Positions 1 through 64,000 of a DNA stretch of 64,000 bases are shown one piece after another. Below the pieces are notes generated by a model, which had not been told where the DNA came from, made no database searches, and saw only the letters and a list, made by a program, of their open reading frames with translations. Position numbers and translations under genes: made by a program. The DNA comes from Streptomyces sp. ICBB 8177 (GTDB taxonomy: Bacteria; Actinomycetota; Actinomycetes; Streptomycetales; Streptomycetaceae): assembly GCF_003144095.1 (NCBI RefSeq), contig NZ_NSKH01000023.1, positions 544,964 through 608,963 of the forward strand, in the 5' to 3' direction. How positions within the stretch are numbered: the first letter of the stretch is position 1; each line of letters begins with the position of its first letter.

Positions 1-1
1 C

Positions 2-958
2 GCCAGCCGCACCATGCTGATGGACCTGGAGACGCTGGACTGGGACGACGAACTCCTCGGCCTGTTCGGCATCCCGCGGGCCATGCTGCCGAAGATCAAC
101 TCCTCTTCGCACCCCGAGGCGTTCGGCACCTCGCGCACCAGCCGCCCGCTGAACACCCCCGTTCCCATCACCGGTGTGCTCGGCGACCAGCAGGCCGCCA
201 CCGTGGGCCAGGTCTGCTTCGCGCGCGGCCAGGCGAAGAACACCTACGGCACCGGCAACTTCCTGCTGCTCAACACCGCGACGGAGCCGGTGCGTTCGGA
301 ACACGGACTGATCACCACGGTCTGCTACCGCTTCGGCGACGAACCGGCCGTCTACGCGCTCGAAGGCTCGATCGCGGTCACCGGCTCGGCCGTGCAGTGG
401 CTGCGCGACCAGATGCGCGCCATCCGGGACGCCGCCGAGAGCGAGACGCTCGCCCGCACCGTGGACGACAGCGGCGGCATCTACTTCGTCCCGGCGTTCT
501 CCGGCCTGTTCGCGCCCTACTGGCGCTCCGACGCGCGCGGCGCCATCGTGGGCCTGGCCCGCTACCACACCAACGGCCACCTGGCGCGCGCCACGCTGGA
601 GTCCATCTGCTACCAGACCCGCGACGTGGTCGAGGCGATGGCACAGGACTCCGGTGTCCACCTCGACGTGCTGCGCGTCGACGGCGGCGTCACCGCCAAC
701 GACCTGTGCATGCAGACCCAGGCCGACATCCTCGGTGTCCCCGTCAGCCGTCCGGTCGTCGCCGAGACCACCGCACTGGGCGCCGCCTACGCGGCCGGTC
801 TCGCGGTGGGCTTCTGGCGCACCAAGGAGGAACTGGCCGAACACTGGCACGAGTCGAAGCGCTGGGAACCGCAGTGGACCGAGGAACAGCGCGACGAGGG
901 CTACGCGGGCTGGAAGAAGGCCGTCGAGCGCACCCTGGACTGGGTGGACGTCTCCTGA
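2..958 (+). CDS. glpK: Glycerol kinase, C-terminal part (5' end outside window)
   Basis: The frame is open from the first bases of the window and begins inside the family motif [17 protein letters not shown], so the N-terminal part of the protein lies to the left. Glycerol kinase phosphorylates glycerol to glycerol-3-phosphate with ATP in the cytoplasm. Visible FGGY-kinase signatures are [10 protein letters not shown], a [10 protein letters not shown] nucleotide-binding stretch, a [13 protein letters not shown] segment and the C-terminal [12 protein letters not shown] block. The start-like ATG at position 14 is internal and should not be taken as the gene start. A perfect 14-bp hairpin follows the stop. 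The gene is not part of the choline pathway that begins next to it on the other strand. Confidence 0.93.
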
Positions 959-964
959 ACGACC

Positions 965-996
965 GTGGCGGGGGCGGCCAACGCCGCCCCCGCCAC
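965..996. terminator. Bidirectional hairpin terminator, glpK / codA
   Basis: The arms GTGGCGGGGGCGGC (965-978) and GCCGCCCCCGCCAC (983-996) pair perfectly over 14 bp around the loop CAAC. It lies between two convergent genes, 7 bases after the glpK stop. There is no U-tract, as is usual for streptomycete terminators. Confidence 0.85.
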
Positions 997-1018
997 CGCG
1001 CGGTGCGGACCGCCGTCG

Positions 1019-2572
1019 TCAGGCCCGGGCGTCCTCCTTGATCATGTCGGCGCACTTCTCGCCGATCATCATCGTGGTGATGCACGGGTTGACGGTGACC
1101 AGTTCCGGCATGGCCGAGCCGTCCGCGACCCGCAGGCCGCGTACGCCGCGCACCCGCAGACGGGGGTCGAGCGGGGCGTTCGGGTCGCTGTCCGGGCCCA
1201 TCTTCACGGTGCACGCCGGGTGGTAGACGGTGTTGTGCGTCGTGACGATGTAGTCGCGCAGCTCGTCGTCGGTCGTCACGTCGGGGCCCGGCGCCAGTTC
1301 CGCGCCGGCCCACTCCGCGAGCGCCGGCCGCGCCGCGATCTCGCGGGCCAGCCGCAGCCCGTACGTCATGACCCGCATGTCCTCCTCGTCGGTGAAGTAG
1401 CGCGGGTCCACCCGGGGCTTGTCACGGAAGTCGCGGGTGCGCAGCCGCACCGTGCCGCGCGAGCGCGCGTGCGTGACGTTGGGGGTCAGGCAGAACGCGT
1501 TCTCACTCGTCGGGTAGCCGCGCCGGTAGGTGTTCATGTCGAACGGCATCGAGCCGTAGTGGAACATCAGGTCCGGCCGGTCCAGACCCGGGCGGGTCGT
1601 GGTGAACAGGCCGATCTCCCACCACTGGTTGGAGCTGGTCACCATCGGCCGCTTGGCGTCCCACATGATGACGCCCTCCGGGTGGTCCTGGAGGTTCTGC
1701 CCGACCCCGGGCGCGTCCAGCACGACGTCCACACCGACCTCCCGCAGGTGGTCGGCCGGGCCGATGCCGGAGAGCATCAGCAGCTTCGGGGTGTCGATCG
1801 CGCCGCAGGAGACGACCACCTCGCGGCGGGCCCGCACCGACCGGGTGTGCACCAGGTCCGGGTCCAGGTACTCCACACCCGTGCAGCGCCGCTCCTCGTC
1901 GATCAGCAGCCGCCGGGCGCGCAGCCCGGTGCGCACCTGAAGGTTGGGCCGCTTGCCCAGGATCGGATGGAGGTAGGCGACCGAGGAGGACTGCCGGATG
2001 TTGTTCTCGTCGGAGTTGATCTGGAACCAGCCCGCGCCGTTGACCACCGTGCGGCCGGTGTTGAACGTCGTCGTGGGAATGCCCTGCTGCTCGCACGCCT
2101 GAAGCAGGGCCGCGCCGCACGGGTCCTTGGGCTCGACGGTGCGCAGCTTCACCGGGCCCGAGCGGCCGTGGTGGTCACCGGGCGCGTCGTTGGTCTCGAG
2201 CCGCTGGTAGAGCGGGTACGTGTCGTCCGCGCCCCACCCCGTACAGCCCTCCGCCGCCCAGCCGTCGAGGTCCTCGCGCGGCGCCCAGAACGCGATGCAC
2301 GAGTTGTGCGAGGAGCAGCCGCCCAGCACCCGGGCGCGCGCGTGCCGCATGAAGCTGTTGCCGCTCGCCTGCGGCTCGACCGGGTAGTCCCAGTCGTAGC
2401 CGGACTCCAGCAGGCCCATCCAGCGCTCCAGCCGCAGCACGTTGTCGTCGCCCACGTCGCTCGGCCCGGCCTCCAGCACGCAGACGGTCACGTCCGGGTC
2501 CTCGCTCAGCCGCGCGGCCACCACGTTGCCCGCCGTGCCTCCGCCGACCACCACGTAGTCGAACTCCTCCAC
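1019..2572 (-). CDS. codA: Choline oxidase (GMC oxidoreductase)
   Basis: Flavoprotein that oxidises choline through betaine aldehyde to glycine betaine with O2, giving two H2O2. The 517-residue sequence follows Arthrobacter choline oxidase as I remember it along its whole length. It has the FAD-binding VVVGGGTAG, and the MRHARARVLGGCSSHN block with His77 at the covalent-flavin position. Glu299 (DHPEG), His338 (FHYGSMPFD), His451 (VYHPACTV) and Asn495 (VTVNPCIT) match the known substrate-binding and catalytic residues. The GTG start was chosen because AGGAGG lies 8 bases upstream and the Rossmann fold begins four residues in; an upstream ATG would add an unconserved 41-residue tail. It follows the permease by 52 bp and probably shares its transcript. 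It differs clearly from the dehydrogenase-type BetA elsewhere in the window. Confidence 0.9.
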   Translation of the reverse strand: MEEFDYVVVGGGTAGNVVAARLSEDPDVTVCVLEAGPSDVGDDNVLRLERWMGLLESGYDWDYPVEPQASGNSFMRHARARVLGGCSSHNSCIAFWAPREDLDGWAAEGCTGWGADDTYPLYQRLETNDAPGDHHGRSGPVKLRTVEPKDPCGAALLQACEQQGIPTTTFNTGRTVVNGAGWFQINSDENNIRQSSSVAYLHPILGKRPNLQVRTGLRARRLLIDEERRCTGVEYLDPDLVHTRSVRARREVVVSCGAIDTPKLLMLSGIGPADHLREVGVDVVLDAPGVGQNLQDHPEGVIMWDAKRPMVTSSNQWWEIGLFTTTRPGLDRPDLMFHYGSMPFDMNTYRRGYPTSENAFCLTPNVTHARSRGTVRLRTRDFRDKPRVDPRYFTDEEDMRVMTYGLRLAREIAARPALAEWAGAELAPGPDVTTDDELRDYIVTTHNTVYHPACTVKMGPDSDPNAPLDPRLRVRGVRGLRVADGSAMPELVTVNPCITTMMIGEKCADMIKEDARA

Positions 2573-2624
2573 GTCACTTTCCTCCTGTAGCAGTCGGTCG
2601 TCTTCCCACGGATCGCGGGGCGGT

Positions 2625-4199
2625 TCAGGGCGCGCCGTGCGCCGTGTCGGGTTCACCGAACGGGCCGCCGCCCAGGGCGTGTTCGGCCAGGACACCGGTG
2701 TGCCTGCGCTGCACGAACCAGTAGTAGGCGAAGCCTCCGGCGGCGACGACGCCCACGAACAGCACGCCGCCCCAGCGCAGGTACCAGTGCTGCGGACCGG
2801 TGGCGTTGTAGACCGACGCCCTCGGCCACAGCAGGTTCACCGTCATCGCGGTGCCCCACAGCACCGCGAGCGCGTTGACCGGCAGTCCGAAGCGGCCCAG
2901 CGAGAAGCGTCCCGGGGCCGGGGTCCAGCCGCCGCGCAGCCGCTGCACCAGCATGGGCAGCGTGACCAGCAGGTAGGCCACGTAGATCATGACGATGGCG
3001 ATGCTGGTGACGACCGAGAAGATCTGCGGCTGCTTGATGTTGACCACCAGGATGGCGATCGCCACCAGGCCGATCAGGCAGGTCGCCAGCACCGGCGTCC
3101 TGAACCGGGGGCTGACGCGGGCCAGATGGGTTCCGCCGGGCAGGTTGTTGTCGCGTGCCATGGCGAACGCCAGCCGCAGCCCCGCGGTCTGCACCGACAG
3201 CGCGCACACCGTGATGGCGATGACCACGCACCACAGGATCACCTGGCCCATGGTCGAGCCCAGCGTCGCCTTCACCACGTACTGCAGTCCGTGCTCGGCG
3301 AGCTGCGGGGAGCTGAGGTTCGGCGTGGCCAGCAGGGCGAACAGCAGGATCAGCCCGCCCAGGACGAACGAGGCGACCAGCGCGCGCAGGATGGCCCGCG
3401 GGGCGTTGCGCGCCGGGTCCTTGGACTCCTCACCCAGCGACGAGGCGGTGTCGAACCCGTACATCACGTACGCGGACGCCAGCGACGCGGTCAGGAACGC
3501 GCCCAGGTAGCCGAGCGTCTGGCCGTTGCCGAGTCCGTGGGTCTGCACGATCGCGCTGGGCCCGCGGGTGATGTGGGCGGCGAGCAGGACGACCAGCACC
3601 ACGGCGGCGACCAGTTCGACGAACACCCCGCCGGAGTTGATGGTCGCCATCAGCTTGACGCCGAACGCGTTGACCAGGGTGGTGAAGACGATCAGGATCG
3701 TGCCCAGCAGCACGGCGTTGGCGGCGGCGTCGTACTTGCCGGTGCCGTTCCCGACGATCTGGAAGACGCTGGAGATCTGCGGCAGCGTGAGCTGGTACGC
3801 GAGCGCGACAGCGGCGAGCGAGACCATGGTCGCCACCGTCATCATCCAGCCCGCGAGCCAGCCGACGTGCGGTCCGCCCATCCGCTTGGACCAGTTGTAG
3901 ACCGAACCGGCGACCGGGTAGCGGGCGGCCAGCTCGCAGAAGCACAGCGCGACCATCAGCTGGCCGAGGAACACCATCGGCCACGACCACCAGTAGGCCG
4001 GTCCGCCGAAGCTGACGCCGAAGTAGAACAGCTGGAAGGTGCCGGTGAGGATCGAGATGTAGCTGATGCCCGCGGCGAAGGTGTGGAAGTTGCCCAGGGT
4101 GCGCTTCAGCTCCGGCTTGTAGCCCAGCTCGGTGAGGGCGTCGTCGTCGGACGCCTCGGTGGGGCCGGACAGCGGGCCGGTCGGCGGATGGGGCGGCAT
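2625..4199 (-). CDS. APC-superfamily permease, probably choline/betaine-related
   Basis: Integral membrane transporter of 524 residues with about 12 predicted transmembrane segments. It begins with the cytoplasmic ELGYKPELKRTLGNFHTFAAG segment typical of bacterial amino-acid/polyamine/organocation permeases. The ATG was chosen for the AGGAG 8 bases upstream; upstream residues in the same frame look non-coding. It lies between betB and codA on the same strand, so choline, betaine or a related quaternary amine is the likeliest substrate. The family itself would also allow amino acids or GABA. A second permease in this window, downstream of the Rieske genes, has the same architecture and shares long stretches (FxSYISIxTGxFQLF, SKxxxRPxxxWMAGWxMT), so the two look like paralogues within one pathway. 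Confidence 0.82.
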   Translation of the reverse strand: MPPHPPTGPLSGPTEASDDDALTELGYKPELKRTLGNFHTFAAGISYISILTGTFQLFYFGVSFGGPAYWWSWPMVFLGQLMVALCFCELAARYPVAGSVYNWSKRMGGPHVGWLAGWMMTVATMVSLAAVALAYQLTLPQISSVFQIVGNGTGKYDAAANAVLLGTILIVFTTLVNAFGVKLMATINSGGVFVELVAAVVLVVLLAAHITRGPSAIVQTHGLGNGQTLGYLGAFLTASLASAYVMYGFDTASSLGEESKDPARNAPRAILRALVASFVLGGLILLFALLATPNLSSPQLAEHGLQYVVKATLGSTMGQVILWCVVIAITVCALSVQTAGLRLAFAMARDNNLPGGTHLARVSPRFRTPVLATCLIGLVAIAILVVNIKQPQIFSVVTSIAIVMIYVAYLLVTLPMLVQRLRGGWTPAPGRFSLGRFGLPVNALAVLWGTAMTVNLLWPRASVYNATGPQHWYLRWGGVLFVGVVAAGGFAYYWFVQRRHTGVLAEHALGGGPFGEPDTAHGAP

Positions 4200-4270
4200 A
4201 AACGTTTCTCCTGGGGTGGTGCGGGGTGCGGCCGCCGACGGACCGGGGCCGGGACGGATCACCCAGCCGA

Positions 4271-4297
4271 CGAGCCCGCTCGCGGGGAGCGGGCTCG
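4271..4297 (-). terminator. Hairpin terminator downstream of betB
   Basis: CGAGCCCGCTC (4271-4281) pairs perfectly with GAGCGGGCTCG (4287-4297) around a 5-base loop, 26 bases after the betB stop. It separates betB from the permease-codA pair and may act as a partial terminator inside the operon. Confidence 0.7.
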
Positions 4298-4323
4298 GGC
4301 CGGTACCGGTGAGGCGCGCCGGC

Positions 4324-5793
4324 TCATTCGAACCAGCGCTGCGGCTGGGGGCCGGTGTTGCGCCACACATGCTTGGCCTCGGTGTACTCGTGCAGGCCTG
4401 AGGGGCCGAGTTCGCGGCCCACGCCGGACTGCTTCATCCCACCCCACTCGGCCTGCGGCACGTACGGGTGGAAGTCGTTGATCCACACGGTTCCCGCCCG
4501 CAGCGCCGACGCCACTCGGCGGGCCCGCCCCTCGTCGGTGGTCCACACCGCGCCCGCCAGGCCGTACTCCGTGGCGTTGGCCAGCGCCACCGCCTCCTGC
4601 TCGTCCCGGAAGCGCTCCACGGTCAGCACCGGCCCGAACGACTCCTGCGCCACCACCGACATCCCGGCGGTGCACTCGTCCAGCACGGTCGGCGGGTAGT
4701 AGAAGCCGTTCGCGAGCGCCGGGTCGTCCGGGCGGGCGCCGCCCAGCCGCAGCACCGCGCCCTCGGCGACCCCGGCCGCCACGTACGCCTCGACCTTCTC
4801 GCGGTGCGCCGCCGAGATCAGCGGACCGGTCCTGGCCTGCGGGTCGAACGGGCCGCCCAGCCGGATCCGGGAGGCGCGCGCCACCACCTCGTCGACGAAG
4901 CGGTCGTGCAGCGAGTCCTCCACCAGCAGCCGGGCGCCCGCCGAGCAGACCTGACCGGAGTGCAGGAAGACCGCCATCAGGGCGTAGTCCACCGCGGTGT
5001 CGAAGTCGGCGTCGGCGAAGACGATGTTGGGGTTCTTGCCGCCCAGCTCCAGGGCGATCTTCTTCACCGTGGGGGCGGCGGCCGCCATGATGCGCCGCCC
5101 GGTCGCGAGTCCGCCGGTGAACGACACCATGTCCACTCGGGGGTCCTCGGTCAGCGGCGCACCGGCCTCGGCGCCGGTGCCCAGGACCAGGTTGGCCACG
5201 CCGTCCGGCAGGCCCGCCTCCTTCAGCAGCCGCATCAGCATGATCGCGGTGTGCGGGGTCAGCTCGCTCGGCTTGAGGACGAAGGTGTTGCCCGCGCCGA
5301 GTGCCGGGGCGACCTTCCAGGCGGTCTGGAGCAGCGGGTAGTTCCACGGGGTGATCAGCGTGCACACGCCGACCGGTTCGTGGACCACCCGGCTGTCGAT
5401 CGCGGGGTCGCCGGTCTCCACCACGCGTTCCGCGCCTCCGGCACCCACCAGGTTGCCGAAGTAGCGGAAGCAGTTGGCGATGTCGTCCATGTCGTACTCG
5501 GACTCCACCAGCCGCTTGCCGGTGTCCAGCGACTCCGCCCTGGCCAGCGCGTCCTTGTCGCGCACCAGCAGGTCGGCAACCCGCAGCAGCAGGGCCGCGC
5601 GCTCGGCGGGGGTGGTGCGTGGCCACGGCCCGTGGTCGAAGGCCTCCCGGGCCGCCGCGACGGCCGCCGCGGCGTCCTTCGGTCCCGCCTCGTCCACCTC
5701 GGCGACCAGGGTCCCGTCGGCGGGGCAGTGGATCTTGCGGGTCCGCCCGTCCAGGGCGGCGATCCACTCGCCGCCGATGAACAGATCGGGCAT
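4324..5793 (-). CDS. betB: Betaine aldehyde dehydrogenase
   Basis: NAD(P)-dependent aldehyde dehydrogenase of 489 residues, the usual size, converting betaine aldehyde to glycine betaine. Asn151 (TPWNYPLLQ), Glu249 (LELGGKNPN) and the nucleophile Cys283 (SGQVCSAG) are all present. The SGQVCSAG motif and the position beside choline-oxidising enzymes favour betaine aldehyde over other substrates, but sequence alone cannot exclude gamma-aminobutyraldehyde or another amino-aldehyde. The ATG was chosen because GGAGG lies 6 bases upstream. Choline oxidase can carry out both steps, so this enzyme is needed mainly for the BetA route. A near-perfect dyad lies about 90 bp upstream, within a 209-bp region shared with the divergent amidase gene. 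Confidence 0.88.
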   Translation of the reverse strand: MPDLFIGGEWIAALDGRTRKIHCPADGTLVAEVDEAGPKDAAAAVAAAREAFDHGPWPRTTPAERAALLLRVADLLVRDKDALARAESLDTGKRLVESEYDMDDIANCFRYFGNLVGAGGAERVVETGDPAIDSRVVHEPVGVCTLITPWNYPLLQTAWKVAPALGAGNTFVLKPSELTPHTAIMLMRLLKEAGLPDGVANLVLGTGAEAGAPLTEDPRVDMVSFTGGLATGRRIMAAAAPTVKKIALELGGKNPNIVFADADFDTAVDYALMAVFLHSGQVCSAGARLLVEDSLHDRFVDEVVARASRIRLGGPFDPQARTGPLISAAHREKVEAYVAAGVAEGAVLRLGGARPDDPALANGFYYPPTVLDECTAGMSVVAQESFGPVLTVERFRDEQEAVALANATEYGLAGAVWTTDEGRARRVASALRAGTVWINDFHPYVPQAEWGGMKQSGVGRELGPSGLHEYTEAKHVWRNTGPQPQRWFE

Positions 5794-5880
5794 GTCGTAC
5801 CTCCGTCGAGCGAGCGTCCGGCCCCGGAGTCGGCACCGGCGCGCCAGCACCTGCCCGGATAGGTCCACGTCACGCCTTTT

Positions 5881-5894
5881 GTGATGTACAACAC
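5881..5894. promoter_or_regulatory. Dyad in the betB upstream region
   Basis: GTGATGTACAACAC is a 14-bp palindrome matching at 12 positions, centred on TGTACA. On the minus strand the block is preceded by GTGTTAC, giving a partial direct repeat with GTGTTGTAC. No regulator gene adjoins it, so the binding protein is unknown; placement suggests control of betB. Confidence 0.45.
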
Positions 5895-6002
5895 GTAACA
5901 CGATCCGTCGTCCGATGCGCGCGGAACCCACGAGCCGGGCGCGTCCGAGCCCCACCTGACGGCCGATCAGCTGACGGATACGACCGCAACCAGGGGGTAC
6001 AC

Positions 6003-8066
6003 GTGCGCATCGCCTCTCACCGACCGGGCCACTCCTCCACCCCGCGCCGCGCCGGACCCGCCGCCCGCCGCGCGGCCCTGGCCGCCCTCGCCGGCCTCGC
6101 ACTGGTCGGCGGCGGCCTGGTAGCCGGCCCGGTCACCGCCCACGCCGCGCCCGCGCACCCCGCGGGCGCCGGCGGCTCCTCCGCCCTCCAGGGCGACTTC
6201 GCCGCGGCGAGCCGCGAGTTCCACGTCCCGCTGCCGGTGCTGCTCGCCGTCTCCTACCAGGAGTCCCGCTGGGACTCCCACGCTGGCCGGTACAACACCG
6301 GTGCGGGCTACGGCCCGATGGACCTCACCGACGCCACCGCAGCCATGGTCGACGGCTCCGGCGCGGGCGCCGCGGGGCGCCGGGACACCGCCGCCATGGT
6401 CTCCGCCCCGGCCCTGCACACACTGGAGGCCGCCGCCCGGCTGGTCCACGCCTCGCCGGCCGCCCTGCGCGACGGCACGGCGGCCAACATCCGCGGCGGC
6501 GCCGCGCTGCTCGCCTCCTACGAAAAGGCGCTGACCGGCGGCACCACGACGGATCCGGCCGACTGGTACGGCGCCGTGGCGCGCTACAGCCAGGCGGGCG
6601 ACGAACAGGGCGCGCGCGACTTCGCCGCCGCGGTCTACGCGCTGATGGCCGCCGGGGCGCAGCGCACCACGCAGGACGGCCAGCGGGTACGGCTGGCCGC
6701 CGAGCCCCGGCTGGTGCCGCACCGCAGGAGCGTGCCCGGGCTGCGCGCCACCCCTGCGGCGGACACGGAGGCGGACTGCCCGGCCGCCATGCACTGCTCG
6801 GTCGTCCCGGCCGCCCCCGAGGGCTACCAGCAGGCGAACCGCCCGAAGGACGGGCTGGCCATCCGCTACATCGTCGTCCACGACACCGAGAGCACCTACC
6901 AGCAGGCCATCTCCGCCTTCCAGGACCCGGCGGGCGGGGTCGCGGCCAACTACGTGATGCGCTCCTCGGACGGCGCGGTCACCCAGATGGTGCCGGACGC
7001 CGACCTCGCGTTCCACGCGGGCAACTACTGGTTCAACATGCACTCGGTCGGCATCGAGCACGAGGGCTTCGCGGCCTCCGGCGCCACCTGGTACACCGAG
7101 GCGCAGTACCGCGCCACCGCCGAACTGGTGAAGTACCTCGCCGCCCGCTACGGCGTCCCGCTGGACCGGCAGCACGTCATCGGCCACGAGAACGTGCCGG
7201 GACCGCAGTCCGCGGGGGTCGCCGGGATGCACTGGGACCCGGGGCCGTACTGGGACTGGACGCACTTCATGCGGCTGCTGGGCGTGCCCGTGCCCGAGGG
7301 CGGCTCGGGCGTCGGCCCCGTCGGCACCGCCGTCACCATCACCCCCGACTTCGCGCACAACCTCCAGACCGTGGAGGTCTGCGGCCAGCCCACCGGCGAG
7401 GCCCGGACGAAGGGCGGCAAGCACGACAAGACCACCGTCCACACCCGCCCCAAGGGCGCCGGCCACACCCGCCCCAAGGGCGCCGGGGGCGAGGCCGCCG
7501 CGCCGCCGTGCACGGCGCAGACCCAGCCGTCGAACTTCCTCTACCTGCGCACCGCGCCCGCCCCGACCGCGCCGCTGTACGCCGATCCCGCGCTGCACCC
7601 CGGCGCCGCGGCCGGCACCGACCACATCGACGACTGGGGCGACACGGTCACCGAGGGCCAGCAGTTCGTGGTGGCCGCCCGGCGGGGCGACTGGACGGCG
7701 ATCTGGTACGGCGGCGCCGAGGTCTGGTTCGACAACCCGCACGGCGAGAACACCACACCGGCTCCCGACGCGGTCCTGGTGACCCCGAAGGCGTCCTCGG
7801 CGCCCGCGCCGGTCTACGGCGAGGCGTACCCGCAGCCGTCCGAGTACCCTCAGGGCCTCAAGCCGTCCACCCAGGCGCCGCTGAGCATGTACTCCGTGCC
7901 GGACGGACAGGCCTACGTGGCCTCGCCGGTGCCCTCGCGGTCGGACGACTTCTTCACCAGCCCGCCTGACACCGTCGTGAACGGCTCGGAGTGCTACTAC
8001 ACCGTGCAGTACGACCACCGGCTCGCCCTGCTGAACGCGGCGGACGTGACGGTACGCCGGCGCTGA
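6003..8066 (+). CDS. Secreted N-acetylmuramoyl-L-alanine amidase
   Basis: Exported peptidoglycan hydrolase of 687 residues. A signal peptide with a basic start, hydrophobic LAALAGLALVGGGLVAG core and AHA cleavage site opens the protein. Residues about 70-180 resemble a lysozyme-like/transglycosylase segment (LPVLLAVSYQESRWD). Residues about 285-420 are an Amidase_2 domain with the zinc-binding pattern IVVHDTES, IEHEGF and HWDPGPYWDW, predicted to cut the bond between MurNAc and L-Ala. A charged linker with two exact HTRPKGAG repeats precedes a C-terminal part that may be an SH3-like wall-binding domain. GTG was chosen because AGGGGG lies 5 bases upstream and the signal peptide starts there. 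A strong hairpin terminator follows. It has no obvious link to the choline genes on either side. Confidence 0.87.
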   Translation: MRIASHRPGHSSTPRRAGPAARRAALAALAGLALVGGGLVAGPVTAHAAPAHPAGAGGSSALQGDFAAASREFHVPLPVLLAVSYQESRWDSHAGRYNTGAGYGPMDLTDATAAMVDGSGAGAAGRRDTAAMVSAPALHTLEAAARLVHASPAALRDGTAANIRGGAALLASYEKALTGGTTTDPADWYGAVARYSQAGDEQGARDFAAAVYALMAAGAQRTTQDGQRVRLAAEPRLVPHRRSVPGLRATPAADTEADCPAAMHCSVVPAAPEGYQQANRPKDGLAIRYIVVHDTESTYQQAISAFQDPAGGVAANYVMRSSDGAVTQMVPDADLAFHAGNYWFNMHSVGIEHEGFAASGATWYTEAQYRATAELVKYLAARYGVPLDRQHVIGHENVPGPQSAGVAGMHWDPGPYWDWTHFMRLLGVPVPEGGSGVGPVGTAVTITPDFAHNLQTVEVCGQPTGEARTKGGKHDKTTVHTRPKGAGHTRPKGAGGEAAAPPCTAQTQPSNFLYLRTAPAPTAPLYADPALHPGAAAGTDHIDDWGDTVTEGQQFVVAARRGDWTAIWYGGAEVWFDNPHGENTTPAPDAVLVTPKASSAPAPVYGEAYPQPSEYPQGLKPSTQAPLSMYSVPDGQAYVASPVPSRSDDFFTSPPDTVVNGSECYYTVQYDHRLALLNAADVTVRRR
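7439..7486 (+). repeat. Two perfect 24-bp tandem repeats in amidase linker
   Basis: Two identical 24-base units (7439-7462 and 7463-7486) encode HTRPKGAG twice in the basic linker between the catalytic and C-terminal domains. Exact identity at DNA level implies a recent duplication. Confidence 0.95.
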
Positions 8067-8439
8067 ACCAGGTGCGTAGGGCTGTGTGTCGGGCGGCACG
8101 GTATTCCGGATACCGCGCCGCCCGCACGTGCGTTTCCGGCGCCGCGCATTCTTGTGGCATATGCCAGACACATGTCCTCACCATTGCGAACGCCCCGTGA
8201 AGCCTTGAAGTCCGGTCCGTCGAGGCGCGGGGAATGCCCGTACGGTCGGCCGCGAGCGCCTTCAAGGCCCACATCGGAAATGATGTGCAATCAGGTATAC
8301 CGGGCGACTGGTTTCACCATGAGATGAAGATGAGTAGGGTGTGCCTGACCGCCAGGTGATCAGTGGAGTCGATCCGCTGAACTCCATGGCGACTTCGTGT
8401 GCGTTCGCGTGTGATCGGTGTCGTCGGGAGGGGGGGGAC
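8067..8439. other. Intergenic region with terminator and 12-bp palindrome
   Basis: No credible gene. It holds the amidase terminator, the perfect palindrome TGGCATATGCCA at 8155-8166, and the leader of the next gene, and is visibly less GC-rich than its flanks. The longer reading frame open into it from 8341 lacks coding character. Confidence 0.6.
8091..8123 (+). terminator. Terminator of the secreted amidase
   Basis: GGGCGGCACGGTAT (8091-8104) pairs with ATACCGCGCCGCCC (8110-8123), 13 of 14 positions, around TCCGG, 24 bases after the stop. Confidence 0.8.
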
Positions 8440-9396
8440 ATGGCCGCTGGCTCGTTCGAGGGGCAGTACGTCTGGCATCCGGCGGCCGACGACAGCCAGC
8501 TGGCCCGGGCCTGCACCGATGTGCGGGCGGGACGGTACTTCGGCGCACAGCAGGTGCTGCTGGACGCGCGGGACGACTTCGACCTGCGGGCCCACCGCTC
8601 ACTGGTGCTCGCCTCCGAGGCCGCCGACTCCGACCTCGCGGAACGCTGGCTGGCGGAGGAACCCAGCGCCGAATCGGCCCTGTTGTGGGCCCGGGTGGCG
8701 ATGCTGCGCGCGTTGCGGACGGCCGACGCGGGCGATCACCGGGCACCGGCGCTGACCCGCATAGCGGAGACCGCGTGCGAACGCGCCGCGGCCCTGTGGC
8801 CGCAGGACCCGACGCCCTGGGTCGCCCAACTCGCCCTGGCACGGCTCAACCGGCCCGCCGACCCCGCGCCGCAGGGGCTGCTGACCGGGCCACCGGGACC
8901 GTGGTATCTGTTCGCCCGCATCCTGCGGCTCGACCCGTGGAACCGCGAGGCGCACCACCGCTTCCTGTCCTTCTTCTTCACCCGCTACGGCGGCTCGGCC
9001 AGCGCCCGGTGGGACGTCGCCTCCTTCCTCAGCCACCGCGCCCCGGCCACCTCGGCCCTGCGCTTACTCCCGCTGGTGGCGCTGGTCGAGGAGTACAACT
9101 CGACCGCCCCGCTGGCCGACCGGACGTGGGAGCAGAGCCAGTGGCGGTCCACCGCGATGGCCATCTACCACAACTGGCTTCCCACGGTGAGCGGTTACCG
9201 CTTCACCCCGGTGCTCGACCTGGCCTACCTGGCGCACGCGCTGTTCATGGCACGGCGTGAACTGGAGGCCCGCGAGGTCTTCACCGCCATGGGGCCGTAC
9301 GCCTCGCGCATGCCGTGGAGTGTGTTCGGCGCCCCGGACGAGCAGTTGACGAAGGCCAGACGCTCCTGCGGGCTCCCGGTCCCGGCCGGGACGTGA
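8440..9396 (+). CDS. Hypothetical protein, helical-repeat-like, contains a TTA codon
   Basis: Cytoplasmic protein of 318 residues that I do not recognise with certainty. It is rich in Ala, Leu, Arg and Trp and reads like a TPR-type helical repeat protein; the WLAEEPSAESALLWARVAMLRAL pattern recalls the DUF4034 group, a weak suggestion only. The ATG was chosen because a long GGAGGGGGGG tract ends two bases before it; an earlier in-frame start would add 33 residues of low quality. Codon 209 (9064-9066) is TTA, the only TTA I found in a gene here. In streptomycetes TTA is read by the bldA tRNA, so translation may be restricted to late growth or development. No signal peptide or membrane segment. 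Confidence 0.7.
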   Translation: MAAGSFEGQYVWHPAADDSQLARACTDVRAGRYFGAQQVLLDARDDFDLRAHRSLVLASEAADSDLAERWLAEEPSAESALLWARVAMLRALRTADAGDHRAPALTRIAETACERAAALWPQDPTPWVAQLALARLNRPADPAPQGLLTGPPGPWYLFARILRLDPWNREAHHRFLSFFFTRYGGSASARWDVASFLSHRAPATSALRLLPLVALVEEYNSTAPLADRTWEQSQWRSTAMAIYHNWLPTVSGYRFTPVLDLAYLAHALFMARRELEAREVFTAMGPYASRMPWSVFGAPDEQLTKARRSCGLPVPAGT

Positions 9397-9507
9397 CCGC
9401 CCACTCCCGATTTCCCCCGCGACTCCCCGTATTCGCCCGCGCATTCACCCCGGTGATGTCCCACGGCGACGCCCGTAACCGTCCGTCCCCCAGAAAGGTC
9501 CGCGGTT

Positions 9508-11055
9508 GTGTCCGAGCGCATCTCTCCATCCCGCGTTTCCCGTCCGAAAACCGGCCGGCACGCCCCGCCGGCCACCCTGGACGACGACGCGACGCTGCAC
9601 GCGATGGGCTACCCGCGGAAACTCACCCGCAGATTCCGCGCGTTCGACAATTTCGCCATCTCGTTCACCATCATCAACATCATCTCCGGGATCTTCTCCT
9701 CCTTCGGCCTGGGGATGAACGCCGGAGGCCCGCGCGTCCTGGTCTTCGGCTGGATCGGCGTGGCCGTGATGGTGCTGTTCGTGGGAGCCGCGATGGGCGA
9801 GATAGCCTCCGCGTATCCGACCAGCGGCGCGCTGTACTTCTCCGCGGGCAAACTGGCCAAGCGGCACCGCGGCGCGTGGTCGTGGTACACCGGCTGGCTC
9901 AACTTCGTCGGACAGGTGGGAGGCACGGCGGCCACCGACTTCGCCGCCGCCACCTTCATCCAGGCGTTCGTCGCCATGCAGTGGCCGCACTACCACGCCA
10001 CCACCCAGCGCACCGTGCTGATCACCGCCGTGATCCTGCTGCTCCAGGCCCTGGCGAACACCTACACCGTGCAACTGGTCGCCCTGCTCAACCGGATATC
10101 CGTGTGGTGGCTGCTGGTCGGCATGGTGGTGATCGTCGGGTGCCTGATCGCCGTGCCCTCGCACCACCAACCGCTCTCGTTCGTCGGCCACTTCGCCAAC
10201 AACACCGGTTTCTCCTCCAGCCTGTACGCCGGAATGCTCGGACTGCTGGTGACCAGCTGGACGTTCACCGGCTTCGACGGCAGCTTCCACATGTCGGAGG
10301 AGACCGTCCAGGCCACCGTCAACGCGCCCAAGGGCATCATGCGCGCCATCGGCTACTCGGCGCTGACCGGTCTGATCCTCATGCTCGCCCTGGTCTTCGC
10401 CATCCGCGACTACGCGGGCGAGGCGTCCGACGCCGCGCCGCCGGTGCGCATCCTCGTCGACGCGCTCGGCGACGGCACCGCGAAGCTCCTGCTGCTCATC
10501 GTCATCGGCGCCATGCTCTTTTGCGGACTGGCCAACATGACCAGCAACACCCGCCAGATCTTCGCCTTCTCGCGGGACGGCGCGATGCCCGGCTCCCGCT
10601 GGTGGCACACCGTCTCGCCGCGCACCCGCACCCCCGTCAAGGCCGTCTGGCTCGCCGCCGTGTGCTCCCTGATCCTGGTGGTGCCCGGCTGGTGGTCCGA
10701 CACCGCCTTCTACGCCGTGGTGTCCGTGAACGTCGTCGGGCTCTTCCTCGCCTACGCGGTGCCGATCTTCCTGCGGCTGCGGCTGGAGACCTTCGAGCCC
10801 GGCCCGTGGAACCTGGGCCGCTACGGCAAGCCGGTGGCGGGCGTCGCGGTGGTGTGGATCGTCCTGAGCAGCGTGCTGTTCATGCTCCCGCAGGCCTCGC
10901 CGATCACCGCGAAGTCCTTCAACTACGCCCCCGTGGCACTCGGCGCGGTCCTGGTCATCGCCACCGTCTGGTGGTTCGCCACCGCCCGCAGGCGCTTCAA
11001 GGGCCCGGTGAGCTACGGCACCCCCGACGAGGTCGCGGCGATGGACCTGATCTGA
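9508..11055 (+). CDS. APC-superfamily amino-acid permease
   Basis: Membrane transporter of 515 residues with about 12 transmembrane helices. It begins with a MGYPRKLTRRFRAFDNFAISFTIIN segment and has GEIASAYPTSGALYFSAGKLA, a signature of the GABA/choline/amino-acid branch of the APC family. It belongs to a different branch from the two permeases in the choline blocks. The start is GTG with AAAGG about 10 bases upstream. Substrate cannot be told from sequence; amines, GABA or amino acids are all possible. The gene stands alone on its strand, ends in a TGACG-N3-CGTCA palindrome that supplies its stop codon, and is followed by a hairpin shared with the convergent ABC genes. Confidence 0.83.
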   Translation: MSERISPSRVSRPKTGRHAPPATLDDDATLHAMGYPRKLTRRFRAFDNFAISFTIINIISGIFSSFGLGMNAGGPRVLVFGWIGVAVMVLFVGAAMGEIASAYPTSGALYFSAGKLAKRHRGAWSWYTGWLNFVGQVGGTAATDFAAATFIQAFVAMQWPHYHATTQRTVLITAVILLLQALANTYTVQLVALLNRISVWWLLVGMVVIVGCLIAVPSHHQPLSFVGHFANNTGFSSSLYAGMLGLLVTSWTFTGFDGSFHMSEETVQATVNAPKGIMRAIGYSALTGLILMLALVFAIRDYAGEASDAAPPVRILVDALGDGTAKLLLLIVIGAMLFCGLANMTSNTRQIFAFSRDGAMPGSRWWHTVSPRTRTPVKAVWLAAVCSLILVVPGWWSDTAFYAVVSVNVVGLFLAYAVPIFLRLRLETFEPGPWNLGRYGKPVAGVAVVWIVLSSVLFMLPQASPITAKSFNYAPVALGAVLVIATVWWFATARRRFKGPVSYGTPDEVAAMDLI

Positions 11056-11065
11056 CGCAGCGTCA
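11053..11065. repeat. TGACG-N3-CGTCA palindrome at permease stop codon
   Basis: Sequence TGACGCAGCGTCA. Its first three bases are the stop codon of the permease. One of seven exact copies in the window. Confidence 0.85.
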
Positions 11066-11077
11066 AGCCAACTGCTG

Positions 11078-11110
11078 AAGGCGGCCGGTGCCCCCCGCGC
11101 CGGTCGCCTT
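11078..11110. terminator. Bidirectional terminator, permease / ABC genes
   Basis: AAGGCGGCCGG (11078-11088) pairs with CCGGTCGCCTT (11100-11110) at 10 of 11 positions. It lies between convergent genes. Confidence 0.75.
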
Positions 11111-11116
11111 CGTGTC

Positions 11117-12817
11117 CTATGCCGTGAGCGACCTGGCGCGGTCGGTCGTCCAGCGCAGGAGGGCTGCCGCCAGGACCGCGGCCATCACCGCCGCGGTCAC
11201 CACCGAGCCCGCGGTGCCGTGGCGCAGGGCGAGGGTGAAGGGCAGGGCCATCGCGACCAGTGCCGTCAGCGAACCGGCCGCGTACCACAGCAGGAACAGC
11301 AGGGGGCCCATGCTGCCGGTGGGGGACTGCGCGGGCGACAGCAGCAGATGCTGCCTGTTCGCGCCCCGGCAGGCGTTGACCAGCCCGGCCGCGATTAGCG
11401 GCGGCACCGCCGCCGGGGCGAGGAAGGCCCGCGCCCCCGCCCCCAGCCACAGCGTCACCCCGCACACCCCGCACGCCCCCAGCAGGGCCAGCGCCCCCGG
11501 CAGGATCGCGTGCCGCAGCATCAGCGAGCGGTACGGGTACGGCGACCAGGAACCGCGCCGGGTGTCGTCGGTCTCCAGCCGCGCGGGCTCCAGCACCTGG
11601 GCGACCGCGCCGTAGGCGAAGGCCAGCGCGACCACGGTCGCCCCCACCGCCGTGCCGCCGTGCGCCCCGGCCGCCACGACCGCCGCCAGGGTGGCCAGTG
11701 CGGCGTGCACGACCGCGCGGCCCAGGCGGCCCGGGGTGCGCAGCAGCGCCAGCGCGTCCCGCCACGGCACCGCCAGCCATGCCCGGCGCGGGGCGGGCAG
11801 CCGGAAGCGGGCCGGACGTCCGCCGCCCGCCGCACCGGAGGCCACCTGGCGCGCGGTGCGCAGTTCCACCGTGAGCAGCGCGGTCATCACACCGGTCGCG
11901 GTGCGGGAGCGCTGACGTACCGTCGCCAGCGGCAGCGTGCCGGCCGCCCGGTGGGCCGCGGTGACCGCGGCGGCGACCACGACGAGCAGCAGCCCGGCAG
12001 CGACCGGTCCGCCCGGCACCGCCGCCCGCGTCGGCGACAGCGCCGCGAGCCCCGCCCAGCCCCACGGCCCCGACCACAGCTCGGCCCGCTCCAGCCAGCC
12101 CACCCGGTGCCCTGCGACCGCCAGCCCGCACTGCGCGACCAGCGCCAGGAACAGCCCCGTCGCGTACGGCGTCAGCCTGCGCGTCCAGGCCGCCACCCGG
12201 GGGCTGTGCTCGACGCCCATGCCCAGAGCGACGGCCAGCAACGGCAGTCCCGCGGCCCCCACGAGGCACCACCCGAAGGCGGCGGGCAGCCCGACCCGGC
12301 AGGTCAGACCCAGGGCGACCATCCCGATCGCCGCCGCGAGCACACCGGCCGCCGCCGAGACCGACGAGGTGATCCACAGCCACGGCCGCAGCACCCGCCC
12401 GACCCGCACCGGCTGGGCCAGCAGCCAGTCCACGCTCTCCCGGGGCGGCACCACGGGACCGCGCCACAGCGCGTCGCGCGCGCCCAGCAGCAGGCACCCC
12501 ACGCCCAGGGCGCAGGCCCCGGACGGCAGCGCGGCCAGCAGCCCGGAACCGTAACCGGTGTAGTCGGCGCCCATGGACGCCTGGAGGAACAGCCCCAGAC
12601 TCGGCAGCGCGCCCCACACCACGAGCAGCAGCAGGACGCAGTACAGGACGTACGCGACCTGGCCCGCGCGCTTGCGGCGGTGCGGCGCGCGCAGGTCGCG
12701 CAGCAGCCGCAGCGACTCGTCCGTCCAGTCGTCCTCGGCCGACCAGGCGGCGGCGTGGCCGTCCGCCTCGTCGGCGTTCGCGGCTCCGGCGGCCCCGCTC
12801 GTCAGGTCGTCGCTCAC
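11117..12817 (-). CDS. ABC transporter membrane protein, DUF6297-like
   Basis: Polytopic membrane protein of 566 residues with about 12 hydrophobic segments and a cytoplasmic N-terminus (LLRDLRAPHRRKRAG). It resembles the streptomycete DUF6297 proteins that occur as the membrane half of small two-gene ABC systems. GTG overlaps the ATPase stop by four bases (GTGA), so the two are translationally coupled and act together. Substrate and direction are unknown; with no binding protein present an exporter is more likely than an importer. Function beyond ABC membrane subunit is inference from the neighbour. Confidence 0.72.
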   Translation of the reverse strand: MSDDLTSGAAGAANADEADGHAAAWSAEDDWTDESLRLLRDLRAPHRRKRAGQVAYVLYCVLLLLVVWGALPSLGLFLQASMGADYTGYGSGLLAALPSGACALGVGCLLLGARDALWRGPVVPPRESVDWLLAQPVRVGRVLRPWLWITSSVSAAAGVLAAAIGMVALGLTCRVGLPAAFGWCLVGAAGLPLLAVALGMGVEHSPRVAAWTRRLTPYATGLFLALVAQCGLAVAGHRVGWLERAELWSGPWGWAGLAALSPTRAAVPGGPVAAGLLLVVVAAAVTAAHRAAGTLPLATVRQRSRTATGVMTALLTVELRTARQVASGAAGGGRPARFRLPAPRRAWLAVPWRDALALLRTPGRLGRAVVHAALATLAAVVAAGAHGGTAVGATVVALAFAYGAVAQVLEPARLETDDTRRGSWSPYPYRSLMLRHAILPGALALLGACGVCGVTLWLGAGARAFLAPAAVPPLIAAGLVNACRGANRQHLLLSPAQSPTGSMGPLLFLLWYAAGSLTALVAMALPFTLALRHGTAGSVVTAAVMAAVLAAALLRWTTDRARSLTA

Positions 12818-13545
12818 CGGCCGTCGCCCTCCGCGTCCCCGCCGAGCCAGGTCAGCCCGCCGGCGCCGCCGGTCAGCACCTCGTCGGGGGGGCCGTCCGC
12901 GATGAGCGCGCCGTCGCGCAGCACCAGCACCCGGTCGGCCACCGAACGCGCCAGCTCCGCGTGGTGGGTGACCAGCAGCACGCCGACCCCGCCCTCGGTC
13001 TCGGCCGCGATCAGCTCGGCCAGCCGCCTGCGCGCGTCCGGGTCGAGGCGCTGCTCGGGTTCGTCGAGCAGCAGCAGGTCACGCGGCCGCACCAGCGCGG
13101 TGGCCAGCAGCAGCGACTGCAACTGCCCGGAGGACAGCGCGGCCGGCAGCGACCGGGCGTGCTCGGTCAGCAGCCGGTCGGCGAGGACGTGGTCGATCCA
13201 GTCCTCCGCCTCGTCCACGCCGTGCGCGACGGCGACGAGTTGCAGGTGCTCGCGGACGGTCAGGTCCGGATAGCAGGCGGCGGTGTCGCCGACCACCGCG
13301 ACCCGGGCGCGCACCCGCGGGTCGTTCTCGTCCATCGGCAGACCGTCGAAGGTCACCGTGCCGGTGGTCGGGGTGTCGCGGCCCGCGGCGATCCGCAGCA
13401 GGGTGGACTTGCCCGAGCCGTTGTGGCCGAGCAGCGCCACGCACTCGCCCGCCGACAGGTCGAGGTCGATCCGGTGCAGCACCTCGCGCCGCGTGTAGGT
13501 CCGGCTGACGCCGGTCAGCCGTAGTAGCGGTGCGTCCTCGGGCAT
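12814..13545 (-). CDS. ABC transporter ATP-binding protein
   Basis: Cytoplasmic ATPase of 243 residues that energises the membrane protein encoded immediately downstream. Walker A GHNGSGKST, the signature LSSGQ, Walker B LLLLDEP and the switch His in LVTHHAEL are all present. The signature is LSSGQ rather than LSGGQ, a common variant in this subgroup. It is the first gene of a two-gene unit with a four-base overlap. An inverted repeat lies 17 bases upstream of the start, in the region shared with the divergent channel gene. Confidence 0.88.
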   Translation of the reverse strand: MPEDAPLLRLTGVSRTYTRREVLHRIDLDLSAGECVALLGHNGSGKSTLLRIAAGRDTPTTGTVTFDGLPMDENDPRVRARVAVVGDTAACYPDLTVREHLQLVAVAHGVDEAEDWIDHVLADRLLTEHARSLPAALSSGQLQSLLLATALVRPRDLLLLDEPEQRLDPDARRRLAELIAAETEGGVGVLLVTHHAELARSVADRVLVLRDGALIADGPPDEVLTGGAGGLTWLGGDAEGDGR

Positions 13546-13561
13546 GGGCCGGGCTCCTCGT

Positions 13562-13598
13562 CAGACCACGGGCGGAAGGGGCCGCCCGCCGTGGTCTG
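13562..13598. promoter_or_regulatory. Inverted repeat upstream of ABC ATPase gene
   Basis: CAGACCACGG (13562-13571) and CCGTGGTCTG (13589-13598) pair perfectly with a further GCGG/CCGC pairing inside. It sits in the 5' region of the ABC pair, where it could be an operator or an RNA leader hairpin. Confidence 0.5.
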
Positions 13599-13791
13599 GC
13601 TGGGGCGGCCCGGCCATTGTCCACGGTCGGCGGACGCGGGCGGGCACCGGCCGGGGTCACACGAACGGACCGCCCGCGGCGGCGCCCCGCCGCGGGCCGT
13701 GCCAGGGTGGCCGGGAGGCTCCCCGCGGTGGACCGGTGTCCGACTGCCGGACGGGGCCTCGCGCTCACCCGGCGGCGAGGAGGCACGGCAG

Positions 13792-15147
13792 ATGTCGCAG
13801 CCCGCACCGGACGGCACGCCGTCGCACCCCGCCGCGCCCGACCCTCGCGACTCCGTGCGCACCCGCGGCTACCTGATCGTGCTGCTGGTGGCCGCGGTCA
13901 TCGGCGTTCCGGTCTCGGCCGCCGCCTACGGATTCCTGGCCCTGGTGCACGAACTCCAGGACCTCGTCTTCCACGACCTGCCGCGCGGTCTCGGCTTCCA
14001 CGGCACACCGGTGTGGTGGCCGGTGCCCGCGCTCGCGCTGAGCGGCGCCCTGGTCGCGCTGACCCTGCGCCTTCTGCCCGGCACCGGAGGCCACGAGCCG
14101 GCCGACGGGATGTCCACCAAGGGCGTCTCGGCGCTGTCCGACCTGCCCGGCATCGTGATCGCCGCGATCGCCTCGCTGGCGCTGGGCGTGGTGCTGGGCC
14201 CCGAGGCGCCGCTGATCGCGCTGGGCGGCGGGCTGGCCCTGGGCGCGGTCCGCCTGACCGGCCGCGACCTGCCCGGTCAGGCGACACGGGTGGTCTCGGC
14301 GGCGGGCAGCTTCGCCGCGGTCAGCACGCTGCTGGGCTCGCCGCTGCTCGGCGCGTTCCTGCTCATGGAGGCGTCCGGCCTGGGCGGCACGATGCTGGGC
14401 GTGGTGCTGGTGCCCGGGCTGCTGGCGGCCGGCATCGGCGCGCTGATCTTCACCGGCCTCGGCTCCTGGACGGGCCTTGGCACCTATTCGCTCGCCCTCC
14501 ACCACGTGCCGTCCGCCCGCACCCCGGACGCCGGACAGTTCGGCTGGGCGCTGGTCATCGGGCTGGGCGCCGCGCTTGCGGGGGCCGGGGTGCGGTGGCT
14601 CGCGCTGACGATCCGCCCGCACGTGGCCCGCCGCCGGCTGCCGCTCAGCGTGCTGGCGGGCCTGGCCGTGGCCGGGCTGACCGTCGCCTACGCGCAGGGC
14701 ACCGGCCACGGCATCTCCGACGTCCTGTACTCCGGCCAGAACGCCCTCGACCCGCTGCTCGAGCACCGCGCCGGGTACACCGTCGGGGCGCTGGTGCTCC
14801 TGCTGGTCTGCAAGGCGCTCGCGTACGGGGTGTCGCTGAGCGCCTTCCGCGGCGGCCCCATCTTCCCCGCGATGTTCGTCGGCGCGGTCGGCGGCACCGC
14901 GCTGTCGCACGCGGGCGGGCTGCCGGTCACCGCGGGCTTCGCCATGGGCATCGGCGCGATGTGCGTGGCGATGCTGGGGCTGCCGATGACCTCGGTCCTG
15001 CTGGCCACGCTGCTGCTGGGCAGGCCGGGACTGACCGTGATGCCGCTGGTGATCGTCGCGGTGGTGGTCTCCTACGTGGTCTCGACCCGCCTGCGCCTGC
15101 GACAGGAGGCAGCGAGCCCACTGCAGCAGACCGCCTCACACAATTGA
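13792..15147 (+). CDS. ClC-family chloride channel/antiporter
   Basis: Membrane protein of 451 residues in the ClC voltage-gated chloride channel superfamily. The conserved glutamate region reads GPEAPLIALGGG (family form GxExP) and the anion-filter motif is RGGPIFPAMFVGA (GxFxP). An N-terminal serine-filter motif of the GSGIP type is replaced by a GHEPADGMSTKG stretch, so selectivity may differ from classical Cl-/H+ exchangers; fluoride-type or divergent ClCs are alternatives. The ATG follows GAGGAGG by 8 bases. The stop codon lies in a TGACG-N3-CGTCA palindrome, and its last 12 bases overlap the 3' end of convergent soxG. Confidence 0.85.
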   Translation: MSQPAPDGTPSHPAAPDPRDSVRTRGYLIVLLVAAVIGVPVSAAAYGFLALVHELQDLVFHDLPRGLGFHGTPVWWPVPALALSGALVALTLRLLPGTGGHEPADGMSTKGVSALSDLPGIVIAAIASLALGVVLGPEAPLIALGGGLALGAVRLTGRDLPGQATRVVSAAGSFAAVSTLLGSPLLGAFLLMEASGLGGTMLGVVLVPGLLAAGIGALIFTGLGSWTGLGTYSLALHHVPSARTPDAGQFGWALVIGLGAALAGAGVRWLALTIRPHVARRRLPLSVLAGLAVAGLTVAYAQGTGHGISDVLYSGQNALDPLLEHRAGYTVGALVLLLVCKALAYGVSLSAFRGGPIFPAMFVGAVGGTALSHAGGLPVTAGFAMGIGAMCVAMLGLPMTSVLLATLLLGRPGLTVMPLVIVAVVVSYVVSTRLRLRQEAASPLQQTASHN

Positions 15148-15783
15148 CGCGACGTCAGGTACTACTGACCCCGCGTCAGGCACGTACTCCGTCGTCGCGT
15201 CCAGCAGCCAGTCGGCCACATACCCGGCGAACGACGAACGCGTCATCAGCCAGTATCCGGGCCGCCTTTCGTCCCGTGCCGCCAGCAGCACGCCGGCCCG
15301 CGCCAGCGTGGTCTGCGCGCAGCGGCCCGCGCCGAAGGCCCGCGGATGCAGGTCCAGGGGGCAGCCGTGCGCCAGCAGATCGCGGGAGCGGGCCCCGCCG
15401 ACCAGCACGGTGGCGCGCTGCGCGGAGACGTCGGTGACCGCCGCGTACTCCCCGGCGACGGCGGTCCGCAGCCGCTCCTCCAGCCACGCCGCCGACCCGG
15501 GCCGCCCGACGACCAGCCACTCGTCGGGTCCGAGCCACAACGCCGCCAGCTCACCGCAGGTCGCCATGGTGTTGGGCTGCGCGGGCAGCGCCACGCCCAG
15601 CGTGAACCGGACCGTCTCGGCCGCGGGCCCCTTGGCGTCCAGCCGCACCGACAGCTGGGCCAGGAAGGGGAGTTCGGCCAGCCGCACCGCGCCCGCCGAG
15701 GCCCGGGTGACGGCGGCGAAGCGGCCCGCGTACGACGCCAGCGGGCTGACAGGTGCGGGGGTGCGATCGATGTCAGCCGTCAC
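15136..15783 (-). CDS. soxG: Sarcosine oxidase, gamma subunit
   Basis: Subunit of heterotetrameric sarcosine oxidase, which demethylates sarcosine to glycine, passing the methyl group to tetrahydrofolate and giving H2O2. The 215 residues match the gamma-subunit pattern: a SPLASYAGRFAA start, LGPDEWLVVG in the middle, VTDVSAQRATVLVGGARSRDLLAHGCPLDLHPRAF, and a C-terminal YWLMTRSSFAGYVADWL. GTG was chosen for AGGAG six bases upstream; it begins 11 bases inside the end of soxA. The last 12 bases overlap the convergent channel gene, and no separate terminator is visible. Confidence 0.87.
   Translation of the reverse strand: MTADIDRTPAPVSPLASYAGRFAAVTRASAGAVRLAELPFLAQLSVRLDAKGPAAETVRFTLGVALPAQPNTMATCGELAALWLGPDEWLVVGRPGSAAWLEERLRTAVAGEYAAVTDVSAQRATVLVGGARSRDLLAHGCPLDLHPRAFGAGRCAQTTLARAGVLLAARDERRPGYWLMTRSSFAGYVADWLLDATTEYVPDAGSVVPDVASIV
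15145..15157. repeat. TGACG-N3-CGTCA palindrome at ClC stop codon
   Basis: Sequence TGACGCGACGTCA. Its first three bases are the ClC stop codon. A one-mismatch copy (15166-15178) follows 8 bases later, inside the soxG 3' end. Confidence 0.85.
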
Positions 15784-18643
15784 GGCGGGCTCCTTGCGGG
15801 TCGTAGAGGACGGGTTCCGCGACCGTCACCGGCACGAGGTCCGGCCCCACCGGCACGTACGCTCGCTGCCCGACGCGCTCGCGGCCGCCGCGCACCAGGG
15901 CCAGCGCGAAGGTGCGGCCCAGCACGGGGCTGCGGTAACTGGACGTGACGTGCCCGAGCATGGGAACAGGCGGTGCGGGCAGCGGGGCGTCGGCGACCAC
16001 CTGCCCGCCCTCCGGCAACAGGGTGTCCCGGTCGTTCGGGAGCAGCGCCACCAGGTGCTTGCGGTCCGGGCGGGCGGTGTCGGCGCGGGCGTGCGAGCGC
16101 TTGCCGACGAAGTCTAGCTTCTTCGCCGAGACCGCCCAGCCGAGCCCCAGGTCCTGCGGCGTGACCGTGCCGTCGGTGTCCTGGCCGACGACCGGGTACC
16201 CCTTCTCCGCGCGCAGCACGTGCATCGTCTCGGTGCCGTAGGGGGTGATGCCGTAGGGTGCGCCGGCCCGTGCGATCGCCTCCCACACGTGCGGCGCGTA
16301 CCACGGCGGGACGTTGACCTCGTAGGCCAGCTCGCCGGAGAAGCTGATCCGGCACACCCGCGCGGGCACGCCCGCCACCTGGGTGTCCCGCCACGTCATG
16401 AAGGGGAAGTCGGCCGCAGAGACAGGGAGTTGGGGTGCCAGCGCGGACAGGACCTCGCGTGAGCGGGGGCCGACCAGGGCGACGGTGGCCCACTGCTCGG
16501 TGACCGAGGCGCAGTGCACCCGCAGGTGCGGCCACTCCGTCTGGAGCCACTCCTCCATCCAGTCCAGCACGGCCGCAGCGTTGCCCGTGGTGGTCGTGGC
16601 CAGGAAACGGTCGTCGGCGAGCCGCAGCACCGTGCCGTCGTCGAAGACCATGCCGTCGGCGCGGCACATCACGCCGTACCGGATCCTGCCCGGCTTCAGG
16701 GTGCTGATCATGTTGGTGTAGAGCCGGTCGAGGAACACCCCGGCGTCCGGCCCCTGCACGTCGATCTTCCCCAGGGTGGAGGCGTCCATGAACGCCACGG
16801 CCTCCCGCGCCGCCCGGCACTCGCGCTCGACGGCCGCCGCCATGTCCTCCCCGCTCAACGGGTAGTACCGGGGGCGCTTCCACTGGCCGACGTTCTCGAA
16901 CTCGGCCCTGAGCGCGAGGTGCCGGCCGTGCAGCGCGGTGACCCGCACCGGATCGTGCAGCGTGCCCCGGTCCCGTCCGGCGAGTGCGGCGAAGGAGACC
17001 GGCGTGTACGGCGGCCGGTACGTGGTCGTGCCCAGGGCGGACACCTCCACGCCCAGCAGGTGCGCGACCACTCCGGTGGTCAGGACGCCCGAGGTCCTGC
17101 CCTGGTCGTGCGCGGTGCCCGCGGTCGTGTAGCGCTTGACGTGTTCGACGCCGCTCAGCCCTGCGCCGGTCGCCCGCGCCAGGTCGGCCACGGTGACGTC
17201 GCGTTGCAGGTCGACGAAGTGCGTACGCGCCTCGTCCGGTCCGGGGACCAGCCACAGTGGCATCGGGGGAGCGCCGCCACCGATGTCGTCGCGATCGGCC
17301 GGCGGGGTCGGCACATCGCTCAAGTCCGCTTCCCGCCCAGGCCTGTTGGCGGCGCTCGCGCCCGCGCGCGCTCCGGCCGCCACGCACTCGGCGAGCGTGA
17401 CCGCGCCCGCCGCGGACCCCACGACCTCGACCACCTGACGGCACTGTCCGGGCAGGAACGCCACCCGCGCCGGGTCGTAGCGCAACGTGCCGCCCGCCTG
17501 GCTGAACAGGTGCACCGCGGGATTCCAGCCCCCGGAGACGAGCAGCGTGTCGGCGTCGAACACCTCGGCGGGACCGGTGGGTTCGCCGTCGCGCAGCTCC
17601 CGCACCGTGACCGACGTCAGGCACGGGTCACCGCCGGTACGCGTGACGACGTGGCCGGTGCGCACCGGCAGACCCGCCTTGCGCGCCCGCCGCGCCCACG
17701 GACCAGGGTCCGGGCGGGCGTCCACGATCGCGGAGACCTCGACCCCGGCCGCCGCGAGGTCCAGGGCGGCCGGATAGCCGCTGTCGCAGGCGGTGAACGC
17801 CACCGCCCGCCGCCCCGGCGCGACTCCGAAGCGGTTGACGTACGCCCGCGCGGCCGAGGCGAGCATCACACCGGGGCGGTCGTTGCCCGCGAAGGCGATC
17901 GGGCGCTCGTGCGCGCCGGTGGCCAGGACGACCCGGCCGGCCCTGATCCGCCGGACGCGCTCGCGTGCGACGTGGGCGGGGGCGGCGGCGCCCAGGTGCG
18001 CGGTGCGGCGTTCCACCGCGAGCAGGTAGTTGTCGTCGTAGTAGCCGAAGACCGTCGTACGCCGCAGCACCCGTGCCTGCGGGAACCCGGCCAGCTCCTC
18101 GTGCGCCCGGGCCACCCACTCGTCCGCCGCGCCCCGGCCCAGCAGGTCGCCGCCCAACTCCCCGTGCTCGTCGGCGAGCACGACCCGGGCCCCGGTGCGC
18201 GCGGCGGCCAGCGCGGCGGCGAGTCCCGCCGGGCCCGCGCCGACCACCAGCACGTCGCAGTGCGTGTACACCGCGTCGTAACGCGCCGGGTCGGGCCCGC
18301 CCGGCAGCCGGCCGCGCCCCGGCAGACCGAACGCCACCAGGTCCTCGCACAGTTCCACGGTGGTCGCCGTCAGCATCGCCTCGGCGTACGGCGCCTCGAC
18401 CCGCACCAGCGCGTTCGGCTCCTCGCTTCCGACGCCGAACACCCCACGCGCACGTCCGAGTTTCACACTCGTCGCCACCTGCCGCACACCACAGGCCAGC
18501 AGTGCGGAGGCGAGCGTGTCACCAGGATGGCCGGTGTACTCCACGCCGTCGAAACGGAAGGTGAGCGCACGTGAGCGGTCGATGCGCCCACCGTGCGTCA
18601 GGCGGAAAGGCTGGGCCGGGGAAGGAGTTTGATGGCTCGTCAC
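15773..18643 (-). CDS. soxA: Sarcosine oxidase, alpha subunit
   Basis: Large subunit, 956 residues, the normal size. An N-terminal 2Fe-2S-like domain (LTFRFDGVEYTGHPGDTLASALLACGV) without cluster cysteines is followed by a dinucleotide-binding domain (VLVVGAGPAGLAAALAAARTG, residues about 150-180). The C-terminal aminomethyltransferase-like folate domain contains TLGKIDVQGPDAGVFLDRLYTN and the FSGELAYEVNVP block. It binds NAD+ and tetrahydrofolate and channels the methylene group to 5,10-CH2-THF. GTG overlaps the soxD stop by four bases (GTGA). It lies third of four in soxB-soxD-soxA-soxG. Confidence 0.92.
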   Translation of the reverse strand: MTSHQTPSPAQPFRLTHGGRIDRSRALTFRFDGVEYTGHPGDTLASALLACGVRQVATSVKLGRARGVFGVGSEEPNALVRVEAPYAEAMLTATTVELCEDLVAFGLPGRGRLPGGPDPARYDAVYTHCDVLVVGAGPAGLAAALAAARTGARVVLADEHGELGGDLLGRGAADEWVARAHEELAGFPQARVLRRTTVFGYYDDNYLLAVERRTAHLGAAAPAHVARERVRRIRAGRVVLATGAHERPIAFAGNDRPGVMLASAARAYVNRFGVAPGRRAVAFTACDSGYPAALDLAAAGVEVSAIVDARPDPGPWARRARKAGLPVRTGHVVTRTGGDPCLTSVTVRELRDGEPTGPAEVFDADTLLVSGGWNPAVHLFSQAGGTLRYDPARVAFLPGQCRQVVEVVGSAAGAVTLAECVAAGARAGASAANRPGREADLSDVPTPPADRDDIGGGAPPMPLWLVPGPDEARTHFVDLQRDVTVADLARATGAGLSGVEHVKRYTTAGTAHDQGRTSGVLTTGVVAHLLGVEVSALGTTTYRPPYTPVSFAALAGRDRGTLHDPVRVTALHGRHLALRAEFENVGQWKRPRYYPLSGEDMAAAVERECRAAREAVAFMDASTLGKIDVQGPDAGVFLDRLYTNMISTLKPGRIRYGVMCRADGMVFDDGTVLRLADDRFLATTTTGNAAAVLDWMEEWLQTEWPHLRVHCASVTEQWATVALVGPRSREVLSALAPQLPVSAADFPFMTWRDTQVAGVPARVCRISFSGELAYEVNVPPWYAPHVWEAIARAGAPYGITPYGTETMHVLRAEKGYPVVGQDTDGTVTPQDLGLGWAVSAKKLDFVGKRSHARADTARPDRKHLVALLPNDRDTLLPEGGQVVADAPLPAPPVPMLGHVTSSYRSPVLGRTFALALVRGGRERVGQRAYVPVGPDLVPVTVAEPVLYDPQGARRDG

Positions 18644-18918
18644 AGGATCACCGGCCTGGACTCGCCGATGCGGTAGGCGGCGAGGATCTCGTTGGTGGCG
18701 GTGTCCCGGACGACGTTGAACCAGCGGCGGCAGGAGATCGTGTGGCACCAGCGCTCCGCGTGCGGGCCCTTCGGGTTGTCGCGGAAGAACAGATGGCGTG
18801 CCCATTCCTCGTCGGTCAGAGCCGCCGGGTCCCGCGGATACGGCACGTGTGCCTGGCCGCCGTACGTGAACTCGGCCTCGTCGCGCGGGCCGCACCAGGG
18901 ACAGGGGACGAGCAGCAT
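18640..18918 (-). CDS. soxD: Sarcosine oxidase, delta subunit
   Basis: Small zinc-binding subunit of 92 residues. Cys6 and Cys9 (CPWCGPRDEAEF), His59 and Cys63 (WCHTISCRRWFN) match the delta-subunit zinc site, and FRDNPKGPHAERW is a family signature. The ATG was chosen with AGGAG about 10 bases upstream; a GTG three codons earlier is too close to that site. It starts 14 bases after soxB and ends in a four-base overlap with soxA. Confidence 0.9.
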   Translation of the reverse strand: MLLVPCPWCGPRDEAEFTYGGQAHVPYPRDPAALTDEEWARHLFFRDNPKGPHAERWCHTISCRRWFNVVRDTATNEILAAYRIGESRPVIL

Positions 18919-18932
18919 CGGTGTCACGCTCC

Positions 18933-20171
18933 TCAGTGGGCCACCGCGGCGGCGCCGTGCTCGTCCACGAGCGCGCCGGTGGTGAATCGTTCGAGGGAGA
19001 AGGGCCGGGCCAGCGGATGGGGTTCGTCGTGCGCGACGGTGTGGGCCAGGACGGCGCCCGCGCCCGGTGTCGCCTTGAATCCGCCCGTTCCCCATCCGCA
19101 GTTGAGGTAGAGGCCCGCGACCGGGGTGCGGCCGACGATGGGTGAGGCGTCCGGTGTGACGTCGACGATCCCTCCCCAGGTGCGCAGCACGTGGGCCCGG
19201 GCGAAGACCGGGAACAACTCCAGCGCGGCGGCCATCTGCCGCTCGATGACGTGGAACGCGCCGCGCTGGGTGTACGCGGTGTACGCGTCGATGCCCGCGC
19301 CCATCACCAGCTCCCCCTTGTGCGCCTGACTGACGTAGACGTGAACGGCGTTGGACATCACGACGGTCGGGTGCACCGGCTCCAGCAACTCGGAGACCAG
19401 GGCCTGCAACGGATGGCTCTGCAAGGGGAGTTCGAGACCCGCCATCGCCGCCAGCACGGAGGTGTGCCCGGCCGCGCACAGCGCCACTCGGCCCGCCGCG
19501 ATCGGTCCGCGCGTGGTGCGCACCCCGGTCACCCGGCCGCCGCGCACGTCGATGCCGGTGACCTCGCAGTCCTGGACCAGGTCGACCCCGGCCGCGTCCG
19601 CCGAACGGGCCAGGCCCCAGGCCACGTGGTCGTGCTTGGCGATGCCCGCGCGCGGCTGGTAGGTGCCGCCCAGTACGGGGTGGCGGGCGTCCGGAGAGGT
19701 GTCGACGATCGGGCACACCTCGCGGACCCCGTCGGCGTCCAGCCACTCGGCGTCGATCCCGGCAAGACGGTTGGCCTCCACCCTGCGCACGCTGTCGCGC
19801 ACGTCCTGGAGGCTGTGCGCGAGGTTGAGCACACCGCGCTGCGAGAACAGCAGCGGGTAGTCGAGTTCCGCCTCCAGTCCCTCCCACAGCTTCAGCGCGA
19901 ACTCGTAGACGGCGGCGCTCTCGTCCCACAGGTAGTTGGACCGGATGATGGTTGTGTTGCGCGCCATGTTGCCGCCCGCGAGCCAGCCGCGCTCCAGCAC
20001 GGCGACGTCGGTGATGCCATGGGTCCTGGCGAGGTAGTGCGCGGTTGCCAGGCCGTGCCCGCCGCCGCCGACGATCACCACGTCGTAGGAGCGCTTGGGA
20101 TCGGGACTGCGCCACAGATGGCCGGGGTGCTCGGGAAGGTCCGCGCCGGGCGGCCGGGTGCCCGCGCTCAC
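18933..20171 (-). CDS. soxB: Sarcosine oxidase, beta subunit
   Basis: FAD/FMN-binding catalytic subunit of 412 residues that oxidises sarcosine. It has the dinucleotide-binding motif [18 protein letters not shown], the family stretch [18 protein letters not shown], and a C-terminal [40 protein letters not shown] typical of heterotetrameric sarcosine oxidase. The GTG start overlaps the dimethylglycine oxidase stop by four bases (GTGA), coupling the last two demethylation steps in one transcript. Confidence 0.92.
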
Positions 20172-22687
20172 CGCGTCACCGCCGGCGGCGTGACCTCGCG
20201 CGGGCCGGGCGTGCGGGGATCGGGCGTGCCCGGGGCGGGCGTGCGCGGCGTACCTCGCATACGGCTCATCGACGGGTCGAACAACGGCTCCTCGGCGACC
20301 CGGGCGGCAACGTCACGGTCGAAGTAGCGGATCGTCAACTCCCGGCCCGGCTTGGACAGTTCGCTCGGCAGCCAGGCGTAGGCGATCACCTTGCCGACGG
20401 TGTGACCGAAGGCGGCGCTCGTGACGTGGCCGACGGGGCGCGATCCGTCCAGGACCGGCTCCTTGCCCATCACCACCGACGCCGGGTCGTCGACGGTCAG
20501 GCAGGTCAGCCGGCGCCGCACCCGCTCGCGTCGGCGCTCCAGCGCGGCCTGCCCGATGAACCCGCTCTTGCCCGCCCGGACCGCGAACCCGAGCCCAGCC
20601 TCGTACGGGTCGTGCTCGAAGGTCATGTCTGTGCCGAAGGCCCGGTACCCCTTCTCCAGCCGCAGGCTGTTGAACGCGCCGCGCCCGGCCGCGGTCCCAC
20701 CGTGCGCCACGACCGACTCGTACAGCGTGTCCCACAGCTTCAGGCCCAGGTCGGCCGTGGTGTACAGCTCCCACCCCAGCTCTCCCACGTAGCTGAGCCG
20801 CATCGCGGTGACCGGCACGGGGCCGACGTAAGCCGGCTGCGCGCGGAAGTAGCGCAGCGCCGCGTCGGAGAAGTCACGGTCGGCCAGCGGCGCCAGCACC
20901 TCCAGGGCCCTCGGCCCCCACAGCCCCACACAGCACGTCCCGGCGGTGACGTCGCGCAGCACCACCGAACCGTCGTTCGGCAGGTGCCGGCGCAGCCAGT
21001 CCAGGTCCAGGTTGCCGCCCGCGCCGACCTGGAAGCGCTCGGGGCCGAGCCGGGCCACCGTGATGTCCCCGCGGATGCCCGCGTCCTCGTCCAGCATCAG
21101 GGTGTACGTCACCGACCCCACCGACTTGTCCATGACCCCGGTGGTCAGCCGCTCCAGGTATCCCACCGCGCCCCGGCCGGTCACCTCGATCCGCTTCAGC
21201 GACGACATGTCGTACAGCGCCACCGCCTGCCGGGTCACCATCGCCTCGGCCCCGACCACCGGCGACCAGTACCGTGCCGCCCAGTCGTTGGGCGTCGGCA
21301 CCGAAGGCCCATGAAGCAGAGGCGAGTTGGACTCGTACCACTGCGGGCGCTCCCAGCCGGACGCCTCAAGGAAGACCGCGCCCAGCGCCTCCTGCCGGGG
21401 GTGGAACGGGCTGGTGCGCAACGGGCGCGGCTCGCCCGCCGGTTGCAGGGGATGGATGATGTCGTAGACCTCGGCGAAGTTGCGGCAGCCGCGGGCGGTC
21501 ACGTAGGACGGCGCGAGCTGGTGCTCCTCGAAGCGGTTGACGTCGCACTCGTGCAGGTCGTACGAGGAGCAGTGGCCGTCCACCAGCCACTCGGCCATCG
21601 CCCGGCCGACGCCCGCCGAGTGCGTGACCCACACGGCCTCGGCCACCCAGAAGCCCCGCACCTCGCACGACTCGCCCAGCAGCGGCATGCCGTCCGGGGT
21701 GAACGAGAACAGTCCGTTGAGGCCCTCCTCGATCTTCGCCTCCCGCGTCGCGGGCAGCAGCGCGCGGGTCTCGGCCCACGCGTCGGCGAAGTCGTCCTCG
21801 GTGAAGCGCAGGACCGACGGCATGACCTCGGCGTCCGCGACGGAGGCGATGGCGTCGGGGGAGACCGGCATGGGGCGGTGTCCGTAACTGCCGATGCCCA
21901 GGCGGTCGAAGCGGTCCCGGAAGTACAGGTCGGCGTCCTGGTGGCGCAGGATCGGGTGAACCGCCTCGTCGGTCCGGCCTGCGAGCGCGGGCACCGGCCC
22001 GGTCCACGCCAACTGGTGGGCGAGCGGGACCAACGGCAGCTCCATGCCCACCATGCGCGCGACGCGCGGGCCCCAGATGCCCGCGCAGCACACCACGACG
22101 TCCGCCGCCATCTCCCCCCGGTCGGTGACGACACCCGTCACGCGGCCGTCGCGGGTGCGCACGTCCAGCACCTCGTGACCGGGCAGGAAGCGCACCCCGC
22201 GCGAGCGGGCCGCCCGGATCTGCGCCCGCACCGCGAGCACCGCGCCCGCCAGGCCGTCACTGGGTACGTGCAGCCCGCCCAGCACCCGCTCGCGGTCCAG
22301 CAGCGGATGCAGCGCCACGCACTCCTCGGGCCCGACGACCCGCCCCTCGACACCCCATGCGGTCAACCAGCCGTGCCTGCGGTGCAGTTCGGCCAGGCGC
22401 TCGGGAGTCGTGGCCACCTCCAGGCCACCGACCGGCAGGAAGCAGGGCCGTCCGTCGACGTCGAGCGAGCGGAACTTCGCCACCGTGTCCCTGGCCATCC
22501 CGGTCATCGCCTTGGAGGGGTTGGTCTGGAAGACCAGGCCGGGCGCGTGCGACGACGAGCCCCCGGTGGCCGGCAGCGGGCCCTGGTCCACGACCGTGAC
22601 GTCGCTCCAGCCGCGCGCGGAGACCTCGTCGGCCACCGCGGCGCCGACGACTCCCGCCCCGATGATGACCACTCGCGGACCAGCCAT
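20168..22687 (-). CDS. dmg: Dimethylglycine oxidase (DAO + GcvT domains)
   Basis: Two-domain flavoenzyme of 839 residues converting N,N-dimethylglycine to sarcosine, with the methyl carbon captured as 5,10-CH2-THF and O2 as electron acceptor. Residues about 5-380 form the D-amino-acid-oxidase-like FAD domain ([17 protein letters not shown]); His47 of [20 protein letters not shown] is at the position of covalent FAD linkage in Arthrobacter dimethylglycine oxidase. Residues about 430-800 are the folate-binding GcvT part ([35 protein letters not shown]). Identity to Arthrobacter DMGO, from memory, is extensive in both halves, which favours oxidase over a sarcosine dehydrogenase. The ATG was chosen over a GTG two codons earlier because AAGGGAG is 5 bases away. 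The 25-residue Pro/Thr-rich C-terminal tail is unusual. Confidence 0.9.
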
Positions 22688-22753
22688 CGCCACTCCCTTG
22701 CCCTTCCGGTGTGCGTTGCGGATGTCTCACGTCAGCCTCACTGCGTGTCCAGG

Positions 22754-22766
22754 TGACGCAGCGTCA
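22754..22766. repeat. TGACG-N3-CGTCA palindrome at betA stop codon
   Basis: Sequence TGACGCAGCGTCA, identical to the copy at 11053-11065. On the minus strand its first three bases are the betA stop. Confidence 0.85.
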
Positions 22767-24443
22767 GGAGGACTCCGATGCGGTGGCGTCCGGGCGGCGG
22801 TAGTACGGCTCCTGAACCGGAGGCAGCGGCTCGGCGCCCAGGATGAGGTCGGCGGTCTTCTCGGCGATCATCATCACCGGCGCGTAGATGTTGCCGTTGG
22901 TGATGTACGGCATGACCGAGGCGTCGACCACGCGCAGGCCGTCGAGGCCGTGCACCCGCAGGGTGTCCGGGTCCACGACCGCCATGTCGTCGGTGCCCAT
23001 CCGGCAGGTGCACGAGGGGTGCAGCGCGGTCTCCCCCTCCCTGCGCACCCAGTCCAGGATCTCCGCGTCGCTCTCCACGCCCGGCCCCGGCGAGATCTCG
23101 CCGCCGTTGTACGGGTCGAGCGCGGGCTGTCCCAGGATGTGGCGGGCGGTGCGGACGGCCTCCACCCACTCCCGCCGGTCCTGGTCGGTGGACAGGTAGT
23201 TGAAGCGCAGCGCGGGTTTGACCCGCGGGTCGCGGCTCTTGATCCGCACGCTGCCGCGCGCGTCGGAGTACATCGGCCCGATGTGCACCTGGTAGCCGTG
23301 GCCCCCGGCCGGGGCGGAGCCGTCGTAGCGCACGGCGATCGGCAGGAAGTGGAACATCAGGTTGGGGTAGGCGACATCGTCGTTGCTGCGGGCGAAGCCG
23401 CCCGCCTCGAAGTGGTTGGTGGCGCCCGGGCCGCTGCGCAGGAAGAGCCACTGGAAGCCCACCCACGGCCGGTACCGCCACTTCAGGTACGGCTGCACGG
23501 AGACCGGCTGCTTGCAGGCGTGCTGCACGTACACCTCCAGGTGGTCCTGGAGGTTGGCGCCGACGCCCGGCAGGTCGCGGACCACCTCGATGCCCAGCGC
23601 GCTCAGGTGGGCCGCGTTGCCCACCCCCGAAAGCTGGAGCAGCTGCGGGGAGTTGATCGCGCCGCCGCACAGGATCACCTCGCCGGCGCGCACCCGCCGC
23701 ACCGGGCCGCGCCCCTGCCGGAACTCCACACCGGTGGCCCGCTTCCCCTCGAACACCACCCGGGTCACCAGCGCCCGGGTGCGTACCTGGAGGTTGGGCC
23801 TGTTCATCACCGGGTGCAGGTAGGCGCGGGCGGCCGAGAGCCTGCGGCCGCGGTGCACGTTGCGGTCGAAGGCGGCGAAGCCCTCCTGGCGGTAGCCGTT
23901 GACGTCGTCGGTGAGCGGGTACCCCGCCTGCTGGACCGCGTGCAGGAACGCGGGGAAGAGCGGGTTGGTGGCGGGCCCGCGCTCCAGCACCAGCGGCCCC
24001 GACCGGCCGCGGAGGGGGTCGTCCCGGTCGGCGGCCAGACAGCTCTCCATGCGCTTGAAGTACGGCAGGCAGTGCGCGTAGTCCCACGCCTTCATGCCCG
24101 GGTCGGCCGCCCAGCGCTCGTAGTCCATGGGATTGCCGCGCTGGAAGATCATCCCGTTGATGCTGCTGGAGCCGCCCAGCACCTTGCCTCGCGCGTGGTG
24201 GATGCGCCGCCCGCCCATGTGCGGCTCGGGCTCCGACTCGTACCCCCAGTCGTAGAAGCGGCTGCCGATGGGAAAGGTGAGCGCCGCGGGCATGTGGATG
24301 AAGACGTCCCACGGGTAGTCGGAGCGGCCCGCCTCCAGGACCAGGACACGGTTGCCCGGGTCCGCGGAGAGCCGGTTCGCCAGCGCGCTGCCGGCCGAGC
24401 CGCCGCCGACGATGACGAAGTCGTAGGCCGTCTGGAGCGTCAT
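22764..24443 (-). CDS. betA: Choline dehydrogenase
   Basis: Membrane-associated GMC flavoprotein of 559 residues oxidising choline to betaine aldehyde, passing electrons to the respiratory chain rather than O2. It aligns from memory along its length with E. coli Bet[18 protein letters not shown] at the N-terminus, [69 protein letters not shown] and the C-terminal [17 protein letters not shown]. The catalytic His lies in [10 protein letters not shown]. It is divergent from the IclR regulator with two palindromes in the shared region. It begins 76 bases upstream of dimethylglycine oxidase on the same strand, so betA may lead the betA-dmg-soxBDAG unit. Its coexistence with choline oxidase is unusual. 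Confidence 0.92.
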
Positions 24444-24470
24444 GTGCCCTCTCGTCTCCCTCGTGTAGCG

Positions 24471-24482
24471 TGATGCGCATCA
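24471..24482. promoter_or_regulatory. 12-bp perfect palindrome between betA and iclR
   Basis: TGATGCGCATCA, one base from the next dyad (24484-24500). It lies between the betA start and the second palindrome, so it may be a further operator. Confidence 0.55.
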
Positions 24483-24483
24483 G

Positions 24484-24500
24484 GTTGCGCTGAACGCAAC
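24484..24500. promoter_or_regulatory. Candidate IclR operator GTTGCG-N5-CGCAAC
   Basis: Perfect dyad with 6-bp arms around CTGAA. It overlaps the -35 position of the regulator's own promoter, as expected for an autorepressed IclR gene. The GTTGCG half-site recurs in nearby promoters. Confidence 0.65.
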
Positions 24501-24518
24501 AAACATCCTGCGCGCGCG

Positions 24519-24524
24519 TATAGT
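24519..24524 (+). promoter_or_regulatory. -10 box of the regulator gene (leaderless)
   Basis: TATAGT ends six bases before the ATG and no Shine-Dalgarno sequence is present, so transcription should begin at or within a base of the start codon. The -35 match (GCAACA, 17-bp spacing) is weak. Confidence 0.6.
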
Positions 24525-24530
24525 TGCGCC

Positions 24531-25328
24531 ATGACCAACCGCACCGGAGCCGCCGGGTCCGACGGGCAGGGCACCGCCGGAGTCCAGTCCGTGGACCGCG
24601 CCGTCAGCGTCCTGGAGATCCTCGCCCAGCGCGGCGAGGCCGGGGTGAGCGAGGTGGCCGCGCAGATCGACGTGCACAAGTCCACCGCGTTCCGGCTGCT
24701 GGCCGCCCTGGAGGCCCGCGACCTGGTCGAGCAGGCGGGGGAACGTGGCAAGTACCGCCTGGGGTTCGGCATCGTGCGCCTCGCGGGAGCGGTCACCGAC
24801 CGCATCGACATCACGCAGGTCAGCCGCCCGGTCTGCGAGCGCCTCGCGGAGGACCTCGGCGAGACCGTCAACGTCGCGGTGCTGGAGGGGACGTACGCCG
24901 TCAACCTCTACCAGGTGCGCGGCCCCGGCGCGGTCACCGCGCACAACTGGGTCGGCCAGCTCACGCCGCTGCACGCCACCTCCAGTGGCAAGGTGCTGCT
25001 CGCGCAACTGCCCGACGAGGAGCGCGCCCGGCTGCTGTCCGAGGCCGGTCTCGAACGCTTCACCCCCGCCACCGTCACCTCGCGGGGCAAGCTGGACAAG
25101 GACCTGGCCGGCGTCCGGGAGCGCGGGTACTCCACCACCCACGAGGAGTTCGAGGTAGGGCTGAACGCGATGGCCGCGCCCGTGCGGGCCCGGGACGGCG
25201 CGGTGGTCGCCGCCCTCAGCGCCTCCGGCCCCGGCTACCGCTTCTCCGAGGAGCGGATGCGTCAGCTCGCCCCGGTCCTGCTGGAGGGGGCGCGGGAGAT
25301 CAGCCATCGGCTCGGCTGGCTGGACTGA
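24531..25328 (+). CDS. IclR-family transcriptional regulator
   Basis: DNA-binding protein of 265 residues. A winged helix-turn-helix at residues about 20-80 (SVDRAVSVLEILAQRGEAGVSEVAA, KSTAFRLLAALEARDLV) precedes the IclR effector domain (GETVNVAVLEGTYAVNL, LTPLHATSSGKVLLAQL, GYSTTHEEFEVGLNAMAAPV). It is divergent from betA and beside the Rieske genes, so it most likely controls choline/betaine catabolism; the effector could be choline, betaine or a later metabolite. There is no Shine-Dalgarno before the ATG, and the -10 box is six bases away, so the mRNA is probably leaderless. It converges on the Rieske oxygenase gene with 14 bases between stops. Confidence 0.9.
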   Translation: MTNRTGAAGSDGQGTAGVQSVDRAVSVLEILAQRGEAGVSEVAAQIDVHKSTAFRLLAALEARDLVEQAGERGKYRLGFGIVRLAGAVTDRIDITQVSRPVCERLAEDLGETVNVAVLEGTYAVNLYQVRGPGAVTAHNWVGQLTPLHATSSGKVLLAQLPDEERARLLSEAGLERFTPATVTSRGKLDKDLAGVRERGYSTTHEEFEVGLNAMAAPVRARDGAVVAALSASGPGYRFSEERMRQLAPVLLEGAREISHRLGWLD

Positions 25329-25342
25329 ACCGCCCGCCGCCC

Positions 25343-26488
25343 TCATGCCTCGCCGCCCAGCCGGCCGCGCACCCACGTGTGGAAGTCGCCGATGTGGTGT
25401 TCGCTGGGCACCAGCACACCGCCCGCCTCGTACAGCCGTGACGACATCCCCGGCTGGCAGCGCTCGCAGGCGGCGAAGTCCTGCCGGTTGACGCGGTCGA
25501 ACAACTCCACCGAACGGCGCAGGTCACGGCCCTCGGCGACCACCTCGGGCAGGTAGAGCCAGTCGCACTCGACCACCGTGCGATCCGGTGCGAGCGGGAA
25601 CATCCGGTGCACGATGACGTGGTCCGGCACCAGGTTGACGAAGACCTGCGGCCTGATGGTGATGGCGTAGTAGCGGCGGTCCTGGTCCGGTGCCACCGTG
25701 GGAATGCGCTCCAGGCCCGCGGAGCCGTCCACCGTGAAGCCCTCGACCCCCTCGCCGAACTCGGCGCCGTGCCCCACGTAGTACTGCGCGGCGTACCCGT
25801 CCGCGAACTCCGGTAGCACCTCGGTGAGTTCGGGGTGGATGGTGGCGCAGTGGTAGCACTCCATGAAGTTCTCGACCACGAGCTTCCAGTTGGCCCGCAC
25901 GTCGTAGGTGATGCGCCTGCCCACCGCGAGGCCCTCGACCGCGTACCGCTCGATCGAGGCCGCGTCCCCGAGCCGTGTCACCACCTCGCCGACCACCTGC
26001 TCCTCGAACGAGGGCGGCTCGTCGGCCAGGCAGACCCACACATACCCCAGCCACTCGCGCACCGCGACGCCCGCGAGCCCGAACGCGGTCCGGTCGACGT
26101 CCGGCATCCGCGTCAGGTTGGGCGCGGCGGTCAGCCTGCCGGTGAGGTCGTAGGTCCAGGCGTGGTACGGACACTGGAACGCCCGCCTGACCTCGCCCGA
26201 CTCCTCGGCGCACAACCGGGCGCCGCGGTGCCGGCACACGTTGAGGAACGCGCGCGCCCGGCCGTCGCGGCCCCGGACCAGCAGCACCGACTCGCGGCCC
26301 ACGGTGACCGTGCGGTACGCCCCCGGCACGGCCAGGTCCGTCGCCCGCACCGCGCAGAACCACATCGCCTCGAAGATGGCGCGCTGTTCCGCGGCGAAGA
26401 CCTCGGGCGAGGTGTAGTGGCCGCCCGGCAGCGTCGCGACCAGGCTCCGGGGAAGCGCGGTTCGCGTCGCGGCGCGCCCCGCGTTCAC
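25343..26488 (-). CDS. Rieske oxygenase, probably glycine betaine demethylase
   Basis: Terminal oxygenase of 381 residues. The [2Fe-2S] site is Cys85-x-His87 and Cys106-x2-His109 (CRHRGARLC, QCPYHAW). The mononuclear iron site is in NFMECYHCATIHPEL with His213 and His218. Proteins of this kind include GbcA of Pseudomonas, which converts glycine betaine to dimethylglycine and formaldehyde, and plant choline monooxygenase. Given enzymes here for choline to betaine and for dimethylglycine to glycine, betaine demethylation is exactly the missing step. That assignment is from context. GTG follows GGGGAGG by 4 bases and overlaps the ferredoxin stop (GTGA), so the two are coupled. A ferredoxin reductase is absent from the window. 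Confidence 0.87.
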   Translation of the reverse strand: MNAGRAATRTALPRSLVATLPGGHYTSPEVFAAEQRAIFEAMWFCAVRATDLAVPGAYRTVTVGRESVLLVRGRDGRARAFLNVCRHRGARLCAEESGEVRRAFQCPYHAWTYDLTGRLTAAPNLTRMPDVDRTAFGLAGVAVREWLGYVWVCLADEPPSFEEQVVGEVVTRLGDAASIERYAVEGLAVGRRITYDVRANWKLVVENFMECYHCATIHPELTEVLPEFADGYAAQYYVGHGAEFGEGVEGFTVDGSAGLERIPTVAPDQDRRYYAITIRPQVFVNLVPDHVIVHRMFPLAPDRTVVECDWLYLPEVVAEGRDLRRSVELFDRVNRQDFAACERCQPGMSSRLYEAGGVLVPSEHHIGDFHTWVRGRLGGEA

Positions 26489-26850
26489 GTCGCCTCCCCG
26501 AGCACGCGTCGCCGCAGCCCGCACGGCGGCAGGTTCGGCGGCGCGTCGGACAGCACCACGTACACCGTCTCCCCCTCGACCACCACCTGGTGGGTGCGGA
26601 CCGGCAGCCGGGCGGGCGGCGCGTCGACGGCACCGGTGCCGAGGTCGAACTTCGAGGAGTGCAGCGGGCATTCGACCTCGCGTCCCTCCACCCAGCCGTC
26701 GGACAGCGCCGCGTCCTGATGGGTGCAGGAGTCGTCGATGGCGAACAACTCGCCGTCCTCGGTGTGGAACACCGCGACAGGGGGGTCGGTCTCCAGCCTG
26801 GCGGCCTCGCCTCGCGGCAGATCCGCGAGCCGGCACACGGGAATCATCAT
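26485..26850 (-). CDS. Rieske-type ferredoxin
   Basis: Small electron carrier of 121 residues with the Rieske pattern CTH-x16-CPLH (CTHQDAALSDGW, VECPLHSSKFDLGTG), of the HcaC/BphF type that passes electrons to Rieske oxygenases. It is translationally coupled to the oxygenase downstream. Two adjacent ATGs are possible; GAGG is 4 bases from the first and 7 from the second, so the second (26847) may be used. Its upstream region contains a TATACG -10-like box and a GTTGCGG element on the same strand. No reductase gene lies beside it. Confidence 0.85.
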   Translation of the reverse strand: MMIPVCRLADLPRGEAARLETDPPVAVFHTEDGELFAIDDSCTHQDAALSDGWVEGREVECPLHSSKFDLGTGAVDAPPARLPVRTHQVVVEGETVYVVLSDAPPNLPPCGLRRRVLGEAT

Positions 26851-27083
26851 GACACCTCGGTGCGTATAGTGAAACGAAGTGCAGGATCCGCAACTCGGGC
26901 CAGTGTGGGGGCCGCCCCGAGGCGCGTCAAGACACGGGAACCGGTCGTGTGCGCGCACCCCCGGGTGGGCCGGACCCGCGTCCTGCCCGCCCTGGACGAA
27001 CCTCAGCGGATTCCCAGGTTCGGCCCTCGCGTGCTGGGTAGCAGCCGGGCGGCGCGCGCGCCGGGGGATTCCCGGACGGACCC

Positions 27084-27112
27084 TTGACGTCCTGAAGGGG
27101 GATGCCCATGCT
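27084..27112 (+). promoter_or_regulatory. Promoter of the second permease
   Basis: TTGACG (27084-27089) and CATGCT (27107-27112) are separated by 17 bp; transcription should begin near 27119, just before the dyad at 27124. Confidence 0.5.
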
Positions 27113-27123
27113 GGTCGGATTCG

Positions 27124-27158
27124 GTTGCGCGACAGGGAATCGTTCCGCCATGCGCAAC
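27124..27158. promoter_or_regulatory. 35-bp nested dyad, candidate IclR operator
   Basis: GTTGCGC-N5-GGAA-TCG-TTCC-N5-GCGCAAC; outer and inner arms share the axis at 27141. The inner GGAA/TTCC resembles IclR-box cores and the outer arms repeat the half-site of the dyad at 24484. It lies just after the likely transcription start, suiting repression. Confidence 0.65.
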
Positions 27159-27250
27159 GGAGGAGGAAGCGGTACGGACCCGGACGTCGCGGTCGTCCCC
27201 GGCCGACGCGCGCCATCCCGTAGGTGACCCCTTCCGTCATGGAGCGACGC

Positions 27251-28849
27251 ATGAGCCAACCCGCGAATCCCGCCAACCCGAGACCGGCCACGCCTTCGTC
27301 ACCGCGGACCCAGGGTCCGCCGGGCGGCGACAGCGACGACCTGGCCCGGTTCGGGTACCGCCAGGAACTGGAGCGCTCGCTCGGCTCCTTCTCCAGCTTC
27401 GCCGCCGGATTCAGCTACATCTCCATCATGACCGGCGTCTTCCAGCTCTTCGGCTTCGGATTCGCGTCCGGGGGACCGGCGTTCATCTGGTCCTGGCCGC
27501 TGGTCTTCATCGGGCAGGGCGCGGTGGCGCTGTGCTTCGCCGAGGTGGCCGGGCAGTTCCCGCTGGCCGGCGGCGTCTACCAGTGGTCCAAGCACATCGC
27601 CCGCCCGGCCACGTCGTGGATGGCGGGCTGGATCATGACCATCGGCGCGGTGGTGACCGCGGCGGCCGTGGCCGTCGCGTACCAGGTCATCCTTCCGCAG
27701 GTCTCGCTCGCCTTCCAGATCGTCGGCGGCTCGGCGGACGCGGGATTGACCTCGACGCCGAACGGAGCCAAGAACGCCATCCTGCTCGCCCTCGGTCTCG
27801 TGGTGTTCACCACGCTGGTCAACATCATCGGCGTCCGCCTGATGGCGAAGATCAACAACATCGGTGTGGCCGTGGAGTTGATCGGCGTCACCCTGCTGAT
27901 CGTCATGCTGGCGATCCACATCCGGCGCGGCCCCCAGGTGGTGACGCACACCGCCGGCGCGGGCTCCGGGCAGTCGATGGGATACCTCGGCGCCTTCCTG
28001 GTGGCGTCCATCATGAGCGCCTACGTCTTCTACGGCTTCGACACCGCCGGATCGCTCGCCGAGGAGACCAGGGAACCGCGCCGGCACGCACCGCGCGCGA
28101 TCCTGCGCGCGCTGACCGCCGCGTTCCTCGCCGGCGGAGCGCTGATGCTCGTCGGCATGATGGCCGTGGGCGACATCAACGCCAGGCAGCTGGGCACCCT
28201 CGGCATGCCCTACCTGGTCAAGTCGACCCTCGGCAACGGGCTCGGCAACGTCTTCCTGATGTGCTCGGCGATCGCCATCACGGTGTGTTGCCTGGCGGTG
28301 CAGACCGCGGCGATCCGACTGCTGTTCGCGATGGCGCGCGACGGGCGGCTGCCGTTCGGCGCGTCGATCGCGCGGGTGTCACCGCGGTCGAAGACACCCG
28401 TCGTGCCCGCGGTGCTCACCGGTGTGCTGACCGTCGCGCTGCTGCTGGTCAACATGGGCAACCAGCGCGTGTTCTACATCCTGACCTCGGTCGCCATCAT
28501 CCTGTTCTACATCCCCTACCTGATGGTGACCGCGCCCATGCTGCTGCGCAGGCTGCGCGGCGAGTGGCCGCGCCCCGGCCACGGCCCGTACTTCAACCTC
28601 GGCCGCTGGGGTCTGCCGGTGAACGTCTTCGCCGTGCTGTACGGCGCCGCGATGACCGTCAACCTCGCCTGGCCGCGCACCGCGGTCTACGGCGACGACC
28701 ACTGGTACTTCCAGTGGGGCGCGGTGGTCTTCGTCGCCGTCATCGTGGGGGTCGGCGCCGGGATCTACCTGACCCGCCGTCACAAGGAGGCGGCCGCCGC
28801 GCCGCAGGCCGGGCCCGTGGCGGACGAACTGGCGGTCCCCGGGACCTGA
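27251..28849 (+). CDS. APC-superfamily permease, paralogue of the codA-linked permease
   Basis: Membrane transporter of 532 residues with about 12 transmembrane helices, opening with ARFGYRQELERSLGSFSSFAAGFSYISIMTGVFQLF, which parallels the permease at 2625-4199. Downstream stretches such as SKHIARPATSWMAGWIMTIGAVV and YGFDTAGSLAEETREPRRHAPRAILRAL also match it. Uptake of choline, betaine or another quaternary amine is inferred from the neighbouring genes and the candidate operator; amino-acid transport is the alternative. The start was set at 27251 because GGAG is 6 bases upstream; ATG at 27239 and GTG at 27224 are in frame but unsupported. The stop lies in a one-mismatch copy of the TGACG-N3-CGTCA palindrome. 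Confidence 0.82.
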   Translation: MSQPANPANPRPATPSSPRTQGPPGGDSDDLARFGYRQELERSLGSFSSFAAGFSYISIMTGVFQLFGFGFASGGPAFIWSWPLVFIGQGAVALCFAEVAGQFPLAGGVYQWSKHIARPATSWMAGWIMTIGAVVTAAAVAVAYQVILPQVSLAFQIVGGSADAGLTSTPNGAKNAILLALGLVVFTTLVNIIGVRLMAKINNIGVAVELIGVTLLIVMLAIHIRRGPQVVTHTAGAGSGQSMGYLGAFLVASIMSAYVFYGFDTAGSLAEETREPRRHAPRAILRALTAAFLAGGALMLVGMMAVGDINARQLGTLGMPYLVKSTLGNGLGNVFLMCSAIAITVCCLAVQTAAIRLLFAMARDGRLPFGASIARVSPRSKTPVVPAVLTGVLTVALLLVNMGNQRVFYILTSVAIILFYIPYLMVTAPMLLRRLRGEWPRPGHGPYFNLGRWGLPVNVFAVLYGAAMTVNLAWPRTAVYGDDHWYFQWGAVVFVAVIVGVGAGIYLTRRHKEAAAAPQAGPVADELAVPGT

Positions 28850-29014
28850 CGGATGGTCAGGAGGAGGCGGGCGGGCGGCATCCGGACTGCCGTCCGCACC
28901 GCCGGGACGAAGACTTCGCACGCCTCTTGTTACCTCCGGTAAAGCGCCGCATCCTGTGGTCGTCCTGTCGCGCTCCCCGGCGCGGCACACCCCCACGGGA
29001 CACGAGGAGCAAGC

Positions 29015-29653
29015 ATGCGACCCCAAGCCGTTCTTGCCCGGTTCTCCCTCGTCGGCGTCGCCGCACTCGCGGCGGCCGGCCTCGCCGCGGGCCCCGCGCT
29101 CGCCGCCGACACCCCCGTCAGCCTCTCCTGCCAGGCCACCCCGCCGATCGGCGGCGCCCAGACCTTCAGCCTCGACGCGGGCGTCAACGGCACCGCGCCC
29201 GCCGGCGTGGCCTCGGGCAGCGCCTTCACGATCACCCTCGCCCCCGACGCGCTCACCGTACCGACCTCGGTCAGCGGCTACAGCGTCTCCAACATCAGCG
29301 GCATCAAACTGTCGATCCCGGTGCCCTCCGGCGCCACCCTCACCGGCGAGTCGCTGTCCGGCGGCTCCGGCGCGGGCTCCGGTGCATCCGTCGCCGTGCG
29401 GGGCAAGAACCTCGTGGTGAGCGTGCCCGGCCCGGTCTCCGGCGGCGCCACCTTCACCCTGCCGACCCTCACCCTCGACCTGACCGCGGGCGCCTCGGGC
29501 GGCAGCGTCACGACCGCCATAGCGGGCAGCGGCTACTCCGACCCCGGCCTGACCTTCAACGCGAGTGTCAGCGTCAGCTTCTTCAAGGTCAACGTCCCCA
29601 CCGCCTGCTACGCCCCCTCAAGCCCCGCCCTCACCACGACCACCGTCGACTGA
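29015..29653 (+). CDS. Secreted protein of unknown function
   Basis: Exported protein of 212 residues with a clear signal peptide (MRPQAVLARFSLVGVAALAAAG, cleaved after ALA) and no membrane anchor. The mature part is Ser/Thr/Gly/Val-rich with alternating polar and hydrophobic residues, suggesting a beta-sandwich. It has one Cys near the mature N-terminus (LSCQATPP) and one near the C-terminus (PTACYAP), which could form a disulfide. Similar small proteins are common in streptomycetes; no function can be given. ATG follows GAGGAG by 5 bases. A perfect 11-bp hairpin follows. Confidence 0.78.
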   Translation: MRPQAVLARFSLVGVAALAAAGLAAGPALAADTPVSLSCQATPPIGGAQTFSLDAGVNGTAPAGVASGSAFTITLAPDALTVPTSVSGYSVSNISGIKLSIPVPSGATLTGESLSGGSGAGSGASVAVRGKNLVVSVPGPVSGGATFTLPTLTLDLTAGASGGSVTTAIAGSGYSDPGLTFNASVSVSFFKVNVPTACYAPSSPALTTTTVD

Positions 29654-29680
29654 ACCACCCGCGAACCACCGTGAACCTCC

Positions 29681-29716
29681 CGTGGACCCGGCACGCCCTG
29701 CCGCGCCGGGTCCACG
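29681..29716. terminator. Bidirectional terminator
   Basis: CGTGGACCCGG (29681-29691) pairs perfectly with CCGGGTCCACG (29706-29716) between two convergent genes. Confidence 0.8.
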
Positions 29717-29732
29717 GAACCACGCCCGCCCG

Positions 29733-30890
29733 TCAGCCCACCCATTCGCGCAGCGCCGTGACCCGCTCGACGGCCGCGTCGAAGGCGGCGGTCGGCAACT
29801 GCCCCGATCCCAGGGCCGATGCGAGCGCGGTCACCGCGTCGGCGCCCTGCGAGGCGTCGCGGGCCGAGCACAGCAGCAGGTCCATCCCCGCGGTCGCCGC
29901 CAGGACGGCCCGGGTCCCGGTGTCGTACGACGGGTCGATGGCGCCCGCCTCCAGCGCGTCGGTGATGGTGACGCCGGTGAAGCCCAGGCGCTGCCGCAGC
30001 TCCCGCTGGACCACCACGGACGACAGGCCCGCCGGACGGCCGGCGTCCAGCGCCGGGTAGACGGCCCAGGAGCACATCACCAGCCTCACCCCCGCGCACA
30101 CCGCCGCCGTGTACGGCGCCTCGTCCACCGACCGCAGTTCGGACAGGCCCTGGGTGAGGGTGACCGGACCCTCGTCGGTGTTCTGCGACGTGGTGGCCGC
30201 CCCGAGGCCGGGGAAGTGCTTGGCGGTCGCCGCGACCCCGGTCTTCTGCTGGGCCTCGATGAACGCGTGCCCGCAGGAGGAGACGACGGCCGGGTCCATG
30301 CTGTACGAGCGCTGGTACTCGTCGATGAAGTTCCCGGCCGTGCGGTAGACGTCGAGCACCGGCGCCAGGTTGACGTTCATCCCGACACCCGCGAGGTTCT
30401 GGCCGGCCTGGGTGCCCGCGGTGGACGCCGCGCCCGCCGGGTCACCGGCCTCGCCGATCTGCTTCTCCGACTGCGCCGGCGCGCCCGGCAGCCGCCGCAC
30501 CTCGCCGCCCTCCTGGTCCGTCATCAGCAGCAGCGGAAGCCTGACCGGACCGGAGACGTTCGCCTGGTTCAACTGGCCGATGACGGAGGTGATCTGGGCG
30601 TCGGAGGAGATGTTCTCGCCGAAGAAGATGACGCCGGCGACCTCCCCGGCACGGATGGCGTCCAGCAGCGCGGCGGGCGGGGTCAGCCCGGGGTAGGAGT
30701 AGACCACTCGCTGACCAGCGAGTTGACGGCTCGTCAATTCCGGTTGGCGGTGCGGCGGTCGGTGCGGGTGGTGGAGCGGTGCGGCGGCGGCGCGCTGTGC
30801 CCCGGTCGCCGCCGAGGCGGTGGCCACGGCCGCACCGGCCGCGGCGAGCAGGGTACGACGGCGCAGGGAGGACGTGCGAGGTGCGTCCAT
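29733..30890 (-). CDS. Exported glycoside hydrolase family 3 protein
   Basis: Protein of 385 residues with an RR-type signal (SSLRRRTLLAAAGAAVATAS), hence probably Tat-exported. The GH3 N-terminal barrel carries TDQEGGEVRRLPGA, AGVGMNVNLAPVLDVYR, AATAKHFPGLGAATT and the nucleophile region ITDALEAGAID. NagZ-type enzymes have KHFPGHG followed by an Asp-x-His dyad; here the motif is KHFPGLG and no such dyad follows, so beta-N-acetylglucosaminidase activity is uncertain. The start was chosen for the signal peptide and AAGGGG upstream. A second GH3 protein in this window (36123-37418) shows the same change. The TGACG-N3-CGTCA palindrome encodes LTSRQL near the mature N-terminus. Confidence 0.82.
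   Translation of the reverse strand: MDAPRTSSLRRRTLLAAAGAAVATASAATGAQRAAAAPLHHPHRPPHRQPELTSRQLAGQRVVYSYPGLTPPAALLDAIRAGEVAGVIFFGENISSDAQITSVIGQLNQANVSGPVRLPLLLMTDQEGGEVRRLPGAPAQSEKQIGEAGDPAGAASTAGTQAGQNLAGVGMNVNLAPVLDVYRTAGNFIDEYQRSYSMDPAVVSSCGHAFIEAQQKTGVAATAKHFPGLGAATTSQNTDEGPVTLTQGLSELRSVDEAPYTAAVCAGVRLVMCSWAVYPALDAGRPAGLSSVVVQRELRQRLGFTGVTITDALEAGAIDPSYDTGTRAVLAATAGMDLLLCSARDASQGADAVTALASALGSGQLPTAAFDAAVERVTALREWVG
30724..30736. repeat. TGACG-N3-CGTCA palindrome within GH3 gene
   Basis: TGACGGCTCGTCA, flanked by T and A so the arms extend to TTGACG/CGTCAA. In frame it encodes L-T-S-R-Q just after the signal peptide. Confidence 0.8.
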
Positions 30891-31207
30891 GGAGGGCCCC
30901 TTCCCGGCAGTGCTCCAAAGTGCGCGATGTTCATGACATGGCGGGCGCGGTGACCGTACGTCCGTACCCGGATGCGGGGAAGGGGATCGGACCGCCGCCG
31001 TTGGTCTACTCCTTCGGCGGTACGCGAACGCTACGGCGACGTGCGACGACGCGTGACGCCGAAGGAAACTTCCAGCCACCGAAACCGCCGCCCCCGCGCT
31101 CCACGGGGCGGCCGACGGCGTGCCGGGGCTGGTGGCCTACCGCCGAGTAGTGCGAGGATCGCGCTCATCCCGACCCGCGGGCGACCCAGTGGACGACGAG
31201 GACGACC
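30891..31207. other. 317-bp divergent intergenic region
   Basis: It lies between the GH3 gene (minus) and the amidase-signature gene (plus). I see no gene, clear promoter or strong dyad. The GH3 frame extends into it but lacks coding character there. Confidence 0.5.
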
Positions 31208-32641
31208 ATGGCTGAACCGCACGATCTGACCGCACGCGAGCAGGCGGAGGCGATCAGGACCGGAACCCTCTCGCCGGTGGAACTCACCGATCACTACCTC
31301 GACCGCATCGAGCGGCTGGGCGAGACCGTCGGCGCCTTCATCACCGTCACGCCCGAGGTCGCCCGCAAGCAGGCGGCCGACGCCGAGGCCGAGGCGCTCG
31401 CCGCCCGCCGCGAAGGACGCGAACTGCCGCCGCTGCACGGCGTTCCGGTGCCGGTCAAGGACCTCAACCTCGTCGCCGGGGTGCGCTGCACGCTCGGCTC
31501 CGCCGCGTACGCCGACCACGTGCCGGACGTGGACGACCACGTGGTGACCCTGCTGCGGCAGGCGGGCACCGTCATGCTCGGCAAGACCAACACCCCCGAG
31601 TTCGGCCTGCCCTGCTACACCGAGAACCGCCTCGCCCCGCCCGCCCGCACCCCGTGGGACCTGGAGCGCTCGGCGGGCGGCTCCAGCGGCGGGGCGGGCG
31701 CGGCGGTCGCCTCCGGCCTCGCCCCGCTCGCCCACGGCAGCGATGGCGGCGGATCCATCCGCATCCCGGCCTCCGTCTGCGGCCTGTTCGGCCTCAAGCC
31801 CAGCCGCGGGCGGGTCAGTTCGGGCCCGGTGCAGCACGACGTCAGCGGCCTGAGCACCTCGGGCCCGATCGCCCGCACGGTGGCCGACGCCGCCGCGCTG
31901 CTCGACGTGCTGGCCGCTCCCGTGCCGGGCGCCCCCTACGCGGCCCCGTCCCTGCCGCCCGGCGAGACCTTCGCCTCGTACGCCGCCCGCGAACCGGGGA
32001 CGCTCCGGGTGGTCGGCCTGCCCGACCCGCCGGTGCCCGGGGCGCCGCTGCACCCGGACTGCCGTGCCGCATACGACGACGCGGCAGGGCTGCTGCGGGA
32101 GTTGGGACACCAGGTCGAGGAGCTCCAGCTTCCGGTGGACGACGGCATCAGGAACGCCTTCACCGCCGTGTGGGAGGTGATGTCCACCGTCCACCCGGTC
32201 GCGCCGGAGCAGGAGGAAGCGCTGATGCCGGTCACCCGGTACCTGCGCGCGGGCGGAGCCAAGGTCTCGGGGCCCGGCTTCGCCTCCGCCCTCTACACGT
32301 TCCGCGCGCTGGGCCAGCTCGTCGCCGACGCGCTGCTGAGCACGTACGACGTGATCCTCACGCCGACGCTCGCCCAGCCGCCGGCCCTCGTCGGCGGACT
32401 GCGCGACGACTCCGACCCGGCGGCGGAGTTCGAGGCGATCGCCCGCTTCACGCCGTACACCCCGCTCTACAACGCCACCGGTCAGCCCGCGGTCAGCGTG
32501 CCGTTGCACTGGACGGCCGACGGCCTGCCGATCGGCGTGATGTTCGGCGGCCGGTACGGGGACGAGGCGACGCTGCTGTCGCTGTCCGCCCAGCTGGAGG
32601 CCGCGCGGCCGTGGGCGGGACGGCGTCCGGAGATCTGGTAG
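31208..32641 (+). CDS. Amidase-signature family enzyme
   Basis: Cytoplasmic hydrolase of 477 residues with the Ser-cisSer-Lys triad: Lys in GVPVPVKDLNLVAG, the Gly/Ser loop SAGGSSGGAGAAVASGLAPLAHGSDGGGSIRIPAS. The family includes amidases, GatA, fatty-acid amide hydrolases and 6-aminohexanoate-cyclic-dimer hydrolase. It is unlikely to be GatA because gatB and gatC are not adjacent. The substrate is unknown. The ATG has a modest GAGGA 5 bases upstream. It converges on the XdhC-like gene with 24 bases between. Confidence 0.85.
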   Translation: MAEPHDLTAREQAEAIRTGTLSPVELTDHYLDRIERLGETVGAFITVTPEVARKQAADAEAEALAARREGRELPPLHGVPVPVKDLNLVAGVRCTLGSAAYADHVPDVDDHVVTLLRQAGTVMLGKTNTPEFGLPCYTENRLAPPARTPWDLERSAGGSSGGAGAAVASGLAPLAHGSDGGGSIRIPASVCGLFGLKPSRGRVSSGPVQHDVSGLSTSGPIARTVADAAALLDVLAAPVPGAPYAAPSLPPGETFASYAAREPGTLRVVGLPDPPVPGAPLHPDCRAAYDDAAGLLRELGHQVEELQLPVDDGIRNAFTAVWEVMSTVHPVAPEQEEALMPVTRYLRAGGAKVSGPGFASALYTFRALGQLVADALLSTYDVILTPTLAQPPALVGGLRDDSDPAAEFEAIARFTPYTPLYNATGQPAVSVPLHWTADGLPIGVMFGGRYGDEATLLSLSAQLEAARPWAGRRPEIW

Positions 32642-32665
32642 CCGGGGAGGGACAGGCCGGGCGCG

Positions 32666-33778
32666 TCACGGCCGGCGTTCGTGCGGTGGGTGGACCGCGC
32701 CCGGAACCCGGCTGAGGGGGGCACCGCTGCCGCCCCAGCGGGTCGAGACGATCTCCGCGGCGATGGACACCGCCACCTCCTGCGGGGTCCTGCCGCCCAG
32801 GTCGAGGCCGATGGGGGAGCGCAGCCGGGCGATTTCGGCGTCACTGAGCCCGGCCTCGCGCAGCAACGCGGTCCGCTCCTCGTGGGTGCGCCTGCTGCCC
32901 ATCACGCCCACGTACCCGGCCTCGGTGCGCAGCGCCACCTGAAGCAGCGGCACGTCGAACTTCGGGTCGTGGGTCAGCACGCAGATCACCGTGGCCGGGT
33001 CGACCTCGGTGCCGCGCAGGAAGCGGTGCGGCCAGTCGGCCACCACCTCGACGCCCGGCGGGAAGCGGCTCGCGGTGGCGAAGGGCGTCCGGGCGTCGCA
33101 GACGGTGACCCGGTAGCCGAGGAACTGTCCGATCGCGGCCACCGCCGCCGCGTAGTCGATCGCCCCGAACACCAGCATCCTGGGTGGCGGTGCGAAGGAC
33201 TGGACGAAGACGGCCACGGCGTCCTCGCGGCGCTCGCCGTGCGGGCCGTAGTGCCGCAGCCCGGTCGCGCCGCCGGCCAGCTCGCCGCGCGCGTCAGCGG
33301 TGACGGCGATGTCGAGTCCCTTACTGCCCAGGGTTCCTGAGGTGGCGTCGGGCCAGACGGCCAGTGTCGCTCCGGTCGGCGCCGGGCCCTCGGTCACCGT
33401 GGCCAGCGCCACCGGCCCGCCGTCCCGCACCGACTCGGCGACCTCGGCCAAGCCCGGATCGGTCGCATGGGTGACCGGACGCGCCAGCACGGTGATCTCG
33501 CCGCCGCAGGTGAGCCCGGCCGCGAACGCGTCGTCGTCGCTGTAGCCGAACGTGGCGGACCGCGCCGTGCCGTCCGCCACGACCTCCTTGGCCAGCTCGA
33601 GGACGGCACCCTCGACGCAGCCTCCGGAGACGCTGCCCAGCACCTCGTCGTCCGGCCCGACCGCCATCGCCGCGCCCGGCCCGCGCGGCGCGCTGCGGCT
33701 CACCGCGACCACGGTGGCTAGGCCGAACGGCTCCCCGGCCGCGTACCAACGGCTCAGTCCGGCGAGGATCTCACGCAT
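32666..33778 (-). CDS. XdhC/CoxI-family protein
   Basis: Protein of 370 residues. The N-terminal XdhC/CoxI domain carries GSVSGGCVEGAVLELAKEV and the C-terminal Rossmann-like domain carries PRMLVFGAIDYAAAVAAIGQFLGYRVTVCDARTPFA. Family members insert or sulfurate molybdenum cofactor for xanthine dehydrogenase or CO dehydrogenase, but no molybdenum hydroxylase gene is present in the window, so its partner is unknown. The start is uncertain: the ATG has no Shine-Dalgarno, and an in-frame GTG lies six codons upstream. It is divergent from lpd across 118 bp. Confidence 0.82.
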   Translation of the reverse strand: MREILAGLSRWYAAGEPFGLATVVAVSRSAPRGPGAAMAVGPDDEVLGSVSGGCVEGAVLELAKEVVADGTARSATFGYSDDDAFAAGLTCGGEITVLARPVTHATDPGLAEVAESVRDGGPVALATVTEGPAPTGATLAVWPDATSGTLGSKGLDIAVTADARGELAGGATGLRHYGPHGERREDAVAVFVQSFAPPPRMLVFGAIDYAAAVAAIGQFLGYRVTVCDARTPFATASRFPPGVEVVADWPHRFLRGTEVDPATVICVLTHDPKFDVPLLQVALRTEAGYVGVMGSRRTHEERTALLREAGLSDAEIARLRSPIGLDLGGRTPQEVAVSIAAEIVSTRWGGSGAPLSRVPGAVHPPHERRP

Positions 33779-33883
33779 GGCCGCATCGTCCCGCACCCAC
33801 GGCGGCCCCGCACTCCGGCGACGGCGGCCGGTGTGTGACCAGTGAGGCACTGGCCGGACCCTGCGCGGGGCCCGCCGCCGCCC

Positions 33884-33889
33884 TATCGT
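33884..33889 (+). promoter_or_regulatory. -10 box of lpd (leaderless)
   Basis: TATCGT lies 7 bases before the ATG and no Shine-Dalgarno is present, so the transcript should begin at the start codon. No convincing -35 is visible. Confidence 0.5.
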
Positions 33890-33896
33890 GGCACGC

Positions 33897-35297
<1,401 letters not shown>

Positions 35298-35316
35298 TCC
35301 GCCGACAGGCGTTCCG

Positions 35317-35345
35317 GGGCCCGGGCGGTCAAGCCGCCCGGGCCC
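35317..35345. terminator. Bidirectional terminator, lpd / deaminase
   Basis: GGGCCCGGGCGG (35317-35328) pairs perfectly with CCGCCCGGGCCC (35334-35345) around 5 bases, 20 bases after the lpd stop and 10 before the deaminase stop. Confidence 0.85.
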
Positions 35346-35355
35346 GTTCATCCCC

Positions 35356-35829
35356 TCACTCCCCGATGTCCTCGAACCACAGGTCGGGACGCGCCGCGAC
35401 GAACTCCCGCATCATCGCCACGCACTCCGCGTCGTCCAGCACCGTCACCCGCACGCCGAGCCCGGCCAGCCAGTCGTGGCCGCCGTGGAAGGTGACCGCC
35501 TCCCCGACCACCACGTGACCGATGCCGAACTGCCGTACCAGACCGGAGCAGTACCAGCACGGCGAGAGCGTGGTGACCATCGTGGTGTCCCCGTAACGCC
35601 GCATCCGCCCGGCCGCCCGGAACGCGGCGGTCTCGGCATGGGTGGCCGGGTCGTCGTCCTGCACCCTGCGGTTGCGCCCGCTGCCCAGCAGCCGCCCGCC
35701 GGGGCCGAACAGGGCGGCTCCGATCGGGATGCCGCCCTCGGCCAGCCCGGCCCGCGCCTCCCGCAGCGCCACCGCGAGCATCGCGTCCGGATCGGTGTAC
35801 CGCACGGCGTGTTCGGTCGTCTCGTCCAT
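35356..35829 (-). CDS. Cytosine deaminase-like nucleoside deaminase (Fcy1 type)
   Basis: Zinc-dependent deaminase of 157 residues with ligands in THAETAAF and TLSPCWYCSG (HAE and PCxxC). It resembles yeast cytosine deaminase Fcy1 as I remember it: EGGIPIGAALFGPGG, TTLSPCxxC, VVGEAVTFHGG and a C-terminal PDLWFEDIGE almost identical to the yeast PQDWFEDIGE, which supplies the Trp and Asp of the cytosine pocket. This favours cytosine to uracil over guanine deaminase or tRNA adenosine deaminase (TadA). There is no Shine-Dalgarno; a TACCGT -10 box six bases upstream suggests a leaderless message. A universal-stress-protein remnant lies just upstream. Confidence 0.82.
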   Translation of the reverse strand: MDETTEHAVRYTDPDAMLAVALREARAGLAEGGIPIGAALFGPGGRLLGSGRNRRVQDDDPATHAETAAFRAAGRMRRYGDTTMVTTLSPCWYCSGLVRQFGIGHVVVGEAVTFHGGHDWLAGLGVRVTVLDDAECVAMMREFVAARPDLWFEDIGE

Positions 35830-35835
35830 CCGTCA

Positions 35836-35841
35836 ACGGTA
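35836..35841 (-). promoter_or_regulatory. -10 box of the deaminase gene (leaderless)
   Basis: TACCGT on the minus strand lies six bases before the ATG, with no Shine-Dalgarno. No clear -35 is visible. Confidence 0.5.
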
Positions 35842-35932
35842 GGGCCGCGCACCCGGGGGCGGCGGGCTTCACGCGGCCCGGCCGGTGCCGTGCCGGAAGT
35901 CGGAGGGGTCCGCGTGCCGCAGGGCGCGCAAC

Positions 35933-36106
35933 GCGGAGCGCGGGCACCGTGACGACCGGGCAGTGTGCCAAAGCCGGCAGCGCGCGCCGTGCCGTGCCGT
36001 GCAGGACGCGCGCGGCGAGGCGGCGACCCGCGCCGGTGCCGACCATTACGACGTCGCCGTCCCGGTCCGCGACCGCGCACAGGGCCTCGGCGGCCGGGGC
36101 GGCAGG
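35933..36106 (-). pseudogene. Universal stress protein C-terminal remnant
   Basis: The minus-strand frame reads AAEALCAVADRDGDVVMVGTG, then LAARVLHGTARRAL and CPVVTVPAL. This is the C-terminal half of a universal stress protein, including the G-x2-G-x9-G-T nucleotide-binding pattern (VGTGAGRRLAARVLHGT). The N-terminal half (family length about 140-160 residues) is missing: the GH3 lipoprotein gene ends 17 bases upstream. The frame also runs past the normal C-terminus into the deaminase gene without a stop. A truncated, non-functional gene is the best reading. Confidence 0.55.
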
Positions 36107-36122
36107 CCCACCCGCGCGCCGC

Positions 36123-37418
36123 TCACGAGCAGCTGAGCGCGCCCGCCTGCTCCTTCGCCGTCAGCACCCGCTTGACGCTCTGCTCGACCTGCGAGCGGAA
36201 CGTCGCGTCGCTCCCCATCCGGCTCAGCACCGCGCTCGTCATCGGCGTGACCGTCGCCGGGTTCACGGTCAGCACGAGGTTGCCGCCCGCGGCGATGAAA
36301 CGCACCGCGCGGTCCCCGGTCGGCACCGCTCGCACCTGCGCCGCGTTTCCGAGGTCGTCGGAGATGATGACGCCGTTGAACTTCAGCTCGTCGCGGATCA
36401 TCCCGGTCAGCACGGTCGGCGAGAACGCGCCCTGCTGGGTCGGGTCGATGCGCTGGTAGACCGCGAGCGCCGCCATGATGAACTGCGCGCCCGCCTTGAT
36501 GCCGCTCTCGTACGTGGTCAGGTAGTCGCCGGTGCGCTGGGTGGCGGTGTCGGTGACGCCCGCGGTCACGTCGGTGTTGCCGCTGGCCTGGCCGAGGCTG
36601 GGGAAGTGCTTGAGGGTGGTGAGCACCCCGGACTGCTCCATGCCGCGCACGAACGCGCTGCTCTGCCGGGCCACGGTGGAGGCGTCGCTGCCGTAGTTGC
36701 GCATCAGCTTGCCGATGGGCGCGTTGCTGTTCTGCAGGCGCGGCGGCACCACGTCGACCACCGGCGCCAGGTCCAGGTCGACGCCCGCGGAGCGCAGTTG
36801 CGAGCCCCAGGTCCCGGCGCTGGTCTGGAGCTTGGAGCTGGGCCACCCGCCCTGCGCCATGGCCGACGGGATCACCGAGAACCCGGGCCCGTTGAGCACC
36901 TGCACCTGGCCGCCCTCCTGGTCGGCGGAGACCAGCAGCCCGACCCTCTTCCCGCCGACCGTGGGCGCCGCCGCCTGGATGCGCCCGGTGAGCGACTTGG
37001 TCGACTGCACGCCCGCCGACGAACGCCCGGTGAGGATCGCCGAGCCCGCGTCGTTGTCGCTGATCGCGTTCTGCTCGGCCGTGGTCATGCCGGTCGCGGT
37101 CACCGGGGCCATGAACAGCTGGCCCACCCGCTGTTTGTCCGACATCGCCGCGTAGACATCGTTGACGCAGGCCGAGGCCTGCGCTGAGTGGCTGGGCGAC
37201 CCGGACGAGGTGCTCGCGGCGGCGGTCGTCGAACGCGTGCCGGACGGCGCCCCGCTCGTGGTACCGGGAGCCGGGGTGCCGGAGGTGTGCGGGACGCTCG
37301 CGGCGCCGGACGGGTGGGACGAGGGCGAGGAGGAGCTGCCACAGCCCGCCACCGCCAGAGCGACACCGAGCGGAAGGGCGGCCAGACGCAGATTCCTGGC
37401 ACGAGCGCGACCTGACAC
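36123..37418 (-). CDS. GH3-family lipoprotein
   Basis: Membrane-anchored exported protein of 431 residues. The signal ends in the lipobox LAVAGCG, followed by a Ser/Thr/Pro-rich linker (residues about 28-90). The GH3 barrel has SADQEGGQVQVLNGPG, DLDLAPVVDVVP, LTTLKHFPSLGQASGNTD and the nucleophile region IISDDLGNAAQ. As in the other GH3 protein here, the KHFPGHG motif is altered (KHFPSLG) and the NagZ Asp-x-His dyad is absent, so the substrate may not be N-acetylglucosaminides. GTG was chosen because the lipoprotein signal starts there. A TATCTT -10-like box lies at 37441-37446. The gene appears to stand alone. Confidence 0.82.
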   Translation of the reverse strand: MSGRARARNLRLAALPLGVALAVAGCGSSSSPSSHPSGAASVPHTSGTPAPGTTSGAPSGTRSTTAAASTSSGSPSHSAQASACVNDVYAAMSDKQRVGQLFMAPVTATGMTTAEQNAISDNDAGSAILTGRSSAGVQSTKSLTGRIQAAAPTVGGKRVGLLVSADQEGGQVQVLNGPGFSVIPSAMAQGGWPSSKLQTSAGTWGSQLRSAGVDLDLAPVVDVVPPRLQNSNAPIGKLMRNYGSDASTVARQSSAFVRGMEQSGVLTTLKHFPSLGQASGNTDVTAGVTDTATQRTGDYLTTYESGIKAGAQFIMAALAVYQRIDPTQQGAFSPTVLTGMIRDELKFNGVIISDDLGNAAQVRAVPTGDRAVRFIAAGGNLVLTVNPATVTPMTSAVLSRMGSDATFRSQVEQSVKRVLTAKEQAGALSCS

Positions 37419-37586
37419 GAAGAACCAGCCACCTTGTCGAAAGATAGGACAGTAGGTACGGGCTCTCTCAGCGAAACACACGACACGGGGCCCCGCACAC
37501 GGCGACGCGCGGCCGCGCACCGGATCGGGTGCCGAAAGGCGTAACGCCGCGCCGACCGGCCGCCGCCCCGGCATCCCCCTCAGGGC

Positions 37587-38501
37587 TCAGGCGCAGCTCG
37601 GGATCGGGCCCCCGACGATCGCGAAGGTGTCCGCGGCCAGCTGCCCCATGTCGACCGTCGTGCCCTCGAACTCCGCGTAGCAGGCGTGCAGGTTCATCAC
37701 CAGGCGCTCCGGCTCGCGCAGCCCCGCGAACCGACTCGCGTCGATGGAGCGCGCGGCGTCGAGCGGCGAGAGGCCCTCCGCGTGGGCGTCGCGCGCCACG
37801 TCGAGGATCCAGCGCAGGTAGTCGGTGGTCGCCTCGACCGCCTCCAGGCCGCAGGGCTCGCCGTGACCGGGCACGATCAGACGCGGCGCCAGCTCGTCGA
37901 TCTCCTCCAGGGTGCGCAGCAGCCCGGTCGGCGAGCCCTCGGCGAGCATCGGGGTGCCGCCGTTGAAGATCAGATCACCACTGATGAGGACGCGGTCGTC
38001 GGGCAGCCACGCGTACACGTCCCCGTGGGTGTGCGCGGCCCGGCCCGGGTGGCGCAGCTCGACCCGGCGCTCGCCGCTCCACAGCTGGAGCCGCTCGGCG
38101 AAGGTGACCGCGGGACCCGCGGCCCGGATGTCGCCCCACTCGGGTCCGGCGAACATCGGCAGCACGGCGTGGTAGTCCTCGCGCAGCACCCGGTCCCGGC
38201 AGTAGGGGTGCGAGACGATCGTGGCACCGGCGAACAGGTGGTTGCCGTGGGTGTGGTCGCCGTGGTGGTGGGTGGCGACCACGGTGCGCACCGGCCGGTC
38301 GGTGATCCGGGCGATCTCGGCCTGGTACGCGGCGGTACGAGCCTCGGTGGCGGCGCTGTCGATCGATATCGCCGCCTCGGGACCGTCGATCAGCACGGCG
38401 TTGTTGAGGTACCAGCCGCCGTCCGGCTGGATGTACGCGTGCACGCCGTCGGCGACGGCGACCATGCGGGGGGCGGACGGGGCGGCGGGCTGCTCGGTCA
38501 T
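37587..38501 (-). CDS. Metallo-beta-lactamase-fold hydrolase
   Basis: Cytoplasmic MBL-fold enzyme of 304 residues. The metal-binding motif is THHHGDHTHGN (HxHxDH), with further ligands in HTHGDVYAWL, VLISGDLIF and VPGHGEPCG. It resembles the SoxH/quinoprotein-relay branch of MBL hydrolases rather than true beta-lactamases; the substrate is unknown. ATG follows GGAAGG by 4 bases. No operon partner is obvious. Confidence 0.82.
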   Translation of the reverse strand: MTEQPAAPSAPRMVAVADGVHAYIQPDGGWYLNNAVLIDGPEAAISIDSAATEARTAAYQAEIARITDRPVRTVVATHHHGDHTHGNHLFAGATIVSHPYCRDRVLREDYHAVLPMFAGPEWGDIRAAGPAVTFAERLQLWSGERRVELRHPGRAAHTHGDVYAWLPDDRVLISGDLIFNGGTPMLAEGSPTGLLRTLEEIDELAPRLIVPGHGEPCGLEAVEATTDYLRWILDVARDAHAEGLSPLDAARSIDASRFAGLREPERLVMNLHACYAEFEGTTVDMGQLAADTFAIVGGPIPSCA

Positions 38502-38638
38502 GAGGCCTTCCGGGACGCGAGGGAACGGGCGGCGCGAGTGTAGCCGCGCGCCCACCAGGTCCCGCCGGGCGCCCCCCGTTCCGTTCCGCCGGCCGGGACG
38601 GGTCCGTCACGGTCCGTCCGCCAAGCGCCGACCGCCGT

Positions 38639-39382
38639 CTACCGGGCCAGCCAGCTCGCGGCGCCCATCACGATCACCGGGTGGCGTGCCGGGTCCAGCG
38701 CCCGCAGCAGTTCCTTCATATGATCCTGCGTCAGGCTCACGCAACCGTGGGTGGGCCCGCCGTGGTCGACGTGGATCCAGATGCCACCGCCGCGCGAGGC
38801 GCCCATCGGCCGCTCGGTGCTCAGCGGGGACGTGCCGGGGACGTGGTTGTAGTTGATGGCGATGACGTAGTTGAACGCGCCCGCCAGCGGCTCGCCCTCG
38901 AAGCCGGCGCCGGTCGCGGTGAACCCGTAGGAGTGGGTGTAGGGCAGCTTGGTGCCCGGGTTGGCGAGCAGTCCGCCCGCGTCGGTGAGGGTGTACACCC
39001 CCTCGGGGGAGTGCAGGTCGCCCTCGTGGTGGTCGGTGGTCCAGCCGTTCAGCGCGTTGTGCGCGGGCCAGGACGCGCCGGCCCGCCAGCCGTCGGCGGT
39101 GCGCTGGTAGAGGACCACCGTGGAGTGCGGGGAGTGCTCGTCCTCGCCGGTGACCAGCACGACCTGCTGCGCGTCGGCCGGGATGCGGGCCGCGGTGCGC
39201 GGGCCGACGCCGGGCAGCCGGTCCGCCGGCGCGTGGCCGCCGTCCGGCGAGACGTTGGCGGCCGCGGTCGGGGGCTTGCCGTCGGCGGCGGTGCCGGCCC
39301 CGTGCCCTCCGCATCCGGCGAGTGCCCCCACGGCGAGCAGGGCGAAGGCGGCTGAGGTCAGCGGAGTGCGGCGCGCGGGCAT
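38639..39382 (-). CDS. L,D-transpeptidase-like (YkuD) lipoprotein
   Basis: Cell-envelope protein of 247 residues. A lipobox signal (FALLAVGALAGCGG) anchors it, and a Pro/Ala-rich linker precedes the catalytic domain. The YkuD active-site motif is HGGPTHGCVSLT, where Cys is the nucleophile. The motif is closer to the ErfK/YafK-type subgroup than to canonical mycobacterial LdtMt enzymes, so 3-3 crosslinking is possible but not certain. The start was chosen for the lipoprotein signal; an upstream in-frame ATG adds 23 residues without a signal. A TAGGAT -10-like box lies about 50 bp upstream. Confidence 0.8.
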   Translation of the reverse strand: MPARRTPLTSAAFALLAVGALAGCGGHGAGTAADGKPPTAAANVSPDGGHAPADRLPGVGPRTAARIPADAQQVVLVTGEDEHSPHSTVVLYQRTADGWRAGASWPAHNALNGWTTDHHEGDLHSPEGVYTLTDAGGLLANPGTKLPYTHSYGFTATGAGFEGEPLAGAFNYVIAINYNHVPGTSPLSTERPMGASRGGGIWIHVDHGGPTHGCVSLTQDHMKELLRALDPARHPVIVMGAASWLAR

Positions 39383-39458
39383 TGCGTGGGGGCCTTTCGA
39401 AAGCCTCGGGGTCCGGAGCGGGCGGATCCTATGGTGTCCACCCCTGCTCACAGCTTAA

Positions 39459-39478
39459 GGGGCGCGCACTCGCGCCCC
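39459..39478. repeat. Hairpin in the L,D-transpeptidase upstream region
   Basis: GGGGCGCG (39459-39466) and CGCGCCCC (39471-39478) pair perfectly around CACT. No gene ends here, so it may be regulatory or a remnant terminator. Confidence 0.4.
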
Positions 39479-39576
39479 CGGCGCCCCACGGGCGATCTCG
39501 GCCACGCCGCTGAAGTGGCCTACACGGCACGGCCCTTCCGGCGGCCTGCGAACGGGCGTGTCGCGCCGTCGCGCAC

Positions 39577-39619
39577 GGGTTGCCGTGCGGCGCCCGCCCG
39601 GGCGCTCCAGGGCAATCCC
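39577..39619 (-). terminator. Hairpin downstream of XRE regulator
   Basis: GGGTTGCC (39577-39584) pairs with GGCAATCCC (39611-39619) with one bulged base, enclosing an inner GCGCCCG/CGGGCGC pairing, just beyond the regulator's stop. Confidence 0.5.
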
Positions 39620-39626
39620 GTTCGGA

Positions 39627-40538
39627 CTAGGCCTCGGCGAGCAGCCGCTTGAGGAATTCGGCGGTGTCCTTGGGCTGTTCGGCCTCCGCGGACAGCCGGT
39701 CCATCACCGACATGTAGTTGTCGACGTCGTCCAGCTTGTCCAGGTACAGGGCGCTGGTCAGCTGTTCGAGGTAGACGACGTCCGGCAGGTCCGGCTCCTG
39801 GAAGCGCAGGATGGTGATCGGGCCGCCCGCCGCCGCCAGCCCGCCGATGTCGAACGGGGCCACCTGCACGGTGACGTTCGGCAGCTCGGTGATCCGCAGC
39901 AGGTGCTCCAGCTGACCGCGCATCACCTCGCGCCCGCCCAGCGGCCTGCGCAGCGCCGCCTCGTCCACGACCGCCCACAGCCGCGGCGCGTCGGGCGCCT
40001 GGAGCAGCTGCTGGCGCTTCATGCGCAGCTCCACGCGGCGCTCGATCTCGCGCTGCGACGCGTGGCGGTACCCCAGCCTGGTGACCGCTCGGGCGTAGTC
40101 CTCGGTCTGCAACAGGCCGGGCACGAACTGGACTTCGTAGGTGCGGATCAGGGAGGCGGCCTCTTCGAGACCGATCAGCGTCTCGAACCACTGCTCCAGC
40201 ACGTCGCCGTACTGCTGCCACCAGCCGGGCATCCCGGCCTGCCGGGCGAGTTCGAGGTACTGCGCGCGCTCGTCCGCGTCGTGGACCTCGTAGAGGGTGA
40301 GCAGGTCGGAGACGTCGCGTTCCTTGCAGCCGACGCGGCCGAGTTCGAGGCGGCTGATCTTCGCGTGCGAGCCGCGGATCGCCTCGCCGGCCTGCTCGCG
40401 CGTGATGCCGTTGCGCATGCGCAGCTTGCGCAGTTGGGTTCCCAGCACGATGCGCAGGACGGTCGGGCCACCGCGAGGGTGCTCCAAGTAACGCCTTATC
40501 GGCGGTTCGCTGCTGCTCGGCCGCATCATGGCGGTCAT
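39627..40538 (-). CDS. XRE-family regulator with DUF5753 (WhiJ type)
   Basis: DNA-binding protein of 303 residues. The N-terminal helix-turn-helix is LRKLRMRNGITREQAGEAIRG with SHAKISRLELGR (residues about 35-75); the rest is the DUF5753 domain with YEVQFVPGLLQTEDYARAV and a C-terminal FLKRLLAEA. WhiJ-type regulators and their DUF397 partners occur in many copies in streptomycetes and some affect sporulation. ATG follows AGGAGA by 6 bases. It lies 108 bp downstream of the DUF397 gene on the same strand, with the ATP-binding gene divergent beyond it; an iterated 12-bp repeat lies between the last two. Confidence 0.88.
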   Translation of the reverse strand: MTAMMRPSSSEPPIRRYLEHPRGGPTVLRIVLGTQLRKLRMRNGITREQAGEAIRGSHAKISRLELGRVGCKERDVSDLLTLYEVHDADERAQYLELARQAGMPGWWQQYGDVLEQWFETLIGLEEAASLIRTYEVQFVPGLLQTEDYARAVTRLGYRHASQREIERRVELRMKRQQLLQAPDAPRLWAVVDEAALRRPLGGREVMRGQLEHLLRITELPNVTVQVAPFDIGGLAAAGGPITILRFQEPDLPDVVYLEQLTSALYLDKLDDVDNYMSVMDRLSAEAEQPKDTAEFLKRLLAEA

Positions 40539-40646
40539 GACGACTCTCCTGAGTGACGGGGCGAGCACTCAGTCTCGCATCCACGTGGCCGGTTGGTACA
40601 GCCGTGCGTGGGGAACGAGCCGCCCCGGCCGCCGTCCGCGCGGTGG

Positions 40647-40895
40647 CTACCGCCCGCCGTCGCCGATCAGCGTGTCGAAGTCGCCGTCCTTGGCACCGCC
40701 GATGAACGCCTCGATCTCGGCACGGGTGTAGATGAGCGCCGGGCCCTCCGGGTGGCGGGAGTTGCGCACCGCGAAGCCGCCCTGGGGGAGCGCGGCCACC
40801 TCGACGCAGTTGCCACCGGGGTTGCTGCGGGCGCTCTTCTTCCACACCACGCCCTCGATGAGCGTGGACCGCACGCCGTTGTCGATCTGCCGCAT
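40647..40895 (-). CDS. DUF397 small protein
   Basis: Protein of 82 residues with the DUF397 core (WKKSARSNPGGNCVEVAAL, GFAVRNSRHPEGPALIYTRAEIEAFIGGAKDGDFD). DUF397 proteins are found beside WhiJ-type XRE regulators and are thought to act with them, possibly as antagonists. ATG follows AGGAG by 9 bases. Five degenerate 12-bp repeats begin 84 bp upstream. Confidence 0.85.
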   Translation of the reverse strand: MRQIDNGVRSTLIEGVVWKKSARSNPGGNCVEVAALPQGGFAVRNSRHPEGPALIYTRAEIEAFIGGAKDGDFDTLIGDGGR

Positions 40896-40947
40896 TCCAG
40901 CCCGCTCCTTCGTCCTCGCTGACACACGACCACTCGCGCAAGTGACC

Positions 40948-40960
40948 TGACGCGCAGTCA
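40948..40960. repeat. Near-copy of TGACG-N3-CGTCA
   Basis: TGACGCGCAGTCA, one mismatch, in the leader of the DUF397 gene beside the iterated repeats. Confidence 0.5.
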
Positions 40961-40978
40961 ACTTCGTTTGCACGTGCA

Positions 40979-41038
40979 TCTGTGCTTACGGGTGTGTTTG
41001 CCGCTGCACTTACCGATGCACTTACTGGTGTGCTTGCC
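40979..41038. repeat. Five degenerate 12-bp tandem repeats
   Basis: Units TCTGTGCTTACG, GGTGTGTTTGCC, GCTGCACTTACC, GATGCACTTACT and GGTGTGCTTGCC lie head to tail; a looser sixth follows. They are poorer in G+C than their surroundings and sit in the divergent region between the DUF397 gene and the ATP-binding gene. Their period (about one helical turn) suits cooperative binding of a regulator, such as the XRE protein. Confidence 0.7.
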
Positions 41039-41145
41039 CGTGACTGTAATTGCAGATGTGCTTGCAGCGCCAGCGTCGCGCGGGAATAGTAGGGCGGGCA
41101 GGAAGACCTTCGTGACGACTGTCGAGAGGCTCCGCGGAGAGCGTG

Positions 41146-41670
41146 ATGACTACACATCCGGTCGGCTCACCAGCACACTCCGCCGGGGACGGATCCCGCA
41201 AGCACTGGCTCGCGCTGGCCGCCGAGGGGGCGTTCCCCTCCGGCGACGAAGGCCGCGGCGCCTCGGGATTCGCCGCCTGCGCCCTCGAAGGCGAGCCCCA
41301 AGCCGTCCCGGGGGCACGGAAGTTCATCCGCTCGACGCTGGACGGCTGGGGGATGGCCGCGCTCTGCGACGACGCGGCGGTGATCGGATCCGAACTGCTG
41401 GGCAACGCCCTGCGCCACGGGCTCACCGGCCGCGGCGAGCGGCCGCTGTCACCGCACCCGATCTGGCTCGGGCTGCTGCGCAGGGGGGACACCGTGCTGT
41501 GCGCGGTCTCCGACCCCAGCTCCGAGACCCCCTGCCTGCGGGCGCCGGACGACCTGGCGACGAGCGGGCGCGGCCTGCGCGTCGTCGACCGCCTCAGCGA
41601 CTCGTGGGGCTGGACCGAGCCGGACGCCGTGGGCAAGGCCGTCTGGGCGGTCGTCTCGGGCCGCGCCTGA
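41146..41670 (+). CDS. Anti-sigma-factor-like ATP-binding protein
   Basis: Cytoplasmic protein of 174 residues with the histidine-kinase-like ATPase fold: N-box AAVIGSELLGNALRHG, G1 CAVSDPSSETP and G2 SGRGLRVVDRLSDSWGW. RsbW/SpoIIAB-type proteins bind ATP and may sequester sigma factors or phosphorylate antagonists. It forms the third element of the WhiJ-type locus. ATG 41146 is chosen over the preceding in-frame GTG because GGAG is 6 bases away. No sigma factor gene is adjacent. Confidence 0.82.
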   Translation: MTTHPVGSPAHSAGDGSRKHWLALAAEGAFPSGDEGRGASGFAACALEGEPQAVPGARKFIRSTLDGWGMAALCDDAAVIGSELLGNALRHGLTGRGERPLSPHPIWLGLLRRGDTVLCAVSDPSSETPCLRAPDDLATSGRGLRVVDRLSDSWGWTEPDAVGKAVWAVVSGRA

Positions 41671-41761
41671 GGGACGCTCAGCCAGTCAACGCGCCTGAAT
41701 TCTGGGGGAGTTGCCCCCCTCCGGCACCAGGCGGCGGGCGCATGGACGCGAGGTCAGGCGG

Positions 41762-42604
41762 TCAGGGCTTGCGCGCCACGCCCGCGTACAGCGGGATGTC
41801 GGTGGGGGACAGGCTGTCCGTCCCGACGTTCACCGGATCCGGACGCCACCGGTGCACCACCTCGACGCCCGGGTCGACCAGGTCGAGGCCGTCGAAGAAC
41901 CTCAGTATCTCGGCCCTCGTACGACTGTTGACGTGCGATCCCTTGGACTCGAAGTTGTCCGACACCTGCCGCAGCGCCTCCGGCTCGAAGTCGGCGGTCA
42001 CATGGCTGAGCGCCAGGTAGCTCCCCGAGGGCAGCGCGTCCATGATCCGGCGGACGATCGCGTGCGGATCGCGTTCCTTCGGCAGCCAGTGCAGCACGGC
42101 GAAGAGCGTCAGCGCCGTCGGCTGCTTCAGGTCGAGGGTCGCGTTGAGCTCCGGATCGTCCAGGATGCCGGCCGGATCACCCAGATCACCGTGGATGTAC
42201 GCGGTCGCGCCGTCGGGGTGGGAGGTGTGCAGGGCGCGCGAGTGCGTCAGCACGATGGGGTCGTTGTCGGCGTAGACGACGCGCGAGGACGGCGCCACCC
42301 GCTGGACCACCTCGTGCAGGTTGGGCGAGGTGGGGATGCCGGTGCCGATGTCGAGGAACTGCCGCACGCCCGCCTCGTCGGCCAGCCAGCGCACCGCGCG
42401 GTGCATGAACGCCCTGTTCTGGCGGGCCGTGGGCACCGCGCTGGGCAGCGCCGCCACGGTCTCCTCGGCTGCCGCGCGGTCGGCCGGGTAGTTGGTCTTG
42501 CCGCCCAGCAGTACGTCGTACACCCGCGCCGCGTGCGGTCTGTCGGTATGCAGGTCCACCGGCGGCCTCGGGTTCGCCTTCATCCAGTCGGCGGCCTCCG
42601 CCAT
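41762..42604 (-). CDS. DUF574 S-adenosylmethionine methyltransferase
   Basis: Protein of 280 residues with the DUF574 (Methyltransf_19) pattern: RPHAARVYDVLLGGKTNYPADR near the N-terminus, the SAM-binding FLDIGTGIPTSPNLHEV, then RVVYADNDPIVLTHSRALH and HWLPKERDPHAIV. The family is abundant in streptomycetes, often in many copies, and substrates are mostly unknown. ATG was chosen over an adjacent in-frame GTG because a GGAG is 8 bases away. It stands alone between the ATP-binding gene and the LacI gene. Confidence 0.85.
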   Translation of the reverse strand: MAEAADWMKANPRPPVDLHTDRPHAARVYDVLLGGKTNYPADRAAAEETVAALPSAVPTARQNRAFMHRAVRWLADEAGVRQFLDIGTGIPTSPNLHEVVQRVAPSSRVVYADNDPIVLTHSRALHTSHPDGATAYIHGDLGDPAGILDDPELNATLDLKQPTALTLFAVLHWLPKERDPHAIVRRIMDALPSGSYLALSHVTADFEPEALRQVSDNFESKGSHVNSRTRAEILRFFDGLDLVDPGVEVVHRWRPDPVNVGTDSLSPTDIPLYAGVARKP

Positions 42605-42708
42605 CACCCGTGCTCCCTCCCGCGCGTGGCCGACCCTGTTGTCAACCCGTCAGCCAGCCTAGCCCGACCGCCGCTGTCCGGATCCGTCGTTCACCCGGTC
42701 CACACACC

Positions 42709-43764
42709 TCAGGACGAACGCCTGACCACGAGTTCCGGATCGAACACCCGTGAGTGTGCGGGCTGTTGGGGATCGTTGATCCGCGCCAGCAGGGAGCGGG
42801 CCATCTCGGCGGCCATCGCCTCCACCGGTTGACGGACCGTCGTCAGCTGCGGTTCGCAGGCGAGCGCCGCGCTGCTGTCGTCGAAGCCGACCACCGCGAC
42901 GTCGTCCGGCACCGACCGCCCGCTGCGGTGCAGCACCGGCAGCGCCCCGAGCGCCATCAGGTCCGAGGCGATGAACACCCCGTCCAGGTCCGGCCGCCGC
43001 TGGAGCAGCGCGGTCATCGCCACCGCGCCGCCGCCCTGCGTGAAGTCGCCCTCGACGCTCACCACGTCACCCAGCCCGTTTCGGGCCGCCGCCGCGGTGA
43101 ACCCGTCGAGCCGGTTGCGTCCCGAGGGCATGTCCAGCGGTCCGGTGATCGTGCCGACCCGGCGGCGGCCCCGGGCCATCAGGTGGTCGGCGGCGAGCGC
43201 GGCACCGGCGGCCTGGTCGACGTCCACCGAGCCGATGGGCAGGTCCGGCCGCGACGGGCGCCCGGCCAGCACCGCGGGCAGACAGGACGCGGCGAGCAGT
43301 TCGGGCAGCGGGTCCGCGGCGTGCTGCGAGATCAGCACCACGCCGTCCACGTGCCCCTGCCGCAGGTAGCCGACGAGCCGGTCGCAGGAGGCGTCGTCGT
43401 CGGCGAGCATCAGCATCAGCTGCACACCGGCCGGCCGCAGCACCTCCAGAAGCCCGCTGACCACCCGGCCGAAGTGCGGATCGCTGAACATCCGGCCCAC
43501 GAACGGGCTGGAGACGGTCAGGTCGCGGCTCTCGGATACCACCAGCGCCACGGAGTCGGTGCGCCGGGTCACCAGGGAGCGGGCGGCCCGGTTGGGCACG
43601 TAACGCGTGGCGTCGACGGCCCGCTCGACGGCGCGGCGCAGTGCGGGGTCCACCGAAGCGGCACCGTTGATCACCCGGGAGACGGTCGCCCGCGACACCC
43701 CGGCCACGCGGGCGACGTCCTCCAGCGTGGCGGGCCGGGCCGGGGGTGTGGCGTCGCTGCTCAT
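42709..43764 (-). CDS. LacI-family transcriptional regulator
   Basis: DNA-binding protein of 351 residues. The N-terminal helix-turn-helix and hinge are TLEDVARVAGVSRATVSRVIN and RYVPNRAARSLVTRRT; the sugar-binding domain includes VDGVVLISQH, GVFIASDLMALGAL and VGFDDSSAALACEPQLTTVRQP. It lies downstream of the exported beta-helix gene on the same strand with a hairpin between them, and a perfect LacI-type palindrome precedes that gene, so it probably represses the exported enzyme until its sugar product is present. AAAGGG is 3 bases from the ATG. Confidence 0.9.
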   Translation of the reverse strand: MSSDATPPARPATLEDVARVAGVSRATVSRVINGAASVDPALRRAVERAVDATRYVPNRAARSLVTRRTDSVALVVSESRDLTVSSPFVGRMFSDPHFGRVVSGLLEVLRPAGVQLMLMLADDDASCDRLVGYLRQGHVDGVVLISQHAADPLPELLAASCLPAVLAGRPSRPDLPIGSVDVDQAAGAALAADHLMARGRRRVGTITGPLDMPSGRNRLDGFTAAAARNGLGDVVSVEGDFTQGGGAVAMTALLQRRPDLDGVFIASDLMALGALPVLHRSGRSVPDDVAVVGFDDSSAALACEPQLTTVRQPVEAMAAEMARSLLARINDPQQPAHSRVFDPELVVRRSS

Positions 43765-43781
43765 CGGCCCTTTATATCCGT

Positions 43782-43812
43782 GGCCGCGCCCCTGGCGGGA
43801 GGGGGCGCGGCC
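43782..43812 (-). terminator. Terminator of the beta-helix gene
   Basis: GGCCGCGCCCC (43782-43792) pairs perfectly with GGGGCGCGGCC (43802-43812), 29 bases after the stop and just before the LacI gene. Confidence 0.75.
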
Positions 43813-43841
43813 GTTCTTGACACGGGTGAAGCGTGCCGGAT

Positions 43842-46043
43842 CTACGGGTAGTTGGTGAGGTAGACGTTGTTGGTGGTGGAATCGGCCGCCGCTCCGGCCG
43901 AGTTGATGACGTGGTCGATGGTCCCGACGCCGCCGAGCGAGACGGTCAGCAGGTCGTGGAAGCTCACCCCGGCCGCGTCCGGCGCCTGGAACGCGTGGTC
44001 GTTGACCACCGCCGGATCGACGTCGAAGTAGCAGTAGCTGCCGACGCCCCACGCCTCGTGGCTGGTCACGCCGGGGGCCACCTCGTAGGCGGGGTAGCCG
44101 TCCGTCGAGCCGTCCATCCAGGAGGCCTGGTCCGGCGGGTCGTAGGGGTTCTCGTTCTGGAAGAAGTAGGTGCGCCCGCCGTTGCCGTTCCAGAGCACCT
44201 CGGTCTTCTGGTAGTGCTCCACGGCCAGCCCGTACATCGTCACGTCGGCGCCGTTGACGATCAGGCCGGTGTCGGCGGTGTTGCTGCTCCAGCCGACGCC
44301 CGAGCCGTGGTCGGCCCGCCACAGCCACAGGTTGTCGCCGATGGTGTTGTCGGCGTTCACCACCAGGCTGTCGGTGGCCTTGCCGACGCCGTCGCCGCCG
44401 ATGCGTACGTACACGTCCTCGATCGACTGCGGGTCGGAGGCGTGGCTCGCCGTCGAGCCGGGTGTTCCCATCTGCACCAGCTGCGCCGAGTCGGTGGTGC
44501 CCGCGTCGATGAGCAGGTCGTCGATCTGGGCGCCGTTCACGTCGGCGGTGCTGATGGCGGTGACGCCGCCGTCCGGGACCAGGGTGGCGAGGCCCAGGCC
44601 CAGCACGATCTGGTCGGGGTGGGTGACCTGGAGGGTCTGGTCGAGGTGGTAGACGCCGGGCGTGATCAGCAGGTCGTCACCGGCGGCGAGCGCGGCGTTC
44701 ATGGTCTCGGCGCTGTCGCCCGGCCGGGTCACGTAGAAGTCGTGCATCGGCAGCGAGGTGCCGGGCGTGGTGCCGCCCGTCCAGGTGGGACCGGTGGTGT
44801 TCTGCTGGAGGGATGGCACGTACACGTGGTAGTCGCCCGAGCCGTCGACGTACAGGAACGGTTTCTCGCGCGAGTACGGGGTCTGCGCGACGGTGGTGTA
44901 CGTGGGGTTGGGGAAGCTGGTCGCGGGCGCGTTCGGGTCGCCGACGAAGACCTGGTTCCACACCCCGTTGCTCCAGCTGCCGAAGTCGGTGTTGCGGGTC
45001 ATCCACTGCTGCTGGGAGCCGGAGAAGATTTGGCCGCTGACCCGGGAGTCGGACAGGAAGCCGCCGGAGGACCATCCGTCACCGCTCGGGTCCAGCTTCA
45101 GCTCGCCGTGCACGTCCACCCGGCGCAGCGAGGCGCCCTGTGAGACCGCCCAGGTGTCGGTGCCGCTCGGCGGGGTGATCGACAGGTTCTCCGCCTCGCG
45201 CCAGAAGTTCTGGGTGGCGTTGCCGTTGTTCCAGCCCGCGTCGGAGGTGACGTAGCCGTTGATCTGCGTGTCGTCGGGGGACAGGCCGAGGCCGGCGATC
45301 TGGGTGTTGAAGCCGATGTTGGCCTGCACGGAGTAGGTGCCGGGCTTGAACAGCAGCGCGTCGCGCTCGGTGCCGAACTGGTTGGACTGCTGGGTGGCGA
45401 AGACCGAGTCCAGCGTGGACTGGATGCTGGAGGCGGACATCGACGGGTCGAATATCTTGACGTTGGGCCCGAAGTCGGGGGTGTCGGAGGTCGGCGGGGG
45501 AGTGCCGCCGCCGTTGCCGCCCGGGGTGCCGTAGACCTGGAACTCCCAGAGCGAGTACCCCCACTGGGTGGCCCGCTGGGTGCCGTACATCCGCACGTAG
45601 CGCCCGCTCCCGCTGACGTCGAGCGTCTGGGTGCCGCCGGTGCCGGAGGTGGTCGAGTAGAGCGTGGTCCAGTTGGTGCCGTCGGCGGAGGTCTGGATCT
45701 GGAAGGCCTTGGCGTACGCGGTCTCCCAGTTGAGGACCACGCGGTCCACGGTGACGGTCGAGCCCAGGTCGACCTGGAGCCACTGCGGGTCGCTGAAGGC
45801 GCTGGACCAGCGGGTGCCGGTGTCGCCGTCCACCGCGTCGGAGGCGGGGAACGCCGAACTCTCGGTGGACGAGGCGGTGGCGGCCCTGCCCTGCGACAGC
45901 AGCGAGTCCGCGGCCCGGGCGGGCACGGCGGGGGCGACCAGCGCGGCGGCGACCACCAGCAGCACGGCCCACAGCGCGAGCGGACCGCCGCGCCGCCAGG
46001 GGAGTTGACGTCGCGTCAGGGCGCGACCGGTTCTCAGGGGCAT
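43842..46043 (-). CDS. Exported discoidin/beta-helix protein, probable glycan hydrolase or lyase
   Basis: Secreted protein of 733 residues. A signal peptide (LALWAVLLVVAAALVAPAVPARA) is followed by an F5/8 type C (discoidin, CBM32-like) domain at residues about 45-165 (SSTESSAFPASDAVDGDTGT, RWSSAFSDPQWLQVDLGS, RYVRMYGTQRATQWGYSLWE). A Gly/Pro linker leads to a long beta-helix-like domain with DALLFKPGTYSVQANIGF and VHGELKLDPSGDGWSSGGF. This architecture is often annotated vaguely; GH55-like exo-glucanase is one possibility. Sugar-responsive control is suggested by the LacI gene and operator. ATG follows AGGAGA by 5 bases. The TGACG-N3-CGTCA palindrome encodes LTRRQL inside the signal region. 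Confidence 0.8.
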   Translation of the reverse strand: MPLRTGRALTRRQLPWRRGGPLALWAVLLVVAAALVAPAVPARAADSLLSQGRAATASSTESSAFPASDAVDGDTGTRWSSAFSDPQWLQVDLGSTVTVDRVVLNWETAYAKAFQIQTSADGTNWTTLYSTTSGTGGTQTLDVSGSGRYVRMYGTQRATQWGYSLWEFQVYGTPGGNGGGTPPPTSDTPDFGPNVKIFDPSMSASSIQSTLDSVFATQQSNQFGTERDALLFKPGTYSVQANIGFNTQIAGLGLSPDDTQINGYVTSDAGWNNGNATQNFWREAENLSITPPSGTDTWAVSQGASLRRVDVHGELKLDPSGDGWSSGGFLSDSRVSGQIFSGSQQQWMTRNTDFGSWSNGVWNQVFVGDPNAPATSFPNPTYTTVAQTPYSREKPFLYVDGSGDYHVYVPSLQQNTTGPTWTGGTTPGTSLPMHDFYVTRPGDSAETMNAALAAGDDLLITPGVYHLDQTLQVTHPDQIVLGLGLATLVPDGGVTAISTADVNGAQIDDLLIDAGTTDSAQLVQMGTPGSTASHASDPQSIEDVYVRIGGDGVGKATDSLVVNADNTIGDNLWLWRADHGSGVGWSSNTADTGLIVNGADVTMYGLAVEHYQKTEVLWNGNGGRTYFFQNENPYDPPDQASWMDGSTDGYPAYEVAPGVTSHEAWGVGSYCYFDVDPAVVNDHAFQAPDAAGVSFHDLLTVSLGGVGTIDHVINSAGAAADSTTNNVYLTNYP
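46006..46018. repeat. TGACG-N3-CGTCA palindrome in the beta-helix gene
   Basis: TGACGTCGCGTCA; read in frame as L-T-R-R-Q within the N-terminal basic part of the signal peptide. Confidence 0.8.
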
Positions 46044-46083
46044 GCACTTCTCCTGCCGGAGGAGGGGTGGGGGTGTTTCCGTC

Positions 46084-46097
46084 AGAGAGCGCTCTCT
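46084..46097. promoter_or_regulatory. LacI-type operator
   Basis: AGAGAGCGCTCTCT, a perfect 14-bp palindrome with the central CG typical of LacI-family operators, 41 bases upstream of the beta-helix start and probably bound by the adjacent LacI protein. Confidence 0.8.
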
Positions 46098-46240
46098 CGG
46101 AGTGTCGCGACGCCGCTTCGAAGGTGTCAAGGCATGGGACACGCCCGCCTGTGCGCAGCCACGGACGGCACCGGGACGTACCGTCCCAATCGAGGCGTCA
46201 CGGCCTGAGGCCGCGTCAATATCCCTACAAAACCTGCAGG

Positions 46241-46264
46241 GTTGACGCCCGGTGGGCCGTCAAC
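46241..46264. repeat. Hairpin GTTGACG/CGTCAAC
   Basis: GTTGACG (46241-46247) and CGTCAAC (46258-46264) pair, with an inner CCC/GGG. It is a longer-spaced relative of the TGACG-N3-CGTCA palindrome, between the dpp-type terminator and the LacI operator. Confidence 0.6.
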
Positions 46265-46290
46265 CCTTGATGATGTTCGTCGCACATGGG

Positions 46291-46331
46291 GCGGTGGGGT
46301 GGCGGTACCCGGCGTACCGCCACCCCACCGC
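46291..46331 (-). terminator. Terminator of the oligopeptide ABC operon
   Basis: Arms of 18 bp (46291-46308 and 46314-46331) pair perfectly around CCGGC, 13 bases after the ATPase stop. It is the strongest hairpin in the window. Confidence 0.9.
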
Positions 46332-46344
46332 GTGCGGGGTCCCG

Positions 46345-48462
46345 TCAGACCGCGGCGGTGGCCTCCCCCTCCGCCTTGCCGGTCGAGGTGCCCGGGGCAC
46401 CACCGGCGGCGCCGTCGGCGGGCGCGGAGCGCTCCACCGGGGTCTGCAACGGGAAGTGGCAGGCCGCGACGTGCCCGTCACCGAACAGCCGCGGCAGCGG
46501 CTCCTCCTCGGCGCACCTGTCCTGCGCGAACGGGCACCGGGTACGGAACCGGCAACCGGACGGCGGGGCCAGCGGCGAGGGCAGCTCGCCCTTGATGCCG
46601 CCACCGCGCTTGCCGCGCTCCACCTCGGGCTCCGGGATCGGGATGGCCTCCAGCAGACCGGCGGTGTACGGGTGTGCGGCCCGCTCGTAGATGTCCTGGC
46701 CGGAGCCGACCTCGACCATCTTGCCCAGGTACATCACACCGATGCGGTCGGCCAGGTACTTCACCACCGCGAGGTCGTGCGAGATGACCACGTACGACAA
46801 CCCGTGCGAGGCCTGAAGGCGCTTCATCAGGTTGAGGACCTGGGCCCGGATGGAGACGTCCAGCGCGGAGACCGGCTCGTCGGCGACGATCACCTTCGGG
46901 TTGAGGGTGAGCGCCCGGGCCAGCCCGATGCGCTGCCGCTGCCCGCCGGAGAACTCGTGCGGGAACCGCTCCAGCGCGCTGGTGGGCAGGCCGACCTCGC
47001 CGAGCAGCTCCTTGACCCGGTCGTTCTGCTCCTTGGCGGTGCCGATGCCCTGGATCTGCAACGGCTCGCGCAGGATGGCCCCGACACGCATGCGCGGGTC
47101 CAGCGAGGAGTACGGGTCCTGGAACATCATCTGCAGGTCGCGGCGGTGCCGGCGCAACTCGCGGCCGCGCAGCGAGTCGATCTGGGTGCCCTCCAGCGTC
47201 ACCCGCCCGCTGTCCGGCTTGTCCAGGCCGACGATCATCCGGCCCAGCGTGGTCTTGCCGCAGCCGGACTCGCCGACCAGGCCGAAGGTCTGCCCGGCGC
47301 CGAGCGAGAGCGACACCCCCGAGACCGCCTTGACGCTCACCTTGCCGCGCCGCAGCAGCCCGCCCGCGACGGGGAACTCCTTGACCAGGTCGACCACTTC
47401 GAGCAGCGCACGCGCGGCCGGTGCCTCGTCCGCTCCCGCCCCCTCCGCGGGAGCGGACTCCTGCACCGACACCGTGGCGGGCGGCAGCGCCCCGTCGACC
47501 GGGTGCCAGCAGGCGAACCGGTGCGAGTCCTCGGAACCGGTCAGCTCCGGCTCCTCGGTGCGGCAGCGGTCGGTGGCGTGCGTGCAGCGCGCCGCGAACC
47601 GGCAGCCGGCCGGGGGGTTGGACAGGTCCGGCGGCAGACCCGGAATGGTGTACAGCCGCTGGGTGTTGTCCTGCGCCAGCCGCGGGATGGAGGCCAGCAG
47701 ACCCTGGGTGTAGGGGTGCCGCATACGCGCGAACAGCCGGTCGGTGGTGGTCGTCTCGGCGATACGGCCCGCGTACATCACATTGATGCGGTCGGCGTGC
47801 CCGGCGACCACACCCATGTCGTGGGTGATCAGGATCATCGACATGCCCAGGCGGTCCTTGAGGTCCGCGAGCAGCGTGAGGATCTGCGCCTGGATGGTCA
47901 CGTCCAGCGCGGTCGTCGGCTCGTCGGCGATCAGCACCTTGGGCTCGCAGGCCAGCGCCATCGCGATCATCACGCGCTGCCGCAGACCGCCGGAGAGCTG
48001 GTGCGGGTAGTCGCTCAGCCGCTCCTTGGGCCGCGGCAGACCCACCAGCGCCAGCACCTCGGCGGCCCGCTCCATCGCCTCGGCCTTGCTCGCCCCGCGG
48101 TGCAGCCGCACCGGCTCGGCCACCTGGTAGCCGATGGTCTTGGTGGGGTCGAGCGAGGACATCGGGTCCTGGAAGACCATCGCGATCTCGTTGCCGCGGA
48201 TGCCGCGCAGTTCGCTGTCGGGCAGCCCGACCAGTTCGCGCCCGGCGAGGCGGATGGAGGACTCCTCCAGCACCCGGCCGCCCGGCGGCAGCAGGCCCAT
48301 CAGGGACAGGCCGGTCATCGACTTGCCGCAGCCGGACTCGCCGACCAGGCCCAGCGTCTCGCCCGCCTTGAGGTGGAAGGAGACGTTCTCGACCGGGCGC
48401 ACCACCGAGCGGGACAGCTGGATGTGCGTGGTGAGGTTCTCGACCTCGAGCAGCGGAGCCAT
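46345..48462 (-). CDS. Fused oligopeptide ABC transporter ATPases (OppD-OppF type)
   Basis: A single 705-residue polypeptide carrying both ATPases of a peptide/nickel-type importer. Half one has Walker [10 protein letters not shown], signature LSGGLRQR and Walker [10 protein letters not shown]; half two has [17 protein letters not shown] and VIVADEPVS. Each half ends in an oligopeptide-transporter domain with four cysteines ([33 protein letters not shown]). Mycobacterial OppD has a similar fused layout with a [4Fe-4S] cluster in this position, so cluster binding is a fair inference. Two starts fit: ATG 48462 (GAGG 6 bases upstream) and GTG 48483 (GGGAG 6 bases upstream). It ends the operon. 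Confidence 0.88.
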
Positions 48463-48495
48463 TGTGTTCCTCGTTTCCGTCACTGTCCGCTCCCG

Positions 48496-49419
48496 TCAGC
48501 GCTTGCGCAGTCGTACGTCGACGGCGTCGCGCAGTCCGTCGCCGATCAGGTTGAACGCCATCACGACCAGCACGAGGGCGATACCGACCGGGAAGACCAG
48601 CCACCAGTAGCCGTTGGACAGGTTGTCGGCCGCGTCGGCGATCTGCGAACCCCAGTCGGTGTGCGGGTAGTGCACACCGAAGTTGAGGAAGCCGAGGGCC
48701 GCGAGGGCGAGGATGGCGTCGGCGATCTGGAAGGTGATGTTGACGATCACCGTTCCCATGGCGTTGGGGATCAGGTGACGGAAGATCAGCCGGGTGCGGC
48801 TGCCGCCCATCACCCGGGCCGCGGAGACGAAGTCGCGCACCCGCAGGGTGAGCACCTCGCCGCGCACCAGGCGGGCCGGCACCAGCCAGGAGAACACCCC
48901 GAGGATCAGCGACAGGTTCCACACGTTGGAGCCGTAGCGGTGCGCGATGATCAGCACCACCAGCAGGAACGGCAGCGACAGCAGGATGTCGACCACACGC
49001 ATCATGGCCGCGTCCACCACGCCGCCCAGCAGACCCGCCACCGCGCCCCACAGGGTGCCGATGACGGTGGCGATGACGGCGGCGAGCAGGCCGATCTCCA
49101 GCGAGGTCTGGCCGCCCAGCATCAGGCGGCCGAGCACGTCGAAACCGTTGGAGTCGGTGCCCAGCGGACCGTTGCCCGGAGGCTGGTCGGTGTTGAGCAG
49201 GTTCGTCGCCACCTGGTCGGTGTGGTAGACGAACGGGCCGACGAAGCAGAACAGCACGAAGAACACCAGGATGCCCACGCCGAGCAACGCCAGCTTGTTG
49301 CGGGCGAACTCACGCAGCGTCAGCTTCCAGCCGGTCTGGACCTCGACGGCGATGTCGCCCGCGTCGGTGGAGGCGGTCGCGGGGTCGGCCGGCGGCGGGG
49401 GCGGAACGATCGTGGTCAC
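48496..49419 (-). CDS. Oligopeptide-type ABC permease (DppC/OppC family)
   Basis: Inner-membrane permease of 307 residues with about six transmembrane helices and the N-terminal OppC-type segment (LREFARNKLALLGVGILVFFVLFCFVG, GPLGTDSNGFDVLGRLMLGG). The EAA-like coupling loop is ARVMGGSRTRLIFRHLIPNA. GTG follows GGAGGAG by 5 bases. Its stop lies 12-33 bases before the ATPase start, depending on which start is used. Confidence 0.9.
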   Translation of the reverse strand: MTTIVPPPPPADPATASTDAGDIAVEVQTGWKLTLREFARNKLALLGVGILVFFVLFCFVGPFVYHTDQVATNLLNTDQPPGNGPLGTDSNGFDVLGRLMLGGQTSLEIGLLAAVIATVIGTLWGAVAGLLGGVVDAAMMRVVDILLSLPFLLVVLIIAHRYGSNVWNLSLILGVFSWLVPARLVRGEVLTLRVRDFVSAARVMGGSRTRLIFRHLIPNAMGTVIVNITFQIADAILALAALGFLNFGVHYPHTDWGSQIADAADNLSNGYWWLVFPVGIALVLVVMAFNLIGDGLRDAVDVRLRKR

Positions 49420-49486
49420 TCGGTCTCCTCCGTCGATCCCGGAGCGGGCTGCGGGGCAGGGCTGTCGAACAGCGGGTCGTCCATGG

Positions 49487-50434
49487 TCACACCAGCTTGA
49501 TGCGCGGGTCGGACAGCGTCAGACACACGTCGGCGACCAGGTTGCCGACCACCGTGAGGATCGCGGTCAGCAGGGTGTAGGCCATCAGGACGTTGTAGTC
49601 GTCGTTGCTGAGCGCGTTGACGAACATCAGGCCGAGGCCGTTGATGTTGAACGCGTACTCGATCAGCACGTTGCCGCCGATCAGCACCGGCAGGGACAGG
49701 CCGATGAGGGTGATCATCGGCAGCGACGCGTTGCGCACCAGGTGACGGGAGAACACCAGGCGCTCGGAGAGGCCCTTGGCCCGGGCGACCTTGATGTAGT
49801 CCTGCGCCAGCACGTCCAGGGAGGAGGACCGCTGGTAGCGCGAGTAGGAGGCGACCGCGGTCGTGGCCAGTGCCACGATCGGCAGGATCAGGTCCTTGAA
49901 GTGCGCGAGCGCCCCCGAAAGCGACTGGTCCTGTGGGACGTTGGCGTCCACCCAGCCGAGGGAGAGCGCGAAGACCTGGATCAGCAGCAGCGCGACCAGG
50001 AAGACCGGCATCGAGTAGAAGACGAACGCCAGCGTGGTGGCGGAGACGTCCCCGAAGCTGTTGCGCTTGACCGCCTGGAAGATGCCCAGCGGCAGTGCCA
50101 CGGCGATGGCGACGACCAGTGACGTCAAGGAGAGGAAGCCGCTGAGCGGGGCCTTCTCCTTGAAGAGCGAGTCGACGGTCTGGTTGAGCTTGTACGACCA
50201 ACCGAGGTTGCCGTGCAGCAGGTTGTTCAGGTAGGTGCCGAACTGGGAGTACCACGGGCGGTCGAAACCGTTGGTGTGGTTCCACGCCTGGATGGCGGCC
50301 GGGGTGGCCTTCGGACCCAGGACGGTCTGTGCGGGCGACGGGGCGACGATGTGCAGCATCAGGAACGTCACCAGGATGATGCCGAGGACCACGATGATGG
50401 CCGTGCCCAGGCGTCGGATGAGATAGCCCGTCAT
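49487..50434 (-). CDS. Oligopeptide-type ABC permease (DppB/OppB family)
   Basis: Inner-membrane permease of 315 residues. It opens with GYLIRRLGTAIIVVLGIILVTFLMLHI, typical of DppB/OppB, and the coupling loop is ARAKGLSERLVFSRHLVRNA. ATG follows GAGGAG by 9 bases. A 16-bp hairpin lies between this gene and the binding-protein gene upstream; the next permease starts 67 bases downstream. Confidence 0.9.
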   Translation of the reverse strand: MTGYLIRRLGTAIIVVLGIILVTFLMLHIVAPSPAQTVLGPKATPAAIQAWNHTNGFDRPWYSQFGTYLNNLLHGNLGWSYKLNQTVDSLFKEKAPLSGFLSLTSLVVAIAVALPLGIFQAVKRNSFGDVSATTLAFVFYSMPVFLVALLLIQVFALSLGWVDANVPQDQSLSGALAHFKDLILPIVALATTAVASYSRYQRSSSLDVLAQDYIKVARAKGLSERLVFSRHLVRNASLPMITLIGLSLPVLIGGNVLIEYAFNINGLGLMFVNALSNDDYNVLMAYTLLTAILTVVGNLVADVCLTLSDPRIKLV

Positions 50435-50482
50435 GTCCGGGATCTCCTCGTGCTGTGGGAGCGGGGGCGGGGGGATGGGGAC

Positions 50483-50523
50483 GGGCGCCGGAGCGGTGTG
50501 TGCTGTGCACCGCTCCGGCGCCC
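50483..50523 (-). terminator. Intercistronic hairpin after the binding-protein gene
   Basis: Perfect 16-bp arms (50483-50498 and 50508-50523) enclose a 9-base loop, just beyond the binding-protein stop. It probably attenuates or protects the message, keeping the binding protein more abundant than the permeases. Confidence 0.7.
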
Positions 50524-50530
50524 TGACGGG

Positions 50531-52408
50531 TTACTTGGTGAAGTACCAGTCCTGCGGGTACAGGTAGAACTGCGTCGCCGCGGCGAAGGAGTCCTTGGAG
50601 CCCGACAGCTTCGGGTTCCAGGCGTAGATGTACTCCTCGGACGGCTGGAAGATGGCCGGCAGGTCGTTGGTCTCCGCCGCCAGCTCCTTCTGGAGCGCCT
50701 GCGGGTCGCTCGACATGATCGAGTCGTTGGAGAGCTTGTCGATCTGCGGGTCGGCGAAGCCGCCCTGGTTCTGCGAGGCGCCGGTGCCGAAGAGGATCCC
50801 GTTGGTCGGGTAGTCGCCCTCGGTCTCACCGCCGAACGCGGCCATGCCCCAGTTGTTGTCGTTCTTCGGGCTCGACTGCACGTTCTCGTTCTGGATGACG
50901 TTGTTGAACGTGTCCGTCTTGAGCGTGGCGTTGATGCCGACCTGCTTCAGCTGCGAGGCGAAGGCCGTGATCATCTGCTCCTCGGACTTCACGCCGCTGG
51001 CGTAGTACAGCACGAAGTTCAGCGACTGGCCCTTGGTGATGCCCGCGCCGCACTGGGTGGCGCCGGTGCCCGGGTTCTGGCAGGTGGTGGTGCCGTTCGG
51101 CACGACCTTCCAGCCGTGGTCGCTCAGCAGCTTCTTGGCGGTGTCGATCGAGTACGGGTACGGGTTGGTCAGCGCGTTGGCCGGGGCGAACGGGCTCTTG
51201 GGCGCGACGCCCACCGGGCCGTACTGCGGGACGCCCAGACCGTCGAAGGCGCCCTTGATCTCGCCCTGCTCGTCCTGGAGGTGGGCGAACGCCTGGCGGA
51301 CGTAGAGCTGGCTTATCGCCTTGTCGAAGCCGTTGGCCCCGTCCTTGAAGTTGAAGTAGATGTAGTGGAAGCCGAAGCTCGGCTCACCGAACGTCACGTA
51401 GTTCTTGGACTGGAGCCGGCCCAGCTGCGGCCAGTTGTCCGACTTGACGTAGCCGAAGTCCAGCTTGCCGCTCAGCAGGTCGTTGAACTCCGCCGTGGGC
51501 GAGGTGTACGACAGCATGTTGACGGTCTGGATGTTGGTCTTGCCCTCGCCGGTGTACTTCGGGTTGGCGGTGAAGGACGCGGCGCCCGTCGAGGTGTTGT
51601 ACGACTTGAGCTTGTAGGCGCCGTCCACGACCTGCCACAGCGGGTTGCTGGCGTAGGTGCTGAGGTTCTTCGACTCCTTGGCCAGGTAGTCGTAGATCGC
51701 CTTGGCGTTGTCCGGCTTGGTGAAGTCCAGCGTCGAGCCGTTGTCCGAGGACTTCGCCCAGGCCTTCGACGGGATCGGGGTCAGCTGCACCAGCTCGGAG
51801 TTGAGCACCCACTGCGGGTTGTACGCCTTGTCGAAGGTGAACTGGACCGTCTGGTCGTCCACCGCCGTGGCGGAGGTGACGTTGTCGGGGAACTGGCCCG
51901 GCACGTAGTTGAAGCCGTTGGCCGGGCTCTCCTTCACCGCCGCCTTGAGCAGGTAGTAGAAGAACAGCACGTCATTGGCGGAGACCTTGCTGCCGTCGGG
52001 CCAGGTGTACTGGCCGTTGAGCTTGATGGTGAAGGTCTTGCCGCCGTTGGAGACGGTCGGCGCCGCGGCCGTCAGCGAGTGCGAGTAGTCGATCTCCGGG
52101 TCCGCGCCCTTGGTCTGCGCGTACAGCTGGGGCCAGCTGAGGTTCTCGAACTGCAGCGCCGTGTAGACCGAGTAGTTGGCGCCCGGGACGACCGGGAAGA
52201 TCCAGTTGGGGTCGGCGCCGACGTCCTCGGCGATGTTGAGGGTCCCGCCGGGCTTCACACTGGAGGAGGCGGCCGGGATGGTGCCGTAGGCGTAGTCGCT
52301 GCCGACACCGATCTTCTTGTGGCTCGCCGAGCCGCTGCACGCCGTGAGCGCCAGCGCACAGGCGGCGAGTAGCGCCATCCCCCCGATGGCCCGCTGATTC
52401 CTGCTCAT
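50531..52408 (-). CDS. Family 5 extracellular solute-binding lipoprotein
   Basis: Lipoprotein of 625 residues; the lipobox is ALALTACSG. SBP family 5 signatures include GGTLNIAEDVGADPNWIFPVV, TFTIKLNGQYTWPDGSKVSANDV and VRQAFAHLQDEQGEIKGAF. Ligands of this family include oligopeptides, nickel and some oligosaccharides; the adjacent LacI-controlled glycan gene leaves an oligosaccharide possible. It is first in the unit binding protein - permease - permease - fused ATPases. ATG was chosen because the lipoprotein signal begins there; an ATG seven codons earlier is unsupported. Confidence 0.88.
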   Translation of the reverse strand: MSRNQRAIGGMALLAACALALTACSGSASHKKIGVGSDYAYGTIPAASSSVKPGGTLNIAEDVGADPNWIFPVVPGANYSVYTALQFENLSWPQLYAQTKGADPEIDYSHSLTAAAPTVSNGGKTFTIKLNGQYTWPDGSKVSANDVLFFYYLLKAAVKESPANGFNYVPGQFPDNVTSATAVDDQTVQFTFDKAYNPQWVLNSELVQLTPIPSKAWAKSSDNGSTLDFTKPDNAKAIYDYLAKESKNLSTYASNPLWQVVDGAYKLKSYNTSTGAASFTANPKYTGEGKTNIQTVNMLSYTSPTAEFNDLLSGKLDFGYVKSDNWPQLGRLQSKNYVTFGEPSFGFHYIYFNFKDGANGFDKAISQLYVRQAFAHLQDEQGEIKGAFDGLGVPQYGPVGVAPKSPFAPANALTNPYPYSIDTAKKLLSDHGWKVVPNGTTTCQNPGTGATQCGAGITKGQSLNFVLYYASGVKSEEQMITAFASQLKQVGINATLKTDTFNNVIQNENVQSSPKNDNNWGMAAFGGETEGDYPTNGILFGTGASQNQGGFADPQIDKLSNDSIMSSDPQALQKELAAETNDLPAIFQPSEEYIYAWNPKLSGSKDSFAAATQFYLYPQDWYFTK

Positions 52409-53452
52409 GTGCTCCCCACTTCCGAACATGACACTCGTCTGGTGACAGCCGCTGGTACGCGTGGGTCACCGGAGGGGGGACCCGTCGTCGTTCCGCCCGA
52501 TGAGGGGCGGCCCCGCGAAAATGATTTGGTTCGAACGGCTTGGCGCTTCATCCTGCTGAGCTGAGCGTGTTGTGTCGACACGTGATTGATTAAAGATTGG
52601 TAACGCTCGTTCCCTTTGTCGAGGGCACCGTCGATCGATTGTCCGATTTGTGCCACCACGGACAGTGGTGACATGTGTTTCCGACGCCCCCGTATAAGCG
52701 CGCCCCGTCCCCCTCCCGTCGCCGCCGACGGGCCCGTGGCCAGGCTGGTCTGCCCTGGTGGGGTCTGTGTGCCGGGCCGGCCGCCCGTCCGCTCCTCCCC
52801 GCTGCCGGTGTACCACCGTCGGAACGCCACCATTCGCAAAGGTGTGACCATTCATTCCAACGTGGCTGTTGCCGCCGGTAATGCCTGCGTCGGTCGGCGG
52901 GTGTTTCGGGGGAGGGGTGCGTCCTTTTCCTTTGCGCGCATGGTTCGGCGGGCAGGCCCGTGTAATTCCCTGGAAAGCGCCAGGGATTGTTTCCGGTGTA
53001 TTTCGAGCGAGGGTGGCGGGGCTCCGTCCGTGTCCCCTTTCCGCAGGTCGGGCGCTTGGGCTACGGGGGGTCCCGCTGGGAGGGTCGTCGTCAACCGGGC
53101 GTTCCTGACGACTCCGTGAATACCGGCGGAACAAACCCGGCGCCCGGTTGTCCGTGGCATGTCGGGAGCGGGGTCGCAAAGCGCGTCGATAAGCAGCCGT
53201 GAGCGCGATGTCCGCCCTGCCGCCAAGTTGACGTTAAGTGCGCGGATGGACACGGGACATGTGGAGGTTCTGCGAAACGCCGGACGCCGGGACGCGGCGT
53301 GCGATGGACTGGACTCAGTCGGCACCCGCCCCTACCCGAGGCGCGTTCGGAGTCGTCCGCGCGGCCGTACGCGCGGTGTGCGTGCGCCGGGAGCGGTACG
53401 GCCCTGCGGGTATACGGGCGGTGAGCGGATCCCCCCGGCGCGGGCGGGCCGG
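52409..53452. other. About 1 kb with no credible gene
   Basis: Between the binding-protein start and the lutC stop, both minus strand. Reading frames exist but lack coding bias, ribosome-binding sites or recognisable proteins, and G+C is lower than around it. It contains GTGTCGACAC at 52572-52581, an imperfect dyad at 52651-52673 (arms TGCCACCAC and GTGGTGACA), a terminator-like hairpin with a short T-rich tail at 52967-52986, and CCGCGCG/CGCGCGG at 53357-53376 that could terminate the lut operon. It must hold the ABC operon promoter; a small RNA is possible. Confidence 0.6.
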
Positions 53453-54109
53453 TCAGTCGTCCGTCGTGGCGATGATCACGTCGAGGACCCGCGGCCCGTG
53501 GACGCCCTCAACGCGGTCCAGCTCGATGTCACTGGTGGCGGAGGGCCCCGAGATCCAGGTCAGCGGGCGCGCCGGGTCGAGCCGTGGCAGGGCCAGGGGC
53601 ACCGAGGCGACCACCTGCCCGGGCGCCCGCACCACGCAGATGTGGTGGTCGGGGATGAGACTGATACGGCGGCCGCCCTGATCGGGAGAGGCGTCCAGCA
53701 CGAGGGTGCCGGTCTCCGCGACGGCGACCGCGCACCCGGTGATCACACTTCCCACGGCGTCCAGCCGGGCGTGCGTCAGCCCGGGGTCGTCGGTGACCAC
53801 CTCGACGCCCTCGGCCCGCGACAGCCACGCGGGCGGCAGACCCGTCGGGACGACCACCGAACGCGACCCCTGTGCGGCCAGCAACTCGGCTACCAGAGAC
53901 GGGAGTTCGTCCTGCCCGCAGTGGTGCACCCGGGCCCGGTAGTCGGCCAGGTTGGCGGCGAGCAGGTCCAGCGTGCGCGCCGGGTCGTCGTCGGTGTGCG
54001 TGGCGCGGTAGTCGCGCGGGACCGGCACGTCCTCGGGGCGCTCCGACGCGGGCACGTCGGCGAGCGCCCGGCGGACGCGGCCCAGGACGACGTCACGGCT
54101 GCCGCTCAT
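53453..54109 (-). CDS. lutC: Lactate utilization protein C (LUD domain)
   Basis: Protein of 218 residues with the LUD fold: SRDVVLGRVRRALADV near the N-terminus, and ITGCAVAVAETGTLVLDAS with PDHHICVVRAPGQVVASVP toward the end. It works with LutA and LutB as the iron-sulfur L-lactate dehydrogenase complex that oxidises lactate to pyruvate. ATG overlaps the lutB stop by four bases (ATGA) and GGAGG is 6 bases upstream. It is the last gene in the operon; about 1 kb of non-coding DNA follows. Confidence 0.88.
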   Translation of the reverse strand: MSGSRDVVLGRVRRALADVPASERPEDVPVPRDYRATHTDDDPARTLDLLAANLADYRARVHHCGQDELPSLVAELLAAQGSRSVVVPTGLPPAWLSRAEGVEVVTDDPGLTHARLDAVGSVITGCAVAVAETGTLVLDASPDQGGRRISLIPDHHICVVRAPGQVVASVPLALPRLDPARPLTWISGPSATSDIELDRVEGVHGPRVLDVIIATTDD

Positions 54110-55593
54110 CCCTGCCCTCCCGTCGTCGCGCGATGACGGGCCCACCAGTCGCGGAACGGCTCCGGCGGCACGGCGGGCAGGTCACGGCTGCCGCTCCACG
54201 CCCTCGCCGGCCCCGGCAGCACCCGCAGCCGTGCCGGATGCAGGCGCCGGGTGCGCGACGCCAGCCGTTCCCCGGCGCGCAGCGCCCGCGGATGGTCGAG
54301 CGTCCAGCGGGCGGCGCGCATCGCGGCCCGTTCGGCGGCGTGCCCCTTGGCGGGCTTGATGGTGACGCGGGCGCCGTGCCTGGTCACCTGGCCGCCCTCC
54401 ACGACGCGTTCGCGCAGGTGCACCAGGACCTCGGGGATGTCGATGGCGACCGGGCACACCTCGTAGCACGCCCCGCACAGTGAGGACGCGTACGGCAACG
54501 AGGCGTCCAACGGATCGGTCACGCCACGCAGTTGGGGTGTGAGGATGGCGCCGATCGGCCCCGGGTACGCCGAGCCGTACGCGTGACCGCCGGCCCGCTC
54601 GTACACCGGGCAGACGTTGAGGCAGGCGGAGCAGCGGATGCAGCGCAGCGCCTGCCGTCCCACGGTGTCGGCGAGCGCGTCGCTGCGGCCGTTGTCGAGC
54701 AGCACGAGGTGGAAGTCGCGCGGCCCGTCGCCGTCGGTGGTGCCGGTCCAGGTCGTGGTGTACGGGTTCATCCGCTCGGCGGTCGAGGAACGCGGCAGCA
54801 ACTGGAGGAAGACCTCCAGGTCGCGCCAGGTGGGCACGATCTTCTCGATGCCGACCACCGAGATCAGGGTGTCCGGCAGGGTCAGGCACATCCGGCCGTT
54901 GCCCTCGGACTCCAGCACGACCAGGGTCCCGGTCTCCGCGACGAGGAAGTTGGCGCCGCTGATGCCCACCTTGGCGCGCAGGAACTTCTCCCGCAGGTGC
55001 AGCCGCGCCGCCTCGGCCAGTTCCGCGGGGTCGTCGCTCAGCGCCTCCGGCGCGGGGCGGCCCCAGGAGGCCATCTCGCGGCGGAAGATGTCGCGGATCT
55101 CGCCGCGGTTGCGGTGGATCGCCGGGACCAGGATGTGCGAGGGGCGGTCGTGGCCCAACTGCACGATCAGTTCGGCCAGATCGGTCTCGTAGGCCCGGAT
55201 GCCCTCGGCCTCCAGCGCGGCGTTGAGCCCCGTCTCCTGGGTGGCCATCGACTTGACCTTGACCACCTCGCGTTCACCGGTGCGCTTGACCAGACCGGCG
55301 ACGATCCGGTTGGCCTCGGCGGCGTCGGCCGCCCAGTGGACGGTCCCGCCGGCCTCGGTGACGGCGGCCTCCGCCTGGAGGAGGTAGTGGTCGAGGTGGC
55401 GCAGCGTGCGGTTCTTGACGGCCGCGCCCGCCGCGCGCAGGCGCTGCCAGTCGTCGAGTTCGGCGACGGCGGCGGCCCGCTTGGCGCGGATCGTGTGGGT
55501 GGCGTGCCGCAGGTTGCCGCGCAGCCGCTGGTCGCCGGTCGCGCGCTCGGCGGCCTGGGGGAACGCGGGCATGCCCAGGTCGGTGCGGCTCAT
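54106..55593 (-). CDS. lutB: Lactate utilization protein B (iron-sulfur)
   Basis: Iron-sulfur protein of 495 residues. The N-terminal LUD-like domain (ETGLNAALEAEGIRAYETDLAELIVQL, VGISGANFLVAETGTLVVLE) is followed by two 4Fe-4S ferredoxin sites: CIRCSACLNVCPVY and CGACYEVCPVAIDIP. It passes electrons from lactate oxidation. ATG overlaps the lutA stop by four bases, and GGAAGG lies about 9 bases upstream. The N-terminal ATHTIRAKRAAAVAE segment is family-typical. Confidence 0.9.
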   Translation of the reverse strand: MSRTDLGMPAFPQAAERATGDQRLRGNLRHATHTIRAKRAAAVAELDDWQRLRAAGAAVKNRTLRHLDHYLLQAEAAVTEAGGTVHWAADAAEANRIVAGLVKRTGEREVVKVKSMATQETGLNAALEAEGIRAYETDLAELIVQLGHDRPSHILVPAIHRNRGEIRDIFRREMASWGRPAPEALSDDPAELAEAARLHLREKFLRAKVGISGANFLVAETGTLVVLESEGNGRMCLTLPDTLISVVGIEKIVPTWRDLEVFLQLLPRSSTAERMNPYTTTWTGTTDGDGPRDFHLVLLDNGRSDALADTVGRQALRCIRCSACLNVCPVYERAGGHAYGSAYPGPIGAILTPQLRGVTDPLDASLPYASSLCGACYEVCPVAIDIPEVLVHLRERVVEGGQVTRHGARVTIKPAKGHAAERAAMRAARWTLDHPRALRAGERLASRTRRLHPARLRVLPGPARAWSGSRDLPAVPPEPFRDWWARHRATTGGQG

Positions 55594-56369
55594 CGCCGGA
55601 CACCTTCCGCCGTGCGGGACCGGGCGTCGGCCTCGGTGCGCGCCAGGATCTCCGCCAGGTGCATCACCCGCGGGCCGCTTCCTGCTCGGGCGATGGTGCC
55701 GCCGATGTGGGTCAGGCAGGAGTTGTCCGCGGCGCACAGCACCTCGGCGCCGGTGGCCACCGCGTCCGCGACCTTGTCGGCGCCCATCGCGCTGGAGACG
55801 GCGGCGTTCTTGACCGCGAACGTGCCACCGAACCCGCAGCACTCCTGAGCGCCCGTCAACTCCCGTAGTTCCAGGCCCTCGACCGCCCGCAGCAGCCGCA
55901 GCGGCCGGTCGCCCACGCGCAGCACGCGCAGGGAGTGGCAGGTGGGGTGGTAGGCCACCGAGTGCGGGAAGTACGCGCCGACGTCCGTCACCCCGAGCAC
56001 GTCGACCAGGAACTCCGACAGCTCGCGGACCTTGGGCACCGCACCGGCCGCCAGGTCCGCCAGTTCGCCGCCGCGCCCCTCGGCGGCGGCGCGCTCACCG
56101 ATGCGCGGGTAGTGCTCCCGCACCATCGCCGCGCACGACCCCGATGGCGTGACCACGTACTCGTAGGGCGCGAAGACCCGCGCGAAGCGGCGCAGCAGCG
56201 GCTCGGTCTCGCGCCGGTATCCGGTGTTGTACTGGATCTGGCCGCAGCAGGACTGGCCCATGGGGAAGTCCACCTGGACGCCGAGCCGCTCCAGCAGGGC
56301 CACCGTGGCCCGGCCGGTGCCGGGGAAGAGCGCGTCGTTGACGCAGGTGATGAAGAGCGCTGCGCGCAC
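55590..56369 (-). CDS. lutA: Lactate utilization protein A (CCG domains)
   Basis: Protein of 259 residues with two CCG cysteine-rich domains (SCCGQIQYNTG and ECCGFGGTFAVK), the heterodisulfide-reductase-like subunit of the Lut lactate-oxidising complex. GTG follows GGAGG by 4 bases. It heads lutA-lutB-lutC, each joined by a four-base overlap. No lactate permease or GntR-type regulator is adjacent, as often accompanies the operon. Confidence 0.9.
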   Translation of the reverse strand: MRAALFITCVNDALFPGTGRATVALLERLGVQVDFPMGQSCCGQIQYNTGYRRETEPLLRRFARVFAPYEYVVTPSGSCAAMVREHYPRIGERAAAEGRGGELADLAAGAVPKVRELSEFLVDVLGVTDVGAYFPHSVAYHPTCHSLRVLRVGDRPLRLLRAVEGLELRELTGAQECCGFGGTFAVKNAAVSSAMGADKVADAVATGAEVLCAADNSCLTHIGGTIARAGSGPRVMHLAEILARTEADARSRTAEGVRR

Positions 56370-56426
56370 GCCGCCTCCGCCGGTCGGACCCGTCCTTCCG
56401 CCTCATCCTGCCCCACGCGCCGCCCG

Positions 56427-57728
56427 TCACACAGCGGGCTCGCCCAGCAGCACCGGGAGCGCTTCCGTGCTGTTGGTGACCACCGTGGGCATCGGCGTCA
56501 GGTCCGCGAGCGGCACGGCGGGGGCCAGCGCGGGAAACCGCTCGAAGAGCGCGGCGAGCGCGATCTCGGCCTGCATCCTGGCCAGCGGCGCGCCCAGGCA
56601 GAAGTGCGGACCGTGCCCGAGCGAGAGGTGCCGCGGTGCCCCGCCGGCCGGGTCGAAGCGATCCGCGCGATCGCCGTACTCCGCCGGGTCACGGCCCGCC
56701 GCCATGTACGAGGCGAGGATCGCGTCGCCCTGACGGAGCGTCACCCCGTCGACCTCCAGGTCCTCGGTGGCGTAGCGCAACGGGAAGTGCGCCACCGGCG
56801 AGTCCCAGCGCAGCGTCTCCTCGACCACCGTGCTCCACGGCAGCTCGCCGCGCACGGCGGACGAGCGCGCCGCGGGATGGGCGAAGAGCGCGCGAACGGC
56901 GTTGGTGATCAGGTTGAGCATGGTCTCGTGGCCCGCGATGAACATCAGCAGCACGGTGCCGAACAGCTCCTGCTCGCTGAGGCGCTCGCCGTCGCCGTGC
57001 CCGCCGGGGTCCGCGCCGCGCGCCGCGATGAGCGCGCTGGTGAGGTCGTCGCCCGGCTCGCGCCGCCGCAACGCGATCAGCTCGCCCAGCATCCGGTCGA
57101 GCCCCTCCCGGCGGGCCGCCGCTCTCCGAGGGTTGTCCGAGACGCGGACGAGGGCATGGGTGAGGGCGTGCAGCCGATGGCGCAGGGAGGCGGGCAGCCC
57201 GATCAGCTCGCAGATCACGTCCAGTGGCAGCGGATACGCGAACGCCTCCCTCAAATCGACGGGATCAGGCGGGAGTTGGGACATCCGGTCCAGCAGGTCG
57301 TGCGCGAGAGAGACGATCCGCGGTCGCAGGGCCTCGATCCTGCGCGGGGTGAACGCCTGCGACACCAGACCGCGCAGCCTGCGGTGGTCGGCGCCGTCCG
57401 CAGTGGTCATCGCACGCACCGCGACGATGGCGGTCAGCGGCCACTCGCCCGGAACCTCACCGCGATTCCAGGCGCCCCAGTGCCGGATGTCCTTGGAGAT
57501 CCGCGGATCGGTCAGCACGGTCTGGAGCGTGCGGTACCGGGTGACCGCCCAGGCCCGCACGCCGCCCGGCAGCTCCACCGCGACCAGCGGCCCGATCGCG
57601 CGCAGCCGCTGGTTCTCACCGTGCCGGTCGCGGCCCCGCGGGTCGAGCCGGTACGCGGCCGGAGGCGCGGGAACGCCACCGGGCGCAACGGGGCAGGGGG
57701 CCGGGCGGTCGGTCCACGCACTGTCCAT
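56427..57728 (-). CDS. Cytochrome P450
   Basis: Heme monooxygenase of 433 residues. The I-helix oxygen-binding motif is LMFIAGHETMLN, the K-helix ExxR is in VVEETLRWDSP, and the heme-Cys loop is LSLGHGPHFCLGAPLARM, where Leu replaces the usual Phe before the loop. Bacterial class-I CYPs of this type need a ferredoxin and reductase; neither is adjacent. The substrate is unknown. ATG has no strong Shine-Dalgarno. The gene lies between lutA and the flavin monooxygenase gene without clear operon links. A TGACG-N3-CGTCA copy encodes VTLRQ within it. Confidence 0.87.
   Translation of the reverse strand: MDSAWTDRPAPCPVAPGGVPAPPAAYRLDPRGRDRHGENQRLRAIGPLVAVELPGGVRAWAVTRYRTLQTVLTDPRISKDIRHWGAWNRGEVPGEWPLTAIVAVRAMTTADGADHRRLRGLVSQAFTPRRIEALRPRIVSLAHDLLDRMSQLPPDPVDLREAFAYPLPLDVICELIGLPASLRHRLHALTHALVRVSDNPRRAAARREGLDRMLGELIALRRREPGDDLTSALIAARGADPGGHGDGERLSEQELFGTVLLMFIAGHETMLNLITNAVRALFAHPAARSSAVRGELPWSTVVEETLRWDSPVAHFPLRYATEDLEVDGVTLRQGDAILASYMAAGRDPAEYGDRADRFDPAGGAPRHLSLGHGPHFCLGAPLARMQAEIALAALFERFPALAPAVPLADLTPMPTVVTNSTEALPVLLGEPAV
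56731..56743. repeat. TGACG-N3-CGTCA palindrome within the P450 gene
   Basis: TGACGGAGCGTCA, in frame as V-T-L-R-Q on the minus strand. This is the copy most easily explained by ordinary codon use. Confidence 0.7.
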
Positions 57729-57864
57729 GTTTGCACCGCACCAGGGGGCGCGTCCGCCGTCAAGACGAGAACCGGCCTGCGGATTGGGGCGACCGGCCTG
57801 CCGGCCGGGGCGGGCTGGGGCGTTGGTGTGCGGAGTGCGGGGTGCACCGAACAAGCGCGCCCCC

Positions 57865-58974
57865 TCAAGCCGCGCGCCACCCCCGCCCCCCGGGCTCCGT
57901 CAACAGCGCCATGATCTCGCGGACCGCCTCGCGGCCCGCGCGGTTCGCTCCGATCGTGCTTGCCGAGCCCCCGTAGCCGATCAGATGGACGCGCGGGTCC
58001 TTGGACACCCGCGTGCCCTCCATCCGTACGCCCCCGCCCGGCTCGCGCAGCCGCAGCGGTGCGAGGTGGTCGAGAGCGGCGCGGAAGCCGGTGGCCCACA
58101 GGATCACGTCGGCCCCGACCCGCCGTCCGTCGTGCCATTCCACGCCGTCCGGCGTGACGCGGTCGAACATCGGCAGCCGCTCCAGGACCCCGGACGCGCG
58201 TGCCGCCTCGATCCGCGGCGTGAGCGGCAGGCCGGTCGCGCTGACCACGCTGGCCGGCGGCAGCCCTCGCGACACCCGCTCCTCCACCCGGGCGACGGCG
58301 GACCGTCCGCGGTCGGCGTCGAAGGGGCCGGGCACGAAGACCGGCGGTCTGCGGGTGGCCCAGGTGGTCGAGGCCGCGACGCCGGCCAGTTCCATCAGGT
58401 GCTGGGTGCCGGACGCGCCGCCGCCCACCACGATGACCCGCAGTCCCGCGAACTCCTCCGGCCCGCGGTACTGCGCGGTGTGCAACTGCCGCCCGCGGAA
58501 GGTCTCCTGACCCGGGTAGTGCGGCCAGAAGGGCCGCTCCCAGGTGCCGGTCGCGTTGACCAGCGCCCGCGTCGACCAGGTGCCCGCGTCCGTCTCGACC
58601 AGCAGCCGTCCGCCGGGTGCGCCCGGTTCCGCCTCGCGCACCGCGGAGACGTTCACCGGTCGCCGCACCCGCAGGTCGAAGGCGTCCTCGTAGGCCGCGA
58701 AGTACCGGGAGACCACCTCGGCGGCGGGGCGGTCGGCGTCCCCGTCCTCCAGCCGCATCCCGGGCAGGTCGTGGACGCGGTGCGCCTTGCCGTAGGTCAG
58801 CGTCGGCCAGCGGTACTGCCAGGCGCCCCCAGGGCCGGGGGAGTGGTCGAGGACGACGAAGTCCGACCCGGGGCGCAGTCCGGCGCGCCGCAGGAAGTAG
58901 GCGGCCGACAGCCCGGCCTGCCCCGCGCCCACGACGACCACGCCGACCTCGCCGGGCGGCGTCCCGTCCCTCAC
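57865..58974 (-). CDS. Flavin-containing monooxygenase-like oxidoreductase
   Basis: NAD(P)/FAD-dependent oxidoreductase of 369 residues. The FAD motif VVVVGAGQAGLSAAYFLRRAG begins near residue 10, and a second nucleotide motif (RVIVVGGGASGTQHLMEL) and an ATGTWERPFWPHYPG block are visible. Members oxidise amines, ketones or thioethers, or act as thioredoxin reductase-like enzymes; the substrate is unknown. GTG 58974 was chosen because GGGAG lies 7 bases upstream; the longer frame from 59019 starts too close to the -10 box. A terminator just upstream separates it from the sulfonate operon. Confidence 0.78.
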   Translation of the reverse strand: MRDGTPPGEVGVVVVGAGQAGLSAAYFLRRAGLRPGSDFVVLDHSPGPGGAWQYRWPTLTYGKAHRVHDLPGMRLEDGDADRPAAEVVSRYFAAYEDAFDLRVRRPVNVSAVREAEPGAPGGRLLVETDAGTWSTRALVNATGTWERPFWPHYPGQETFRGRQLHTAQYRGPEEFAGLRVIVVGGGASGTQHLMELAGVAASTTWATRRPPVFVPGPFDADRGRSAVARVEERVSRGLPPASVVSATGLPLTPRIEAARASGVLERLPMFDRVTPDGVEWHDGRRVGADVILWATGFRAALDHLAPLRLREPGGGVRMEGTRVSKDPRVHLIGYGGSASTIGANRAGREAVREIMALLTEPGGRGWRAA

Positions 58975-59020
58975 GTCGCCGCTCCCGCCAGGCTCATTCG
59001 TCACGCCGAAGTAGTTCACG

Positions 59021-59026
59021 ATTCTA
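59021..59026 (-). promoter_or_regulatory. -10 box of the monooxygenase gene
   Basis: TAGAAT on the minus strand. Transcription near 59014 would leave about 40 bases before the chosen start, which argues against the longer frame. No clear -35. Confidence 0.5.
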
Positions 59027-59031
59027 CGAAC

Positions 59032-59068
59032 GCGGGGCGCCCCCCAACCCTTCCCGAGGGCGCCCCGC
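59032..59068 (-). terminator. Terminator of the sulfonate operon
   Basis: GCGGGGCGCCC (59032-59042) pairs perfectly with GGGCGCCCCGC (59058-59068), 36 bases after the ssuD stop. Confidence 0.75.
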
Positions 59069-59104
59069 TCCGCTCCGGCCCGCCTGATCGCTGGGCCGGC
59101 GCCC

Positions 59105-60274
59105 TCAGCGACCGCTCGCCACCAGCAGCGGCGCCGGGACGTGCGGCGGCGCCTCGGCGGCGGGGCCGGTCAGCCCGCGGGAGGCCAGTTCCGGGGTGAC
59201 GCCCTCGCCGAACCAGTACGCCTCCTCCAGGTGCGGGTAGCCGGAGAGCACGAAGTGGTCGATGCCGAGTGCGTGGTATTCCTCGATCCGGTCGGCGACC
59301 TGCGTATGGCTGCCCACCAGGGCGGTCCCCGCGCCGCCGCGCACCAGACCCAGCCCGGCCCACAGGTTCGGCGCGATCTCCAACTGGTCGCGGGAGCCGC
59401 CGTGCAACGCCAGCATGCGCTGCTGGCCCACCGACTCGCTGCGGCCGAGCGCCTGCTGCGCGGCGGCCACCGTGGCGTCGTCGAGATCGTCGAGCAGCCG
59501 GTCGGCCGCGGCCCAGGCGTCGCGGGCGGAGTCCCGGGAGATGACGTGCAGCCGGATGCCGAAGCGCACCTCGCGCCCCTCGCGTTCGGCGAGCTCCCGG
59601 ATCCAGGCGATCTTCTCCCGGACCTGCTCCGGCGGCTCGCCCCAGGTCAGGTAGACGTCCGCGTTGCGGGCGGCGACCGGTCCGGCCGCCGCCGAGGATC
59701 CGCCGAAGAAGATCTCCGGGAGCGGGTCGGGCGGCAGCGCGGTCAGCCCGCCGTCCACCTGGTAGTGGTCGCCGTGGAAGTCGAACGGCCCGCCGTTCCA
59801 CACTCCCCGGACGATCCGCAGGAACTCGTCGGTGCGGGCGTAGCGCTGGTCGTGGTCGAGGTGGTCGCCGAAGCGCCGCTGCTCGACGGAGTCGCCGCCG
59901 GTCACCACGTTGAGCAACAGCCGCCCGCGGGTGAGGCGTTGATAGGTGGACGCCATCTGGGCCGCGAGCACCGGTGAGATCACGCCCGGCCGGAACGCGA
60001 CCAGGAACTTCAGGCGCTCGGTGTGCTGGGAGAGGGCCACCGTCGTCAGCCAGGCGTCCTCGCACCAGGTGCCGGTGGGGGTGAGCACCGCCTCGAAACC
60101 GAGTCGTTCGGCGGCTTTGGCGATCTGGGCGAGGTACTCGACCTCCGGGGCGCGCACCCCGGCGCGCAGGGCGGGCCGGGGGCGGCCGGTGCCGTTGTCG
60201 GTGTAGGCGTGCCGGTCCACCAGGGTGCGGCCGTCGCCGCCGGTGGGCAGGAACCAGTGCAGGTGTACGGACAT
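59105..60274 (-). CDS. ssuD: FMN-dependent alkanesulfonate monooxygenase
   Basis: Luciferase-fold flavoenzyme of 389 residues that releases sulfite from alkanesulfonates using reduced FMN and O2. It has the SsuD start (HLHWFLPTGGDGRTL), AERLGFEAVLTPTGTWCEDAW, RLLLNVVTGGDSVEQRRFGDHLDHDQRYARTDEF and the C-terminal YPHLEEAYWFGEGV, all family-typical. It is last in ssuC-ssuB-ssuA-ssuD, 46 bases after ssuA. No NADPH-FMN reductase (ssuE) is adjacent; reduced flavin must come from elsewhere. The ATG has no clear Shine-Dalgarno. Confidence 0.92.
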   Translation of the reverse strand: MSVHLHWFLPTGGDGRTLVDRHAYTDNGTGRPRPALRAGVRAPEVEYLAQIAKAAERLGFEAVLTPTGTWCEDAWLTTVALSQHTERLKFLVAFRPGVISPVLAAQMASTYQRLTRGRLLLNVVTGGDSVEQRRFGDHLDHDQRYARTDEFLRIVRGVWNGGPFDFHGDHYQVDGGLTALPPDPLPEIFFGGSSAAAGPVAARNADVYLTWGEPPEQVREKIAWIRELAEREGREVRFGIRLHVISRDSARDAWAAADRLLDDLDDATVAAAQQALGRSESVGQQRMLALHGGSRDQLEIAPNLWAGLGLVRGGAGTALVGSHTQVADRIEEYHALGIDHFVLSGYPHLEEAYWFGEGVTPELASRGLTGPAAEAPPHVPAPLLVASGR

Positions 60275-60320
60275 GTGGGAGGTCTCGATTCGGTCGTCGG
60301 GGGGCGGGGCCCGGGAGGCT

Positions 60321-61364
60321 TCAGGAGCCGGAGCCGGAGGCGGCGCGCGGCGGCGTGGTGGACGGCGGGAGCCCGGTGTTGTAGCGGGTGTCCACGAACT
60401 TCGAGAAGTCCACGGTCCCGGGGATCAGCTTCAACTGGCTGAAGGTGTTCGCGATGCGCTGCTCGGAGGCGACGGCGGCCTGGTCCACGGCGACCGTCAC
60501 CGTGGTGCCCTGGGAGCGGCGCACGGCGTCCAGGGCGACCGGGTAGGACAGGCCGGTGTCCTTGGCCCACGCCTTCGCCCACTGCTCGGGGTGCTCGTCC
60601 GCCCACAACTGGGCCTTGCGCAGCCGCTGGAGGTAGTCGCCGATCGCGGTGGCCTTCGCCTTGTCGGCCAGCGCGGAGGGCGAGGCCACCTCGAAGTTGA
60701 GCCCGCTGGCGATGCCCTGGCCGGTCGCCAGGATGCGCGCGTGGTCGTTCGCGACGACCTGGGAGGTGTACGGGTCCCAGATCGCCCAGGCGTCCACCTT
60801 GTGCTGGGTGAACGCCGCCAGCGCGTCGGCGGGTTGCAGGTAGTCGAACTTCACGTCGGACGGCGACAGGCCCGCGGAGCGCAGAGCGGCCACCAGCGTG
60901 TAGTTGGACGAGCTGCCCTGCGCGACGGCGACGGACCTGCCCTTGAGGTCTTTCAGCGACTTCAGCGGTGAGCCCTGCGGCACCACGATGGCGTCGCCCG
61001 CGGACGAGGTGTGGGAGGCGGCGACCACGGTGATCTTCGAGTTCGACGCCGCCGCGAACACCGGCGGAGTGTTGCCGACGCCGCCGAGGTCCACCGCCTT
61101 GGCGTTGACCGCCTCCAGCAGCGGAGGTCCCGAGGTGAAGGTGGACCACTTGATCTTGTAGTGCAGGCCCTTGAGTTCACCGGCCGCGTCCAGCACGGCC
61201 TGCGAACCGCCCTTCTGGTCGCCGATGTCGAGCGTGACGCTGCCGGACCCGTCGGTGCGGCCACCGGAGCCGGTGAGGGAACTGTCGGCCGACGAGTTCC
61301 CGCCGCACGCGGCGGCCAGAAGGGCGAGCGGAAGGAGCAGAGCGCCAACGGCACGGGTTTTCAT
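60321..61364 (-). CDS. ssuA: Sulfonate ABC transporter substrate-binding lipoprotein
   Basis: Lipoprotein of 347 residues; the lipobox is ALLAAACGG. SsuA signatures include SVTLDIGDQKGGSQAVLDAAG, AVDLGGVGNTPPVFAAA and AIWDPYTSQVVANDHARIL. It captures aliphatic sulfonates outside the cell for SsuB/SsuC. Order and distances (93 bases after ssuB, 46 before ssuD) support one operon. The ATG has only a weak Shine-Dalgarno. The Pro/Ser/Gly-rich tail is unremarkable. Confidence 0.9.
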   Translation of the reverse strand: MKTRAVGALLLPLALLAAACGGNSSADSSLTGSGGRTDGSGSVTLDIGDQKGGSQAVLDAAGELKGLHYKIKWSTFTSGPPLLEAVNAKAVDLGGVGNTPPVFAAASNSKITVVAASHTSSAGDAIVVPQGSPLKSLKDLKGRSVAVAQGSSSNYTLVAALRSAGLSPSDVKFDYLQPADALAAFTQHKVDAWAIWDPYTSQVVANDHARILATGQGIASGLNFEVASPSALADKAKATAIGDYLQRLRKAQLWADEHPEQWAKAWAKDTGLSYPVALDAVRRSQGTTVTVAVDQAAVASEQRIANTFSQLKLIPGTVDFSKFVDTRYNTGLPPSTTPPRAASGSGS

Positions 61365-61457
61365 GGGGGTTCCGTCTCTCTGGGGGTATGGGCGATCGCT
61401 GAGCGTGAGGGTGTTCGGGAAGGTGTGGGGGCGTGAGCGGTACGCGGGGTGTGTCGG

Positions 61458-62261
61458 TCAGGCGGCGCGGTCGTCCGTTGCCGGAGTCGCGGCCTTGACG
61501 TCGAGCCGGTCGAGCAGTGAGGCCCGCAGCCGGGTGAACTCCGGATCCGCCACGTCACGCGGGCGGGGCAGCTGCACCCGCGTCTGGTGGGCGATGACGC
61601 CGTCGCGCATGACCAGCACCCGGTCGGCGAGCAGCAGCGCCTCCTCCACGTCGTGGGTGACCAGCAGCACGGCGCAGCCCCGCCGCCGCCAGACCTCGGC
61701 GACCTGTCGCTGGGCGTTGAGCCGGGTGAGCGCGTCGAGCGCGCCGAACGGTTCGTCGAGCAGGAGCAGATCCGGTTCGCGGACCAACGCCCGTGCCAGC
61801 GAGGCACGTTGGGCCTCGCCCCCGGAGAGCGTCTTGGGCCAGGCGTCGGCGCGGTGCTCCAAGGAGACCTCGGCCAGCGCGGCCACTGCCGCGTTCCGGT
61901 CCGGGCGTCCGGGCAGGCCGAGCAGCACGTTGCGCCACACCCGTTTCCACGGCATCAGCCTCGGCGCCTGGAACGCCACCGCACGGCGGCGCGGCACCGC
62001 GACGGTGCCGTCGATCTCCCGGTCGAGTCCGGCCAGCACCCGCAGCAGGGTGCTCTTGCCGCAACCGCTGCGACCGAGCAGCGCGACGAACTCGCCCGGC
62101 GCGACGTCGAGCCGCAGGTCGTCCAGGACCGGCCGGTCGCCGAAGCGCCGCGTGAGCCCCTCGACCCGGACCACCGCGTCCGCAACCGCCGACTCCACCG
62201 GTTCGGCCGGCTCGACGTGCTGGTGACGGGGCGTCACTTTCCCGTGAATGTCGGTCGCCAT
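61458..62261 (-). CDS. ssuB: Sulfonate ABC transporter ATPase
   Basis: ATPase of 267 residues with Walker A GRSGCGKST, signature LSGGEAQR, Walker B LLLLDEPFGALD and H-loop VTHDVEEALLLAD. It energises sulfonate uptake with SsuC. It starts 28 bases before the end of ssuC, so the two are translationally coupled. AAAGG is about 11 bases before the ATG. The palindrome TGACG-N3-CGTCA at 62224-62236 encodes V-T-P-R-H near its N-terminus and the ssuC stop. Confidence 0.9.
   Translation of the reverse strand: MATDIHGKVTPRHQHVEPAEPVESAVADAVVRVEGLTRRFGDRPVLDDLRLDVAPGEFVALLGRSGCGKSTLLRVLAGLDREIDGTVAVPRRRAVAFQAPRLMPWKRVWRNVLLGLPGRPDRNAAVAALAEVSLEHRADAWPKTLSGGEAQRASLARALVREPDLLLLDEPFGALDALTRLNAQRQVAEVWRRRGCAVLLVTHDVEEALLLADRVLVMRDGVIAHQTRVQLPRPRDVADPEFTRLRASLLDRLDVKAATPATDDRAA
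62224..62236. repeat. TGACG-N3-CGTCA palindrome at ssuC stop
   Basis: TGACGGGGCGTCA; flanking G and C extend the arms to GTGACG/CGTCAC. On the minus strand its first three bases are the ssuC stop, while it also lies inside ssuB. Confidence 0.85.
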
Positions 62262-63115
62262 TGCAGCAGCAGCCTTTCGAGGAGACGGACGATCAGGTCG
62301 GCGATCAGGCCGAGGAAGGCGTAGACGACCAGGCAGACCACGATGACGTCGGTGCGGAAGAACTCCCGCGCCTGGTCCATCAGGAAGCCGATGCCGTTGT
62401 CCGCGTTGACGGTCTCGCCGAAGACCAGCGCCAGCCAGGCGGTGGCCAGCGCGTACCGCAGGCCGGTCATCGCCCCCGGCAGCGCACCGGGCAGCAGGAC
62501 GTGGCGGATCAGGCCCCAGCGGGACAGCCCCAGCGAGGTGCCCGCTTCGATCAACTGCTCGTCCACACCCCGTATCCCGGCGTAGACGTTGAGGTAGAGG
62601 TGGAAGGCGACACCGAGCGCGATCAGGGTGATCTTGGGTGTCTCGCCGATGCCCAGCCAGATGATGAACAGCGGGATCATCCCGACGAACGGCACCGCCC
62701 GCAGCATCTGCACCGTGGCGTCGATCAGGTCCTCGCCCAGCCGGGACAGCCCCGACAGCAGCCCGAGCGCGGTCCCGATCACCGCCCCGAAGACCAGACC
62801 GATGGCGACGCGGCGCAGCGAGACCGCCATGGCGGACGGCAGCGTGCCGTCCGAGGTCAGGTCCCAGGCGGTACGGGCGATGGTGGCGGGCGACGCGAGG
62901 ATGCCGGACCCCAGGACTCCGGTGGCGCTGAAGACCTCCCACAGCGCGAGCAGCAGCACCGGGCCGCTGGTGCGCCGCAGCCAGCGGGGGACGGAGCGCC
63001 GCCTGGTGGCGACGGAGACCACGGGCTCGAGATCGACGCCCTGGCGGTCGGTGGATATGGGGGATATGTCGGAACGTTCGGAGTGTGGCGTGGGCAGCGC
63101 GGTGCCGGCGCTCAT
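62234..63115 (-). CDS. ssuC: Sulfonate ABC transporter permease
   Basis: Membrane permease of 293 residues with about six helices. Family features include RVAIGLVFGAVIGTALGLLSG, the coupling segment AGTSLGLSRWGLIRHVLLPGALPG and VPFVGMIPLFIIWLGIGE. It is first of the operon after the leader peptide, and overlaps ssuB by 28 bases. ATG follows AGGAG by 7 bases. Its 5' leader (about 105 bases after the leader peptide) holds two adjacent short palindromes. Confidence 0.9.
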   Translation of the reverse strand: MSAGTALPTPHSERSDISPISTDRQGVDLEPVVSVATRRRSVPRWLRRTSGPVLLLALWEVFSATGVLGSGILASPATIARTAWDLTSDGTLPSAMAVSLRRVAIGLVFGAVIGTALGLLSGLSRLGEDLIDATVQMLRAVPFVGMIPLFIIWLGIGETPKITLIALGVAFHLYLNVYAGIRGVDEQLIEAGTSLGLSRWGLIRHVLLPGALPGAMTGLRYALATAWLALVFGETVNADNGIGFLMDQAREFFRTDVIVVCLVVYAFLGLIADLIVRLLERLLLQWRPTFTGK

Positions 63116-63142
63116 GAAAGGGCTCCTGACGGAGGGCAAGGG

Positions 63143-63166
63143 GGTGCGCGCACCGGCGCGTACGCG
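63143..63166. promoter_or_regulatory. Adjacent palindromes between leader peptide and ssuC
   Basis: GGTGCGCGCACC (63143-63154) and CGCGTACGCG (63157-63166) are perfect palindromes 28 bases upstream of the ssuC start. They could form alternative hairpins that couple leader-peptide translation to ssuC expression. Confidence 0.5.
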
Positions 63167-63220
63167 GGCGCGGAACTCAGCGGCGACGGGCCGTGAGGAG
63201 GAAGAAGAGGGAAAAGGGCG

Positions 63221-63304
63221 TCAGCGGCCGCGACGACACGCGGAAGAGGCCACCCGCAGCAGGTCGATGTGCCCGCGCGTGGTGAGAAGGGCTGAACGCG
63301 ACAT
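63221..63304 (-). CDS. 27-residue cysteine-containing leader peptide upstream of ssu operon
   Basis: A short gene beginning MSRSALLTTRG and ending HIDLLRVASSACRRGR. This HIDLLRVAS-x-x-CRR tail is the one I know from putative leader peptides found upstream of sulfur-metabolism genes in streptomycetes. It contains one Cys near its end, before three Arg and Gly. Its stop is 105 bases upstream of ssuC. A consensus-like promoter (-35 TTGACC at 63341-63336, 18-bp spacer, -10 TACGTT at 63317-63312) places transcription at the ATG, so the peptide is translated from a leaderless message. Role as a cysteine-responsive attenuator is inference. Confidence 0.85.
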   Translation of the reverse strand: MSRSALLTTRGHIDLLRVASSACRRGR

Positions 63305-63311
63305 GCGCCAG

Positions 63312-63341
63312 AACGTAGCGACGCGCGCTGAGCCGGGTCAA
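63312..63341 (-). promoter_or_regulatory. Promoter of leader peptide and ssu operon
   Basis: TTGACC and TACGTT, 18 bp apart, with the -10 box 7 bases before the ATG. It is the best-formed housekeeping promoter I found here. Confidence 0.75.
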
Positions 63342-63419
63342 TGGGTGTCTCGTCAGGCGGACGGCGCGTCTTGGGCCAGGGATGGCCCTGCGGACTGTCC
63401 CGGACCGTCGCCGGGGTGG

Positions 63420-63995
63420 TCAGTGCCGCGGCCGTGAGCGCGGGCCCGGATCCTCCCCGGACACCGCTCCCGGTTCCGCCGCCGGGTCCGCGGCCGTCGT
63501 GCCCGGGGCAGCCGTGCGGGACGCCGCCGCGTTCGCGGCGACCGCGCCGACCAGCGGCAGCATGCGCGAGCGCACACGTTCGCGCAGGACGACCTCCGTG
63601 CGCGTGCGGACCACGCCGGGCATCCGGATGACCAACTGGATCACGTCCTCCAGGTGCGTGTTGTCGCGGGCGGCCACCCGGGTCAGCAGGTCGCCGCCGC
63701 CGGTGACGGAGAACGCCTCGATGATCTCCGGCACCGCGGCGAGCCGTTCACCGACGTCGTCCAGGTGGCCCTGGGTCACCTCGATGTGCACGAACGCCAG
63801 CACCGGGTGGCCCAGCGCGGCGGGCGACAGCCGGGGCCCGTAGCCGGTGATCACCCCGTCACGCTCCAGCCGGTCCAGCCGTGCCTGTAGCGTCCCGCGC
63901 GCCACGCCGAGGATGCGCGCGTACTCCCGAACGCTGGTGCGGGGCTGCTCCAGCAGCAGCCGCAGGATCCTGGCGTCCAGCACGTCCACAGCCAT
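63420..63995 (-). CDS. AsnC/Lrp-family transcriptional regulator
   Basis: Protein of 191 residues. It has an N-terminal helix-turn-helix (VLDARILRLLLEQPRTSVREYA, ARGTLQARLDRLERDGVITGYG) and a RAM ligand-binding domain (ALGHPVLAFVHIEVTQGHLDDV, IEAFSVTGGGDLLTRVAARDNTHLEDVI). The C-terminal tail after residue about 150 is Ala/Pro-rich, longer than usual. The ATG at 63995 is the last possible start in the window and the true start might lie further right. Lrp-type proteins usually respond to amino acids; the target here is not visible. Confidence 0.85.
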   Translation of the reverse strand: MAVDVLDARILRLLLEQPRTSVREYARILGVARGTLQARLDRLERDGVITGYGPRLSPAALGHPVLAFVHIEVTQGHLDDVGERLAAVPEIIEAFSVTGGGDLLTRVAARDNTHLEDVIQLVIRMPGVVRTRTEVVLRERVRSRMLPLVGAVAANAAASRTAAPGTTAADPAAEPGAVSGEDPGPRSRPRH

Positions 63996-64000
63996 GGGCC

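Follow-up and report, generated by a model that had tools for sequence, protein, structure and literature searches.

A 12-bp direct-repeat array as the probable operator of a WhiJ-type XRE–DUF5753 regulator in Streptomyces sp. ICBB 8177

In the 64,000-nucleotide stretch of Streptomyces sp. ICBB 8177 DNA analyzed here (the window), the gap between a DUF397 gene on the minus strand and a divergent gene for an AbaA-like histidine-kinase-type ATPase (HATPase) on the plus strand holds an array of eight 12-bp units. The array spans 100 bp (40969–41068), with six units strictly in register, a 4-nt spacer, and two more units, and the unit consensus is approximately TGYRYTTRC-NNN. Very probably, judging from the sequence evidence below, this array is a multi-site direct-repeat operator of the neighboring WhiJ-type XRE–DUF5753 protein. 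What appears to be new, for a WhiJ-type operator built of direct repeats, is the unit itself, its spacing at 12 bp, and the fact that the number of units varies. WhiJ-type loci are numerous in streptomycetes and act on development and antibiotic production, and targets are known for very few of them. A clade-specific, readable operator would make sites, targets, and partner dependence predictable from sequence.

The eight-unit array is confirmed as genuine and is longer than first reported. A preliminary description placed five 12-bp units of the form [G/T]-x-TG-x-x-CTT-x-CC at 40979–41038. The repeats are real, but TGYRYTTRC-NNN fits better as the unit, and three further units had been missed (TGCACGTGCATC, TGTAATTGCAGA, and TGTGCTTGCAGC). 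The intergenic region (40896–41145) was compared with itself and with 1000 dinucleotide shuffles. The best 24-bp self-match at a shift of 12 was 75%, a value reached by 0 of 1000 shuffles at that shift and by 11 of 1000 at any shift from 8 to 18, while a 48-bp stretch with a self-match of 67% was equaled by 0 of 1000 at any shift. Tandem Repeats Finder alone reported just two copies here (41001–41025). As had been noticed, the repeats are poorer in G+C than their surroundings (54% versus 72% for the window), and equally poor 100-bp segments number 14 of 6390. The proposed spacing of about one helical turn did not hold up, as a 12-bp pitch is about 1.15 turns. The 4-nt spacer is found at the same place in the loci L082/L111 and L083/L112 and in the paralogous loci L258 and L259, and most other HATPase-type orthologues have none.

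Table 1. Features of the locus, with positions in the window.
Feature	Position	Strand	Remarks
XRE–DUF5753 gene, WhiJ-type regulator, presumed binder	39627..40538	-	PF13560, 4.6e-14; PF19054, 1.5e-61
DUF397 gene, BldB-family small protein, 82 aa	40647..40895	-	PF04149, 5.3e-20
Unit 1, TGCACGTGCATC	40969..40980	+	Holds the 10-bp palindrome TGCACGTGCA; unit common to distant relatives
Units 2–6, TGTGCTTACGGG TGTGTTTGCCGC TGCACTTACCGA TGCACTTACTGG TGTGCTTGCCCG	40981..41040	+	Five 12-bp direct repeats, those originally reported; starts at 40981, 40993, 41005, 41017, and 41029
Spacer TGAC, 4 nt	41041..41044	+	Between units 6 and 7
Units 7–8, TGTAATTGCAGA (41045) and TGTGCTTGCAGC (41057)	41045..41068	+	Conserved better than the rest of the array in HATPase-type orthologues
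Probable -35 of the HATPase promoter, TTGCAG	41062..41067	+	Within unit 8; picked by eye
Probable -10, AATAGT	41085..41090	+	GATAGT in most of 15 orthologues; picked by eye
AbaA-like HATPase gene, presumed divergent target	41146..41670	+	PF13581, 2.4e-6

The earlier placement of the repeats upstream within a WhiJ-type locus is borne out by Pfam, which matched an XRE-type HTH together with DUF5753, an adjacent DUF397 (BldB-family) gene, and an adjacent AbaA-like HATPase, the last being a common but not universal neighbor at such loci. The HATPase match, at 28 bits, exceeds the cut-off of 27.4. The XRE gene lies downstream of the DUF397 gene on the same strand, and its start (ATG at 40538) was picked by eye. 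So was the DUF397 start at 40895, which has AGGAG upstream and is common to many orthologues. The DUF397 frame is open as far as an ATG at 40979 inside unit 1, making a longer start formally possible; orthologues align from 40895. The closest named relative in our searches is Streptantibioticus parmotrematis (XRE protein 96% identical), so that the window probably comes from that genus. Convergent to the HATPase gene is an S-adenosyl methyltransferase gene (41762–42607; PF04672, 1e-108). In orthologues, a GATAGT-like -10 stands at a nearly fixed distance past the last unit, with TTGCAG in the -35 position, and a sigma-70 consensus scan reported no promoter at its threshold. The array probably overlaps the putative HATPase promoter at its -35.

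Within the genome, the repeats keep to loci of this kind. A strict two-unit pattern has three matches in 6.3 Mb, two here and one at a second XRE–DUF397–HATPase locus (gene context assigned by tblastn), and the control gave 0. When up to two mismatches were allowed over the whole genome, 15 of 15 matches, a count that covers both strands and includes some places twice, fell at three XRE–DUF397 loci, and the reversed control gave one. The third of these loci is at C17:1299964–1300994. The XRE proteins of the two paralogous loci are 72% and 59% identical to that of the window, and the second XRE–DUF397–HATPase locus has the same array minus one unit (seven versus eight). The preliminary description had named a lack of repeats at paralogous loci as grounds for giving up its reading of the array as WhiJ-type binding sites. 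Repeats are present at two of the other XRE–DUF397 loci of the genome, and that reading is supported by the sequence evidence. At the same stringency of up to two mismatches, no trans sites were found in the window's own genome.

To a considerable extent, the pattern also accompanies the XRE gene among relatives. In 297 genomes of the family, 25 have a strict match and 43 have an XRE orthologue (E ≤ 1e-115). The strict match occurs in 18 of the 43 genomes with an orthologue versus 7 of the 254 without one (Fisher p 5e-12). For the 18 genomes with both, the match is at the XRE locus in 12, only at candidate targets elsewhere in three (G043, G205, and G291), and at seemingly unrelated places in the remaining three (G013, G026, and G033). 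Read backwards, the strict pattern is found in 58 of 297 genomes (counted from the match list), mostly once or twice in each, versus 25 forward. Consequently, isolated single matches are weak evidence.

A PWM was built from 32 loci, with scores summed over three units and a threshold of 15 bits, and was applied to 204 loci, some of which overlap. It passed the threshold at a pitch of 12 in 72 of 204 loci and at 9, 10, 11, 13, or 15 in none. Other pitches gave 17 of 204 (14), 3 of 204 (16), and 42 each (18 and 24, each a multiple of a half unit). In the reversed control the highest score was 16.7 bits, seen once, and the 95th percentile was 6.1. On 23 untrained loci (L237–L259), the array was found in 16. 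By a loose counter, the number of units among orthologues runs from two to about nine. That counter allowed only steps of 12 plus one of 16 and, given reversed sequence, still returned as many as five “units”; its spacing tally was for these reasons set aside in favor of the PWM scan.

The array is restricted to this XRE clade and is associated with DUF397-bearing loci. We counted it by identity to the window's XRE protein over L033–L048, L081–L190, and L237–L259, a set that leaves out the WhiJ9-like loci L221–L236 and the overlapping L001–L032 and L049–L080. Duplicates were dropped, namely L035 (the L259 locus), L082 (almost the same as L111), and any locus whose XRE stretch exactly repeated another. 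At 66% identity or more, the array is present in 42 of 42 de-duplicated loci with DUF397, training loci included, and in 0 of 4 loci without DUF397, meaning that none was found within the fetched stretch. The array or a two-unit form is present in 13 of 25 loci at 60–66% identity, in 15 of 18 at 55–60% (L129, L136, and L143 fail), in 1 of 3 at 50–55%, and in 0 of 52 below 50%. The two-unit form is frequent among the 55–66% members, and it has no reversed match in any identity bin. The 12 failures at 60–66% comprise five loci with TGCACGTGCA upstream, six without DUF397, and one (L132) with DUF397 and neither form. For comparison, TGCACGTGCA lies upstream in 1 of the 40 loci L151–L190. Five loci (L113, which is L238, and L240, L251, L254, and L256) have an XRE gene whose product is 62–72% identical to that of the window and has an identical or almost identical helix, and they have neither a DUF397 gene in the fetched stretch nor an array. 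In two others (L244 and L246; XRE 69%, no DUF397) there are just two weaker units (9.9 bits). Array and XRE protein are thus not inseparable, as the five loci without the array show.

Orthologous loci with the array occur in several genera, and their divergent gene is not always a HATPase gene. At L103, L105, and L109 (and also L107, L108, and L110), no HATPase was found, and a small frame with a LTRLLLLLEIAD-like stretch starts beyond the array; the one such frame tried had no Pfam match.

To measure conservation, 15 selected orthologues were compared, with a regular expression for the last two units as the anchor. These two units have a mean identity of 99%, a value inflated by the anchoring, and the flanks diverge. 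Counting from the right, unit three averages 71% and unit four 59%. To the right of the array, the first two 20-bp blocks are at 51% and 48% and the next two at 37% and 32%, and identity 90–130 bp to the left is 29–31%.

More distant members add information on the first unit. In Streptomyces relatives whose XRE protein is 56–60% identical, DUF397 is a separate gene, and TGCACGTGCA is found both before it and in the HATPase–XRE gap in 12 of 12 listed loci. The first unit therefore recurs at separate DUF397 promoters, and its presence at both places points to one regulator for the DUF397, HATPase, and XRE genes. A further Streptomyces locus of similar identity outside the 12 (L143) has neither the array nor the two-unit form. 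TGCACGTGCA is also present in gaps at the locus in Actinomadura, Sphaerisporangium, Micromonospora, and others. The site and the recognition-helix region change together: TGYRYTTRC arrays are accompanied by SHAKISRLELGR, TGCACGTGCATC-type sites by SESKISRxELGR, and GTTGAGNNCG by GYTGAAISALET-like helices.

The preliminary remark on how poorly the operators of WhiJ proteins are defined is partly outdated, as the operator of Streptomyces venezuelae WhiJ9 was mapped in 2023. According to the available portion of PMC10294661, WhiJ9 binds three direct repeats CGXXCTCAAC, as seen by SPR, and is required to activate its divergent neighbor iosA. It also reports a rise of all five abaA paralogues when bldB is mutated and offers, as speculation, control of these paralogues by neighboring WhiJ proteins. 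In the literature searched on WhiJ, DUF397, DUF5753, and direct repeats, WhiJ9 was the sole WhiJ-type case with mapped repeats; a footprint of S. coelicolor SCO1979 may be in print. Searches of the same literature for TGCAGATGTACTTGC, and for TGCACGTGCATC with Streptomyces, found nothing, and GCAAGTGCA is too short for a useful literature search.

The iosA–whiJ9 gap and the locus described here have much in common, as far as the available text on WhiJ9 goes. Each has a WhiJ-family XRE gene beside a DUF397 (BldB-family) gene and short direct repeats in the gap toward a divergent target. That several repeats contribute to binding by WhiJ9 would be a further likeness to the mechanism proposed for the array. 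However, the consensus CGXXCTCAAC is not that of our units, and the resemblance is one of outline only: WhiJ9 has three repeats, at a 10-bp pitch in WhiJ9-like loci, whereas TGYRYTTRC is repeated here at 12 bp, in two to about nine units, and the array overlaps the putative -35. When the WhiJ9 consensus was sought in the 297 genomes with gaps of 0–2 nt, the pattern occurred in 61 genomes. Where the repeats abut at a 10-bp pitch, 12 of 16 places lie directly at XRE–DUF397 genes and four elsewhere, and where gaps are 1–2 nt, 0 of 27 loci hold an XRE gene; these counts leave out one abutting place (G098) and about 27 wider-gap places. Going by the consensus alone, the 12 abutting-repeat loci would be WhiJ9 orthologues. 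At four WhiJ9-like loci, the XRE protein has only about 27–34% identity to the window's. With 10 bp there and 12 bp here, these look like two clades of one family whose direct repeats differ in unit and in pitch. Palindromic autoregulatory sites of XRE proteins offer another comparison. SCO1979 is cited in the accessible part of PMC12565409 as binding upstream of its own gene, and the sites here likewise lie upstream of the regulator's own gene, with the palindrome TGCACGTGCA in unit 1. Unlike the sites in that text, they form a long tandem array and not a single palindrome.

In the mechanism we propose, several XRE molecules would sit side by side on the 12-bp direct repeats, which are upstream of the DUF397–XRE pair and, at their other end, run into the putative -35 region of the HATPase promoter. 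The bound row would set transcription of the HATPase gene and probably that of the DUF397 and XRE genes too, with DUF397 as a modulator of the row. Binding of the XRE protein to the array, its cooperativity, the promoter, and the role of DUF397 are all inferred. Activation of the HATPase gene seems somewhat more likely than repression, by analogy with the need for WhiJ9 in iosA activation. An operator on an abaA-like promoter is also what is predicted by the idea that neighboring WhiJ proteins control the abaA paralogues.

The same protein could instead read the array as a repressor-only autoregulatory site of the DUF397–XRE pair, in the style of a toxin–antitoxin module, with the HATPase promoter incidental. 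XRE–DUF397 pairs have been proposed as such modules (PMC2701414, in the part available), and in some orthologues (L089) the array is about 20 bp from the DUF397 start. However, the distance from the array to the HATPase -10 is nearly constant, whereas that to DUF397 varies. Moreover, 14 DUF397 proteins showed no clear toxicity on overexpression in the portion of PMC10364602 available, and the requirement for WhiJ9 in activating its divergent neighbor also speaks against repression only. We regard this alternative as unlikely, though deserving of some weight. Much less probable is occupation of the array by another factor, such as the pleiotropic BldC, a MerR-like protein that binds head-to-tail, as a row, on direct repeats of varying number (PMC5859096, as excerpted). 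The variable repeat number is a real likeness, and AATT of the BldC unit AATTXXXX(C) occurs in one of our units (41048–41051). However, AATT is absent from seven of the eight units, although the exact consensus is not critical according to the same excerpt. BldC has a pleiotropic regulon, whereas every relaxed match found in the genome is at an XRE–DUF397 locus, and the array follows the XRE clade. The array may sit in the DUF397 transcript leader and slippage can create tandem units, but action in RNA or an unselected tandem duplication is barely credible given that an Rfam search found no match, that the last two units are nearly invariant in the 15 chosen orthologues while the flanks diverge (a contrast inflated by the regular-expression anchoring), and that two-unit copies stand before unrelated genes elsewhere.

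Some of those copies may be targets of the XRE operator system in trans. In G145, G268, and G043 (L332, L333, and L335), an enoyl-CoA hydratase gene has a two-unit site before it, and the encoded proteins are 83–91% identical to that of G043; in G205 and G291 (L334 and L336; 78%), an ECF sigma factor gene has such a site. All five genomes hold an XRE orthologue. G145 has a further site on C42, to which no gene was assigned. Because the reversed pattern occurs in 58 genomes, the enoyl-CoA hydratase and ECF sigma sites are candidate trans targets and not proof of them. A broader and tentative idea, which we think more doubtful than not, is that WhiJ-type proteins form rows with a clade-specific unit and an unvarying pitch (10 bp for WhiJ9-like loci, 12 bp for the present clade, and perhaps 11 bp for a third one). 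Unit number (two to about nine; eight versus seven in the paralogues) would then be an evolvable dial, and recruitment of the repeat before ECF sigma and enoyl-CoA hydratase genes could have produced a small regulon in some genomes.

The structure predicted for the XRE protein is confident (mean pLDDT 90.3, 49 sequences), and no solved structure was found for it by sequence. Its N-terminal part resembles XRE-type DNA-binding domains such as that of ClgR (Foldseek E 0.005). The C-terminal DUF5753 part aligns with phospholipase-D-fold proteins, including SauUSI (Z 11.7, 144 residues, 3.0 Å), a phospholipase D (Z 10.2), and Nuc (Z 9.8), and likenesses at Z of about 9–12 include Zucchini, FAM83B, and the regulator TrmBL2. 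No Foldseek match reaches E 0.001 (SauUSI 0.05), and with such weak E-values the likeness is a lead only. A phospholipase D-like fold could indicate that this part is a sensor or dimer domain. DUF397 is only weakly like Phd (E 0.12).

The general rule that an array of this kind is present at all WhiJ-type loci was tested and rejected, as other clades carry other upstream sequences. Loci of the L033 clade have a single palindrome, TCTGCAAATTACAGA and variants, among the 15 listed of 30 fetched, and two 11-bp TGTACTRCCGG-like repeats are present in 4 of the 14 listed, of 30 fetched, for the L034 clade. Elements of these other clades (the TCTGCAAATTACAGA-type palindrome or 11-bp repeats) are seen at L271, L273, L275, L299, and L301–L330. 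Unbiased period scans of other paralogues gave results mostly resembling coding noise. At L151 and L155, a conserved GAGAGTTCCATTTTGAGAGTT element lies upstream of XRE genes whose products are about 40% identical to the window's.
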